64,000 bases of DNA from Mansonella perstans (Eukaryota; Nematoda; Chromadorea; Rhabditida; Onchocercidae). Where the stretch lies: NCBI GenBank assembly GCA_037074765.1, contig JBAMDO010000108.1:1-64000 (forward strand), written 5' to 3'. The notes beneath the pieces were generated by a model, which saw nothing but the letters and a program-made list of their open reading frames with translations, did not search any database and was not told the DNA's origin. This document shows, piece by piece, positions 1-64,000 of the stretch (the first letter of the stretch is position 1; each line of letters opens with the position of its first letter). A program made the position numbers and the translations under genes.

Positions 1-863
1 GAAGAAAAGTGATTTAAAAAAAAAAAGGAAAAAAGAAAGAAATCAATGATATTGCGCGTTATTATTAATTAATTATTTCAATTATTTACTTAATGATTTC
101 TTCAAGCTTTTCTTTCCGTTATTTGATTTTAAATTACCGCAAAAATTATCAGCTGATTGTCGGTTCATTAAAAATTTACTTCAAATTTCTCATTAATTTA
201 CTTACTTACTTAATCCCTCCAAATTTCTCACTTATTTACTTGCTTACTTATTTACTTCATTACTTGACTTGTACCCTGCATGGAAAAATTACAAAATGAC
301 ATCTGCTGTCTTTTTTTAAGAACAAATTACACTTCAAAGCCCATTTCATTGTTTGGTATATGAGTAAGAGCAGCAAATGGATGACACACAGCAAATGGAT
401 GAATTAAAAAAAAAACGCTTTAAATTTATGTTGTAATTTTGAAGAAAAAAAAATGTTTAACAAACAGTATGATTATTTTACCGCTCTTTAACACTTCCCA
501 CATTTAGCACTATTCTTTATCAAAAAGTCTAAGAGAAAGAATCAAATTTGTTTGAAAAGTTTGAAAATTTCTATTTAATATATTACTTTAAGCATTCATT
601 GCTTCTTTTACTACCATACTACCATATCATATAATATTAATACCAATTATCATTGCTTCTTCTACTACTACTGTATCATATCATATCATGTTGATTTCAA
701 TTAAAGCATGATAATATTAATCGAACTGAAATAATTTGCAGTACCCATTCTTTCCCATTTTTCATATAAATTAAAACCACGCAGAAAAATATTTATAAAT
801 TTACAGATCTGAAGATGAAAGCTGAAAATAATTATACTAAAAAATTAAAAATATGGAAAAAAA

Positions 864-990
864 ATTTGTGTGAAAAGAAAACTTTTATGGCCAAGAAAGA
901 AAAAAATTAGCGTGAAAAGAGAATTTTTATGGGTAAGAAAGAAAAAAATTGGTGTAAAAAGAAAACTGAACAAATTTTATGGTTAAAAAT
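864..990. repeat. A-rich tandem repeat, ~43 bp unit, about 3 copies
   Basis: Three successive degenerate copies of a unit reading aattNgtgtgaaaagaaaac followed by tttatggccaagaaagaaaa. On the + strand one frame reads lysine-rich peptide across the copies but is broken by a TAG, so I do not call a gene. Confidence 0.5.
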
Positions 991-1747
991 TGATATTTGA
1001 GTAAATAACTCAGTGAAAACCAGTTTATTAGTAAAACATTACGAGGTAATTGAAATTGTGAACAATGAAATAAAAATAAATTTAGCAAAGAACAAAATCA
1101 TTTTTTGTCATTCTTTTAACATGATAAAAATAAAAGACAAAAAAATACTGCTTGAAAACAAAGCAAAAACAAAACAAATTTGTGTTAAAAAACTGCTAAA
1201 AATTTAAAGTGCATAATTAAATTTAAATTTTGAAATAAATTTAAAATGAACTAGAAAAAATGAAACATAAAGTTTATTAATGATTTATTTGCACATGGTA
1301 ATTATGATTTATGTATTGATTTTTTTGAAATAGATTGCTGAAATTCTTTCACAGTCATATTATATCACAAAAAATTAATTCCAATTTCAATTTCTTTTTA
1401 ATATTCCTGATAAATAATTAAAATTGCAATTGCAATAAATGAAAAAGAGTGTGTGAAGAGATAACTTAAAGAATGTATAAATGACAAATTTCAGTTAAAA
1501 TTTTAAAAATGAGGAAATAAGTAATTAAAAATCATCATTGAAATATTCCAATACATAAAAGCGAAGGGAAAAATTTTCACACTGCAATAGCAACAAGTAA
1601 TTTATTTCTATTATTTTTGTGCCTTTTTTTATTTTATTTTATTTTATTTTCGTCTTTTAATTTGATTTTCTTCCGATTAAATATTCATTTCGAAGTCTGA
1701 AAAAAATTTTATCTTCCATTGTTAATTGTTTAATTTGTCAAATAATT

Positions 1748-2090
1748 AAAGAAGCTTCAGTGATAAAATGATATTAGTTTTAACATTTAATAACAGTAAC
1801 AGGTAATTTATTTCTATTTGACAACATTAACATAACACTAATGATGATGAAAAAAAACACTATAAGAATGCTCTGTAATGAAGAATACAATATTAATACA
1901 ATAATGATTTATAAGTGATTAAAGCCTTCAGTGATAAAATGATAATAATTTAAACATTTAATGGTAACAAGTAATTTATTTCTGTATGGTCATATTAATA
2001 TAACAATGATAACGATAATGAAAAAGTATTGTCGCTATAAGAATGTTTTGTAATGAAAAGTGCAATATTAATGCAATCATGATTTCAAAA
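1748..2090. repeat. Tandem duplication, ~173 bp unit, two copies
   Basis: The block beginning gcttcagtgataaaatgata and running through aagtaatttatttct, a stretch of ATGATGA-type sequence and ctataagaatg.tctgtaatga recurs immediately downstream as a diverged second copy starting near 1921. Substitutions and small indels are spread along it, so the duplication is old. No gene in it. Confidence 0.6.
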
Positions 2091-2392
2091 AAAAATAACC
2101 ACAGAATTGAAATATTGTTAAAATTATGATTGCAAGTGAAAAACAAAAAAACACTAATCAATGCAAAATGATAACTGATATAATTATGGCCTGCTAATGT
2201 GATTGTCATATGATTGTAAAATTTAAAAGCAATAAAATGTGTTTGGTAAGCGTAAAAATGATTATTGATATATGAACGAGTTATCTATGCGATCATCAAT
2301 TCCTATTGCTTATAACTGACAACTGAAACCAGCAGCTCTCATATCAATTCAAATTATTATTATCTTCATCAAATCAATTAATACTTAGCAAT

Positions 2393-2690
2393 TTTGATAA
2401 ACATTGAAAAACTTTCACTGAAATCACGACAGAAGCACAATACAAGAAAATAATGAGTAACGAAATATTGATTGAATTATTTTAACAGTACTGAATTCCA
2501 AAATTTTAAAATTCATTGTACAGCAAAAGTGTAATTAAAAGACAATTCTGATAAACATTCAAAAACTTCCACATGAAATACGGGAACCACAATCACAAGA
2601 AGATAATGAGTTACAAAAAATTTAGCGGTATTGAATTTCAAAATTTTAAAATTTATTGTAAAGCAAAAGTGTAATTAAAAAAAAATTGCC
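2393..2690. repeat. Tandem duplication, ~155 bp unit, two copies
   Basis: Both copies contain gataaacattNaaaaactt, then an agataatgagt segment, then ccaaaattttaaaattNatt and cagcaaaagtgtaattaaaa in the same order. The copies are diverged. It follows closely after the 1.75-2.09 kb duplication, so this whole kilobase has grown by local duplication. Confidence 0.6.
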
Positions 2691-3659
2691 AAAATTTCGA
2701 AGTGAAAAGTTTTAAGAACTTTTCTAACATTTATATTGTCAACACATACATCTCGAAATTTTACCAGACTTAATGAATTTTGTATTTGTGAAGCTGTGTG
2801 GAAAACAACAAATTGAAGAGTAAGGAACAAATGGATAGAAAAAAACAAGAAAAAAACAATTGAAAAGACAGACATATTTTTTTGACTTTTCTTGTGTTAC
2901 TTAAGTAAAAAGTAGGAGATTATTTGTAATAAGTAACAATTATCCTGAAATGTGCACTATAGAGATAATCATTAAAATTGTAGTAGAATCAAGATAGTAT
3001 AAAGTAGAATGATTTATAGATATCAGTTATTGTAATTTTATCATGATAATAACTATGATAATATGATATACAATTGAAAAGTGATAATATGATATGAGAT
3101 TGAAAATAGGATGAAAAATTGATTTATTAATTATTCATTTTAAAAGTAAAAAAATTGTTTAAATTTCTCATTCAATAAATTTTTACTAAATAGACAAATG
3201 GACAATACATTTTTAGTATTTGAATGATTTTACGATGATAGTAATGAAAGTAATAATAAAATGAAATGAATGAAGAAGAACAAAGAATGGAAATGAGGAA
3301 ATATTTTTGCAGAAATTTTAACATCATAAAGATAAATTGATATACATAAAAATGCAATTATGATAGACAAACATAAAAATTGCTTAATGATTTATTCCGG
3401 AAATGAAAAAAAAAAGTAAAAGAAACGAAGAAAAATTTGAAATATTTCGTTAAAAAGTAAAATATGCAAAAGAGGATGTGGTAAGAACAAAAGGTGTAAT
3501 AAATATGGAAAAGAGAAGAAATTTTCCAACATTTTCCTTCGTTGTCTTTTTCTAATTTGAGAAATGCTTTCAAAATTTGTGCGGCGAAAGTACGTTATAG
3601 TCATGACGGTGATATTCTGAAGAACTGGTTGATGATATATCTCTGATGCGCGATACGAT

Positions 3660-3930
3660 TTCTGATGTGGAGTGCTGCTACTGCTGTTGCTGCTGCTGTT
3701 GCTACTGCTGTTGCTAATGCTGTCGCTGCTCTGTTGCTACTACTAATGGTGCTTTTGGTATTGTTATTTGCTGTGATTGTAAATAATAGTTGTGGTAGAC
3801 TGAGTAAAATGTTGAATGTCCTGATGATAATATGATTATGATGATGATGATGAAAATGATGATGGTGATGAAGATGATGACGATGGTGATGATGATGATT
3901 GAGATGATGGTAGTGTGATCGGTGATAGTT
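3660..3930. repeat. Mixed trinucleotide low-complexity tract (TGC-type then GAT-type)
   Basis: An interrupted tgctgttgctgctgctgttg tract (about 3665-3750) is followed by gatgatgatgatgaaaatga (about 3815-3915). On the - strand one frame gives a histidine-rich then alanine-rich 116-codon ORF (3951 down to 3601, true ATG). A good pyrimidine-rich acceptor (…cacccttag) lies just upstream of it near 4000. The amino acid bias is what the repeats alone would give, so whether it is coding is undecided. Confidence 0.55.
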
Positions 3931-4812
3931 GGCAAGGCAAACGTTTTCCATCTATTGTCCATCTTTTGAATTTGTTCAATAAAACAATGAAAATTGTCCT
4001 AAGGGTGAAAAGAGATGAAATTAGTTGAAGTGATTAGAAGAACTAGAAATGGGATCATCATAATACCAGAGGAAATCATTGATGAGTTGGATACAACATA
4101 AATTAATTAAGATATAAACAGTTATAAGTTAAATTATCATTTTATAATAACATGATTATCATTTTATGATATCATCAATGATAACATTTTTAGCAATCGT
4201 AGAATTGTGATAAGCGAGATGATATTGAAAAGATAAATGAATAGTCAAAATAATTAAGTATATTAAATGCTATAATTTTATTGCCTAATTAACTAATTTG
4301 ACTAAATCCTGTCATCCACTTGAAAAACTCTTCTCCTTTAGTAATCCATTTTATCAAAAATACTTCGTTTGAAGAAAATACAAAATTATCCATAGCTAAC
4401 TTCTAAAGCAGCCTTTTGATGGAATATTTGAGGAACTTTTTCCACAGCAATTGTACTTTCATTTGGTATACAATTAATTTTTACTTTTTCTTAAAAAAAT
4501 TATCAAAATATTTCCCGAATGAAAGTTTATGAAAAAAATTAATCAATACTATATTATAATTGATAAAGAAGAACATAAAATGACAAGGACATCATTAAAA
4601 ATTTCGAAAAATTCCAATAAAATAGCATACAATAGAATTCTTATTAATGGAAATCAACAATCGATTAAATTAATATCAAAGTGATTATGAAGAAATTTGC
4701 AAGAATGAAATAATATTATCGATTATTGCTGAATGTAATTTAATTTAATCTTTATCTGTGAAATTTTCAATGTGACATTTTTTCATTCCTAAATGATGAA
4801 AATTAAAATTTA

Positions 4813-4880
4813 GAACATCATCAAGAAATTCTTCTAATCTTCCCTTTCTCTTGAATGATTCAGTAACCATATCTACCAGG
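4813..4880 (+). other. Possible small + strand exon, open on both strands
   Basis: A block ending in a consensus donor (ctaccag|gtaaat) and preceded by aaaatttag reads as serine-rich peptide on the + strand (…NSSNLPFLLNDSVTIST…). The - strand across 4735-4925 is also open for about 60 codons with a true ATG (…SFKRKGRLEEFLDDVLNF…). Only one of these can be right, and chance is possible at this composition. Product unknown. Confidence 0.2.
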
Positions 4881-5199
4881 TAAATTATAAACATGTCATA
4901 GAAATGAATCGAAATAGATTTCGAAATTTTTTAAATCGTGTTGTTAAATAAAAATTAAGTGAATAAAGGATAATTGAAAATTAAGTGAACTTTTTACTTC
5001 CGTTTGGTATAGTTATAATCAAATTAGCGAAAATTTGAGAGAAAAAAAGAGCTGCAATAAGATAATTAAAAATTTAGAAAAATTGCATTTTTAAAATGCT
5101 TGAAATTAAATTTTAAAATCTTTAAAAATTTCGAAAATAAACTGCTGAAACGAGGAAGTATTTTTTTGAGAATTATCGTAATTAATTAGTGCACTACGT

Positions 5200-5264
5200 C
5201 TATGTGTGTATGTGTGTGTGTGTGTGTGTGTATGTGTGTGTATGTGTGTGTGTATATATATATA
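5200..5264. repeat. TG / ATGTG microsatellite
   Basis: Interrupted tgtgtgtgtgtgtgtgtg with TATG interruptions, ending in TATATATA. The - strand reading frame of threonine/histidine residues is an artefact of the repeat. Confidence 0.85.
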
Positions 5265-6552
5265 CTTGATTTTTTTTCTATCACTCATTACTCCAATTAA
5301 TGCCCAATAATTGCTTGAATTCTTTATTTGATCAATTGTTCAGTCGTTCAGCAGTAGCTAGTCAGCAGTGTATGAGTAGTGCGTTATAACATTCAACAAG
5401 GAATGCATGAATGCATGAACCTGTTTCGCTGATACTATCTCTCTGTTAAATGATTTTGAAAAATGTCATTATCAAACATTTAACATTTTTCGAACCAATC
5501 ATTTTCATTTCATAAAACTGACTAAAGTCCAAGCTTGATTCTTAATTTTTTCCACAAAAAAAAAAAAAAATTTATCAATTAAAAGAAAAACTTTAATTTA
5601 AATTAATATCGATCAAAAAATATTTTTAAAGCTAACTATATAGCTATTATCAAGAAAAATAAAAGATCATTGCTGTCGTTTTTTTAAATTTAGACCGATA
5701 TTAATTTAGATTTTTTTTTAAAAAAAATTAAATTTAAAAATAAATTCAAACATTTAACATTTTTAAAGATGAGATTCAAGCATTTAACATTAAATTTAAA
5801 AATTAAATTTCCAAAATATTTGGAGGAGATTTGTTTTTTTTGCCGTTTTCTAGTTGAAACAAACAGAATCTATGACACAGTGAATTAAATGTATGGAAAA
5901 TTTCAAAGAAGAGATGAAAATTTCGAAATTTTAAAAAATTCCAAGGAAAAAAAAATTTGTCACGAACTATAAGTACAAATGAAGGATGTGAAATAAGTAG
6001 GATGAAATGAAATGAATAAAAATATTGAAATTTTCATCATTACAAGATTAAACATGAAAACAATTTTTTTTCTTAAATCTTCGAATTAAAAGAATTTATT
6101 AAATTTTTTCTTTTAATTGCTTGATTGAAAAGTGCCACACAGTTTTGATTGGTACACAATCCAGGATATTTGTTCAATTACTTTCATGCAATCCGGATTT
6201 TCGTTAATTAAACTTACAACCTAATGAGACATGACATACACACACAATGTTAATTAGTTTATATCAATGAAAGAAATTTATTGTTTAGTAACTATCCGGA
6301 TATTGTTGCAACAAATCAGAGAAGAATTAAATGAATTTTGTCGAATGGAATGCCAAAAGGAAAACTCAATCATCTAAGAAGAGATAAAGAAAATATTGCT
6401 GGAATAAGATGGCATAAATTTGAAATAATTGAACTAATAAAATAATTATTGTCAAATATTTCTTATTTCTACTATAATTAAAATCGGAAAAACTAATAAA
6501 TAATTTAGTAGTTCTATTGTTTCAATTATCTTATTTTATTAAAATGAGATAA

Positions 6553-6765
6553 AGGCCGGAAAATTTTTTAAAAAACGAGGAGATTGAAAAAATCGAGAAA
6601 ATTTTAAGAAACCACAAAAATTTTAAAAATTGGAAAAACTTCAAAAATCGGAAAAACTAAGCAAAAACGAAAAATTTTAAAAAACGGAAAAGTTCAAAAA
6701 AATCGGAAAACTTGAAAAGTCAGAAAAATTTTAAAAAATCGGAAAATTTTCGAAAATTGCAATAA
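6553..6765. repeat. Degenerate array of an AAAATCGGAAAA-like motif
   Basis: Repeated, poorly spaced copies of aatcggaaaactt and aaaattttaaaaaac fill about 210 bp. No gene is visible here. Confidence 0.45.
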
Positions 6766-7926
6766 CTTGGATTGTTTTGTTAAGATTTGTGAATGATTAA
6801 ATACAAAAATCTAAAATTTTTGGAATTTATTGATAAAAATTTCATCAAATTAATCAAAGAAATGATAATAAGAAATGAATGTTTAAAAAAAAACCACACG
6901 CTAATTAATTTAATTTCTTTACATAGGCAATTATTTTGGCAAAATTACTTAAGGAATTACTTTGCGATGATTAATTAAGGAATTATTTTGGTGAAAATTA
7001 CTTTAAGAATTTGGTGATAATTTCACGTGTATTTAGTTATAGGGAATTATACTGGCATGAGTAATTTTAACCAACAATTAAAATTGCTGGTGAAATTTTA
7101 ATTAGCTAACCTTTTTTTCCTAAATTTTGAGAATAAAAAGTTTTTTAAGAATTGAAAGTGTTAAATGATGAAGCGATGTATGTTTTACTTTATTTTCAAA
7201 CTAATAAATATTTTAAACTAATGAGGACTTGATTGATAATCTTTGACTAAAATTTTTTAGCAGCAAAAATAAATAAAATTTAGACATTTAACAAGAAGAG
7301 TGAGTTTTTGTAATTGCAATAACTTTGCAAAACAACATATATCGTAATAATGTTTGTTTACTTACTAAAAAGTAATTAATGCAATTAATAAATAATTTAT
7401 TCTTCATTCGAATCTGAATATATTTCCCAGAGCAATTGTTGAAATATATATGATAAATTTACAACTATTTAAATGATTTGATTTTTAAAAGATATCTAAT
7501 TAAATGTTAAAGGAAGGGGAAATGTTGGAAAGTGCCATAAGTGAAATGCTAAAATGTCATTTAATGTTGACACAACTGCCTCGTATAAATAACGTTTACA
7601 GAGAAATTTATAATTAACTTGTTTACTCAATCAATTATTTGGATTTATTTGCTTCGTAAATTGTTGATCATTTGCAATTGTATGGAATTAATTATCTTTA
7701 GCTAAATATAACCTGTCTAATAAAAATCTTGCGCGAAGTATTTTCATAAATCTTTCATTCAATTAAAAGTATCGTCATATCATTAAGTTAAATGATTAAC
7801 TGAAAATATTTTCGAAATAATTTTACCAAATAAACGGCAGTTGAAAATGAAGTTTTTTAGCCTGATAATTTAACTATGCGTAATTAGTGATGAATAAAAG
7901 TAAGAGAAAATAGTCATTATTATAAT

Positions 7927-7945
7927 CGTCATCATCATCATCATT

Positions 7946-8009
<64 letters not shown>

Positions 8010-8010
8010 G
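7927..8010. repeat. (ATC)n microsatellite, possible poly-Asp coding on the - strand
   Basis: About 26 catcat units with few interruptions. On the - strand the frame encodes a run of about 30 aspartates, preceded by non-repetitive KKFDVPVDDFAADT, ending at 7874. That preceding peptide is ordinary enough to be an exon of an acidic protein, but the nearest AG upstream (aatttaaag) is a weak acceptor and there is no ATG. I list only the repeat as certain. Confidence 0.85.
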
Positions 8011-9326
8011 TATCAGCAGCGAAATCATCAACTGGCACATCAAATTTCTTTAAATTTTTCAACAAAAATTACTAACATCTCTTGGACATTTAATTTTCTA
8101 GAATGATCTTTAATCAGTTATTTTTCTACAACGAATATTTTATTAATTTTATTCAAATTTCAAAGAAAAACCGTATGATAAAGGTTAAAAAATTAAACTT
8201 GTACCATTTGAAGTACCGTATAAGAGACGTGACAAAAACTGTAACTTTTTAGTAGTGAAGAAAAAGCTAGTCTCTTAAGAATTTTTTCCTAAAAATCATT
8301 TATTATTATGGGTAATTTTCTGTATATTTTTTTGTAAATTCACTTTCTATTTAATTTCCATTCCCAATTAATGGTTATAATCACAATAAAATTCATTTAT
8401 TATTACGTATAATTTTCTTTATTACGTGTAGAAGCATTTTTTCTAATTTCATTTCTTATTTAATTTCTATTCCCAATTATTAGTTATAATCACTTTTCCG
8501 ATCAATTTTATTCGATTGAATGAATAAACCTTGTGGTAGAACAAAATTCCAACTCTTTTAATCGTTTCTGTGACACACTTGCAAAAATAACAAAGAAAAA
8601 AAATTTTTTCAAAAAATTGTATCTAATAGGAGGAAGAAAACAAAGAAAGAAAAAAAATTGTTGAAATTTCAAAATAAAACAAAAACAATTTCTTTTTTCC
8701 TTATCCATCTTTTTGCGGAATTACAATTTAAATAAAAAAAAATTACTTTTTAAATTTTGAATTACTTTTAAATCACCTTCAAATAGCACTAAAATAATTT
8801 AAAGCATGCGACCATAAAAAAATCTTTAAAAAAATTGAAATTAAATTAAAATTGTAGTTTAATTACTAATAATGGAAAGGAAAAAAAGCATATTTAAATG
8901 TCTGAAAAAGAATCAAACATTTTTACGTGAAATTTGTCCCAAAATCAAAATAGCAAATGATAAAATTTGAATTTAAAATTTAAAATAGAATAAAAATTTA
9001 AGAAATTCATTGAAGCAATTTAATTAATGACTTGATAATTAAAAGAAAAAAAGGGAAGGATGGAAAAGATCAAGATAAAATAAAAAGTGATAAAAAAAAC
9101 TCGAAAAAAAGGTCAGAATTAAGTTACTAAATTTTTGTGAAATGAAAAAAATTAAAATGTAAATAAACACTCTATGTTCTCATAATTTTTATTTTCTTCT
9201 TTATCGCTCTCCTACTCTCATCAAATTTTCGTCGCATTTTTTTACATCTTATATGTCCTATTTTAGAAGTGATAAAAACAATTAACACTTTTGCCAAAAT
9301 AATCAAATGATATGCTCTCTATTCTT

Positions 9327-9376
9327 TCTAATTTTTCTCTTCTTCTCTCTCTTTCTCTCTTGCTCTCTCTTCCAAT
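9327..9376. repeat. CT-rich tract
   Basis: Run of ttctcttcttctctctcttt and ctctcttgctctctcttcc. It could be the polypyrimidine tract of an acceptor (…ccaattag), but no exon is evident after it. Confidence 0.6.
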
Positions 9377-11334
9377 TAGTTTTGTTAAATTTTGTCCAAA
9401 AATCAATTTTAATTCAGAAGTTTAGAAATTTCTCAAAAAAAAACCCATGGAGTTGGAAATTTTAAAGTTGATCAAAAAAGAAAAAAAAATGAAATAATGA
9501 CAAATACATAAATATCTTTATCTATTTAATTAAACTTATCATTGTTCGATTGAATGTGTAGCTTATTTCTTTTCTATTATTATTACTGGATATTTAACTT
9601 ATCAGCCATTCAGCAAGAAGTATATTTGCAACTTATCACTAATCAGTTTTAGCTTAAAGTTTCGAAAACTTTTAAAAAAAATCGAAGAAATTAGAAATCT
9701 TAAAATTGATCAAAAAAAATGTTTCAAGCAATATGTGATTAATCGTCGGTTGATTAATAATGCTGATAAGTTTCATTGATTCACTGATAAGTTTTAATGA
9801 TGATTAATTGTCGGTTGACTGATAAGATTAATAAATCTTAATGATAAGTTTCAATAATTGTACATATAGGTTCAACATATATAAATTTTTTTTTGATGTT
9901 TTTCTTGCGCTAACAATAATGTCTATTTTTACAATCACACTTATTAAATATCATCTAATCACGTTACACGCAAAATTTACCACGATTCTACGAATTATTT
10001 GACTGATTATGGAAGAATTTTGCAAATTTAGCAAATCAATTCAAAATTATCAACTTCATTTTAGTTTATCTATTGAATTGTGACAATTCATTCTTTGATG
10101 TTTTTTGAAATATACTTCTGCACAGTTTTTAAACGTTCCGGATTGAGCTTCTGAATTAGCTTTATGTAATTGTTACCGTTTTCAAAAAGCAGTTAATTTT
10201 TAACATCATAAGTTTATTGATTGAAACTTTAATATTTTAATTCACAACTCAATAATTCATCTTCCTTTTGCCACCTAAAAATTTTTATTTCTAATTCTTT
10301 TTTTGTTAGCACGAGAAACATTATTGATAATTGTTACCCTCATATCACTACTATCATTATAGCTGATAATTGTGTTATCATCCCATCACTTCTGCTATGA
10401 TAACTATTATCACTTTACTGCTTTCTCATTATAATTGTAACATAATTTTTTTGTATTCATGGCATTTCTTTCCACTGAGTTTTTTCAAAATTTTGTCCTG
10501 TCCAATTGAAGTATAAAACAAATCGATGGTCGCACTGAACAAATGACAAACAAATTTCAATTGAAATTTAATAATAATTACCGCATGCTATCATCAAGCA
10601 TACTTTTTAGCAGTAGAATTTTCTACGCTCTATTGACAATACAATTCTACGAAGCTATAAATAACTTGAAAATTAGTATCATACGTCTTTTTTTATAACT
10701 TAAAATAGAATGGGTAAAAGTATTGATTAATAAAGTTTACACAGGAATGATTGTTGTAAGAAAAGGAACAGTCATTTTACCCAAAGATCATTTTTAAATA
10801 TAAGTTGGAAAAAAAGGTAAAATAAAGCAAAACGATAAGTTCATCATGGACGCTTTAATTAACGTATTGTGCAAATAAAAATTCCAATGTAACTTTATTA
10901 ATTTCAATTAGCAAATAAATTTCATTTAGATTGAATTGATAAAAAAATTTTAAAAATTTCTAGAAAAAAAAGATCACTAGGTAATTTGTTTTGCTAAAGG
11001 AGTCAGTGCAATACTGTGTTTTCATATTTCAAATAATATTATCAAAAATTTAAAATGGATAAATATGTAGATTTTGTAAAACAAACGAAAAATGAATTTA
11101 TCATATTTCATTGCCATCTTGGGATTTTAGAGCCGCCTGAAAATATCCACTGAAGTCTCCATTTTAAGTTTTCGATATTTTCCAACTAGAAACTTTTACT
11201 TTTAGTTTGCTTGAAATTTCCTGAAGCAATAATGCAAGGAAAATATAGCCCATTAAAAGACATTTAAACGCGCCTGATGTACTACATAAACGAAGTGAAA
11301 ATTTACATTTAAATCTGGAAATGTACATAGTAGT

Positions 11335-11480
11335 GGTTGGCTAGTAATAGTAGCAATACACTAGTCGTAGTCGCAGTAATCATAGCATTAGTTGTAGTAT
11401 TAGTAATAGCATTGATAATTTGATAATGGTAGTGGTAGTAGTAGTAGTAACAGTATTAGTAATAGCAGTGGTAATTAGCA
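11335..11480. repeat. GTA-rich trinucleotide tract
   Basis: Imperfect gtagtagtagtag with agtaatag and cagtatt variants over roughly 145 bp. No coding signal. Confidence 0.5.
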
Positions 11481-11793
11481 TCTCATTTTACGATATTTTT
11501 TACAATCAGATGACCACTAGACTTTGATTTTTTATGATTTGAATGAAAGAAATGGCAAAGACTTGTCCATCGATAATTGTTCATTACATCTGACTGGATC
11601 GATTGAAATGTCCAACCATAAATTTTTCATAATTTTGACCTAATTTTAACATAAGTTAATCTATCCTTTAATCAAGATCTCCAATCTTCTAAATATGATT
11701 TCTATAATCCGTAAATGATTTCAATTTTCAATTGACAGTTGCAAAATAGTCGTCGCTGAGATTGAATGAATGATGACAAAAAATTGATTATAA

Positions 11794-12008
11794 TAATTGG
11801 TAATTAATAAAATCCATACTAATAAAATAAATCAGCTAAAAATTCAAATATCTACTTAATGAGAATTGGGAATTAATAAAATTTATACTAATAAGACAAG
11901 TCAGCTAATAATTCAAATATCTGTTCATTGAAAATTGAAAATTAATAAAAGCTCTACTAATAAAATAAATAACAATTAGCAATTGAAATATCTGCTCACT
12001 GAAAATTT
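11794..12008. repeat. Tandem repeat, ~71 bp unit, three copies
   Basis: Each copy has the order: aattaataaaa, a segment like tccatactaataaaataa, then atcagctaaaaattcaaata and tctact.aatgag. Copies differ by substitutions and small gaps. Confidence 0.65.
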
Positions 12009-12075
12009 GTAATTACAATAAAATTAAAAGAAATCTTTAATTATTTCATATTTTTCCTCAAACTTAAAATTAGAA

Positions 12076-12258
12076 CTATTCGTAATTGTATATGATAATC
12101 ATTTGCACACCTAAAATTGTCATAGAAAAATTCCTGCAAACTGTTGTAATATTAAAGTAGCAATGACCTGTAATTGTATCCGATAATTATTTGCACATCT
12201 AATATTGTCATTGAAAAATTCCCTACAAACTTGTTATAATATCAAATTAGCAATAAAT
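12076..12258. repeat. Tandem duplication, ~97 bp unit, two copies
   Basis: The order cgtaattgtatatgataatc, atttgcacacctaaaattgt, catagaaaaattcctgcaaac, tgttgtaatattaaa is repeated once in diverged form. It sits directly after the 71-bp array. Confidence 0.6.
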
Positions 12259-13716
12259 TTGCGTTAAGAAAATGACTTAGATAACAATCAATTATGATTA
12301 TTTATCAAAAGTCAGTATAGATTAAAGAACAATTAATTTCAATCAAATTATTGAGGAAATTAGATTTCAATTTCATGAAATTTTATTTATTTATTTATGT
12401 TACTGTTTGAATGCAATTTGATTAGATGAATAATGATCGAAACGATGGCATCCGACCAACGTTTATCGTTTTTCTCTTCTCTTCAATTCCTCTCTCGGAA
12501 TACAAAACTTTCAGATAAATGATGCGAATTAATGATTCCTGTTGAATGTTTCACACAATTTTCCGATTTCAATTTATTACCCCAAAAGAGAAAAAAAATT
12601 TTAAAAATCAGAATTAAGCTAATTTTAAGAAATTGTTTGATAATAACGAAATAATTCAATGAAAATAGGTAACGGTGACAATTTTATAGGGAAACGGTGA
12701 AAATTGTCAGAAAATATTATTTTTGGATGAGAAATTATTTTTTCCAGAGATAAAAATTAAAAATATAATTTGTTTGCATTGTTTTCGAATAATTTATAAA
12801 TGTCATTGATGAATTCCTTAGAGTCCTCCCTTTGTTTCAAGAAGAATTCATAAAAACTTCCATTCATTTGTTAAGATAGAGAAAAAAAACGAAAATATTA
12901 TTGTAAGTCAAGCAACAGCAAACAATTAAATAAAAATGTAGCTAAATTTAAGCTTTACAAAATCATTTCAGAATTTTTAAATTAATGTTTTGTGAATAAT
13001 TGAAATTACAATAAAGATTTAATTATTTTTTTTAAAAGTTAAAGCTTAAAATTTAACTACTTCTAAGAACTTTTTTTCGCTTTCAATATTTAATCTTAAG
13101 AAAAAATTTGAAAAAGAAAATTAAGCTTATCAGAGTGCTTCTGTCGCGAATTTCATAACGCGAAACTTCCAATAACTCAATAAATTAAATTGTAAATAAA
13201 TGTTAATAACATTGTAAGGTATTCAACTAAAGTTACATTTTTAGATTTATTTCCATGTTCTTTGTTGATATGTAAATTCACACCTTTCGTATAGCAATAG
13301 ATTAAGATATCTATCTACAACAAAGGTTTTGTATTGTACTGTCAATCCTCTCTCCTACAGTAAGCTAACAAAGCAGCAGGTACGGCGCTATACTATCATA
13401 CAAAGGGCCCATTGTCTTAAGCAATTAATTCCCCCTCTTCACCAAGTGTAAACGTCAATCTTTCCACCAATAACATCTTTGTTTATTTATTCTGACAAGT
13501 ACTTTGGTATCGCTTTGAAGACGCTGTTGTTGTAAATCATCTATTCTCAACCATAATTAATCCCTCCTTTATCACTTTAACGTTAGGATCTTTATATTAA
13601 GCTTTAATCCCGCCTCTTCTACGACTATATATAGACACTTGATTCACATGCACCTTTTGTACATTCGTGCATTGTAGATACTCATACTCAGTGATTCGCT
13701 AGTACGTTCTAATAAA

Positions 13717-13734
13717 GGTTTAATTACCCAAGTT
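13717..13734 (+). promoter_or_regulatory. SL1 spliced-leader-like sequence inside the left LTR-like arm
   Basis: GGTTTAATTACCCAAGTT is identical to the first 18 of the 22 nt of the nematode SL1 leader, which then continues TGAG while this copy reads AGTT. It follows directly after AATAAA, and an ATG occurs 7 nt after the match (13,742), like the 5' end of a trans-spliced mRNA. The right arm carries a mutated counterpart (attacccaagtt on the - strand near 13,981-13,996). There is no SL RNA gene body or splice donor after it, so it is not a functional SL RNA gene. Confidence 0.7.
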
Positions 13735-13802
13735 AGTTAGGATGCCAATCATAATCGTCAAAAAAGAGTTCTTTAAATTTGTGTCGCAAAAAAAATTTTT
13801 AG

Positions 13803-13970
13803 TTGGACATTTCAATCGAGGACCTCCCCAACCTTGTTAGTAACATCAAACAAGCTGGAAAAATATTGGCTGACATCGATCTCTCGCAAGAATTTCGCGA
13901 CAAATACAAATATTGGAGGTCCTCGACGTGCGACACAAATTTAAAAAACTCTTTCGGGGATTATGGTTGA
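13803..13970 (+). pseudogene. Gag-like coding fragment between the inverted arms
   Basis: A 55-codon open frame sits between the arms and has ordinary protein composition (…LVSNIKQAGKILADIDLSQE…). It has no ATG: the frame follows a TAG and starts TTG GAC ATT. The last third runs into the right arm and is not original coding sequence. Position just inside an LTR suggests the amino end of gag, but I see no domain that identifies it. Confidence 0.35.
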
Positions 13971-14244
13971 CATTTTAATTAACTTGGGTAATTTAACTTT
14001 ATTAGAACGTACTGGCGAATCACTGAGTATGAGAATGTACAATGTACGAATATACGAATGTACGAAAGGTGCAGTTTGACGCTGTTGCTATACAAAGGGT
14101 GTGAATTTAAATATCAACAAAGAACATGGAAATAAATCCAAAAATGTAACTTTAGTTAAATACCTTACAGTGTTATTAACATTTATTTACAATTTAATTT
14201 ACTGAGTTATTGAAAGTTTCGCGTTATGAAATTCGCAACAACTT

Positions 14245-14765
14245 TTGTCATTATTACTATCATAAGATATTATCATGTGATACTGCTATCATGAAATACT
14301 ACTATCATAAGATACTGCTTAAGATATTACTATCATAAGATACTGCTTAAGATATTACTATCATAAGATGCTACTTCCATAAGGTATTGCTATCATAAGA
14401 TAATACTATCCTAAGATATTGTCATAAAATATACCTTTACACTATTATGATATTATTATCATAAGCTCTAATATTATTAAGATAGTACAATGATAAGATA
14501 TTACTATGTGATCTATTATTATGTGATATTACTATCACAAGAAACATTAATGTAATGCTATTATCATGAGATACTACCATCACATGATGCTGCTATATGA
14601 CACTACTATTACGAGATACTGTTATCATTTGATACTACTGTATGATATTTGATATTACGATCACAAGACAGTAATATATGATCTTCTATTATATGATGCT
14701 ACTATCACAACATACTACCATCATGTGATATAATAATATGATACTGTAATCATAAGATATTTTGA
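14245..14765. repeat. Degenerate array of a CTATCATAAGATA-like motif
   Basis: About 520 bp of loosely repeated tactatcataagatactgct and tgatattactatcac variants with a period near 20-25 bp, starting at the edge of the inverted LTR-like unit. Nothing coding. Confidence 0.6.
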
Positions 14766-15057
14766 GACGATTAAAAAATGTGTCATGCTTTAATCGAATT
14801 TAAAATGGGAATGCAATAGGGATACAGTGATTTCAGTAAAATGTAAAATTCAATTTAAATGTAAAATTTTTATTTGTCCTATAAAGGAAATCAAATTTAG
14901 TACAAGAAGAAAAAAAAACAACCACAATAACTTGATAACTAAATCATATATATTATTGTCGTAACAATTTTAAAAATATCAAATTTTTTAAGAAAACTTT
15001 TTCTCTCTTCTTCCAATCCAACTATATTAAGCAAAAAATGAAATTGTTTTTATATTC

Positions 15058-15540
15058 AAATTGATTGTGTTTACAGAAGAATGAAAACGTTTACATTTAA
15101 ATTGAATTTTCATAGCACAATACGTTTGTTGTCCTTTGAAAGGTCAAATTTTGAAATACAGATCACTAACAGAGATAGAGATGACAATTTCTAATGTCAA
15201 ATTTTGAAATACAGATCACTGACAGAGATATAGATGACAATTTCTATTTCTCTCAAAAATATGATGTATTTTCAACGGATGAAAATAAAAAAGATTTTGT
15301 TTAAAGAGGAATGGAAATTTTTACACTTAAATTGAATTTTCAAAATTGCAATTTTTTACAACACACTATAAGTATGTATTTCCTTTCAAAGGTCAAACTT
15401 TGAAATAAAGATCAAAGAAAGAGCGAGAGAGAATTGTAAGTTTTTTATAAAATAATTGTTTTACAACAACTATATTTATGTCGTCTTTTGTCAAAATTTT
15501 GAAATAAAGATTAAAACAAGCGAGAGAGAGAGAGAGAGAT
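15058..15540. repeat. Direct repeats containing a GGTCAAATTTTGAAATA core
   Basis: A block of aaattgaattttca, then cctttNaaaggtcaaa and ttttgaaatacagatcac, appears near 15,100, 15,350 and (partly) 15,480. Within it a ~47-bp unit (caaattttgaaatacagatc … agatgacaatttcta) is tandemly doubled at 15,148-15,243. The block ends in an agagagag run. Confidence 0.55.
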
Positions 15541-16099
15541 GACATTTTTCTCTTTAAATAAAACTAATTTAACCCATCTTTCTTCATTTTTTTCAATAAT
15601 TCTAATTTACCTATCGCTTATTATTATTTTTTTGCCATCATTACCACTATCAACAATCAAAATAAATAAAAAATATATAATTTTTTAAAATTTAAAAGTA
15701 TCAGAAAGGAAGGAGTTATGGCAAGAAAATTGGTGTATAAATTTTGAAAGGTATATTTTAGTCAAATAATTAAAAAAGCTCTCCTGTCACTTTCTATTGC
15801 ACTACTGGTTAATGGCACAACATTATGCAAAATTTATTTCTTTTTTTTATTACAGCTTTTTCCAATCATTTCTCACTTACCATTTTAACAACAACAAAAT
15901 CATCACCATCATCATTATCATCGATATAAATCATTCCAAAATTACCAACTTATTCACCAATACCATCAAAGTAACCATACCACATACTTATTTCAAAAAA
16001 AAAAACTTTTCGTCAAGACATACTCTAACAAATATCATTGTGCATTTGTCACATATGTCACTATCATTCATTGTGGTAGCAAGTCTTTCTCATGTTTAA

Positions 16100-19000
16100 T
16101 AAGAATGAATGTCAAAAAAAGAAACAAAAATACAATTTAATGGACGAGTGAGTGACACGAATAAAATTGGAAAATAATTAATTCAAATATTTAAATAGAA
16201 TCATTCAAGAATTTAAATAAATTTATAGCAGCAGGAATTTTTCCTATTTTCCAGAATGAAATGTTTTGTATGAAATTTCAATTTGTTAATTTAGTACTAA
16301 CTGTCTAACTTCGCCTACTAATTTAAATTTTTTTCCATTTTATGAAATTTTCAAATAATAAATCAAAATAATTGTAATATTTACTGAATAATAAATGAAC
16401 CAATCCGCTAATATTTTTTGCGGAAAATTATTCCGAATAAAAAGTTTAATATAATTTACAAAAAATTATTGTATAAAAAAAGAACTATAGTATCCAAAAA
16501 AATCTAATATAGCAAAAATTTTTGCATCAAAAAAAAGTGAAATAGGTAATTAATGTATGCAAAATTAGTATTAACAACGATAATATTTTAAAAATCTTAA
16601 TTGTGAAAAATTCAAATGAAATTTATTGTAAATTAAATAAAATTTGAAATTTGATACCATTTTATCATCAGCCTTTGAAATATGAAATTTCGCTTCGAAA
16701 GGAATTTTATGTAGAATTATTTTCAAGTACATTTTTAAGTACATTTTGTAAAAATGCGATTTACAACGATTAACAAAATGATTGAGAGAAATTTGAATGA
16801 TGAAAGTACAATGTAGAAATCTTTCAGCAATTAAAAAATTAATCAATCAATTCATTATTCATCAGATTCAAGATAATAAATCAAGATGAAAAAGAAGTTG
16901 AAGTTATTTTAATTCATTATCATTATCAAATCAATTGAATTTTCAAGTGTTATTCCTTGTATATGCCAAACATGTCATGGATTATTTTCAAGATGTTATT
17001 TGCAAAGAAGAAAAACAAATGATAAATCAGTGATTAAGAATCTTGGCCTTTATTTACTTATATTAAAACCTTTATAAGCTCATAGGGTTTTTTTACTTCT
17101 TCTCAATGCTAATATCTAAAATGGCAATTCAAGCGTTTCACTGCAGTTCGAAATATTATCCGAATATTTTGATTCCTAAAAGACAAATTGAGTTGATTGC
17201 AAATTTTTAGAGAAAAAAATTATTCATCAGTTTTTCACTTTAATCCAATAAGTATGGAATATTTTGAGAGAAAAATTCCAAATTTAAGAAATTTGTATGT
17301 AAAAAAAACGGAAAAATGCAAAAAAGTTAAATTTCAAAACGATTAGTGATAAAAAATTGATTTACTTCAAAAAAAAAATACAAAAAAACATAATTATATT
17401 TTAGTCAATTCCCTAATGGTATTATTGTAATTGTTATGATTTTTTTCCAATCATACCTGTCTACCTAATCTGCATATTTTTAATTTTAATTTTAAATCGT
17501 AATCGTTCTTTTCACTTCTCAAAATTGTTTAAACCAATTTTTTTTTTGTCTTTGTACTTATCGCTTTTTTGAATTTCTAGAGCAATAAATATGGTCTTTC
17601 AGCACATTTACTACATTAACGTTTTTTGTAATCGATCAAAATTCCAGAACTTTTTGTAAAACAGCCTAATTTGGTAAAATTTGGAACGTTCAAAAAAAAA
17701 TTGCATATTTTTTCAAAATTCAAATAAAACAATTATTCAGTAATTATTTGCAAAAAAGAAAAAAAGATGTGTATTTCAATAATTATCATCGAAGCTTAAT
17801 TAATAAATGTTGATTAGCAAATCACTAAGTTTTGAATTGATGAATATTAATTAATAAATCATTAAATTTTTTTCCTATTTTCTTCCTGAAGCAAAAATGT
17901 TCGTTTTTTTCCTAAAATTACAATTTATTTGTTAATCAATAAATTTTAATTACATTCCGATTTTCATGCTGAAAGAGAATTATTTATTTTGTGAATTAAA
18001 AAAAAAGGAATTCTCACTTTATTTTCTTTCGAATTTTTAATCTTTTGTTAAAAATTATTTCAGTGATAAAAAGTTCGTATTGTACTTTGCCTAATACCAA
18101 ACTCAAATCGGGTGCCTCTGGTTCATTCATTTTAAACAGTGATTTGGTTCCAAAATCAAAATAAAAAAAAAAAAAAGAAACAGAAAAAAAGAAGGTGCAG
18201 CTGAAATTTTTATATATACAGTGACGAAGGTGTAGCAAAAAGTTTTCTCTAAAATTTCCTAAGAAATTCAGCATTATGTTTTTTTTACTCACATTAACTA
18301 ATTTTAAAATTTCCGATTATATCTTTCAACAAGTTGGAACTTTTTTATTAATTAGCATTTTTTTGTTTTAATTTTTTTAATTGGCAAATTTTATAGAAGA
18401 AATTCGGAAATTTTTCAGTGTTTCAATTTTTTTTTGTTTAATTTTTTTAACTAGTAAATTCCTAGAAGGAATTCGAAAAGTTTTCAATTAAATAAAATTA
18501 ATTTTATTCGCGTTTTTTCTCATTTACAAATTTAATTCCTGAAAATTCTTACCAAAAAAAAAAAAAAAAAAAAAAATTACACTCAACAAATATTTTTATC
18601 AAAATGAAACAAAAAAAAAACATGAATGGATCAAGAATGGATTACAAATGTAAATGATGTTTTTGGATGACTTATGCCTGTTAATGCGCAAAAGGAAATT
18701 TTGGAAAAATAACCCAAAACTGGTTAGTGTTTACGTAGAAGAAGAGAAACAATTTTCGATAGATTATTAAAGGTGAAGAAAGTTTTTAATAATCTAATAA
18801 TGATGCATAAATTGTTAGCAATAGAACAGAATGTAATGCATGTGTTGCATGTATGCATGCATAAATACATATGTTTACAAATTATTACTGAATAAATTAT
18901 ATTTACGCATTTCAAACGTTTTTAATTGGTCATTGTGCATTGAATAAAATTAATTGTAATTGCTAAGATATTCATTTTCAGCATTTCAACATTTTAAGTG

Positions 19001-19330
19001 TTTACATATAATTTTCATTTGCAAAGATTAAAGATTACAATTTTTTCTATTCATCTCATAAAATATGCAATATATAAAGTAATTAATTGTTAATTTAATA
19101 TATAAAATGTAAACTAGTCAAAATTTTCACTTTTATTTATGAGCTTTATTGTTAATTTTTTAATTAATTAATGAACGAATAGATTGCTAATTACAGGTCA
19201 TTAAGGGTATGAAAAATGTGCTGTAGTAAACGTTAGTTGAGAAATAAACTGTAGAAAATGTTAATAACAGAAATTTTCAACCAATTAGATAGTCAGCAAT
19301 ATTTTAATTATTTGTAACTTTATTTTAAAC
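16100..19330. other. AT-rich region, no firm gene
   Basis: No exon with paired splice sites is evident. One - strand segment at 18,130-18,018 has a good ATG context and a donor-like gtgaga (MNEPEAPDLSLVLGKVQYEL…), with an acceptor (aaaatttcag) about 70 bp upstream. It is recorded as a weak first-exon candidate. Confidence 0.4.
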
Positions 19331-19376
19331 AACAAAATTATGCCAATACCGAAAATATCAATACTGTCATCAATGC

Positions 19377-19517
19377 ATGACATTTGAGAACGGACGAAAG
19401 ATTAAAATTTTACTTTCTCCACAAGAATGTTGGACAGAAGAACAAAGTGATAATTTTATCAAAAAATTGGAAAAGCGAATTACCAATGTAATTAAGTTAT
19501 TCAAAACCTTCTCCTAA
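19377..19517 (+). other. Open reading frame of ordinary composition, unknown
   Basis: ATG at 19,377 opens 46 codons (…ILLSPQECWTEEQSDNF…) with mixed charged and aromatic residues rather than low-complexity peptide. The frame is open upstream of the ATG to about 19,335. A reasonable donor (ccaat|gtaatt) falls at about 19,488, so it could be an exon. No acceptor is convincing and no homolog is recognised. Chance ORFs of this length are common here. Confidence 0.2.
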
Positions 19518-19734
19518 TCTTTAATTAAACTTTAAATATTAACGATTCGTGTTAATCAACAATCCTCTATAATTGAACATTTGCGAACACTAATTAGTGA
19601 ATCAATTAAGTTTAAATATCTCTTGGTTTATCTTTGGTTTAACTAAGTTTAACTAAAAAGTATTTTAATCATAATTTATTAGACCAATGAAGAAATAAAC
19701 AAATTTCCAGGATTTTAAAAATTGTTTACTTCAG

Positions 19735-21680
19735 CAATAATTGTCAACCGGTTAGGGAGGCAAAAATTAAAATATGGATTGCGAAGTGAGCGACACGCTA
19801 AATAGTAAAACAGGTAGGAAATGTAATTTTTTTTAACTAATATGTTAAAAGTTTTGATTTGAATTTCATTTATAAATTTATAACATTTATTTGGATCATA
19901 TGATCCTTGTAAAAAATAAAAAAAGAATCCAAAGTGGTCATTAATCAAGATAGTTTTTTTAAGCTAAAAGAATAAGAAATTAATGTGACAAAATATTGCC
20001 ACAAGCGGTATGAGAAGCAATATTTGTAGGTTGTGAAAGATGTAATTGCTGATATATTTTCCGTAGATGCAAGGGACAAATTTAGGTCAATTCATTTCCA
20101 GATAATGAACGATATAATAACTATCGACTATCGCATAATAACTGTACCTTAGGGAATAATGAAAAACGATTAGGGAAAATGATATGATCCGGAATGACAA
20201 TGAAACAAATTTTAGGATCATTCAGTAAATAAATGCAATTTCAGAAGCCTCTCCATATTATCAGTGATATCGCTGTTTTTCTTGTTTATTCTTGTGACAC
20301 TGATAGCACTGCTTGTTTTTGCATTTATCAATCGCTTATCACTGTTACAACCATAATTTAATGACTTAAATAAAAAATTCACAGTGCTTCTTTCTCAATT
20401 ATTCATTATTGTAGAAAAATTTTAGTAACTTCATATTACTAATTATTGTTTAAGTAATGTGAAATTAGCTAAGTTAATTCTCAACAATTTTTGTTTGACT
20501 TCTTGAATTTTTAATTTAAAGAATTTAAAGAAATTTTTTTTTGAGAAAAATATCACTTTGATAAAATGGATGGCAATAACTCTATTGTAAAATTATGTAA
20601 TTTGAACTTTAATTGATAGTTGCATTCTGAAAATTGATGAAAAAATTTTTAAAATAATTGAAGAGTTTAAATGATTGAAAAATTAAACTTTAATTTCAAG
20701 CATTAAAAAAGAAGCCTGTTGAGAAAGTAGTCCGCGAACATTGTTGTTTTCTTCATAACATTAAACATCTTTTAATATTTTGATAAGTTCGATTAATCAC
20801 TCTAATTATCACTTATCATACAATCATTCACTTTATTCACCTACCATTCTTTTCTCCTCTTTCGTTTCTGCCAAAAAATCCTTAATGGAAACAATTTTTG
20901 GCCTTAACTGATTGCTAATTTAAATTCTAAACGATATAATGTTTATGATTCAATAATGTCAAAACTAGCTAAGTGAGTGTTTTGTTAAAAATAACCAGAA
21001 GTTATTATGTTATTATCTAATCTAGGCATGCATGATTATTTTCATAGATTTCAGCACCAATTAACATAGGCCTACATAAGCCATATTCGTTCTTTCCAGA
21101 ACTGCATGCTTACTTCTTGCTCGAATTTTAATTTTTGAGAAAATTCCTAATCTTCAAGCATGAAATTGAACATTCTTATGTTATTTGTAAGTTAATCTCA
21201 GTGATATAATTAAAAATGATTACAATTAACTAAATCAAAGCATTGCATAAATTGCTGTTAAGATTCAGAATTAACAAAATGTTCAATTCAAAATCGATTG
21301 AAAATGATTCAAAATTCAATATTTTTTCACATCATTTTCATCTTAAAATTGTTAAAACTTTAAAAAAATAATAAAAAATTATTGGACTTATTAATTTAAA
21401 TGATAAAAATTAATTGAATAGGTGAATGAAACCTTCTTTCTTATCACTGGCCTCATTTTATTGTCTTATCAAATAAATCTTATTAACCATCAATATCAAT
21501 AGCAGCATTAAAATGACTATTATTTCAGCAAAAGATCGATCGTATATGATGATGGAGTAAAGAGGTCGAGAGAAATTTTATATTATCCTACGGGCCATTA
21601 TAATCAGCAAGATATAAATCGATGATGGAAACCGATAGTGGAAATGGAAATTAAATTCATCTAAAATGGAGGGTAATAAA
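19735..21680 (+). CDS. Possible small spliced gene, ~51 aa product, unknown function
   Basis: A phase-consistent model can be read on the + strand. Exon 1 (19,735-19,813) follows a strong acceptor, tttacttcag, has a short leader and an ATG at 19,774 (MDCEVSDTLNSKT…), and ends at cag|gtagga. Exon 2 (20,067-20,085) follows ttttccgtag and ends at ttag|gtcaat. The last exon (21,529-21,625) follows tattatttcag and reads …VKRSREILYYPTGHYNQQD… to TGA. An AATAAA lies at 21,675-21,680. The acceptor at 19,734 with no obvious upstream exon suggests SL trans-splicing. Read-through of exon 2 would give a 41-aa product ending at 20,152, also with an AATAAA (20,228). I do not recognise the protein. Sure of the splice signals, unsure of the gene. 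Confidence 0.35.
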
Positions 21681-22519
21681 GTTTAACTAATTAATGGAGA
21701 AGAAAGATTCTTAACACAAGACTTTTATTTAAGTGGAAATTCACTTACTTTTTGCAATATTTTATTTCACAAATTCTAAAGGGATGAATACTGTTGGGAA
21801 ATTAAATATAAGTAAAATTAAAAATTGCTGTAAAAATAGATTGAATGTAAATAATATCAAACTTCCGGAATAATTTTCCGGAAAAAATATTGTCGATTTG
21901 TTCATTTATCATCCACTAAATGTTAAAAGTTATTTTGAAAAAATAGAAAGAAAGTTAAATTAATAGGCGAAGATTATACAATGAGCACTAATTAACAAAT
22001 TGAAATTTCATACAATACATTTTATTCCAGAAAACACGAAAGTTGCTGCTATTTTAAACTTAATTAAATTTTTAAACGATTCTATTCAAATATTTGAGTT
22101 AATTATTCGTATCATTCATTCTTCCACCAAATCACCTGTAGTTTTCAGATAGTTAATAGAAGGTAAAAAGAAATAAAAGATATAACAACTAATTTTTTTT
22201 TGTTGATTCATTCGGATACTCTAATTATTTCAAGTTTTTCAATCCGTAAATACACTAAATTAACTTTTTTCACAACTGCTCAAATTTCATTCGATATTTT
22301 CCTCATTTCGTTAAATTATCGAAGTTTAGAATTGAAAGGAAAATTATTATTTCAAACTGGTTACTGCAATTTGTAAAAGAAATTGATTTGAAAAAACTGT
22401 TTTTTAACCATCGATTTTATATTTAATATTGTCTAAATTTAAAGCAATCATTTTGCGCTTATAAATTTAGTTAATGACGATAATAGTTCATTTTTACCAG
22501 AATTAAATAAAAATTTCGA

Positions 22520-22870
22520 AATTAAATACAAATTAAGAAGTCAGGATTAATTGCAACGTTGAGTAAGAAATTCGGATTGATTAAGAAATTAAATAAAAAA
22601 TAATAAGGACTAATTGCAAAACCATGTAATTGGTAATTAATGAGTTTAAAATAGTAATTCTCAGTTTGTGATCAGTCTCAAAGCTTAAGAAATTAGGATT
22701 CATTACAAAGTTAAATGAATTTATTACGAAGGACTAATTATGTGAAATTAGGATTACTTGCACAGTTAAGTAAAAAATTGGCAATAATTATAGAGCTGAC
22801 TGAAAAAAATTGATGTAAATTGCAAATTAAATAAGAAAAAATTGAATTAATTATAGACATATTCGAATAA
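22520..22870. repeat. Degenerate repeat of an AAATTAGGATTAATTGCAAA-like motif
   Basis: Several spaced variants of aagaaattaggattaattgc followed by aaagttaaat occur over 350 bp. Copies are very diverged. No coding signal. Confidence 0.4.
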
Positions 22871-24558
22871 TACTGAAAGTTCAATTGGAAATTTGCTGTA
22901 CATTTCAATTTTCAAGAAAAAGATTCCAAAGAATCTTGCAATACTTTTGAACTATTTGTCATTTGCATTTGAATAAAAAAATCAATAAAAAAGCGATGAT
23001 GACCTTAAATATTTCCTTAAATATTCACCTTAAATATTTTCTTTTATTCTGCCGCATTCAATTCATTTCTTGACATCAATTATCAAAAAAAGTAATTGTA
23101 TACTAGTCCAATTATTTCGATTTATTGCACTTTTTTTTCTTTGCTTCTGTGCTATACAATTATTATCAAAAAAGACTGCAGTTGTAATTTATTTGTCAAT
23201 TTACATTTACCTATGACAAATAATAGTGTGACCTGTATATTACAAAGGAGCAATAAGGAACAATGGACAAAGAAAAAGAAATACTTTCAAACTTCGATGT
23301 TTTTTTGTCTAAAAAATTGTTTGGAGCACAATCAAAATTTACGGTAAAAAGCTGCAATGATTGCATTGAACCATTAAATGCAAAGGAATACATTATTTGG
23401 GAATCCTATAAAACATGTTTTCGTCAGTGAATTGTAAACCCGACATGTACGCACGTACTATTTTAGGTCTTTTTTTTGAGAGAAAAAAAATTTTGTTCTT
23501 TCAGAAAGCTTTGAAGCATTGATTTATATAAATTCGATAACTGAAAATATAATTCAATAGAATTCTACTTAAAAACTAATAAAAATTCAATATTGAAGTT
23601 ATTAAATATTTTTAAAGATTAGTAGTGATTTCCATTTTTTTCTGGATTCGAAAAATTGCCATCTTTGTATGTATCAAAAAATATTACTCGCATCCAAGAA
23701 CTGATTTCAAAGTAAATATCAAAATGTTAACAATTGAGCAATTAATGAAAGGTTAATGTATAACTTTCCATTTAATTGAAATGATGATGCCTGTACCTTT
23801 GAAACATATGCTACAGCGGTTTTCAAAAAGTTTTTTTAAATTTTCGAATTTTCAAAATCTTTCAAACTTAAAGCTTTTCGCAATTTTGCAAGAAATCAAA
23901 AAAATTTCAATTATCAATATATCTGATTTAAAATTTTATCTATTTTTATCTGCTCGATAAATTTCGATATTTTCACGAAGAAAAAATCTATTTAATAACT
24001 ATAATACTAAATAAATTAGTGATTTCTAAATTTTGTAAGCAGATGCACCAATGATAGTTGTATGTGAATAATTAAAGCAATTTACAAAGCATAAATTTAC
24101 ATCTTTGTTTTTTAAGAAATTACTAATTTATCTGATAACTAAAAATTTGAAATGTTATTTTACAACATATTCTTGAATATGATTTATTTTTTTGCAGAAT
24201 TCCTTGAAGTGGACAGTTTGTCTAAGTTACAGACGAAAATCATTTCTGTTGTTGATAAAATTAATCAAGAAACGATTTGATAAATATTTCGAATGATCAA
24301 TGAGAAGTTCTAACTCCGAGGTGTTATTTAAATTCGTTTGATAATGAAGGATGATTCAGAGTTCATTAAAATTGCATTGCTATAAATGGGGAGTGGTAAT
24401 TGATAATTTTTGTCAAGAAAAGTGAAATAAAAAATCATCCAGTATTTCGAGAAGTGGAAAATGTAGGAGAATTTATTCCAGAAATATGATTGTCTGACTT
24501 CATAGATATTAATTAGGAAAGAATATTGTATATGACTGATCAAACTATTCCTTCCTCC

Positions 24559-24594
24559 ACTGACGAAGTCTTGCAGTTGAGCCTAAGGAAACAA
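24559..24594 (+). other. Degenerate hammerhead-ribozyme-like motif
   Basis: CTGACGA, then a short near-self-complementary segment (agtcttgcagttgagcct), then GGAAAC. This resembles the CUGANGA…GAAA core of hammerhead motifs carried by some retroelements, but stem II has a mismatch and extra bases intervene before GAAA, so it is probably inactive. It may mark an old element end next to the BEL/Pao insertion. Confidence 0.25.
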
Positions 24595-24789
24595 ACATTT
24601 TAAGGCATTTATTGCCCAAATTCAAAATCTAATAAAAGAACAAGTTAAAATTGGAGGTAAAATCAACAGCATGAATTAAATCTAGGCACGCTTTAAAGAT
24701 AATGAAGAGTAAAAAAAGATATAAAATGATAAAAAGCTTTTGGATAAATATCACCTTTTATATCAGAAATAAGTGGGTTTGGTTTATTC

Positions 24790-25030
24790 CAGATATAGTA
24801 TTACTTCTGGACATCAAGTAGAAGATGACTTTTCAATTTTTCTTGACAATCGCATATAGGATGTTAAAGACCAAGGATATTTTGATATGAATTGGCTAGA
24901 TTATAAGGGAAAGGTTCCTTACATGTGCCAACGATGTGCAATTTTGGATAAAGGATTTATCAAATCAGTTGTTTCACAAGCATTTTAATTTGAAATAATT
25001 GATTAGAAGAAATTTCATTGTGACACTTGC
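24790..25030. repeat. Copy of the retrotransposon's 3' internal end, outside the left LTR
   Basis: This block matches about 25,690-25,900 inside the element: both have ttttcctgacaat/ttcttgacaat, tatataggatNttaaagacca, a gcaattttNga segment and tcacaagcattttaatttga in the same order. It lies beyond the left LTR, where flanking host DNA would be expected. Confidence 0.6.
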
Positions 25031-25129
25031 AGTTTTTCCGACAATTTCTGTAAGCATACCAAAAAATTTCTGTAAGCATACCATATGATGTAAAAAGTAA
25101 TCGGTCAGACTTATCCATAGAAGCATTTG

Positions 25130-25606
25130 CAACTATAATTTATGATTGAGGATGTAAGAGTTCCTATCCAATGTTAAAACTAGTATATTATTATTGTTAT
25201 TGATAATACTAAGAATGTATTTTGTTTTGTTGGTAACACTGAAATGCATCGGAATCGCGATGCAAACATAACACAAACTGATGAGAAGTAAATAATTAAT
25301 TTAATTAAACTAGATATTTAATTAATGTAACTATTATTGTGTGCTAGAAATTATGATGCTAATTTTTTATTTTTGTCAGTCCATTGTAATATTGAAGAAA
25401 ACGGAGAAAGAGTGAGACATCTTCATTGCATTGTCCGAAGTAATTATAAAGTTTTAGTGCTTAGCCAAATTAAAATTAAGTTTTAAAATTTGGCTGGACT
25501 CTTCAAAAAGCAAAAAAAAAAAGTTAAAAAAGTGTACCGTCATGATTTGATTGTTCTATGCTGAATTGCAGAGTTAGCACAGCAATGAAAAGTGAGTAAA
25601 TGGAAT
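25130..25606 (-). repeat. Left (3') LTR of the BEL/Pao element
   Basis: It aligns with 30,280-30,742 along its length, sharing for example taattaatgtaactattatt and gtgtgctagaaattatgatg. The final ~80 bp (aaaaagtgtaccgtcatgat…) also align. Many substitutions and a few indels separate the two. Confidence 0.85.
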
Positions 25607-26819
25607 TGCAATGGAATGAACATTTGGGTAGATGCAACCTCTTATAGCAGACTTAGAACATTCCAGCTTAGAACTTAGAACATTCCATATACCTATATGA
25701 CCTTTAGAAGTTAAGCAGAGGATGACTGTTTTAACTTTTCCTGACAATTGTATATAGGATTTTAAAGACCAAAAATTTTCTGACATATTGCTTGATTATA
25801 CCTAAAAAAGTGCCGACGGTTTGCAATTTTAGACAAAAAATTTACCAAATCATTCGTCTCACAAGCATTTTAATTTGAAACAACTGATACTAGAAAATTG
25901 CATTTTGATTTTTCAGAATTTTCCCGAAATTCCGGAACAAGGAAGAATATTGCCCTCCAGGATTTATGTTGGGTATATAATGAAAGGTACTGCCTTTGCT
26001 TAACTGTTTGTCGGAATTTTTTTTTTTTTTTTGGTATTTGCATGGTAAATGGAGCAGCTTCGCTTTCCCTGTTTTCTGATAAATTTGTTATATAATTTCC
26101 AGGGATAATTGTTACTTCTCCTTGAGTGAGAGTTTTAATATATGATGGACAAAAAATGGATCTAACCAAATCGATTTTCATTGCAGGTAGTTCGAACAAT
26201 CTTAATTAATCTCGGATTGTGTTCCGTGATTCCATCACAAATCCATTTATCAGGAACGTTGAATTGAATATCGACCACTTGCACCGGTAACACAAAAATT
26301 ACAGTCATTAAGAATAGGCTTAGTATTACTGAGTTTGATTTAATATTGGTGCTTGAATTTGTCGTTCAGTAGCACTCCTAGTTCTTGAGGCTATGGGCTC
26401 TTCTTGTTGATCTGGTTTGTCCATCGGGTTTTCAGAAGCTGTCAGTTGAGTTTCCAAACTTTCTTCAGTTGGTTACTTCCAAGGGGTAGAATGCATTTAT
26501 TGATCTAGTGAGAAGTTTCTCATTGGTCATCTATCTCAATTAATGTGCTTCTTTTTACTCTGTCTTTATCTTTTTGAGTTCCTTTATCCTTGCCAGTTTC
26601 ACAAACTTCAAGGCATTTCTGGTTCATCTGCTAATACGATTTCTTCCTACCTTAGTTGATGATTCTCTTTGTGTTTAGGATTTACGTGAGGCTTTCGGTG
26701 TTATATTTTCCTAAATCACTTCCTAATTTAGCTATCTTATTGTGTTCTTGCTCCTTCATGGCTTTGAAAACTACTTGGAAGTGGCTTGCGTTGCCGTTCA
26801 AAACTCGTTCCAAATAATC

Positions 26820-27190
26820 ATGTTATGATATGAATCTCCTTTGCACGTGTAAAAAGCTCTCAGTTGACAAATTTTCCACACTTTATATATGAACTGCTCT
26901 TGCTGTGAAACATGTGAATAGAGCGACTCATCTTTTGGTTACTCCAACTTCGATTTTGATAGAGAGCGGGTCAAAATAATCCAATCCGACTCTAGTGAAG
27001 ATCCTTGAATGTGTAAAGCTCGTATTTTAGAAGGATTCGGCATGGCTACTAGTTAAATAGCTTAGCTGTCGAACAACTCCGTTCAGCTTGCTATAACGCT
27101 CTTCACGTGCATTCGTCCTTTCAGTATGCAAAATTTGCGCCTCATTTCCGAAAAAACATGTGCAGCTCCGGCGTGTATAGTTTTTCATGT
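26820..27190 (-). pseudogene. Integrase remnant of the BEL/Pao element
   Basis: On the - strand 27,190-27,080 reads HVFSEMRRKFCILKGRMHVK, matching the zinc-binding region before the catalytic core of BEL/Pao integrases. 27,000-26,830 reads [20 protein letters not shown], then VTKR, a stop, and VALFTCFTARAVHI, which is the first part of the DDE core including the first catalytic Asp (GLDYF). At least three stops or shifts interrupt it. Confidence 0.8.
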
Positions 27191-27929
27191 TGTCGTAACT
27201 TCGCTAACCGCATTATGCCTCGGTAAGTGAATTGGATGTTTGCGTTCCTCATCTAGTTCCGAATTTTCCAGTTGACTGTGGTCTCCATAACTTCAGACCA
27301 TTGCAGTACAAATTCCACTCTTCCTTTTCTTCCTTGTTAAGTCCTTCCGTCTGCGCTCGTCCTATTAGCACCTATTTGGTTAATTTAAAATCCTCCGACG
27401 TCAGTTGTTTCACTTCTACCGATATCGGTTGTATCGATATCATCTTATACCTTGTTGTGAGTTTAATAAATTTAAGAGCCCGAATAGTGATTCTTACAAG
27501 CTGAACCACTTGCTGAAGCGACTTCAATCTATTAGCGAATACTGTGTTACGCCATTCGTTTGAGAGGCGACCTTTGCAACAATTCGTTCTTCCTTTTCTC
27601 TAAATTCTTTTGTTGATTGATATTGGCGTCATCTGCTTTCGGGTTATGTTAACCAGGATGGCCCTTTTCCCATAGCTTGTGTTGTCTAAGCTTTGCGTGA
27701 GAAAGTCCTTTAGTTGCTCTATTGACTGGATTATCTTCATTTTGTACATTCGGAAGAAAAAATTTACCTTTCGTATTTCTTCTGTCCGGTTTTGTATTAA
27801 TTTAGATAGTAATTTTGACCGACTTTTTAACGCTCATTTCGATTGCAATACTCTGATTTTTTCGAAATCCAATTGTTTTATAATATCTGAGAGCTCTATG
27901 GTCATCTTCAGTATCTCGATAGTGTCTGA

Positions 27930-28120
27930 TTCTTTATCGTTCGCCATTCTTCGTTATTGTCTTCATCGAGGATTTGATCCCAAGAATTATTTCTTCTCCA
28001 GAAGTTTTAGAAAAATAGTTTGAATCGGATCATTACGGATACCAAAAATCCTAAACGATCATATTGCGAAAGAACGAATTGCAGGAGACTTCGTTTGCTG
28101 AGTTCTTGTTCGATCCATGG
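27930..28120 (-). pseudogene. Reverse transcriptase / RNase H boundary remnant
   Basis: On the - strand, 28,069-28,010 reads [20 protein letters not shown] followed by a stop and NFWRRNNSWDQILDEDNNEEW. This segment after the RT core is characteristic of Pao/BEL polymerases. I could not locate the YxDD box by eye; the RT core further upstream is badly decayed. Confidence 0.8.
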
Positions 28121-29004
28121 TTTCAGCGTCACTTAATTGTATTTTTGTCGTTTATATCAATTATGCCCAACTACAGTTGATTTTGAATCGTTTCGTCGTA
28201 CCTTCAAAATGTCTGTTCACCGTTCCGTATCTTCTGATCAAGATTTTCAAACTTCCGAAGCATAGTCCATAATGGCTTTTTAGTTTATTCTTCGAGTCTT
28301 TCCAAGGCCAGCAAACTTGATGTCTCCGTCTTGTTTCGTTATACTTTTTTTAAATTGCTCAAGGGCTTGCTCATCATCGTTTTCGTTCAGTTGATCTGGA
28401 TACTCATCTGTTCTAACTTCCAGAAGTGCTGAATGTCTTCATGGCTCGTTATACTAGCCACACATGATTCGGCTGAGCTCATTGATACAGCATTTGCTTA
28501 GCGAATACTATTTCTGTAGCCATTTTTGGCAATCATTTTCCCAGTTTTGTTCTGAGTAACACGAATCCTGATTGCAGTTCTTGTGTTCCATCTAGTTTTA
28601 TGAACTTAAAGAAGTCTCTGACGTCAATGAATATTTCCTTCTAAGTTTCTTCCTTCCATTACATAACTGATGTTTTCTTCATCGACTGCAATCACTCCTA
28701 ATTTATTGGTGAGATAATTTATTATTACATTAAACTCACAAGTTATAACTGCCGTCCTTTTGATTCTCACACCAACTTATATTTTAGTTGCGTTGCATTT
28801 CTTTGGTAATTTTTTGCCGAATAAAGCAAAACTTAATCTCTCGTTTTTTGCGGTCTTTTTGTATAGTCTTTTTGCCAAATTAGTGAAATGAATGATAACT
28901 GGGACTCCATATAGACCCCATGTTATATAGCGCCAACGCTTTCGTTTGGAATTTGAGACCTATAGATTTATGAACTAATTTCCTTATACAGAAATAAGAT
29001 CCTT

Positions 29005-30285
29005 TTACCTTTTGACGATTTTTGTTGAGCTACTGTGCTCTTCATCACTGTTGGCTCCAACTTTTTCTCGCAAATTTTCAGTGTTAGTTTCTTTGCAATG
29101 ATTGGTACATAGCGCTGAATTATTTCTCTGCAATGAAAACATAATTTCTTTAGTTTTTGGCAATCCTTTGCCGTATGGCTCTTGTGTAAAGCAATTCAGG
29201 CATCGATTGCTTTGAAACGCTCCATCCATCGCTCTATTGTATGATTGATTTGACATTCATCATCTCCAATGATCCCCATTGCAAAATGAACGAGGTTTTT
29301 ACGTTTTATTATTTTTAGGTTATTTCCTTAAGTTTTTGATCATTTTATATGCTCCCCTCTGGTACTGCGTGAATTGCGACTCGACTTGACTCGGTTGATT
29401 TTCGTTGATACCCACCAAGCTTGCTTCCCGTACCTCTTTATTTCTTTGGATTAGATTCCTTCGAAATTAGTGATGGACAGGATTCCTATTTCCTTTTTTG
29501 TCGGTAAAGTTTTTTCAATATCCAAACTAGCAATCTATACTAATTTCGATGCTAGAATGTTCTAAATACTCACCCATTGCTTCTTGTCGAAACGTTTTTT
29601 CCATCGTTTCGGCGCTTCTCGATCATGTCTTTTATGGAGTATAACTCATTGTAGAGCGACTTTTTTATGGCAAAAAATTCCCAAATTTCTCGATCGGAAC
29701 TCATCTCATAACGTCGTAGTTGTCTGGAGCCTTATCTTGTAGAACGTTGCCTCTGAAGAAAAGATTAGATAGTTCAGTTTTTGAATATTAAGTATCTTTT
29801 AAAAATGCACTGCGGCATCAAAGCCGTTCCAGAATTCTCTCCATAATTTCCGGTCACTAGTGAATATTGATAATGGTAATTGTGGTAAATTTACTCTCTG
29901 GTGGGATGTTTCGGATGACTCTTTTGTTGAATTGGTTCGTTACTTGTCTTGCTTTAGTTTAGCCGTTGTAACGCCAGCTTGAACTTATCCATATACATAT
30001 CTAGAGTTGTAACAACTTCTTGACCGTCATTTATTAAATTTAAAAGGCCTCCATCATCGTCGACCATTCCTGCATATTTACCTTCTTTTTGTGCATATTA
30101 CTTTGTTTCTGGATATACTCCAATCATTGTTTGTTGGTTGATTTAAATGTATCAGCATAGAATTTCATACACCTTATTTTTCTTCTATGTCCTCCTCCGG
30201 AATTCGAATTGCTAACGCTTTTGCTTCACTAACAAATTGTTAGGAGACATTAGATGCATTGTCTAACTTCTTCAAGACAGCATTT
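29005..30285 (-). pseudogene. gag remnant with CCHC zinc knuckle
   Basis: Starting beside the right LTR, the - strand reads VLKKLDNASNVS, a stop, then QFVSEAKALAIRIPEEDIEE (30,285-30,180). Further on comes GGLLNLINDGQEVVTTLDMY…MDKFKLALQRL (about 30,060-29,955). At 29,205-29,110 the frame CLNCFT continues, after a one-base shift, as SHTAKDC and then KKLCFHC, i.e. a C-x2-C…H-x4-C knuckle followed by a second Cys pair. Order and content fit the nucleocapsid part of a BEL/Pao gag; the gene is dead. Confidence 0.8.
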
Positions 30286-30742
30286 TCAACTATGACTTAT
30301 AATTGCGGATTTAAGATGTTGCTATCCAATGTTAACACTAATATATTATTATTGTTGTTGATAATACTAAGAATGCATTTTATTTTGCTGATAATATTGA
30401 AATGTATCGGAACAGCGATGCAAATATGACACAAACTAATGAGAAGTAAATAATTAGTTTAATTAAACTAGATATTTAATTAATGTAACTATTATTGTGT
30501 GCTAGAAATTATGATGCTAATTTTTTATTTTTTGTCATTTCATTGCAAGAGAGAAGAAAAAGGAGGGAGAGACATCTTCATTGTATTGTCCGAAGCAATT
30601 ATAAAGTTTTAGTGCTTAACCAAATTTAAATTAAGTTTTAATTGGCAGGACTCTCCAAAAAAACTAAAAAAGTGTTTACTGCCATGATTTGACCATTCTG
30701 TGCTTAATTGCAAAGTTAGTATGACAGTGGAAAGGGCTCAAA
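30280..30742 (-). repeat. Right (5') LTR of the BEL/Pao element
   Basis: Partner of 25,130-25,606. The gag remnant begins at its inner (left) edge, which fixes this as the 5' LTR of a - strand element. I could not identify the primer binding site or a target-site duplication. Confidence 0.85.
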
Positions 30743-31018
30743 TGGAATTTTGAAAACTACAAACTCAAAATAAATAAACAGATTATAAGGCCTAGGATAG
30801 TGCAAGTTGTTGCGCTAACTTGTTTAAGTTGGAAGATTATTATAAAAACTGTCAAAGTGACGGTGAAGACGGCAGTGACCGAAGTTATCACTTTAGAACG
30901 AATGACCGCGCAAGGGTCACTCACTAAGCTATTTAAGAATGATGTAATTATTTTGGACAAGTTTAGGGTTCATTTTAAAAGTTATGAACCATTCAAGTTA
31001 AAAATACAGTTTCATTAA
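30725..31018 (+). other. Open frame at the right edge of the retrotransposon, unknown
   Basis: About 97 codons are open on the + strand from the end of the right LTR (…VKTAVTEVITLERMTAQGS…) to TAA at 31,018. The - strand is also open over 30,960-30,757 and would encode two hydrophobic segments. Codons here are richer in G+C than the surroundings. Neither frame has a good ATG context or splice sites. It may be a scrap of the insertion target or of another element. Confidence 0.2.
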
Positions 31019-32009
31019 TTCCAATGTTTTTATTAATTGAAATTTTTATTCTTATTAATAAAAAATAAGAGTTTTATTTAGTAAAATTACGGCATGAAGC
31101 AATTTAACGCCCGTAAAAATGTAAAGTGCGGCGAAATGTGAAAGAAAAATCTGTGGATTGTGACAGATGCATCTCCATCCATGTTTTACAGACTAGGCAC
31201 AATATGAAAAAAAATTTGTCAATATAAATTTTAAAATATTCAAAATGAAATTAATGAGCAGTTAATTACTTATCGGTTGTCAATAACCCAATTTTCATAA
31301 GATCGTTAGTTATGAATCGAATATCAGTGGTATCATATCCGATTAGATCAATAAAAAAAAATCTCTATTCATCTATCTATAGTACTGTGTTATCAGTGAA
31401 TTTTAAAATAATAATAGAAATTGGATTTACTAGTTTTATTTTTCAGTTGTAGATCAATCGATCTACAATTGAAAATTTTTTTTTTTACTTTAAATTACTA
31501 TGTAATAAAATAAATAATCTATGGTGATTAACCGTGTTTCAGCTAATACAAAAGTGATATACGAAGTAAATTAGAATTGTAAATAAAAGATAATCAGAAG
31601 TTAGTTATCTAGTTATCATGCATTTCAGATAATACTTAAACGATTGTTGATTATAAAATTGAATACTATATGTAATAATTAGGAATATAATAAAGAGATG
31701 AACTGCTCGATCACTTTTATGGTAAATTGTAATATTTTAAGAATGAATTGTTCGATCATATGAATATAGGGTAGCCGATAACACTGTGTATACGATATGA
31801 TCGTAAAGATTGTTTCGACTATAAAATTTAAAAAAAAAAAGAAGTGAAGATTGTTTCGACTATAAAAGCTTTAAAGAAATGAAAAAAAGTAGAAAATGTT
31901 TAGAAAAATATGGGGAACAATCAATTTTAATTAATTGTTGGTGATGATAAATTATCACTAGATATAATAAGCAATTTAACAATTAATCTTACATCGTTAG
32001 ATTACGTTG

Positions 32010-32396
32010 ATGAAAATACTTGTAAACTTACAGTCTGAATATTCACCTTTTACACCTTTCAAATATATTTTTTGGAGAAAAATTTTAGAAAAAGAGCAAG
32101 AAATATTTATTGCTAACGTTTTCTTCATATTTAAAACTTTTTTAAATCTCTTGGGTTTTTTTTTACATTCTCTCATTTCCATCTTCTACTTTAATTTTTC
32201 GGAATTCCTTTCATTTTCTTTTCTTATCTTTCTTAGTTTTTCAAACTTCTTTCATTTTCTTTTCTTTTTTCTTCTTTTTAGCATACATAACTGCTGTGAC
32301 AGCGAAAGTTATAGAAATTTATGTTATTTAAATTTTAAGGTCATTGAACTTTTTAAAGTTTATAATGAATCCAAAGAAGGCTTATTTGCCCTTTGA
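32010..32396 (+). other. 128-codon open frame, possibly two exons around a polypyrimidine tract
   Basis: ATG at 32,010 opens 128 codons, the longest frame outside repeats and recognised genes. Its middle is a long Phe/Leu/Ser-rich stretch produced by a T-rich tract that ends in an ideal acceptor, tttcttctttttag (32,280). So the more likely reading is an intron or chance rather than a membrane protein. The part after the acceptor (…NCCDSESYRNLCYLNFKVIE…) has normal composition. The - strand 32,182-31,997 also has a true-ATG 61-codon frame. Confidence 0.2.
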
Positions 32397-33124
32397 ACGA
32401 ATTATTAAATATTGAATCATTTTTTCTAAATAATTTTTTTGCAGCTCAAATAAAATTCACTACAAATAAACGTTCAGTATGTAACTTTTCATAATTATTA
32501 ATTCAAATTTAAAAGAAAAAACGAGAAGCTGCCGAGAATTTATCGGTAAAAGTAAAAATTAAAAATTAAATTAGCATAAGTAAACTCTTGAATAACGAAT
32601 AAAAAAATAAAATAATTATAGAAATAAAAATTTCAAGTGCATGTTTAGTTTTTTGAAACTATTTATATAAAATAATATTTGTTGCTTTTTTCAGCTTATC
32701 AGTTAATTTTTTGTCATTTTCTAAGAATATCATGATCAACTATTTTTAAAAATGATTTGTTAATTGCATTTTGCAAACTTATTTCAATTTTTAACTTTTC
32801 TTTCTGAATGCAATTTTTTTTTTTGCTTACTAGAAAATTTATTGTGATTTTTGCAGTGATTATTATCGATAAATATTAAAGGAGCATTATGTAATATTGC
32901 AATAAGAAGAATTTAATTTCTTTTTCTCTATGCAATATTGAGTTGTATATTTGATTTGATGAAAGTTTTTTTTTAACTGTTTCAGCGAGGTCCCCTATTG
33001 AATTGTATGTGACGGTTAGTAGGAGTTTTTCCGATAAAGATTTTACTGATCATGGCCTTATCACATTATAAGTAACTGATAATTAGCTTATACATAATAG
33101 AAGTGGTTTACAAAAGTCTCACAG

Positions 33125-33215
33125 TTGACATCTAAGACTTTTGCAATGTTCCAACAGTAGCATCTAAGGCCTTTACAATATTCCAGTAATTGCATCTAAG
33201 ATCTTTAAAAATAAA
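33125..33215. repeat. Tandem repeat, ~34 bp unit, about 3 copies
   Basis: Copies of gcatctaaggcctttacaat with attccagtaatt spacers, diverged. No gene. Confidence 0.55.
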
Positions 33216-34646
33216 GTCATTTCAATTCAAATTTAGAGCTATACGCAGAAGTTTCTTGGCTTAATTATACTGTGCAGCATTTTAATTAAATTAATAAACT
33301 GGTCGGTTAATTTAAGTTTCTTGAACTTTTATTTTTTATTGTAATGAACTATTTCAGAAATATTTTGAAAGTATTTCGATTTCATATAATTTATCTGATA
33401 AATTGTGATATCACAATTACTCATTTGCATTTGATCATTATCATTTTTATGAAATAATCAATCATCTGAATATAACTGAGTGCAAATAATTGGAAAGATT
33501 AAAATGTTAAAATTATTCCCTTCGTATCCTTCAACTGATAAAAATTGTTCGGAAAAGATTGTGTGAAGAAAGGTTGAAAAGGATAGCAAACGAAGCAAAC
33601 GAAACGAAGAAATTTTAACGACCCAAAAATCTCATTACTGTTTACAATTTGCCCCTATGCCGAATTCCTGGATTGTCTTATTGTCTTATCTTTATCTTAA
33701 AATTTTTCACCGTCTCTGTTTCATTTTAAAATTATCCATTTTAATCATAATTCTCTCTCTTTCTTTTTTCTCTCCTTCTGTCTCTGTGGAGGAGGAGAAA
33801 AAAGACTTTCTCCGTACTTGAAACTATTCTTCTATTTGTTCCTGCTAAAAAAAAAATTTCACATATTAAATTTTAAGTTTTATATTTTTTATAAAACTAA
33901 ATTTCATTAATACATTTTTTCTTTTTAATCTAGATGATTAGGAAGGAATTGTTTATTCATTTTAATGATAAAAGATAAATATACCATCATATACAGCAGT
34001 AATATATGAATCAGTTTGATATGTAAACAAATGCACACTTATAGTGAAAGAAAGGTCAATAAAAGAAGCAAAATGACATACTTCAATTTGACAAAAATAA
34101 TTTTTCAGATTAAATTTTTTTCAAATGGCAAAATTTTATACCTAAAAAAAAAAAAACAATCATATATGAACATTTAGAAATGCTAATGGTCCAAAGAGCG
34201 GAAAATTGATAAGGCGCAATTGTTTGAAAAGATTTCATTCTTGTTTTCATTTTTTAAAAAATTTCTTCACAATTATAATTGCAAAACTTTTAAAAGATTG
34301 AAATTAAAAAAAACTGGATTTTTTTTAAACTATTTAACAATAGAGATAATAAAAGAATTTTATCTGATTTATCTATTTATGGCTTAATCTTTTATACTTG
34401 TCTGTCTTATTAATTTTGTGATATTGCTGGATGGAGAATAAGTTAGTTCATAACGCATTTCTTCTCATTTTATAAAATAGACTTGAAATATTACAATTGC
34501 AATGAACTTTTGAAGTCAGTTTGAAGCTTCGAAGTATCTTTTAAAAATAAATCCTGAAATAATTGATTTCAATGACTATATAGAATTCCATCGATCAACT
34601 TAATTTTCTCATTAGTGATCGATTTCAAAATTTCTGCTCAGAGTGA

Positions 34647-34769
34647 GTTTCTTAGGAGCAGAAATTGGAGGTATTTGTGGAAATAAAATAACTACAAGTT
34701 CTGAGTTGAAAAAAGAAACAGTGAAGACGGAAATCATTAAAAAGTTAAAATGTCAAAAATTAAAGTTGG
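34647..34769 (+). other. Ambiguous exon candidate, open on both strands
   Basis: After the acceptor-like tttctgctcag, the + strand reads VSFLGAEIGGICGNKITTSS then a Lys-rich tail to TAG. On the - strand an even better acceptor (tttcttttttcaactcag) is followed by LVVILFPQIPPISAPKKLTL…. I cannot choose between them, and both may be chance. Confidence 0.2.
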
Positions 34770-35182
34770 CATAGCCATCCTAAAACTGAGCGTATCTACT
34801 TAAGCGTTCAATCTAAATCACTGGTTAAATATAACTCCAATAATTTTGCATCTTTTGTAAATTGTCTAATTTTTATGCTTCTTCAATATAAAGTTACTGT
34901 GAAAAGTATTAATTGTGTCATTTTAAAATTATAGAAAACTTCAAATTCCTCTTTTGGAAATTTTGCTAAAAGGATTTGCAAAGTTTCACTTTTTTTTTCG
35001 CTTCATTAATTTAATGCTGCCGAATTAATCTATTCCTTTAATTTATTGATAATTTAATTATTCTTTTCGAACAAATTATTTTAATTTGATAGTTTAGATA
35101 AGTAAGCATTAACTGGTAAGCCTAAAAAGAGTAAATATTTGAAAATTAATAATTTTGAGAATTGAAATGATAAAATTTATAA

Positions 35183-35262
35183 CAGACACATACACACACC
35201 ACAAACGCACTTACACATACGTACACGCATGCATACATACAAACCCATACATATACACGACA
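35183..35262. repeat. CA / CATA-rich microsatellite
   Basis: Interrupted acacatacacacaccacaaa through catacatacaaacccatac. No coding signal. Confidence 0.6.
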
Positions 35263-38200
35263 TTTCGATCATGTTGAATGCTTTTATAATCGATGATGAC
35301 ACATCATTCGATTTGTGTCAAATGAATTTTAGTTATTCGATTTCTTACAAAAAGCACTGAAATTCATTAATTTACATTGAGTTCTACATATAAGCTGAAC
35401 CAGAGTTGAAATTTGAAATGTAACTTTTATTTTAATTCAATGTCATTCATTAATTATGTCATTTAATACAATTATCGAACAATTTCGCTTTGTTTTTCTT
35501 CTTTCGAAGTTAAAGTATTTTACATTACATCACAAAAAAGGAACACTTTTAATTATATAAATTAGCAGAATTTATATTTATATGTAATCCGGTTTAAATG
35601 AGCTAATTGTAATAAAAATTCGAAATCTGTTTTCGAAATGCTTAGATAATATTCACTTAATTAAAAAAATAACCTGGACAGTAAAATTGATCAATTTTCT
35701 TTTTTACTTAATTTTCAAAATTTTGATAAGTCATTAAACAAACTCATTTGTTTTGTTTTTTTTTTTTTTTTTTTTTTTTTGCGTGTGTTTGTGCCTTTAT
35801 TTTTTAACTCATCTTTTTCATAATCTCTAGTTTGGTGAGTAAATTCCTTTTAAAAAAAATGAACTTCTAAATTATTGAGTTAATCGTTTTCCTGAGAAAA
35901 TTTTTCAAAATTTTAATAATAACTGGCCCAATTTCTTTCAACATTTTTTTACATGTGATTTTTTTTCATTTTCTGATTTATGTGATTTACATTTGTGATT
36001 TGTGAAAACTTTGTTCGATTTAAGTTGAAAATTTTTTTCAGGCAACAATTAATTATGTTAATTGGGTGAACAATTAGTATTACCATCTTGTTTATCTTTA
36101 CTGTTTATTTATTGTTATTTACATTGCTCTATTTGTTGTTCTTCTATTCGTTTTCATTCATAAATTTTTATCGTTATAGAAGACTTTTTTCTTCTTCAAA
36201 GGATAAATTATTTTTGAAAAAATCCAAAAATTTTTTATTACTAACATTTTATTTCTTTTCTTTTCAAACAAAAGAAACAAAAAAACATGGGAATCGTATT
36301 AGTAATTTTTTATTTGGAATTTATGGGAAAATTCAAAATTTTGAATTTTTCTTCTTTTATTTTTTCGAAATGAAAAGATGAAATAATTATTGATAAGGAA
36401 ATTTGGTGTACAGTAAAAATTTTTAATTTTTTTTTTGTGTTTCAATTTATATTTCAGAAATGTGTATTGATGAAGTTGCATTATTGGAAATACTTAAATA
36501 TCTATTACACATCTAAACATATTTCATTTGGATAACAAATTTCAGATTATAAAATCTTACTTAATATTTAAATTTATGCGATTATTTTATGACAAATTTT
36601 TTCGTTTTATTTAAATTGATTAAAAGAAAATTTTTGGAAGAAAATTTCCAAAAATTTTGAATTATTTGTCTATCTATACTAACGAAGAATGAATAAGTGA
36701 TGAGATTTCATTCAAAGTTCGGTCAAAGATTAAAACTTTCATGATGATCATTATTAGATCATTATAAAAAGATACATTATAAGTTTAACCATCACAATTA
36801 TGATATGCTTTATCGATTTTAATGATCATCTACTGCAGTTCACATCATAAAAGCTGTCATTTCATCATTATAATGAATTACCAACCGTATAATTGCGTTG
36901 ACAATAAAATTTGGTTCAAATTTCAAATAGAAGAAATAAAAATTGTTTACCAGTGAAACTACTTTAAGTGACAAGTGACCATAAGTCCATTTCTTAGTTC
37001 TATCCAAAAAAAACAGAGCAATGCTAAGAATTTATTTAAAATACTTTTTTTTACTCAATAAATTTTAACTAAATAATAAAAATGAAATTGGTCTAAATTT
37101 TAAAAATTTTCAACTTTTAATTATTTCAATCAAGCAAAAACAAAAAAATAAGGCAACAAGCGAACAATTCGTTACTTTAATTTTTTCCTTTCTGTTACTA
37201 ATTTAAATTTAAAACTAATAATTTTTTTAAGCAATAAAAAAACAAAAAAAAAATAAAAGTTGGAAGATTTTTTTTAAAAAATAAAGATTTTTTAAAAATT
37301 GTTTAAAAAAGGAAATACACGAAGTAGAGATATCTTTTTGGTTCAGAGTTTTTTTTTCGATTATTTTTATGATAAGGCAATAATGTTAGAAATGAACAAA
37401 ATCCATTAGATATTATTGGTCATTTTCACTTGTCACTTTCTTTTAGATGACAATTTAGGTGAAACCGTTTTTGTTTTAATTAAATTTCTTTGTACTTTTC
37501 ACTTCAATCCCTTTAATCACCCATCTTAGATACAAATTCATACTTTTCAAAGATGGTATTCAATTGTTAAACAGAATTCGATGTTTTTAATTAAAAACAG
37601 AAATGGTTTCACCCAAATTCATAGCATTTAAGGTTGTCACAATTTTTTATGTGTCACTAATTTATTAATCTAAATTTAAAAAAAACAAATAAATAAAACA
37701 ATGAAATAATTAAGTGTTAATCTTGATTATCTTTTGTTAAATAAATTTTAATTTTGATCCGTAAAATCCATAATAGTTTTGTAAAATGTAAATTATTCTC
37801 TTACAAAATATTGGCTGGTACGTTATTGTTTACAAAATTTATCGAAATACTGATTAAAAAATTACGACAATTTGCATAAGAAATATTAAAAAAAAATGAA
37901 ATTTATCAAATTTTGGCAAACAATTGCATTTTTTTAAATTTAACTCTGATTTTAATGAATTTGAAATTCAAGTTATCCCTGTTCGTTTAAAGCATCGCAA
38001 ACTGTAAACTTGGCAATTCATTCTTAAAACATTTTTCAAAACAAAAGTGTTAATTATTAATCAGACTTTATAACTGCGCAATGAATACTAAAAACCATTC
38101 AGGCTCCCTTTTATTGAACATTTTCTCTGCTCATGGCTCATTTGTCATTAACATTTATTACCAGGAGTCCGAAATTTTATTAAACAATCTTTTAGCTAAA

Positions 38201-40115
38201 AAGACAAGTATGCGAATAACTTTATGATAACAAATCAATCTATCACTTTCACTAAACAATCGAATAAAAAATTTATGAAATGTTACAATAAGATATGATT
38301 TGGTTGGGAAGAAAATTTTAAAAGATTAGTTTAAAAAATGCAACATAATGTAAAGATGCGTATTGGAGAAAGAATGGAGGATTTGAATTAGGATGGAAAG
38401 GAAATGGTTGATTTTTTAAATCATTCCAGAAATATTAAAAAGAAACCTGAAAACTTGAAATGCTCAGCTTTTAATCAAAACAAAGTTTGCTGTTAGAAAT
38501 TTTTTCCATTTGCGATTTATTCAATTTAAGTGATCTAATTCGATATCAATTATTCTGTCAGAATTTGAATTCGAACTTAAAAAGAAATCATTAAAAGTGG
38601 CAAATATTGAAATGAAAAAAAATAAGAAATTGCAAAAAAAAATTAATCGATTAAGTCAAATGCATAAATGGTGAAAGTTAAAATTTTGCATTAATATCAA
38701 AATTGGATCGATGATAAGGATCGATTGATTATTTTCTTTAAATTTAACAAAATCACACTCAAGAATTGCTAACAATGAATTTCGTATTGTCAGTAATGAA
38801 CTTATAATTTAAATGAAAATTCATTTTAATTGTTAAGTATTCGCAGCTCTTGCAAATTTTTACAAGTGTCACAACAAAAATCAATTGCCAAGAGCAGTAA
38901 CATAAATAGTTTGATGTCAAAAATTATAAATAATGAAGATGTCTAACTAATTTAAAGAAATTATTTGAAATTAAAAAAAATTTTTTTTGATTAATTTTGC
39001 ATTTGTTTTGAAAAATGATTAAAATTTGATAATGACAAGTGAACAAATAGCGTTAAAACCGCGTATTAGAATTGATTTGATCATTTTGATCATTTTATGA
39101 TCACTTGATCATAATGGTCAGCTGATAGTTTATAAAAAACTTTTAAAAAAAAAAATGCTTTTTTCTAAACAGAATCGATCATAACTGGTGTAATTGATAG
39201 TCACATTTATTCACTTTCATTTGACAGAGAATTTCTATATTAAATTTTATCGATAGAAATTTCTTATTTCTTAAGTTTTATCTTATTTCATTTGAATTTT
39301 ACGTGAATATGAAAAATCATAGGATGGAAGATTTTGGATGATACTAGATGACATTAGGAAATATGAGAAAAAAAGTGACATGATATGTGACACCAATGCT
39401 TTTTTTAAATTATGATTCAGATAAACCGAAAATGATATCAAACCAATCATCATGGTACTTTACCTTTCTCATTCCTTTCACGATCCTACGAAAATGCAAG
39501 TAAATTATCTTTTTTGACATCAAATTACTCTTCCACATTCTCTCTTCATTTTGTAACTGAATTTTTCAACAGTAAGCATTTGACCTTTCTTCCAGATCGG
39601 CGCGACACACGGAAGAAAGAAAAAAAAATGTTCTTTTTAATCCAAACGAAATTAAATGCACTTTCCGCTGTAAAACTGATAAAAATTTTTCTATCAATTT
39701 ATTGTCGAAATGTCCATCATCATAAGTTTCTCAACTTCCTTTCTCAGAGAAATTGGCAAAGTTTGAAATCCTGATTTTTAATTATATCCAGTTCAAGAAC
39801 TTCTTTTTCTTCCATCATCTCTTTTCCCTCCGCAATATCCCATAACCATTCCACTAATCCTTTTCCTCTTCTTCAATTCCCGTCCTCCTTTAATTTTAAC
39901 ATACCACTATCATCATCTTTTAGTACATTAGGGATTGACAAAGAATGATTACATCGGAACTTTTCCATCCTTTTATTATTTCCACCTGTATTTCGAAAAA
40001 CAGGATAATGATGACCTCCGCTGCTATATGATCTATTGAAAAAGGGAAAATCGGAGATTTTCTTGGTATTTGCTCATCCATATAGAGTTTGGTATAGCGG
40101 TACGCTCAAAACGCT

Positions 40116-40125
40116 TATATAAAAA
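40116..40125 (+). promoter_or_regulatory. TATA box of the cuticlin gene
   Basis: TATATAAAAA lies in the only TATA-like context just upstream of the cuticlin start, 240 bp before the ATG. A start site about 30 bp downstream would leave a leader of about 200 nt, or a shorter one if trans-spliced. Confidence 0.45.
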
Positions 40126-40364
40126 GGAACTTCACGCTCGCCATTATTATTTATTTGTCATCCCACGTCTCTTCCTTACTTTATTACTTCCAATATTTCT
40201 GGAAACATTAAAAAAATACCACTTGTTAACACTTTATGCAATTGTTATCAATCAATTGCTACTAACACTTAACGTAATATTATCTAATATTCTATTATCA
40301 GCGTTATTTCTTCTTTTACTGCTGATACTGTTATAATTGCTATTTACTGAAATTTTCACTGATA

Positions 40365-42955
40365 ATGACATTTATAGTAAACATAAGTATGCATTTATCA
40401 CTGTTCTCATTCCTATTCTTACTTTTCTTTTTTAATAATAACAACATATCAGCAATTCCGATTGATAATGGTGTTGAAGGTGAACCTGAAATAGAATGTG
40501 GTGCTACTTCCCTAACAGTTAATTTCAATACTAGAAATCTATTTGAGGGACATGTATACGTAAAAGGACTTTATGAGCAAGATGAATGTCGTTCAGATAG
40601 TACTGGACGAGAGGTTTGTATTCCTTCTTGAATTTTTCATTTTTGAATTTTTTTTTATTAACAAGCTGTAATTTGAAATGTAAGAGAAAAAAAGAAAACC
40701 TAAATTTGTTAATAAATAATCAAATTTGTTGATGATTGCATTAATTTTATAAATTTAACTGTTAGAAATTAGCATTATTAATGCTATGAACAATTTTAAG
40801 AAAATAATTTTAAATGAAATTAATTAATTTGGTAACGAAAATAATACAAATGAGGAATTTTGAAGGGAAGTATATATTTTAGCACAATTTAATTTATTTA
40901 TTCAGTAGCCATAATTCTTTTGCACAAAATTATTTGGTCAGTTTTGTTTTGATTTTAAATTTTCAAGCAGTGGAATGAAAAAATGGATCTCATTATTATT
41001 ATTATCATTGAAAAATTTCATTATCATTATTATTATTGAAAAAATTTCATTATCACTATTACCGTGTCTTTTCATTATCATTATTTTATGATTGAAGTAT
41101 TGTGCAAATGGTTGAGGTTATCATTATCGCCATTCCGAACAGAAAGAGTTTGCAATTGATTTTCATTATTTACCATTACCTTTGTTTTTTTATTTAATTT
41201 AATTTTATCCGATAGTAAGATAGGTTAAAGGTTATATGCATTTAGGTCTTTTTTTTAAACTGAAAATTCTGATTAATTATGAAAAATGAAAATAATTGAA
41301 ATAGCTAATGATTTCAAGCTTCTATGAAAAGAAAAATTGCTACTAATATATTCGATATTTCATTTGTCCAATCTGTCGATTAAATTAAAATTTTTGAAAT
41401 TCCAATTTAAAAATTAAATCGTCCTTTTACTGAATGTAAATGAAATTGGTAAAAGCCAAATAAATAAGAACACAATTGAAATTTTTAAAAGTTAAATTTA
41501 AAAATTGATACTATATGTTTATTTATTAGATTATAGCACAGTAGTATCATACTGATACTAAGGTATCATAGAGTTGCACTCTTTAATTTAACTATGTTTT
41601 TAGGTAGCTGGGATCGAATTACCGCTTGATTCGTGTAATGTTGAACGAACACGTTCCTTAAATCCTCGTGGTGTGTATGTAACAAGTGTAGTTGTCATTA
41701 CCTTTCATCCAAAATTCATTACAAAAATAGATCGAGCATATCGTATACAATGTTTTTATATGGAAGCTGATAAGACTGTTAGTACACAGATTGAAGTATC
41801 CGAAATGACCACTTTATTTCAAACACAAGTGGTACCAATGCCTGTATGCCGATATGAGGTTTGAAATTTGTGAACGAATTGCAATTCATGAAGATAGTAT
41901 TTTTAAAGAATAATTTATAATTTCATGAAAAAAAATTTTTAATGTTTTGATTAATTAATTTAATTTAATAAAATTATATATTTTTTTAAAGATTTTGGAA
42001 AATGGGCCAACTGGCCAACCTGTTCGATTTGCAATGATCGGTGATGCTGTATATCATAAGTGGACTTGTGATTCGGAAACTACAGATACCTTCTGTGCAT
42101 TGGTACATTCCTGCGTTGTAGATAATGGTAAAGGTGATACAGTGCAAATCTTAAATGAAGATGGCTGTGCCTTAGATAAATATATACTCAATAATCTGGA
42201 ATATCCTACAGGTAAATGAAATAATTGACAAATGCAATTTAATTGTTAAATTTTATAAAATATTTCAGAATAGTTCAAATTCCTGAACTTCAACTGACTT
42301 TTTTTTTATTGAAAATTTACTAATTTCTATTTTTTTTTGCAGATTTAATGGCTGGTCAAGAGGCTCATGTTTATAAATATGCAGATGAGCCAGAGCTTTA
42401 TTACCAATGCCAGATTAGTATAACGATTAAAGAGCCAAATACCGAATGTCCACGACCACAATGTTCGGAACCACAAGGATTTGGTGTTGTAAAATCAGCT
42501 GCTGCACCAGCACCTGAAGCTTCACCACTTTCTCCAGAAACCATACGATTATTGAAGAAGCGATCTATTAATAGTGACAATACGGTGGATGTTAGGACTA
42601 GTTTCAGCGCACTTGATATAATGGAACAGGTTTATTTAATTAAAATAAAATTTTTTTTTGTATCGAAAATTTTTCCATTTAAATTTTATCACTTAAATAT
42701 CAAATAAAGCTATCAATTTAAATATTGCTGAAAACCAAATTTTAGAATTCGAATTTTTCAACTAAGCGTTTTTCATCATTGCCAAATGATCGATCAATGA
42801 AAACGTTACCGTACTCTTCTCAACAGTCTAGTGATATCTTCTGTATTGCATCAAATGATATATTATTTATCATCTTGTTTGGTGCTATATTTACTATTGC
42901 CTGCGTACTTTTCATTACTTTCGCCACCTATTTCACCAATTATTTTAAATCATAA
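40365..42955 (+). CDS. cut-1: Cuticlin-1-like ZP-domain cuticle protein
   Basis: Five exons join in frame: 40,365-40,613, 41,604-41,858, 41,992-42,211, 42,343-42,629 and 42,746-42,955, giving 406 aa. The start could also be the second Met (40,389), which gives a cleaner signal peptide (MHLSLFSFLFLLFFF). The mature part begins near IPIDNGVEGEPEIECG. A ZP domain follows to about residue 282, with the cysteine pattern and stretches such as FNTRNLFEGHVYVKGLY, AYRIQCFYMEADKTVSTQIE and YHKWTCDSETTDTFC, which are close to nematode CUT-1. Next come an Ala/Pro linker, a dibasic processing site KKRS (residues 313-316), and a membrane anchor in the last exon (about residues 376-398). This is the standard layout of a secreted ZP protein that is cleaved from its anchor and assembles into insoluble cuticlin, typically in alae or dauer-stage cuticle in C. 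elegans. A paralog is possible. Confidence 0.93.
40614..41603 (+). other. Intron 1 of the cuticlin gene (990 bp)
   Basis: Donor gag|gtttgta, acceptor gtttttag|gtagctgg. It is the largest intron of the gene, against 84-133 bp for most others. It contains an imperfect ttattattatcattgaaaaa repeat at about 40,990-41,090. No other gene is seen in it. Confidence 0.85.
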
Positions 42956-43071
42956 GTTTTTTTTTGCCTTTGTTTCATTTTTATTTCATTCGTTTTTTTC
43001 CTCACTAATTTGAAAATTATAGAAAATACCTAATTTCATATTTTAGTGAGAAAAAAACCAACAACAGCAAC

Positions 43072-43077
43072 AATAAA
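43072..43077 (+). terminator. Poly(A) signal of the cuticlin gene
   Basis: AATAAA 117 bp after the stop codon, the first consensus hexamer downstream. Confidence 0.55.
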
Positions 43078-43079
43078 CT

Positions 43080-46000
43080 AAAAAAGCAGAAGAAAAACTT
43101 GCCCTCCAATTAAATTTTTTTTGAGATAAAAAAAGGTAAAAATGATGAGATGTTAAAATTTTCATTTGATAAAAATTATTGCATTTTATTTTTAGGTATT
43201 TCATTCGTTTGTGGTAAATTTTTGATTAAAATCATAAATGCAGTGGAAAAAAATTTAACAATGAAAAGTAGTGTACTTTTTTTTTTTTTTTTGTAAACTT
43301 AGTTTTTTCATACATTGCACTTTTTTCGCTCATTTTTTTTTTTACTTCAACATTACAAAATGCGCCACAATATTTGTATCATTGGATGCAGTCATTTGCG
43401 GTACATTACACATTTGCAATTGTCCATTTAAATTTTTTTCCTATTGAAAAAATTTTTTTAATTACAACTGTTCATTTTTTGGATGGAATTAATTGGCTAA
43501 AATTTTAATCTATCTGAGTTCGAACTAAATTTTCTTCATTTCTTATCTATTCTTCATTTATTTTCATAAAATTCACGCTAAATCTCTCTCTCTCCTTCTC
43601 TCTCGATAGATTGTGGAAATCCACATTATTGCTTAGTTCTAAAACTTAATGTAAATTGTAAATTGTAATATTAATTTAAAATTAGTTCGATTAGAAAAGA
43701 AAAAAAATCAGACCAAATTAATTCCATTTCTATTTCTTATTATTTTGATTAATTAATTTTGTTTCCAGCTGAATTGTAGTAATTAAAGTGAACATGTGAA
43801 TTTTGTCTCGAATCTCTATCAACATTTAAACTTTTTAACAAATTAGCAAATGTTTTTTCTTAATTCCACTTAATTTGATTAATGTTTATTAATCTTTCAC
43901 TAATTTGTGATTTGATTTTTCCCTAACGAATAACATACTTCTGAGATTGTATCATTATTTTGTCAGTTGAACCAAAAACATCCTTATTCCTAAAAACTTG
44001 ATAAGCTTTTTTTTTTTAAACTATCAAATATCAATCTAAACATTGCTACTATTCACTGATTAATTAGTAAGGCATGGATTCTTAGCGTAAGATTTGCTAA
44101 TTCTTCACTCTTTTTTCAAATCAGCTAAATTATCATTCTTGACTTTTCCATGCTTTCTTTTTACCTTCCCGGAATCTTTGCTTTCTTTTTTTACCTTCCG
44201 GAATCTATGCTTTCTGTGATCTCAATTCATTTCTTTATTTCTTCACTTCTTCTTTCTAGGATTTTTTCAAATCATTCTCCTACACTTCTTTTTTCGGAGC
44301 CTTTATATTCGAATTCAGTTAGGTTTTTTTTTCCTTTTTTAAAATGAATCATTTCACCTTTAGCAATATTTAATGAGTCAATTGCGTGTTATATATTTGT
44401 TTCAAAACGACGTCGATTTCTGCACTTTTTGCGCAAAACTTGCAAAAGTGCATGCTTAAAGTATGAATTGTGCAATACCAGCTAAAATAATATAGTATCT
44501 TATCATTCTTGTAAAATGAAAGAAAAAATTTTGCAATTTCGAAAATTGTTTGTCCGAACAAAAACCGATATATGATAAAAATTTCATTGTCAATGACTTT
44601 TACAAAAATTGAATTTGTGATAATCAACAATAGTGATAATATTTAATTCCCTGAATGAAATTGTCAGAAAAAGAAAATGAAACTTTTAAAGGTCTTTTTT
44701 CAACTTAAAATTTTTCTGCAAGATTACTCCTGGCAGGATTAATGAATTGCATTTCCCTGACGTATCATAGTAAGCTAAAACACTACATCATCGTAATATT
44801 AGTAAATACAATTCAAAAAAGATTTATCTATTATCAAATTGATTATCTATCTAATAAGCTGCTCACTATGATATATTCGAAATAATATTAATTGTAAGAA
44901 TTTTATACTCATATACATAAAGTTAAATTCAAAAACTATTAACAGTTTTGTGAGGGTCGGGAAAAAATAAATGAATTTGTATCATACAGTCAAAAATATT
45001 CGTTAAAAAATTAAATGATTGAATAATTCAAAAATGACGAAATCAGATTATTAAATTTGATTTTGATTATTCCATGACCAACTCAAAAAAAGAAAAAGAT
45101 ATTTAATTATTAGATTGGGAGAATTTTAATGAATACATACATTGTTGCCCTCTTAATTATTAGTAATTTTAATGAATACATATATTGTCCTTTTGTGTAT
45201 TTTTTCTTTACTTTTTCTTTAAATTTATTTTCAAAATAGAATTCTTACAGGGAAGTTTGATGCTGCTTAAAGAGAAAGGCGAGAAAAATAACTTACCATT
45301 GAAATATCGATCAATTTTTTTTGTGAAAAATGTCACCAGTTATTTCTGAAAATTTCATAAAACCTTTTTTATTCGCATTTTAGAGACAAATACACAAATA
45401 TTTACGACATATACGACAAATTTCATACACTAGACAAATTTCGTTATGGATCAAATTTCATTAAAATATTTTGAGCTTAGAGCAAAAGATTATGACACCT
45501 AAACAAAAAGTCGATGTCACTTTTTGGTAGATTTGCGCACACAGGAAAATGCAGGATAAATGATCAATAAAAAAGTAATTTCAAATTTTGAAATTCTGAA
45601 ACCGATTCAAAACACACAACTCATAATTAGCTAAAACTTGCAACAAACAATGTCAGTTTCTGTCAAACTTCTTGGTGCCGAATTTTTGAGGAATATAATT
45701 TCAGGAACACTGAAATACATCGAGGAAAATATTGCTAATTATTTTTTAAAATAGATGAAATTAACAAAAAATAAACCAAACCAACCTGGCAAATTATTGC
45801 AATATAGAATAACCCGAAAATAAAAGTAACTAAGTGATCTTGGCGATTCCAAATGAATATTTTTCCATTGATTTATTTGTTTTGATAACTTCATAAGATC
45901 TATATGTTACTCGGGAACAATAATAAATACTTATTATCATTGTACGACAAATACTGAACATACTTATTTCAATGAAATCACTAATCAAAATAATAGACAA

Positions 46001-46810
46001 ATTAAATTATCAATCAATACCATTCAAACCAATTAAACAAAAAAAAAACTATCAAACTTTGCAAATGATTGTTGTTGCTTGTAAAATATCCCAAAAATCA
46101 ATTTTGTCAAAATTTTAATTAGTATCTTAATTAAAATCTATTATTTCGCAAATCTATAACAATGAAAATTGAAATGACCAATGTTAAAAAAGCAAAAATT
46201 TAAACAAATGAACAAACTTTCAACAGTTTGTACAAATTTTGTCGATCAATTTATTTGCTAATGTATGTGTGCGTGTGTGTGTGTGTGTTTTTGTTGATAT
46301 ATCAAAAAAAAGAATGTAATCGAAATTTAATTTTTACACTTTTTACCTTATATTATCAATTTCATTATCATCAATATAGAAATAGCAAATAATGTCAAAA
46401 GCTTTTTACAAAAATTAATTAATTAAATTATAAAAAGAATATTCTTATTTTCCAATCAATATTATAGCTAAATTTATCAATTAAATATAAAAAAAATAAC
46501 ATTATTCCATTCTAATAAAATTTAAATGAAAGAAGAGATTAATATGAAAATTTCTGGATAAATATTCATAAAAGATATTTAAGAATGTGTAAAGCTTAAC
46601 AAGATGGATGTTGTCGGAAGTATTAATGGGAAAATTCTAATGAAAAATTTTAAGCGATGAAAGAGCATTTTTTTTTTTGACAGTTCAAGATAACCATAAT
46701 GAGATTCAATAATATCCAACTGAAATATGTCACCAATAAATAATTCCGTTAAATTTTACACTTATAATTTAAATTCTACATTATGTTACGTAGACTCTAT
46801 GTGAAGTTAC
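43080..46810. other. Intergenic region, nothing recognised
   Basis: AT-rich DNA between the cuticlin gene and the tRNA, with a GT microsatellite at 46,262-46,290 and short homopolymers. ORFs here (for example 44,150-44,347) are T-rich chance frames. Confidence 0.6.
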
Positions 46811-46813
46811 GTT

Positions 46814-46895
46814 GATCAGGTGGCCGAGTGGTTAAGGCGATGGACTGCTAATCCATTGGGGTTTCCCCGCGTGAGTTCGAATCTCATCCTGATCG
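46814..46895 (+). tRNA. tRNA-Ser (anticodon GCU)
   Basis: An 82-nt cloverleaf: acceptor GATCAGG pairs with CCTGATC, followed by discriminator G. The A box is TGGCCGAGTGG and the B box GGTTCGA-like (GAGTTCGAATC). The anticodon stem GATGGA/TCCATT-type encloses the loop CTGCTAA, giving GCT. A long variable arm (TGGGGTTTCCCCG) is typical of serine tRNAs. There is no intron. It reads AGC/AGU serine codons. A short T run at 46,910-46,913 can serve as the RNA polymerase III terminator. Confidence 0.95.
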
Positions 46896-47489
46896 CCTGC
46901 AAAACAAAATTTTGTGGTTACTGTGTCCATACTAAAAACATTGTTAATTTAAATTTGTTTTGTAATTTCTGACAATATACAACCTTTCTTCACTGATCAC
47001 TTCATTTCATCAAATCCTTAAATGTTGCATGTGTGCATATATTCTCCCACGCAACTGTTTTCTTTTTTCTATTCCAGTTTACAGAATTCACTGATCATCA
47101 TTAAGAAGAGCAGATAAAATGGGTTGATCAACATCAGTTGATTGCACCGGTTATCCATGGATAGTGTTATCAAGCGGAACGGCAGATAGAAAGTTCAGTA
47201 TTTTGATGATCCTTTCTATTTGAGAAGAGAAAAGGGTAAAACGCCTTGGAACTGTTGAAATATATATCAAAATTTAATGTCTTGCGAAGAAACTTCTTTT
47301 TACAATTAATTTCTGTTATCTTTTAAATAATAATACAGTTCCCTTCACAACACTTAATCGGTCAGTGTCACTACATCTGGAAACATATGCATGACATGAC
47401 TCATGGCATGAAACTTCTGCATAAGAAACTAAATTAATCTCTCAAATGAAGAACATATTTATATTTCATTTATCACACAAATCACATCA

Positions 47490-49084
47490 TTACAAAGCAT
47501 TTTTTACATATTTACATTGCACCCACATGCGATACATTTTTATTCGTTTAGCTCTATTTACTATTAATCGTCGATCTAAAACGTTAGTTTCTTTTTGCAA
47601 GCCAACTTCAGTAAGTAACCTATCCAATTCATCTTGACTGAAAAAATAAACCAAGGTTCCATCACCACGACGATAAAAATTCTCATCTATCAAACGATTC
47701 TTCTTGAACCTCAACTGAGTCATATCAAGCTGTGCATAATCTTTCAACAATAATATACCACCTGGTTTCAATAAACTGAAAATTTTTTCCGTTGAAAATC
47801 ATTTCATATGCTTTTGTTATGGTCGAATTTAGTACCACAATAAAGTTATCAGCACCTTAAAAAGATTCCGCAACCGATATATGATTATTAAATATAAAAT
47901 ACGTAATTAGGTTTGCACAAAACGAATTTTGTCTTTTTGTTGCGCAGCACAAACCAGTAGAAATTTCGAATACACGTTTCTTTGTGTTCCAGACAATACA
48001 TTTCATATAAACAGAAAACAAATGTTATTTCCGCTTAAAAAAATGTAAACGAAAACAAATGAAAACAAAGAAAAGACCTTGTAATGTCCAAGCTCACCTG
48101 GCTAGGTTGCCAATTGCCCGCTGTTGTTTTTCTGGTGGAATTGCTGAGAGTGCATAAATACAAAGAAGTATGTCGAGAGATCCCACGGACACAGCTCCTG
48201 TTATTCGTCCCGTAATATCCCATACAAATGGTTTACACCTGTCGGACCACTGTACTGTGTTCTGCCTGAGAATATCAACGGCTTGTTGTGAATAATCGCA
48301 AGCATAAACGAATAGTTTTCCCGATCGTTCAGATGCTTGCAGCAACGGTATCGTGGCATTGCCGACGCCACATCCAACATCCAAGATACGAATTAGATCA
48401 TTAGATCTCTGCAGCAACAGATAATAAATACATCCTACGGAATAATTGAAGGGTAAAACTTAGAAGTAACCTTAACGAATTCGTCCACTCCTCTCTAATA
48501 GCCAGGAAAGCTTATATCACCTCTTACTTTGCAAAAAATAAAGTTGACAATACGAGGCTATTTTTAAAATATTCGTTATTTCGCTGTTATGTCATACATT
48601 GAAGCCAAACTCTATTATAAAAATTTCACCTTAAATATCTAAGCCGTTTTCTTTTTAATTCAGTTTTAGTGTTTCACAGCTAACTTTTTCGTCCAAGATC
48701 AAAATATAAATAGAATTATTCAACTTTAATTAATATGCTTAATCAAATATCGATAAACTAAACAATAACCGACATAAGTTTGAAATATTAACTTACTCGG
48801 CATTCAACATTCAATTCTGGGAACTCGGTTAGTAGCCAGTTTCGGTCCATAAAAAATTTGCTTCTGTGTGTCTGATAGAATGTATCCCATTGTTTGGCAG
48901 GATTTTTTAACAAATATTCGGCTTCTTCTAATGCAACACGTGATTCCTTTTGGATAGCTATTTTATTACGTGCTTCTTCTTCCTGTTCCTTTCTCCATTC
49001 CACATTATCCCAAGCATTGTATTTAAATACTTCTGACTCATCGTTCAAATAACGTGTACCAAATTGCTTTCTTTGTCCTGTCAT
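47490..49084 (-). CDS. METTL2: METTL2-type tRNA m3C methyltransferase
   Basis: Three exons on the - strand: 49,084-48,797, 48,408-48,098 and 47,775-47,490, phases consistent, 294 aa. The start is the ATG at 49,084 ([20 protein letters not shown]). The amino part has [10 protein letters not shown] and [15 protein letters not shown], signatures of the METTL2/6/8 family. The SAM-binding motif I is [10 protein letters not shown] (residues 104-113), followed by VYACDYS and the [20 protein letters not shown] segment. The end has [20 protein letters not shown] and VYFFSQDEL, then [20 protein letters not shown]. Family members make 3-methylcytidine at position 32 of certain tRNA anticodon loops; METTL2 acts on Thr and Arg tRNAs. 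The linker between FPEL and motif I is much shorter than in vertebrate METTL2. The neighbouring tRNA-Ser is probably coincidental. Confidence 0.92.
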
Positions 49085-49110
49085 CCGGAAAAATGTCCTA
49101 CTCAAATTGT

Positions 49111-49125
49111 CCTGAAAATACCGTC
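49111..49125 (-). promoter_or_regulatory. Likely trans-splice acceptor of the METTL2-type gene
   Basis: On the - strand ggtattttcag|gacaat lies 27 bp before the ATG, with no upstream in-frame exon found. A TTTTCAG acceptor close to the first ATG is the usual mark of spliced-leader addition in nematodes; a cis-spliced 5' UTR exon is the alternative. Confidence 0.55.
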
Positions 49126-49177
49126 ATTAAACCGTCATTAAACCTAACACGTACCAAATAAATGAGAAATTAAAATT

Positions 49178-49381
49178 CTATAAATCGTCATATTTCACGA
49201 AATCAAATTTTAACGCTAAAAGAAAACTGATGAAAATTTGAATCCCAAATCCAACGTCCTGTATAAAAAAAATTTGTTCTCGAAATATCAAGAAGATTAA
49301 AATGATTACTGTTAGAATGATGATTATCTTCTTCCGGCATTTATCTGAAAGCATTGTTTTTTTCCTCATTAATTTCACCAT
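49178..49381 (-). other. Possible small membrane-protein ORF upstream of the METTL2-type gene
   Basis: A true-ATG frame of 67 codons: a basic amino end (MVKLMRKKTMLSDKCRKK), one strongly hydrophobic segment (IIIILTVIILIFLIF), a second weaker one, and an acidic end. Its stop lies about 67 bp before the METTL2 acceptor, the spacing seen in nematode operons. Hydrophobic frames arise easily from T/A-rich DNA, and an internal acceptor (ttttttatacag) could mean this is partly intron. Unrecognised. Confidence 0.25.
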
Positions 49382-49689
49382 TTAGAAAAAAAACATTAGG
49401 AAATGTTATAGAATTCAAAACTTGAATGAAATTAATAAAAAAGTGACTAATATTTTTTTGCTGTCGGAAACTCTCGATGATGTGGTATCATTGCTACCTT
49501 AAAAGTAGGCAGAAGATGCGGCATATCAAAAAGTATTGATAAAAATCAAATGTTCATTAGTATTCAATGTTGTGATCGAGAGTTGATAGGATTGATTATA
49601 GCGACAGATAAGTATTTTTAAGTGCCGTGATTTATAGGCTAATTAAATTTTCATCACTATGATATCTTATAAATGATATAAATTTTTCT

Positions 49690-50630
49690 ATCACTTACAA
49701 GTATAAAAGGTAAGTCAAATGTTTTCCCTTAAAGTTAAGTTAAATATCTTTAGAATTCTTTTAATTCTGTTAAAATGTTTAAATTTTCTTGTTACTTTTA
49801 GTACTCACAAGTATAAAAGATAAGTCAAACATTCCCACTTTAAGATTTATAAATTGAATCAAATATTTTTAAAATTTTCTTCAGTCTGTTAATATGTCTA
49901 AATTTTCTTATTAATTCTACATTTATGAGGAGAGTGAAAATTTTTTATTTAATTTTAGATTTACAATATAACTTGACTATTTTATTACTTTGAGATTTGA
50001 AATGTATGAACTTTTCAAACCTATAGATTAAAGGAAGTCAAATTTTTCGTTAATTTAAAATTCGTAAAGATCAATTTCTTATGTCAATTTTTTTATTAAA
50101 TTTAGTCTTAAAAAGATATGTCAAATTATTTGATTTTAAATTTAAAGCGTAAGTAAGTTTTTTAAATTTATGAGATAAATTAAGTTATTTTTTTACTTTT
50201 AGATTTGAAGACATGAGTCAAATCATTTACTTTTATTTTCAAAGGGTAAGTAAACATTTTTAACTTTTAGATTAATAAAGTAAGACAAAAAAGTCCTTCC
50301 AATACTTTCAGGTTTATAAAGTAAGTCGACCTTTTTATTACTTTTGTATTTAAAAGGTCAGTCAAACGTTTTTACTTTCACATTTATAAGGTTAGTAAAA
50401 AAATTTTCAATTATTTCAAATTTTCATTGTTGAATTTAAGCTGATATTTTTATTATTTGTAAATCTAAATAATGAATCAAATTATTTAATTTTAAAGTTA
50501 GAAGTTAGCAAAATTTTTTTAATTTTAGATTTATGATTTAAGTCAACTTTTTTTATTATTTGCAAACTTAAAAAGTGAATGGAAATTTTTAAATAAATTT
50601 TATTATTACTAGATTTATATGGTAATTAAC
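49690..50630. repeat. Degenerate array of ACTTTTAGATTTATAAAGTAAGTCAAA-type units
   Basis: Some 15 diverged copies with variable spacing of tttatNaagtaagtcaaa, usually preceded by acttttaga. The first two copies form a clear ~110-bp tandem duplication (49,697-49,917). The motif repeatedly juxtaposes an acceptor-like ttttag and a donor-like gtaagt. No coding frame runs through it. Confidence 0.6.
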
Positions 50631-50834
50631 TGTGCGAGCACGCAAGAATATCCAGTAATTGCTGAATATTTGTGAACTTTGGTCATTTTTGTTTCGGTTT
50701 ATCAGTGGGTAGTTCAAATTTTAAATTTAAATTTTTGTCCGAAAATCTTTGTCTAGCTAAAATTTCGCTTTACACAGCCGAACTTTATTCTGGTATTCCG
50801 TGATGCTCTATGACATAATGAACTACGAATACTT

Positions 50835-50910
50835 TATTAAGGTCAGAATATATTTGGTAACCAGATATAACCTATTAAGGTCAGAATATATTTGGTAACC
50901 AGATATAACC
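50835..50910. repeat. Perfect 38-bp tandem duplication
   Basis: tattaaggtcagaatatatt plus tggtaaccagatataacc occurs twice head to tail without a mismatch (50,835-50,872 and 50,873-50,910). The lack of divergence marks it as recent. 38 is not a multiple of 3, so it shifts any frame through it. Confidence 0.95.
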
Positions 50911-50924
50911 TACTATTATCCGAA

Positions 50925-51621
50925 ATGACGAAACACAATGATACTATCAATGGTATTATAAAACAAAAGCAAGAGGAGACTAATTTCCTGCGCAATCATC
51001 TTAGCAGAGAATGGTATTGAGATTACAGAACCAACACTTAGGCTTGTGATATCAAATAGAAGATTTACATTTTGGTCAGTTTAATTCAAAAGTTTCTTTT
51101 TGTCCGCAGCTTAATTTCTTCTAATTGGATAATATTAAATATTCAAACATCATTTCCAAATCTTACCTAAGCGGTTATTTAGTAAGTATAAACTCTTGGA
51201 ACGAAATTTAGCAAAGAATGATACTAAGATTACAGAACCAACATTTAGGCTTGTGATATCAAATAGAAGTAAGTTAGTAAGTAAATTACATCTGGTCAGT
51301 CGAATTCAAAACTTTCCTTTTGTCCATAGCTTCATTTCTCCTAATTGATAATATTAAATATTCAAGCATCATTTTCAAATCTCACCTAAGCTGCTAATCA
51401 CCAAATCACCTAAGCGGTTACTCACCAAGTATAAACTCATGCGTGAAATGCAGGAACTTAAAGATATTTATTCGGAGTTAATAAAAACGTCGTATTAAAG
51501 ATTTCGTGAAAAGCTGAAAACTGAAAAGTGTAAAAATGGAATTACCGAACTTCTTTATAAAATAGTTCATAAATGTACCAAGCTGCGGACAAAGGAAACT
51601 TTTGAATCCCTTGGACATTAA
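50925..51621 (+). pseudogene. Decayed coding-like region with tandem exon-sized duplication
   Basis: Several + strand frames read as ordinary protein but are broken: 50,925-51,020 (MTKHNDTINGIIKQKQEETN…); 51,149-51,345 (…LVISNRSKLVSKLHLVSRIQ…); and 51,439-51,621 (MREMQELKDIYSELIKTSY, a TAA, then RFREKLKTEKCKNGITELLY…). The two duplicate copies share the same reading: LAENGIEITEPTLRLVISNR in the first and LAKNDTKITEPTFRLVISNR in the second. This argues that this frame was once coding. I do not recognise the protein; a retroelement gag or a decayed host gene are both possible. Confidence 0.4.
51001..51438. repeat. Tandem duplication, 207-bp offset, two copies
   Basis: Copy 1 (from 51,001) and copy 2 (from 51,208) share attacagaaccaacaNttagg, cttgtgatatcaaatagaag, the ggataatattaaatattca segment and cctaagcggttaNt in order, then aagtataaactc. 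A ~25-bp extra piece lies in copy 2. Confidence 0.8.
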
Positions 51622-51904
51622 TTTTAACGTTGCAATCAAAGAAAGTAATATAACGTATAAACAAGTATATTTAATGAAAAGGACGAAAAAACAAAGAGCT
51701 AGCGAAGGTAGTTTTCTTTTGTAATGGAACTTGCAATTTTTATCGCACTAAATTTAATTTTAAAAAATCTAACAAATTTGATTTAAATTTGAAAATACAT
51801 GTGAATGAAAATATATGTGAAGTTAATATAGAATATGCAAATCCATACATAGAGTTTAGTTCCTTATTACTTTAAGTGTACAAGTGAACAGGATAGAAGA
51901 TTAG

Positions 51905-52124
51905 AATCAGATAAAAGGAAAAATTAATGAAACTAAACCTGCTTGTAAATCACTGTTTGCCACTGAAAGGTTATGTCTAAATAAAATATCAAGCAAAAAG
52001 GTAAGTTATGTATGATTTTTGCTTGCAGGACAAGGACTTTCGATTGTTCTTTCAATCAGCGATAAAATTCTGTTCATTAATTCATAAAGATACATGTTTC
52101 CATTTGGTGTGTCGAAAAGCATGA
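51905..52124 (+). other. Two open segments joined by a donor/acceptor-like 28 bp
   Basis: 51,905-52,000 reads …NETKPACKSLFATERLCLNK… and ends at a textbook donor (aaaaag|gtaagttatg). Only 28 bp on is a good acceptor (gatttttgcttgcag), after which 52,029-52,124 continues in phase as DKDFRLFFQSAIKFCSLIHK… to TGA. A 28-bp intron is shorter than normal nematode introns. It may be a remnant belonging to the decayed region at 50.9-51.6 kb. Unrecognised. Confidence 0.25.
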
Positions 52125-52911
52125 TGGCAATGAAACGGAACACTTAACTAAAATAAATATTTTAAATTTCAAATTAGGAAGCACAGAATTAGTGATGATA
52201 ATTTTTGCGCTGATCTGAATAAAAATATAAAATTATTGCAAATCTGTACTATATATAATGATGTCAAAAAATGACAGAACCTTGTGAGGTGATGACTAAT
52301 TATTTTACGATAATTTGAATGGTTAGTCAATCAGCCGATAATAGCTAAAAGTCTATAAGTTTATGTCAAATTGCATTTCTAAGCATAATTCTTAAATTTG
52401 TTCCAACTAAATGTGACAGGGATCTAAATTTAATTTTTTTGTCATTGATTCATTTTATTACTCTATGCTTCGAAATTTAATTTTGGCTCATACTGAAGAT
52501 GATGCAACTTAGCTTTTCCTTTTTCATTTTCATTGGATTTTATTTACTTTATTAATTAAGGATAAGAACAAAGAGGAGTGGAAATCTAATTGCCAGATTA
52601 GATAGAAAATGAATTAACATTTAGAAATAAATTTAATTGTTCTACTCATAATAAAAGAGTAATAAAAGAGGCAATTGAATTTTCCCATCTAAATTCTTCA
52701 AAATATTATCAAACATATTTCACTATTCAGTTCTTAAAATTAACAATGCAACGGGATATTAAACTAAAGTAAATATTTTAAACCTTAAATTAGTAAGCAG
52801 AGGAGATGAATTTACGCTATTGTTAGAGTTATAAGTAAAGGAAGAAAAATAATAATAAATAAAAGAATTATACATTTTCTGTTTGTGTATAAGTATTGTT
52901 TATGTGATTTG

Positions 52912-53235
52912 TGTCATTATCACTCATTTGTCACTTGCTACATTTTTACTAAAGCGGTAATTGTATAATGGTTATAATAATTATATAATAATTACCTGAC
53001 AGCTTTAATAAATAAATAGATAAATTATTACTTTGAAACTAGTACAACTGTATAAAAAAGGAAGAATAAGCAGAAATAAGTAGTATCTCACTGTCACTCA
53101 TTTGTCACTTCTGAAATTTTACTAATGCAGTAATTACACAATAATTAGTTAGCTGATAACTTCAATAATTAAATAGATAAATCATTACTTCGGAAACTAG
53201 TACAACTGTTTAAAAGAGAAGAATAAGTAGAAAAC
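52912..53235. repeat. Tandem duplication, ~165 bp unit, two copies
   Basis: Both copies run cactcatttgtcact, tttttactaaNgcNgtaatt, acttNaataaNtaaatagat, aaactagtacaactgtNtaa, then gaagaataag. Diverged. No gene. Confidence 0.7.
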
Positions 53236-54462
53236 AACCCTGATATTAGTAATGTTCATAGAACAGAATCAGATACAATGATATATATGAATCATTTGTA
53301 CATATTAAATATATTAGTTAGAATATTTATCCCAAGTCAGATTTCTATTTATTTTATTTGTTTGTTATGTCACATTTTGACAATATGATGTCAAATAATT
53401 GTTCTTGATATTTTGTTTGCCAATATTTTATTGATTTGAATTTTTTTCTTTTTTGCTCAATAAAAATTTTCTAAAAAATTTTTCAAATTTTTATTACAGT
53501 ATCTTTTTTTATGGTTTGATATAAAAAGATATAAAAATCTTTTTTTTTTTTTGATCAGTATAAAAGATATGTAAATACAAATAATGCTTTTTGGTTTACC
53601 AATTTTATCATGTCATTTCAAACAATAATAATACTTCTTGCAATAATCAAATCATCTGATAATAACAAATGATAAGAGCTTTGGTTGCTTCTAATGGGAA
53701 AATGATAAAAGTAAAATGGTAGAAGGTGATGATGATAATTAAGATTATGATGATGCGCAAATTTCAAGGCTCTATGGAATAATTTGGATCAGTTTAATCG
53801 TCCCGTATTTTTATATTATTTCCGTTTTCTTGATTATCCTATAATTTAAAAGTGTGAAAAAGACATCCTGTCTTTGTGTCAATTCAACATTCATGTTAAT
53901 CAGTTAGTTCAGTGTCCAAATTTTAGATCAGCATAAAATTCAGATCACTTTTGAGAGCATTATTTATTTACTGTCACGTCCTAAATTCATGTTCATTTAA
54001 TGCAGCCAACACTGCCATATAATAATTAATACATTCGCTTATCGTAGTTCATAATATTTTTAGTTGCTTTCCAGATTGAATGAAAAAAAAAACAGGTTGA
54101 TTTAAATATTTTCGGTTAATCATAGATAATACGTTTTGCATGAAAAAGCAATTTCCTGAACATATCGAAAATGAATTGAATTGCTGATAGTTTGATTCAT
54201 TTGTATTTTACTTCATTTTACTTCTGGCTGTTTTCATTTGGAATTGCAATTTGTCGATTGTTTTTGTTTTTCATTCAGTTTATAAATTAATGAAATGTAA
54301 TTAAAGTAATGGAAATGAAATTAGTGAAAATAAAAGTAGAATTAGTAAAACCTGAGAAATTGCTAAAGAGAAATTTGTTTGAGATTTATGAACTGATTAC
54401 TTAAGTTTTTCCTCTTCTATGCAATCCATCTCTTTTATTATTATTACTATTACATATTATTA

Positions 54463-54749
<287 letters not shown>

Positions 54750-54789
54750 TCTTTGATTTGGATCATTTGGTTACTTGAAAGATTAAGAT

Positions 54790-54996
54790 TCATAAATTTT
54801 CGGTCACTTTTTTTTCAAGATTTTTCCAGAGTTCATCATTTATGTGCGATAAAAGAAGTGGAAGATTTAAATAGCCAATAGACAAGCCAATAGCACAGGT
54901 GGGTAACCATATGTCATTAGCAGGCGTAAATGAATTTGCCTTTGAAATTTGCGTGTTGTAAACACGATTCCCTACTTCATTGCCTATCTTGCCAGT
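54790..54996 (-). other. Open frame of protein-like composition, unknown
   Basis: About 68 codons on the - strand: …GNEVGNRVYNTQISKANSFT, PANDIWLPTCAIGLSIGYLN and LPLLLSHINDELWKNLEKKV to TGA at 54,790. Composition is balanced and not derived from a repeat. There is no Met and no pyrimidine-rich acceptor upstream (the sequence there is A-rich), so it would need a weak AG. It may be an exon, part of a decayed gene, or chance. Confidence 0.3.
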
Positions 54997-55164
54997 TCTT
55001 TTTTTTTACATCATGATTTATTTTTTTGTGTAAACTAGCTTACACATATTTTAGAGTTCAATTTCCAGATTTTTGCTCGGAGTTGAACTTTTTCTAGAAA
55101 AGTCTCGGTAATGGTACAGCAAACAGCTTTTATGTAATATTAAAAATTCTCTACAAATCCGAAG

Positions 55165-55310
55165 TGATAATAATAGTAACAAATATGTTAATGGCAATAA
55201 TAGCAGTAAGAACCGTAATAAGAATGATAGTAATTGCAGTAGTATTAATAACAGTAAGGACCATAATAAGAACGACAGTGCTTGCAGTAATAACAGCGCT
55301 GATGCTAAAA
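55165..55310. repeat. AAT/AGT-type degenerate trinucleotide repeat with a ~54-bp duplication
   Basis: cagtaagaaccgtaataaga followed by atgatagtaattgcagtagt is repeated as cagtaaggaccataataaga with acgacagtgcttgcagtaat. The + frame through it is Asn/Ser-rich with no start. Confidence 0.5.
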
Positions 55311-57689
55311 ATCAGATAATCACTTTTGCATAATTTTTTTTTTTTTTTTTTTTTGTTCTAATCATATAGCAAATATTGGCAAAGTATAATTTACCAGGAA
55401 TAGTTTACATTCTAATAATATTACTTATAGCCAAAGCTATTTCAACCTGAATAGATTGTGTTGCAGTTAGAGATGGAATTTGATATTTACTGAATGTTGA
55501 AATTGAAATTCAACCAAAATTTTCTGGGTCACCGATAGGAATGAAAAATTAGCATTCGAATATTTTATTATCCGTTGCAATATTCTCTCATCAATGCAAT
55601 TATTTTTAATCCTGCATTTTACTTTTAGTTGTTTTGGAATAATTTGAGATTTCATATCACTGAAACAAACAATACTAATATATTTGACACGGAAGATAAA
55701 TAAGATAATAGTTGATAAGTACAATCCCATAGTTTCATTTTTTAATAAGAATGATAAGAGAATAATTAATTGAACAAAACGTTTGGTTATTTTGTTTATT
55801 GTGAAGAGAAGTGATTCAGAATGCTCTTCGATGACAGTTTAATCTTGGAATAATAAGCCAAAAAATTCAGGCATACTTTCATCGTAAGTTACTTTCAGTT
55901 TACAAGGAATTTTTTGAATTGTTCTCATGACTTCTTGTTATACATCGCAAGGTTTTTTTTTCGTTTTTCCTAATTACTTTGAATTAACTTAATAAATGAG
56001 TAAAAATTAATTATTAAATTTTACTAATTTTTATCACATAATCTATTGAAGCCCAAAATAAAGTGCTAAAAATAATTCAGTGAGCGCAACTTGATACTGT
56101 TTCATGCAGGATAAAGTATAGGGGAAGATAAAGGATAGGAGATGGGTTTTTTAAATTTGAAATGACCGTTCAATGGAGCTGTCAGGAAAATTTTTTTACT
56201 GTCAAATAAATTCTTTCTTCATTACTAAGACGAAATTATCATGTTAACTTAAATGAGCCCTTACCTTTTTGAACTAATGTAATGTAACCCATCAGGAAAG
56301 ATCCTGATGACCCCTCCATCATATGTTATTAGTCATAGATACTGCTCTGATAATATTGTAACCATTAACTTTGATAAGTAAATTTTAAGTAACTACTGGT
56401 GGCATTTAAAAATGTCATCAAAATCTAAACCTAAGTTACATTATCATATTATCATTAGTTGTTATCATTATTTTATTTTTCAATTGTTATTATCATGATC
56501 ACTATCATTACTGAATTTATGAAAGTGATAAAAAATATAAGTTCTGCAGTCTATTATCAGTATGATTGGAAAAATCTTCTTAATTAATATATATAAGGCC
56601 CAGTTATTATCTGGCAGAATCCATAACTAACAACAAATAACAACGGTTAGTTATTAACGGGAAAAATATCCATGACTGACATATGAAACGAACAGTTATT
56701 ATCGGGAAAAGTACCCATAGCTAGCACATTATTTCTCTTTATAAAATTTTGTTAATTATTCATCCCTTTTTTGATAATATTTGTTAATGTATTCTGTCTG
56801 ACGCTAATTCTATTTGAAACTCTAAGTGAAATTACACATCAATAAACTATCATGATGGTTTTCCAGCTTCATTGACTTCATTATACAAGTTCCATCTTCT
56901 GATTTACCACACTGGCATATCGATTTATTTTTTCTAAATCATCTTTATAGTTTGAATTGATTATGTATCTTTGTGTTTATGCCTTTCCGAGTATAGTAAT
57001 ATCACCACTATAAGCACTTGCCATTTTGGAACTTGGCTTATACTTGAACACTTATACGTCCTAAATCTTAATAGCTTCACTAAGGGTCAATGTTCTTATC
57101 GCCAGTTAGCTTAATGACCGAATGAATGCTTAAAGTGCAAAATTCTTCGGAGTTTACATTGTCAAACTTAATGAAGAAATATACAAGACCTGATTAATGA
57201 TGTCTTTTTTTTTTGCTGCAAGAAAGTGAAGAATTCTTGTCATTTTTCCTCTTTTTTTTTTAAACAAAAAATTCTTATAAACAAATTCATTTCAGGATGC
57301 GATGTTTAAATTAATTTATTGAACTTCCCATGTATTACAACATTTTACTGAAATTACCAGTTAGATTACACACTTTTCCTGAATTTCTCAATCATCTCTA
57401 CTGTCACATAAACTTTGAATTCCTTATCGCACAGAATTCGAATTCGTCACGCAAATTTTTAATTCTTATGTCATGCAGACTTTGAATTCGTACACAAAGT
57501 TTCAATTCGTATATAATAAAGATTTTGAATTCGTAATATTTCATTGATAAAAATATTCTCTTCCAGAAATGTTTCATCCATTTCATTTATTTTACATATT
57601 TTATTACGTTACACTTTTAAATTTGAATTTTTACGAATTTTGAAAATCATTGTCATGCTGGTGTGGTAAAAAATAATGGATTAGGGATG

Positions 57690-57773
57690 GAAGTAGTTGT
57701 TACGTGTTGGGGAAGTGGAAAGAAACCGTCCGGAAAGGGACTTCTGCCAGTACATTTACACGTCGCCGTATGC
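57690..57773 (+). CDS. Possible penultimate exon of an unidentified + strand gene
   Basis: A conspicuously GC-rich patch ends in a strong donor, gtatgc|gtgagt, at 57,773. The frame that joins the exon at 59,482 without a stop reads …GKWKETVRKGTSASTFTRRR…M. It is open upstream to a TAA near 57,673, but the available AGs (ggattag, gaagtag) are weak acceptors, so the 5' edge is uncertain. The peptide is basic and Ser/Thr-rich, like a cytoplasmic tail. Confidence 0.3.
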
Positions 57774-57844
57774 GTGAGTCACCCGCAAGTTTGGCATTCG
57801 TCCGAATGTGCACCGTGTGTGGGTGTTTGTCTGCCTTTCTTTGT

Positions 57845-58150
57845 CTATGTTTGTTTTTTTGTGTGTTCGTGCATGTATGTGTATGAATGTATGTTTGTAT
57901 GTTTGTATGTGTGAGTTTATGCATGTATGGTGTATGTGTGTTTTATGTGTCTGTTTGTGTATGTGTATGTGTGTGTATATGTGTATGTGTGTGTGTATGT
58001 ATATGTGTATGTGTATGTGTATGTGTACGTGTATGTATATGTGCATGTGTATGTGCATGTAGGCGTGTGTGTGTGTGCGTGTGTGTGTATGTGTGTGTGT
58101 ATGTATGTATGTATGTATGTGTGTGTGTATGTAGGTGTGTGCGTGATGTA
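57845..58150. repeat. TG / ATGTGT / ATGT microsatellite
   Basis: About 300 bp of tgtgtatgtgtatgtgtgtg variants, ending in a (TATG)n run and gtaggtgtgtgcg. The many Cys/Val/Met and His/Thr frames on both strands are artefacts. Confidence 0.95.
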
Positions 58151-58544
58151 TCACGTATTATTTCAAGTTTCATCAATCGGAAGATTGCTTGCTACAACTT
58201 TATTACGTATCTCAGTTATAACTGTGATATTTTCTCTGTAATTCAATTACGACTTGTATAGTTATAATACATAATTACGTATGCTTTTATCTAACTTTTA
58301 TAATTTACACGTTTTTTTTCTTCGATTTCTTCTGTTCATTACGTAAGTGTAACTCTCTCACATGCGAATAATAAGTTATCGGTAGAATTTATTAAAAAAT
58401 ATTTAATGAAAATTTTTTGAAATATTAATTAAAATGATTTGAATTTATAGACGTAAAAAATTTTCTGTGCAAAATTACTTACATAGTTTTCCTTTCCTCA
58501 CCTTTTATATTTAATTAGTTAAATAGTACCTGTAATTAAGTGGT

Positions 58545-58775
58545 TTAGAAAAATTTCTTTAATTTTTTACAGCATCTAAAATGAACAGGTTATGATCAAA
58601 GATTTTTTTTTCTTTTGCTTAAAACGTTATTTAATTTAATGAAATTTAATGCATTTTAAAATTTCTTTCAATTTTTACAGCATCTAAAAGGTACATGGCA
58701 TGATCAAAGTTCTTTTTTTTTGCTTTTGTTTGAAACTTTTTTAATTTAATGAAATTTAATGCACTTTAGACGATA
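58545..58775. repeat. Tandem duplication, ~115 bp unit, two copies
   Basis: Copies share tttacagcatctaaaa, catgatcaaagNtcttttttt, gctttNNttNaaac and taatttaatgaaatttaatg in order. Each copy carries an acceptor-like ttttttacag, but no exon follows. Confidence 0.7.
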
Positions 58776-59481
58776 TAATTTTGATGGAGGTTATTTTGCT
58801 TATGGTACAAATGATTCTGAATATATGGGTGCGTCGTTTACGTTTGAAATAAATTTACTTGATCGCTTTCATACACTTTCGTTATCATTATCATCAGGAA
58901 GATATTTTTAACAATAAATGATAGATGCAAAAAGATAAGAATGTAAAAGATGTTAAGATAAAAAGAGAGATGTGGTAGTAACTAGCTCTGTACATTGTCA
59001 CTTTCATGATCACAACAACTTTTTAGTTGGGATTATTCAAGGAACTTGAAATTACACGACTACGAACTAATTTTTAAAAGTTTACACTGTATGATTTAAA
59101 TGTTACTCATTCATTCCATCTTAACTGATGATGATGATCAACACTCATCATTTTACCATTTATTCATTTGTTTTGCTCATTCATTAATTTTAAACGATAA
59201 TTAAGATTTTAAAAAGCATTGCAAATTATTATTTGTAAATGTGAAGTGATTAATAGTACTGATAATAATTAGTTAATGATAGTTGTTATAATCAATGATT
59301 AACAGCAATTTTTGTTAGTATTTGCTATTACAAAGATTGTTCATAAATAACAATAATAATAATTGTGATAATAATTATAACGATATTGATAGAGTTAATC
59401 GTGGAAGAGATTCTTTGAAATTTTTTGAATTGAATTGACATAGTAATTAGCACAGACAAATTTATTACAACTTTTGCCCAG

Positions 59482-59630
59482 TTCAATCGACTGTGATTAA
59501 AGCGATTTCCACCGAGGAATCTCCACCTCGAAAGATTTCAAAGCAGCAGTCGCCGTTTTTTTCGAAACGGCTCAGTGCCGGGAAGCGACGGACGATGTGT
59601 ACAAAAGACACGGACGTAATCAACGTATAG
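59482..59630 (+). CDS. Probable terminal exon of an unidentified gene, possible PDZ-binding end
   Basis: After the acceptor caacttttgcccag a GC-rich 149-bp block reads (in the phase that fits the exon ending at 57,773) QSTVIKAISTEESPPRKISK, then QQSPFFSKRLSAGKRRTMCT and KDTDVINV to TAG. The region is about half G+C in surroundings near one quarter. It is basic and serine-rich, with a Pro pair, and the final VINV looks like a C-terminal PDZ ligand. This would suit the cytoplasmic tail of a channel or receptor, but I cannot name one. Another frame here is also open for about 60 codons, so the exon call rests on the acceptor and phase match. Confidence 0.4.
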
Positions 59631-59639
59631 AGAGTGAAT

Positions 59640-61270
59640 GGATTCAAATAGGATTATTTCGCTTTGTCTCTTCTATAGAATCATAAAAGCACTGGTAAAT
59701 AGGTTAAGTAAAGGATCACATGTTAGCAGATGACAAAAAGATCCCATTGTTGATAGATGTTTAAACAAAGGATTGCATATTAGGATAAAATACAATGACT
59801 GCTTTGGAACAAAAAATTTAAATTTAAATTTAAAACAAAACATTGCTTCGGTTTTTTTTTCTTTTCCAATAATAGTAATAATATAAACAGTTTAATGAGA
59901 ATCAAATTAACTTTATGCTACTTTTTTTTTTTAACGTGAATAAGATTTCTTTATAATCTTTCATTTCACAATTAATAATATTTACTACTCGATTACATTG
60001 ATAATTATTACTTTAGATTTATAGCATCAAGTAATTAATCAATAATTAATTCTATTTATAATAACAGATGATAGTCCATCATTGATCATATGATAGATGT
60101 TTTATTCTATTTATTTTCATATTTATTCTTCTAATGATATAATTTTAAAAAAGAAAAGAACATCTAACATTACAATTTATTTGTTATTGTAAACAAAATT
60201 AATCATCAATTAATTAAAAAAATTAATTATTACTAATTTTTTTATTCAATCTATTTTTTCAAAAAAAAAAAAAAATTTTTATTAAAATTTTTTTTTTGTT
60301 TAAAAATTGAAATATTGCAGTTTTATTCATCATTTCATTATTCTTTTCACCAATTCACAAGCTTCTATCTCAATAATTTTTTTTTTTAAACTTGTTTAAA
60401 TTGACGAAAAACAGTAAAGATATTTTTTATATTATAAGAGAATGATTTTTTTTTTTTTTTTTTTTAAAAAATTTATTCCTAAAAAAAAATTTCTCTTTAG
60501 ATTGAGGAATGAAACATACCTAAAAGTATTCATCACTTTGTTTTTTTTTTTTTTTTTTTTTTTTTTCAACTTTCCTTCAATTTATTCGATTCATTCCGTT
60601 CATTCATTTTACGCATTCATTCGATCACTTATTTATTCGTCTACTCCATTACCCATCATTATTCATTTATATTTTCTTTCTCAAACAAGAAGTGAGTGTG
60701 ATAAATTTAAAAAGTATGTACATATATACATGTGTATGTGTATGTCTCCTATATATGTATGCGTATGTGTATGTATGTATGTATGTGATTATGTGCATGT
60801 ATGTATATGCATGTATGTGTGTATGTGCATGTGTATTTATATGTATATATATGTGTGTGTATGTGTGTATGTGTATATATGCAAATAAATTAAGCATGAA
60901 ATGGAATGTGTAACTTAATTGTATTAAATTTATTTGCTAAAAAGTACAATAGGATAGCTGATTTTATCCATAATCAATACTAATATATTTAAGTATAATT
61001 GTGATAATGTTTAATGCATTCATAAATTCTGCAATTTGCGGCAATTATCGTCGCATCATTACACACTTGACATCGATTATTTGAGGTCAAAGGTGTGCAG
61101 TGATTTTAATTGAACCTCTACCAATTGGTCAGTTAGATTGTCGCATAATTTTTTCAAATTTAATTTTAACAATCTTTTTTTGTTTTTCATTAATTAATTA
61201 TATTTATAATAATATGTTGGCATATTTGCAAAAAATTGTTGAAATTTAATTTAATAATATTATTGTTTAT
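59640..61270. other. AT-rich intergenic region with homopolymers
   Basis: Contains T runs at 60,450-60,465 and 60,541-60,566 and the microsatellite listed next. The 148-codon frame from 60,442 is homopolymer (Phe) plus TATG-repeat (Cys/Met/Val) translation, not a gene. Confidence 0.7.
60715..60885. repeat. ATGT / TATG microsatellite
   Basis: Interrupted atgtatgtatgtatgtgatt and gtatgtgtgtatgtgcatgt over about 170 bp, much like the array at 57.8-58.1 kb. Confidence 0.9.
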
Positions 61271-61331
61271 AGTAGGAAAAAAGAAAAAAACAAAAAAAAA
61301 ACAAAGGTCTGTTTGAATCACAAAAATCACA

Positions 61332-61493
61332 ATGGGCAAACAACAACTCTATTCGGATTTCAATTATTCAGAATTTGAAGTATGGCGTGGACCAGCTGAA
61401 AAAGTTTTCTATGCACCGTATAATTATACGTCGAAATACAATTTGGAAATGAAATACTGGAATCCTGTTGCGGTACAGCTCTTCTTTTCAAAG
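61332..61493 (+). CDS. First exon of an MSP/VAP-like domain protein (gene continues beyond)
   Basis: ATG at 61,332 opens 54 codons to a donor (tcaaag|gtttctc) in phase 0. The reading is MGKQQLYSDFNYSEFEVWRG, then PAEKVFYAPYNYTSKYNLEM and KYWNPVAVQLFFSK. The PAEKVFYAPY…NLEMKYWNPVAV pattern matches the first strands of the immunoglobulin-like MSP/VAP fold (…P..kv.F..P......l.l.NP....). MSP-domain proteins in nematodes include sperm cytoskeletal proteins and VAP-type membrane-contact proteins. A possible trans-splice acceptor, ttgtttatag, lies at 61,273. The next exon is not clear: the nearest acceptor (aactttcag, 61,572) gives PEKRTFKIF then T-rich sequence. The rest may lie past the window. 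Confidence 0.5.
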
Positions 61494-61989
61494 GTTTCTC
61501 AATAATTTCAATCGTTTTTTCTTTTTTTCTCTCTTCCTTCTATATCTTATTTTAAACTTTTAACTTTCAGCCAGAAAAAAGAACTTTTAAAATATTTGCT
61601 TTTTTCAATTTTTTTTTCTCCCTTAAATTTACATTTTTCTTTTTACAAAAATAAAGTGAAATTTTTGAATGCTATTTCATATAGAATATAATTTTTTAAA
61701 ATGTTTTGACTTTATTACTTTTCTAATGAAATTTAATGATGATAAATTTCATCATGAGTTCCGTAATTCAGTATTAATCATTTCCTTTTTTTCTTTTTTC
61801 TTCTTCCTTTTTCAAAATGATATTTCTTACTTTCAAAACTTATTTGTCTCATATTTTTTAATTGCAAGAAAAAAATCATTCATTTTCATTTTAAGCAATT
61901 TTTCCATTTCATTTACCTTTTCACTGATCAAAATTTGTTAGCAATAAATTTCATTTATTTTAAAATTTGTTATCATTTTGCAATTCCCA

Positions 61990-62175
61990 TTTATTCATTA
62001 TTCGTTTATTAGATTTATTCATTATTTATTTGTTATATTTATTCATCATTTATTTATTTAATTTATTCGTTATTTATTTATTATATTTATTTATTGTTTA
62101 TTCATTATATTCATTCATTATTTATTTATTATATTTGTTCATTATTTATTTATTATATTTATTCATTATTTGTTT
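61990..62175. repeat. TTTATTCATTATTTATTTATTATA minisatellite
   Basis: About six copies of a ~24-32 bp unit, attcattatttatttattat with attt spacers. The + frame (Leu/Ile/Tyr) is an artefact. Confidence 0.8.
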
Positions 62176-62943
62176 AAATTTAAAATTTGAATAAGCAATG
62201 ATTTTAATCGATCATTGATCATTGATTCTCTTTCACAAAATTTCAAGTTAATTGTTAAATGTAAGCTCAGTTACTTTTACATTGTTTTTTTATGCATCAT
62301 TAGAAATAAGTACATTTTGCAATCAATTAAAAAATTTATTATCATTTATGAAAATAAAACTGTTGCAAGTTGTACAGCTAACATTATAAATAAGTCAGCT
62401 TAACTGACAACTGCAATGACTTTATTTAAATTATGTTTAATTAACAATTTTAATTGAATTAAGTTTAATTAACAACTGAAACTAAACTGACCTAAATTAT
62501 TAATTAAAATAAGTTAATGTAACTAATTTACTAATAATTCACTAATTAATGAAAGTTTTTCTGTTATTTTTCTAATTTGAATGCATATAGATGATGTTTA
62601 TATATCTATGGGTCACTTCAATTAATGAAGGAAGTTTTCATTTTTAGTGTAAAAAATAATGTGACAATATCAACGACACTTCATTCTTCCACAATTTTTT
62701 ATTTCGGTTATTTATTCAAGATGACAAAATCAGTATTCTCCTCTCTCCCTCTCTCTCTCTCTCTCTCATTCTCTTTCTCTGCCAGTTCAATTATGAAAAC
62801 TTTTTGACATTAATTCAATCCTTTTTTTACTTTACTTTTAGTCAATAATTACTTATCAATCAATAATCAAACTTAAAATATAAGTGTGCAATAGGATATA
62901 ATCACAAATATCAATAATGTAATCTTACTAATATCACCATAAA

Positions 62944-63064
62944 GATATTACTACAACACCTTATTTCTATCATATCATTTGATGATTTCTACTGGGGCAA
63001 AAAAGACCCCGACAGTAATTATGTAATTAACTAGTCAATATTAATAAAGTGTTGTAGTAATATC
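62944..63064. mobile_element. Small inverted-repeat element (MITE-like)
   Basis: GATATTACTACAACAC at 62,944-62,959 is perfectly inverted at 63,049-63,064 (GTGTTGTAGTAATATC). The similarity extends a few bases further out (accataaa / tttggt-like) and inward (ctta/taaa). The 89-bp centre holds ggggcaaaaaagacccc, a GGGG/CCCC hairpin. There is no coding capacity. It looks like a tiny non-autonomous element or a structured RNA. Confidence 0.5.
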
Positions 63065-63625
63065 GTTGGTAATGTTTATCATTATTGTTAGTCATAAGAG
63101 ATTTTGTATGAATTATCTGTGCAATAAGCAAAAATGAATTGTTTAGTTATATCTGTATGTAAACATCATTAAGATTAATATAGTGAAGAAAAAAATTTTA
63201 AATGGAAATTTGCTAAATATTTCATTTTCCGAATGACAATGCATTTTCTGGTGAATGCATATTTCAGGAAGAGAGAATTGCGTATTGATAAGAACATGAA
63301 TTACTTGCAATTACTGTTCTTTTTCCTCCAATTTGTAAATCAAACAGATATTTTGAGGTAAAAAAAGTAGGAGGACAAAAAAAATGAGAGAGAGAGAGAG
63401 GGAGGTAAACTAATCTCAAATTATATTTCTGAATTCAAATACAGTATCATCGTTCAAAAATAGATCTATAAAACTTGTTTTGAATAAAAAAAATTTTTCA
63501 TTTGAAAAACAGAGACTTTTTTTTTTAAAAAAAATTTTTTTTTGTTCGAAATAAGTTTAACAATGAAGAAAAAAGGTTGATGATTTATAAAAAAAAAAAA
63601 CAAAAAAAAAGGAAACGAATGTTAA

Positions 63626-63701
63626 AGTAGATGCCCTAATGAAGAAGATAAAGTATCATGTTATGTTATCAAAACTAATTGCAAAAATGTTGGCTGTCAA
63701 G
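63626..63701 (+). other. Possible small cysteine-rich exon
   Basis: Between a TAA and a donor (gtcaag|gtaaaa) the + strand reads CPNEEDKVSCYVIKTNCKNV then GCQ, four evenly spaced cysteines in 23 residues. The preceding AG (taaagtag) lacks a pyrimidine tract, so the exon is uncertain. It could belong to the gene starting at 61,332 or to an unrelated secreted protein. Confidence 0.25.
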
Positions 63702-64000
63702 GTAAAAAGTTTGTTAATTAATGGGACAGAAAAAAATAATTATTAATGGAATAGAAAAAAAGTTTAGCTAATTAATGAGACAGAAAAAAAGAAAAAATTA
63801 ATAGATTAGATGAGAACTATAAAAAAAATGGAAAAAAACTTTTTAAAAAAGGAGTTATTCTTGCTTGATTTTTTTTTCATCAAATTTCAATGATAATTTT
63901 ACAAATGCAATGACAGAAAGAGAAGGACAGAGAAAATAGACGAGGGAGAAAGAAAGAAAGACAAGTTACCGATTAATGAGAGATAAAAAAACAAACCGTG

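Follow-up and report, generated by a model that had tools for sequence, protein, structure and literature searches.

Host spliced leader SL1 as a candidate R region in the LTRs of BEL/Pao retrotransposons of Mansonella perstans

The closest described system comes from Brugia malayi, for which the accessible parts of the report give 120 SL1 copies outside the SL RNA arrays; half of them (60) have a PAO element no more than 1 kb away, sometimes with one copy at each side of the element on the same strand (PMC7181701). The pattern was explained there by expressed PAO RNAs that had received a leader and inserted into the genome together with it (PMC7181701). In Caenorhabditis elegans, SL1 is carried by a spliced 2.4-kb RNA of the Gypsy/Ty3 element Cer1, the 8-kb RNA of which is not trans-spliced at that site (PMC3315495), and about 30% of the Iso-Seq reads from transposable elements (TEs) in Hydra bear a spliced leader (PMC12220107), as far as the available sections of these papers go.

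Here we describe an SL1 block lying inside an LTR, located in a window of 64,000 nucleotides (positions 1 to 64,000 of contig JBAMDO010000108.1 of Mansonella perstans) and followed through the 75.7-Mb assembly of 539 contigs. The initial annotation had reported the start of SL1 directly after an AATAAA, an ATG 7 nt past the match and a mutated counterpart in the opposite arm, all of which are present, the counterpart lying beside a TTTATT (Table 1). It had also judged the match to exceed chance, in agreement with a search for the 22-nt leader with up to three mismatches, which returned one match in the whole window and 0 in 100 dinucleotide shuffles. The LTR-like arms that it had recognized are real and inverted, with 13142–13300 and 14082–14240 being 94% complementary and a second pair of segments, 13656–13717 and 13997–14058, 90% complementary; the LTR itself extends over 13142–13902 rather than 13142–13788. 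An ordinary two-LTR element is not borne out, as neither a pol gene of its own nor direct LTRs accompany the inverted arms. Because no interior separates its two LTRs, the window copy, which was assigned to BEL/Pao by LTR similarity alone, is a decayed, dead LTR relic whose pair is inverted and truncated. Elsewhere, the window contains a Pao peptidase fragment (PF05380, E 3.1e-10, one stop) at 27917–28099 (−), about 14 kb from the SL1 LTR, an ORF with a cuticlin C-terminal domain (PF25301), as befits a nematode, at 42348–42707 (+) and a tRNA-Ser(GCT) at 46814–46897 (+).

Table 1. Features of the SL1-bearing LTR and of its inverted partner in the window
Feature	Position	Strand	Remark
Solo BEL/Pao-type LTR with SL1 block	13142..13902	+	TGTCGCGAATTT...AATTTCGCGACA; ends judged against LTR pairs elsewhere
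U3 part of LTR	13142..13710	+	
TATATATA box	13626..13633	+	
AATAAA polyadenylation signal	13711..13716	+	directly 5′ of SL1
SL1, first 18 of 22 nt	13717..13734	+	GGTTTAATTACCCAAGTT; final four nt (TGAG) lost
U5 part of LTR	13735..13902	+	includes ATG at 13742
Second LTR	13915..14240	−	edges approximate; truncated, inverted, internal U3 deletion
Mutated SL1 block of second LTR	13980..13997	−	GTTAAATTACCCAAGTTA
AATAAA of second LTR	13998..14003	−	reads TTTATT on plus strand

The exact 22-nt SL1 occurs 266 times in the genome, and the reversed pattern used as a control not once. AATAAA stands 0–6 nt ahead of the leader in 149 of these copies (control 0), with a spacing of 0 or 1 nt at each of the 100 sites listed among the 149. 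An SL RNA gene signature accompanies 69 copies, 67 of them on a single contig (C518), and another 32 are preceded by CAAC, as are the inner units of tandem LTRs. Provided that nothing is counted twice, 16 copies fall outside these three classes, and the six of them that were retrieved (L124, L126, L128, L129, L133 and L134) have an altered signal or other sequence before SL1. Genome-wide, exact 22-nt SL1 is found without the SL RNA intron, as a trans-spliced exon would be; in the window, 18 of the 22 nt remain. The donor of the SL RNA genes in this genome reads RTAATTGAATG, and SL1 followed by GTAAAC, tried as an alternative gene signature, gave 0 matches. The 67 SL1 RNA genes form an array (C518:7301–28034) with a spacing of mostly 307 bp, and no Rfam match to 5S rRNA was obtained in the 3.1 kb of it that were scanned.

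Whether approached from the upstream or the downstream side, LTRs of the family carry the leader at the same place. The window stretch 13620–13800 matches 29 genomic places, two of them inside the window, and 24 of the other 27 matches stop at query position 113–119, either within the SL1 block (98–119) or where it finishes. A 160-nt query restricted to U3 and ending before AATAAA (40 of 101 candidates scored, 30 loci cut) retrieved AATAAA followed by SL1 at all 30 loci, with an edit distance to SL1 of 0 in 23, 1 in five and 2 in two. A query restricted to U5 (40 of 57 candidates scored) led to nine upstream stretches, fetched among places not previously collected, and in each of the nine SL1, with at most one change, follows AATAAA (seven) or ATTAAA (two). 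SL1 is present in both LTRs of the pairs compared, between the polyadenylation signal and U5, where an R region would lie, and it follows AATAAA in each of seven U3 clusters. The block thus belongs to the family as a whole and keeps one position in the LTR, as the initial annotation had anticipated; copies without it, or with it randomly placed, which had been named as the contrary outcome, did not appear among the 30 loci reached from U3.

Several features identify the genome-wide family as BEL/Pao LTR retrotransposons. PF05380 (Pao peptidase) matches 106 genomic fragments and lies within 7 kb of 28 of the 100 listed AATAAA–SL1 sites (of 149), on the same strand in 27 of these 28, and on C35, C40, C114, C131 and C384 an SL1 site is found on each side of Pao. 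The LTRs of pairs have the termini TGTCGCG...CGACA, a primer-site-like TGGTGCC follows the 5′ LTR by 8–9 nt, and four of six pairs are flanked by 5-bp target-site duplications (AGCGC on C4, CCTTG on C466, AATAT on C215 and CTGGA on C535); of the remaining two, the C472 pair has flanks that do not match and the C19 pair is not readable. Stop-free Pao frames of about 2400 aa were noted at C61:14717, C309:16346 and C333:28881.

The edges of SL1 coincide with changes of sequence partner. The 127 LTR sites compared (block edit distance at most 6, at least 100 nt of U3) fall into 7 U3 clusters, defined on the 120 nt before AATAAA, and on the U5 side into 8 groups with at least two members, the most frequent of which is combined with five of the seven U3 clusters; these groups, made by single linkage on CAACTCAA-rich sequence, are rough. 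Individual pairs illustrate both directions: L054 and L079 are similar before SL1 and unlike after it, and L053/L044, L102/L128 and L067/L111 are similar after SL1 and unlike before it. When all 89 sites whose first SL1 is exact are compared, tandem LTRs included, 150 pairs share U3 yet are at most 50% identical in the 30 nt past SL1, and 55 of 2468 pairs from different clusters are at least 80% alike after SL1 (shuffled control, 1 in 20000). In tandem LTRs the 30 nt after the first SL1 are inner spacer and not true U5, hence the 53 single-SL1 LTRs were also counted separately. They yield 50 same-U3 pairs (at least 80%) with at most 50% identity after SL1, in which 27 loci take part; of 781 cross-cluster pairs, 5 are at least 80% alike after SL1, and these involve 7 loci. 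Clusters 0 and 3 account for 48 of the 55 cross-cluster pairs, and the U3 clusters are related farther upstream (0 and 3 at 83% over 250 nt, 1 and 2 at 79% over 144 nt). Exchange of the sequence after SL1 is well documented by these counts, and exchange of the sequence before it less so.

The element on C535 reads as a clear case of a mixed element, in which a U3 resembling that of family A is joined to a different interior. Its LTR matches family A at 91% in a match that ends with its second SL1, and only 194 nt of the first 1000 nt of its interior match family A (70%), whereas family-A interiors match one another at 95.7–99.3%.

At its 5′ edge, SL1 nt 1 directly follows AATAAA(N) or CAAC, and its 3′ end abuts many different sequences. 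Inner tandem units likewise start exactly at SL1 nt 1, as we would expect if cDNA had run off an RNA initiated with SL1. A purine (G or A) comes after SL1 at 84 of the 89 sites, many of them related, and at L154 the leader connects to an AG within U5; both observations are no more than suggestive of trans-splicing at an AG. In some LTRs (L101/L155, L109/L144, L110/L160 and L114/L142) the number of SL1-like units ranges from 5 to 10, most of them 60 nt apart, and these LTRs can be read as harbouring a leader-based tandem repeat. The two LTRs of the C4 element (L139/L140) are identical over 702 nt but for a duplication of TTTGAG just past SL1 in the 3′ LTR; slippage explains this pair equally well, so that such duplications were set aside as proof of splicing at an inner AG.

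The initial annotation had taken SL1 and the ATG behind it for a copy of the 5′ end of a trans-spliced mRNA. TATA-like boxes lie upstream of AATAAA: 19 of the 26 rows for the window family have one in the bin at −80, and, in the largest family, near −160 in 27 and near −170 in 29 of 50 rows, where one row may count in both. With boxes some 80 or 160–170 nt upstream of AATAAA, the DNA does not simply put SL1 at the transcription start. The ATG was dropped as a piece of a copied mRNA, as the family copies displayed do not have it as a feature.

The reading towards which we lean is that the 22-nt host SL1 constitutes the R region of these BEL/Pao LTRs, is at least partly supplied by trans-splicing and is used for strand transfer. 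Transcription would begin ahead of SL1, within U3. The host leader would be trans-spliced onto the AG at the close of the SL1 copy of the 5′ LTR (TTTGAG, then a purine), giving an RNA that begins with SL1-U5, and the AATAAA situated ahead of SL1 in the 3′ LTR would direct the RNA end to SL1 or just after it. Reverse transcriptase would copy U5 and SL1 and run off the SL1 5′ end, and the resulting strong-stop cDNA could anneal to the SL1 found at the 3′ end of any RNA whose LTR is of this kind. SL1 would be renewed from host RNA in each cycle, and a leader held in common would let elements swap sequence before or after it, in keeping with the changes found at the SL1 edges. In a related clade, where a tree documents decay by descent, renewal would have ceased. 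We advance more tentatively, as a proposal that could readily fall either way, that R is not the element's own but is taken from the host spliced leader in every cycle and that any elements of the SL1 type may exchange U3 and U5 by way of this host-derived leader. Of the origins offered by the initial annotation, capture by reverse transcription of a trans-spliced RNA fits best; a role of SL1 as R was not among them.

In favour of SL1 as R count its place after AATAAA in 149 of 266 copies, the 30/30 and 9/9 retrievals, the adjacency of Pao, the edges, the exchanges and the contrast in variants between first and inner units (below), together with the upstream TATA box, the purine after SL1 and the L154 junction. 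Other points count against it. The usual splice acceptor is TTTTCAG, to which TTTGAG would be a weak match. A transcription start 30 nt downstream of the TATA box would imply an R of ordinary kind, longer than SL1 and enclosing it. C61, with a Pao frame of 2452 aa, is absent from the 100 exact SL1 sites listed (of 266). The relatedness of the U3 clusters, together with a mere five cross-cluster pairs among single-SL1 LTRs, slightly reduces our confidence as well.

The strongest competing explanation, which we regard as unlikely, holds that SL1 is an element-encoded leader, captured once by an ancestor, inherited since then and selected for translation or as a trans-splice acceptor; it would not be renewed from the host, and R would be a longer stretch starting near the TATA box. 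Besides the TATA box upstream of SL1 and the ancestry that U3 clusters share farther upstream, the window family argues for such a history, as SL1-like blocks are plainly inherited in it. A tree of 26 U3s of this family contains a supported clade of 12 rows (99/98), with the window copy outside it, in which the SL1 block decays stepwise by descent. Since this clade shares a decayed block, exact SL1 is not needed by all elements; L128, of the same family, has retained it. Four of the 29 places matched by the window stretch (L021, L029, L032 and L036), in which the block is readable, were left out of the tree by the row filter. Conservation of SL1 within family A is moderate, which also favours an inherited leader: the mean pairwise difference is 0.019, where 22-nt windows of U3 have a median of 0.054, and 15 of the 152 such windows equal SL1 in conservation. 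In-family conservation alone was accordingly rejected as proof of renewal.

The distribution of variants may speak against a leader inherited from one capture. The first SL1 unit is variant in 7 of the 30 loci of the U3 search, and none of these variants is common to another element, whereas the last inner unit has a shared variant in 10 of 19 multi-unit LTRs. The contrast rests on few events, because those ten trace to about two changes, one substitution in eight LTRs and one in two. With the nine U5-found LTRs added, shared variants number 4/39 in first units against 10/19 in last inner units (Fisher P 0.0008, a rough value given that the LTRs are related). The shared variants of first units are two, one present in L151 and L174 and the other in L179 and L180. 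L150, the partner LTR of L151 on C472, has an exact SL1, although no target duplication was found for that pair, and the variant of L179/L180 may be inherited. An element-encoded leader is also at odds with the complete divergence of like-U3 LTRs from the 3′ edge of SL1 onward and with the start of inner units exactly at SL1 nt 1 after CAAC.

That SL1 is a mere passenger, brought in when some Pao RNAs with a trans-spliced leader underwent reverse transcription and integration, and without a role in replication, seems improbable. SL1 on expressed retroelement RNA is known from Cer1 (PMC3315495) and Hydra TEs (PMC12220107), and the SL1 copies beside Pao in B. malayi were read in this way (PMC7181701), as the accessible text of these sources has it. 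A chance passenger, however, should be confined to the 5′ end, and the SL1 of M. perstans lies within both LTRs, after AATAAA, in LTR pairs and in each of the 7 U3 clusters. An SL RNA gene inserted into an LTR is a very improbable source, and was rejected: 69 sequences with the gene signature do exist, but the intron start RTAATTGAATG is absent from all AATAAA-linked copies displayed. Chance resemblance or an assembly artefact, for which nothing was found in favour, is refuted by the empty result in 100 shuffles, by 0 matches to the reversed pattern against 266 to SL1 and by the constant position in 30 of 30 loci.

In the general view, an LTR retrotransposon has an R region of its own. The evidence assembled here points instead to an R that would be a host RNA exon added by trans-splicing. 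If so, retrotransposition would be tied to the trans-splicing machinery, and the arrangement would explain how elements cope with the trans-splicing of their own RNA. It would also provide a route by which promoters (U3) and primer-site ends (U5) could be exchanged between elements.

An ordinary R region lies between a U3 with AATAAA and U5, is present in both LTRs and is the point at which U3 and U5 switch. SL1 agrees with it in position, in its presence in both LTRs and as a switch point, and differs in being a host spliced leader exon of only 22 nt. Of described systems, the Pao-flanking SL1 of B. malayi shares the location beside Pao and outside SL RNA arrays (PMC7181701); in M. perstans, by contrast, AATAAA is followed at once by an SL1 that forms part of the LTR, sequence partners change at the edges of this SL1, and the variants of first copies are unlike those of inner ones. 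The accessible text of the B. malayi report makes no mention of LTR position, R or strand transfer, the term "R region" having 0 occurrences (PMC7181701). An 18-mer of the Brugia HhaI repeat gave 0 matches in the present assembly at up to one mismatch and 4 at two (control 1), an absence that probably sets this genome apart from Brugia. Cer1 is likewise a nematode LTR element that uses SL1 trans-splicing, but a placing of SL1 in its LTR is not reported in the available sections (PMC3315495), and in Hydra the leader is described there at the RNA level only, with none in LTR DNA (PMC12220107). The accessible parts of four further papers (PMC4558846, PMC5240408, PMC3156134 and PMC9911081) contain nothing closer, and no earlier description of SL1 as an LTR R region was found in the literature searched, of which subscription journals mostly lie outside the coverage. 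SL1 beside Pao was thus already known from B. malayi, on the accessible text of that report (PMC7181701), and what appears to be new is the candidate role of SL1 as R.
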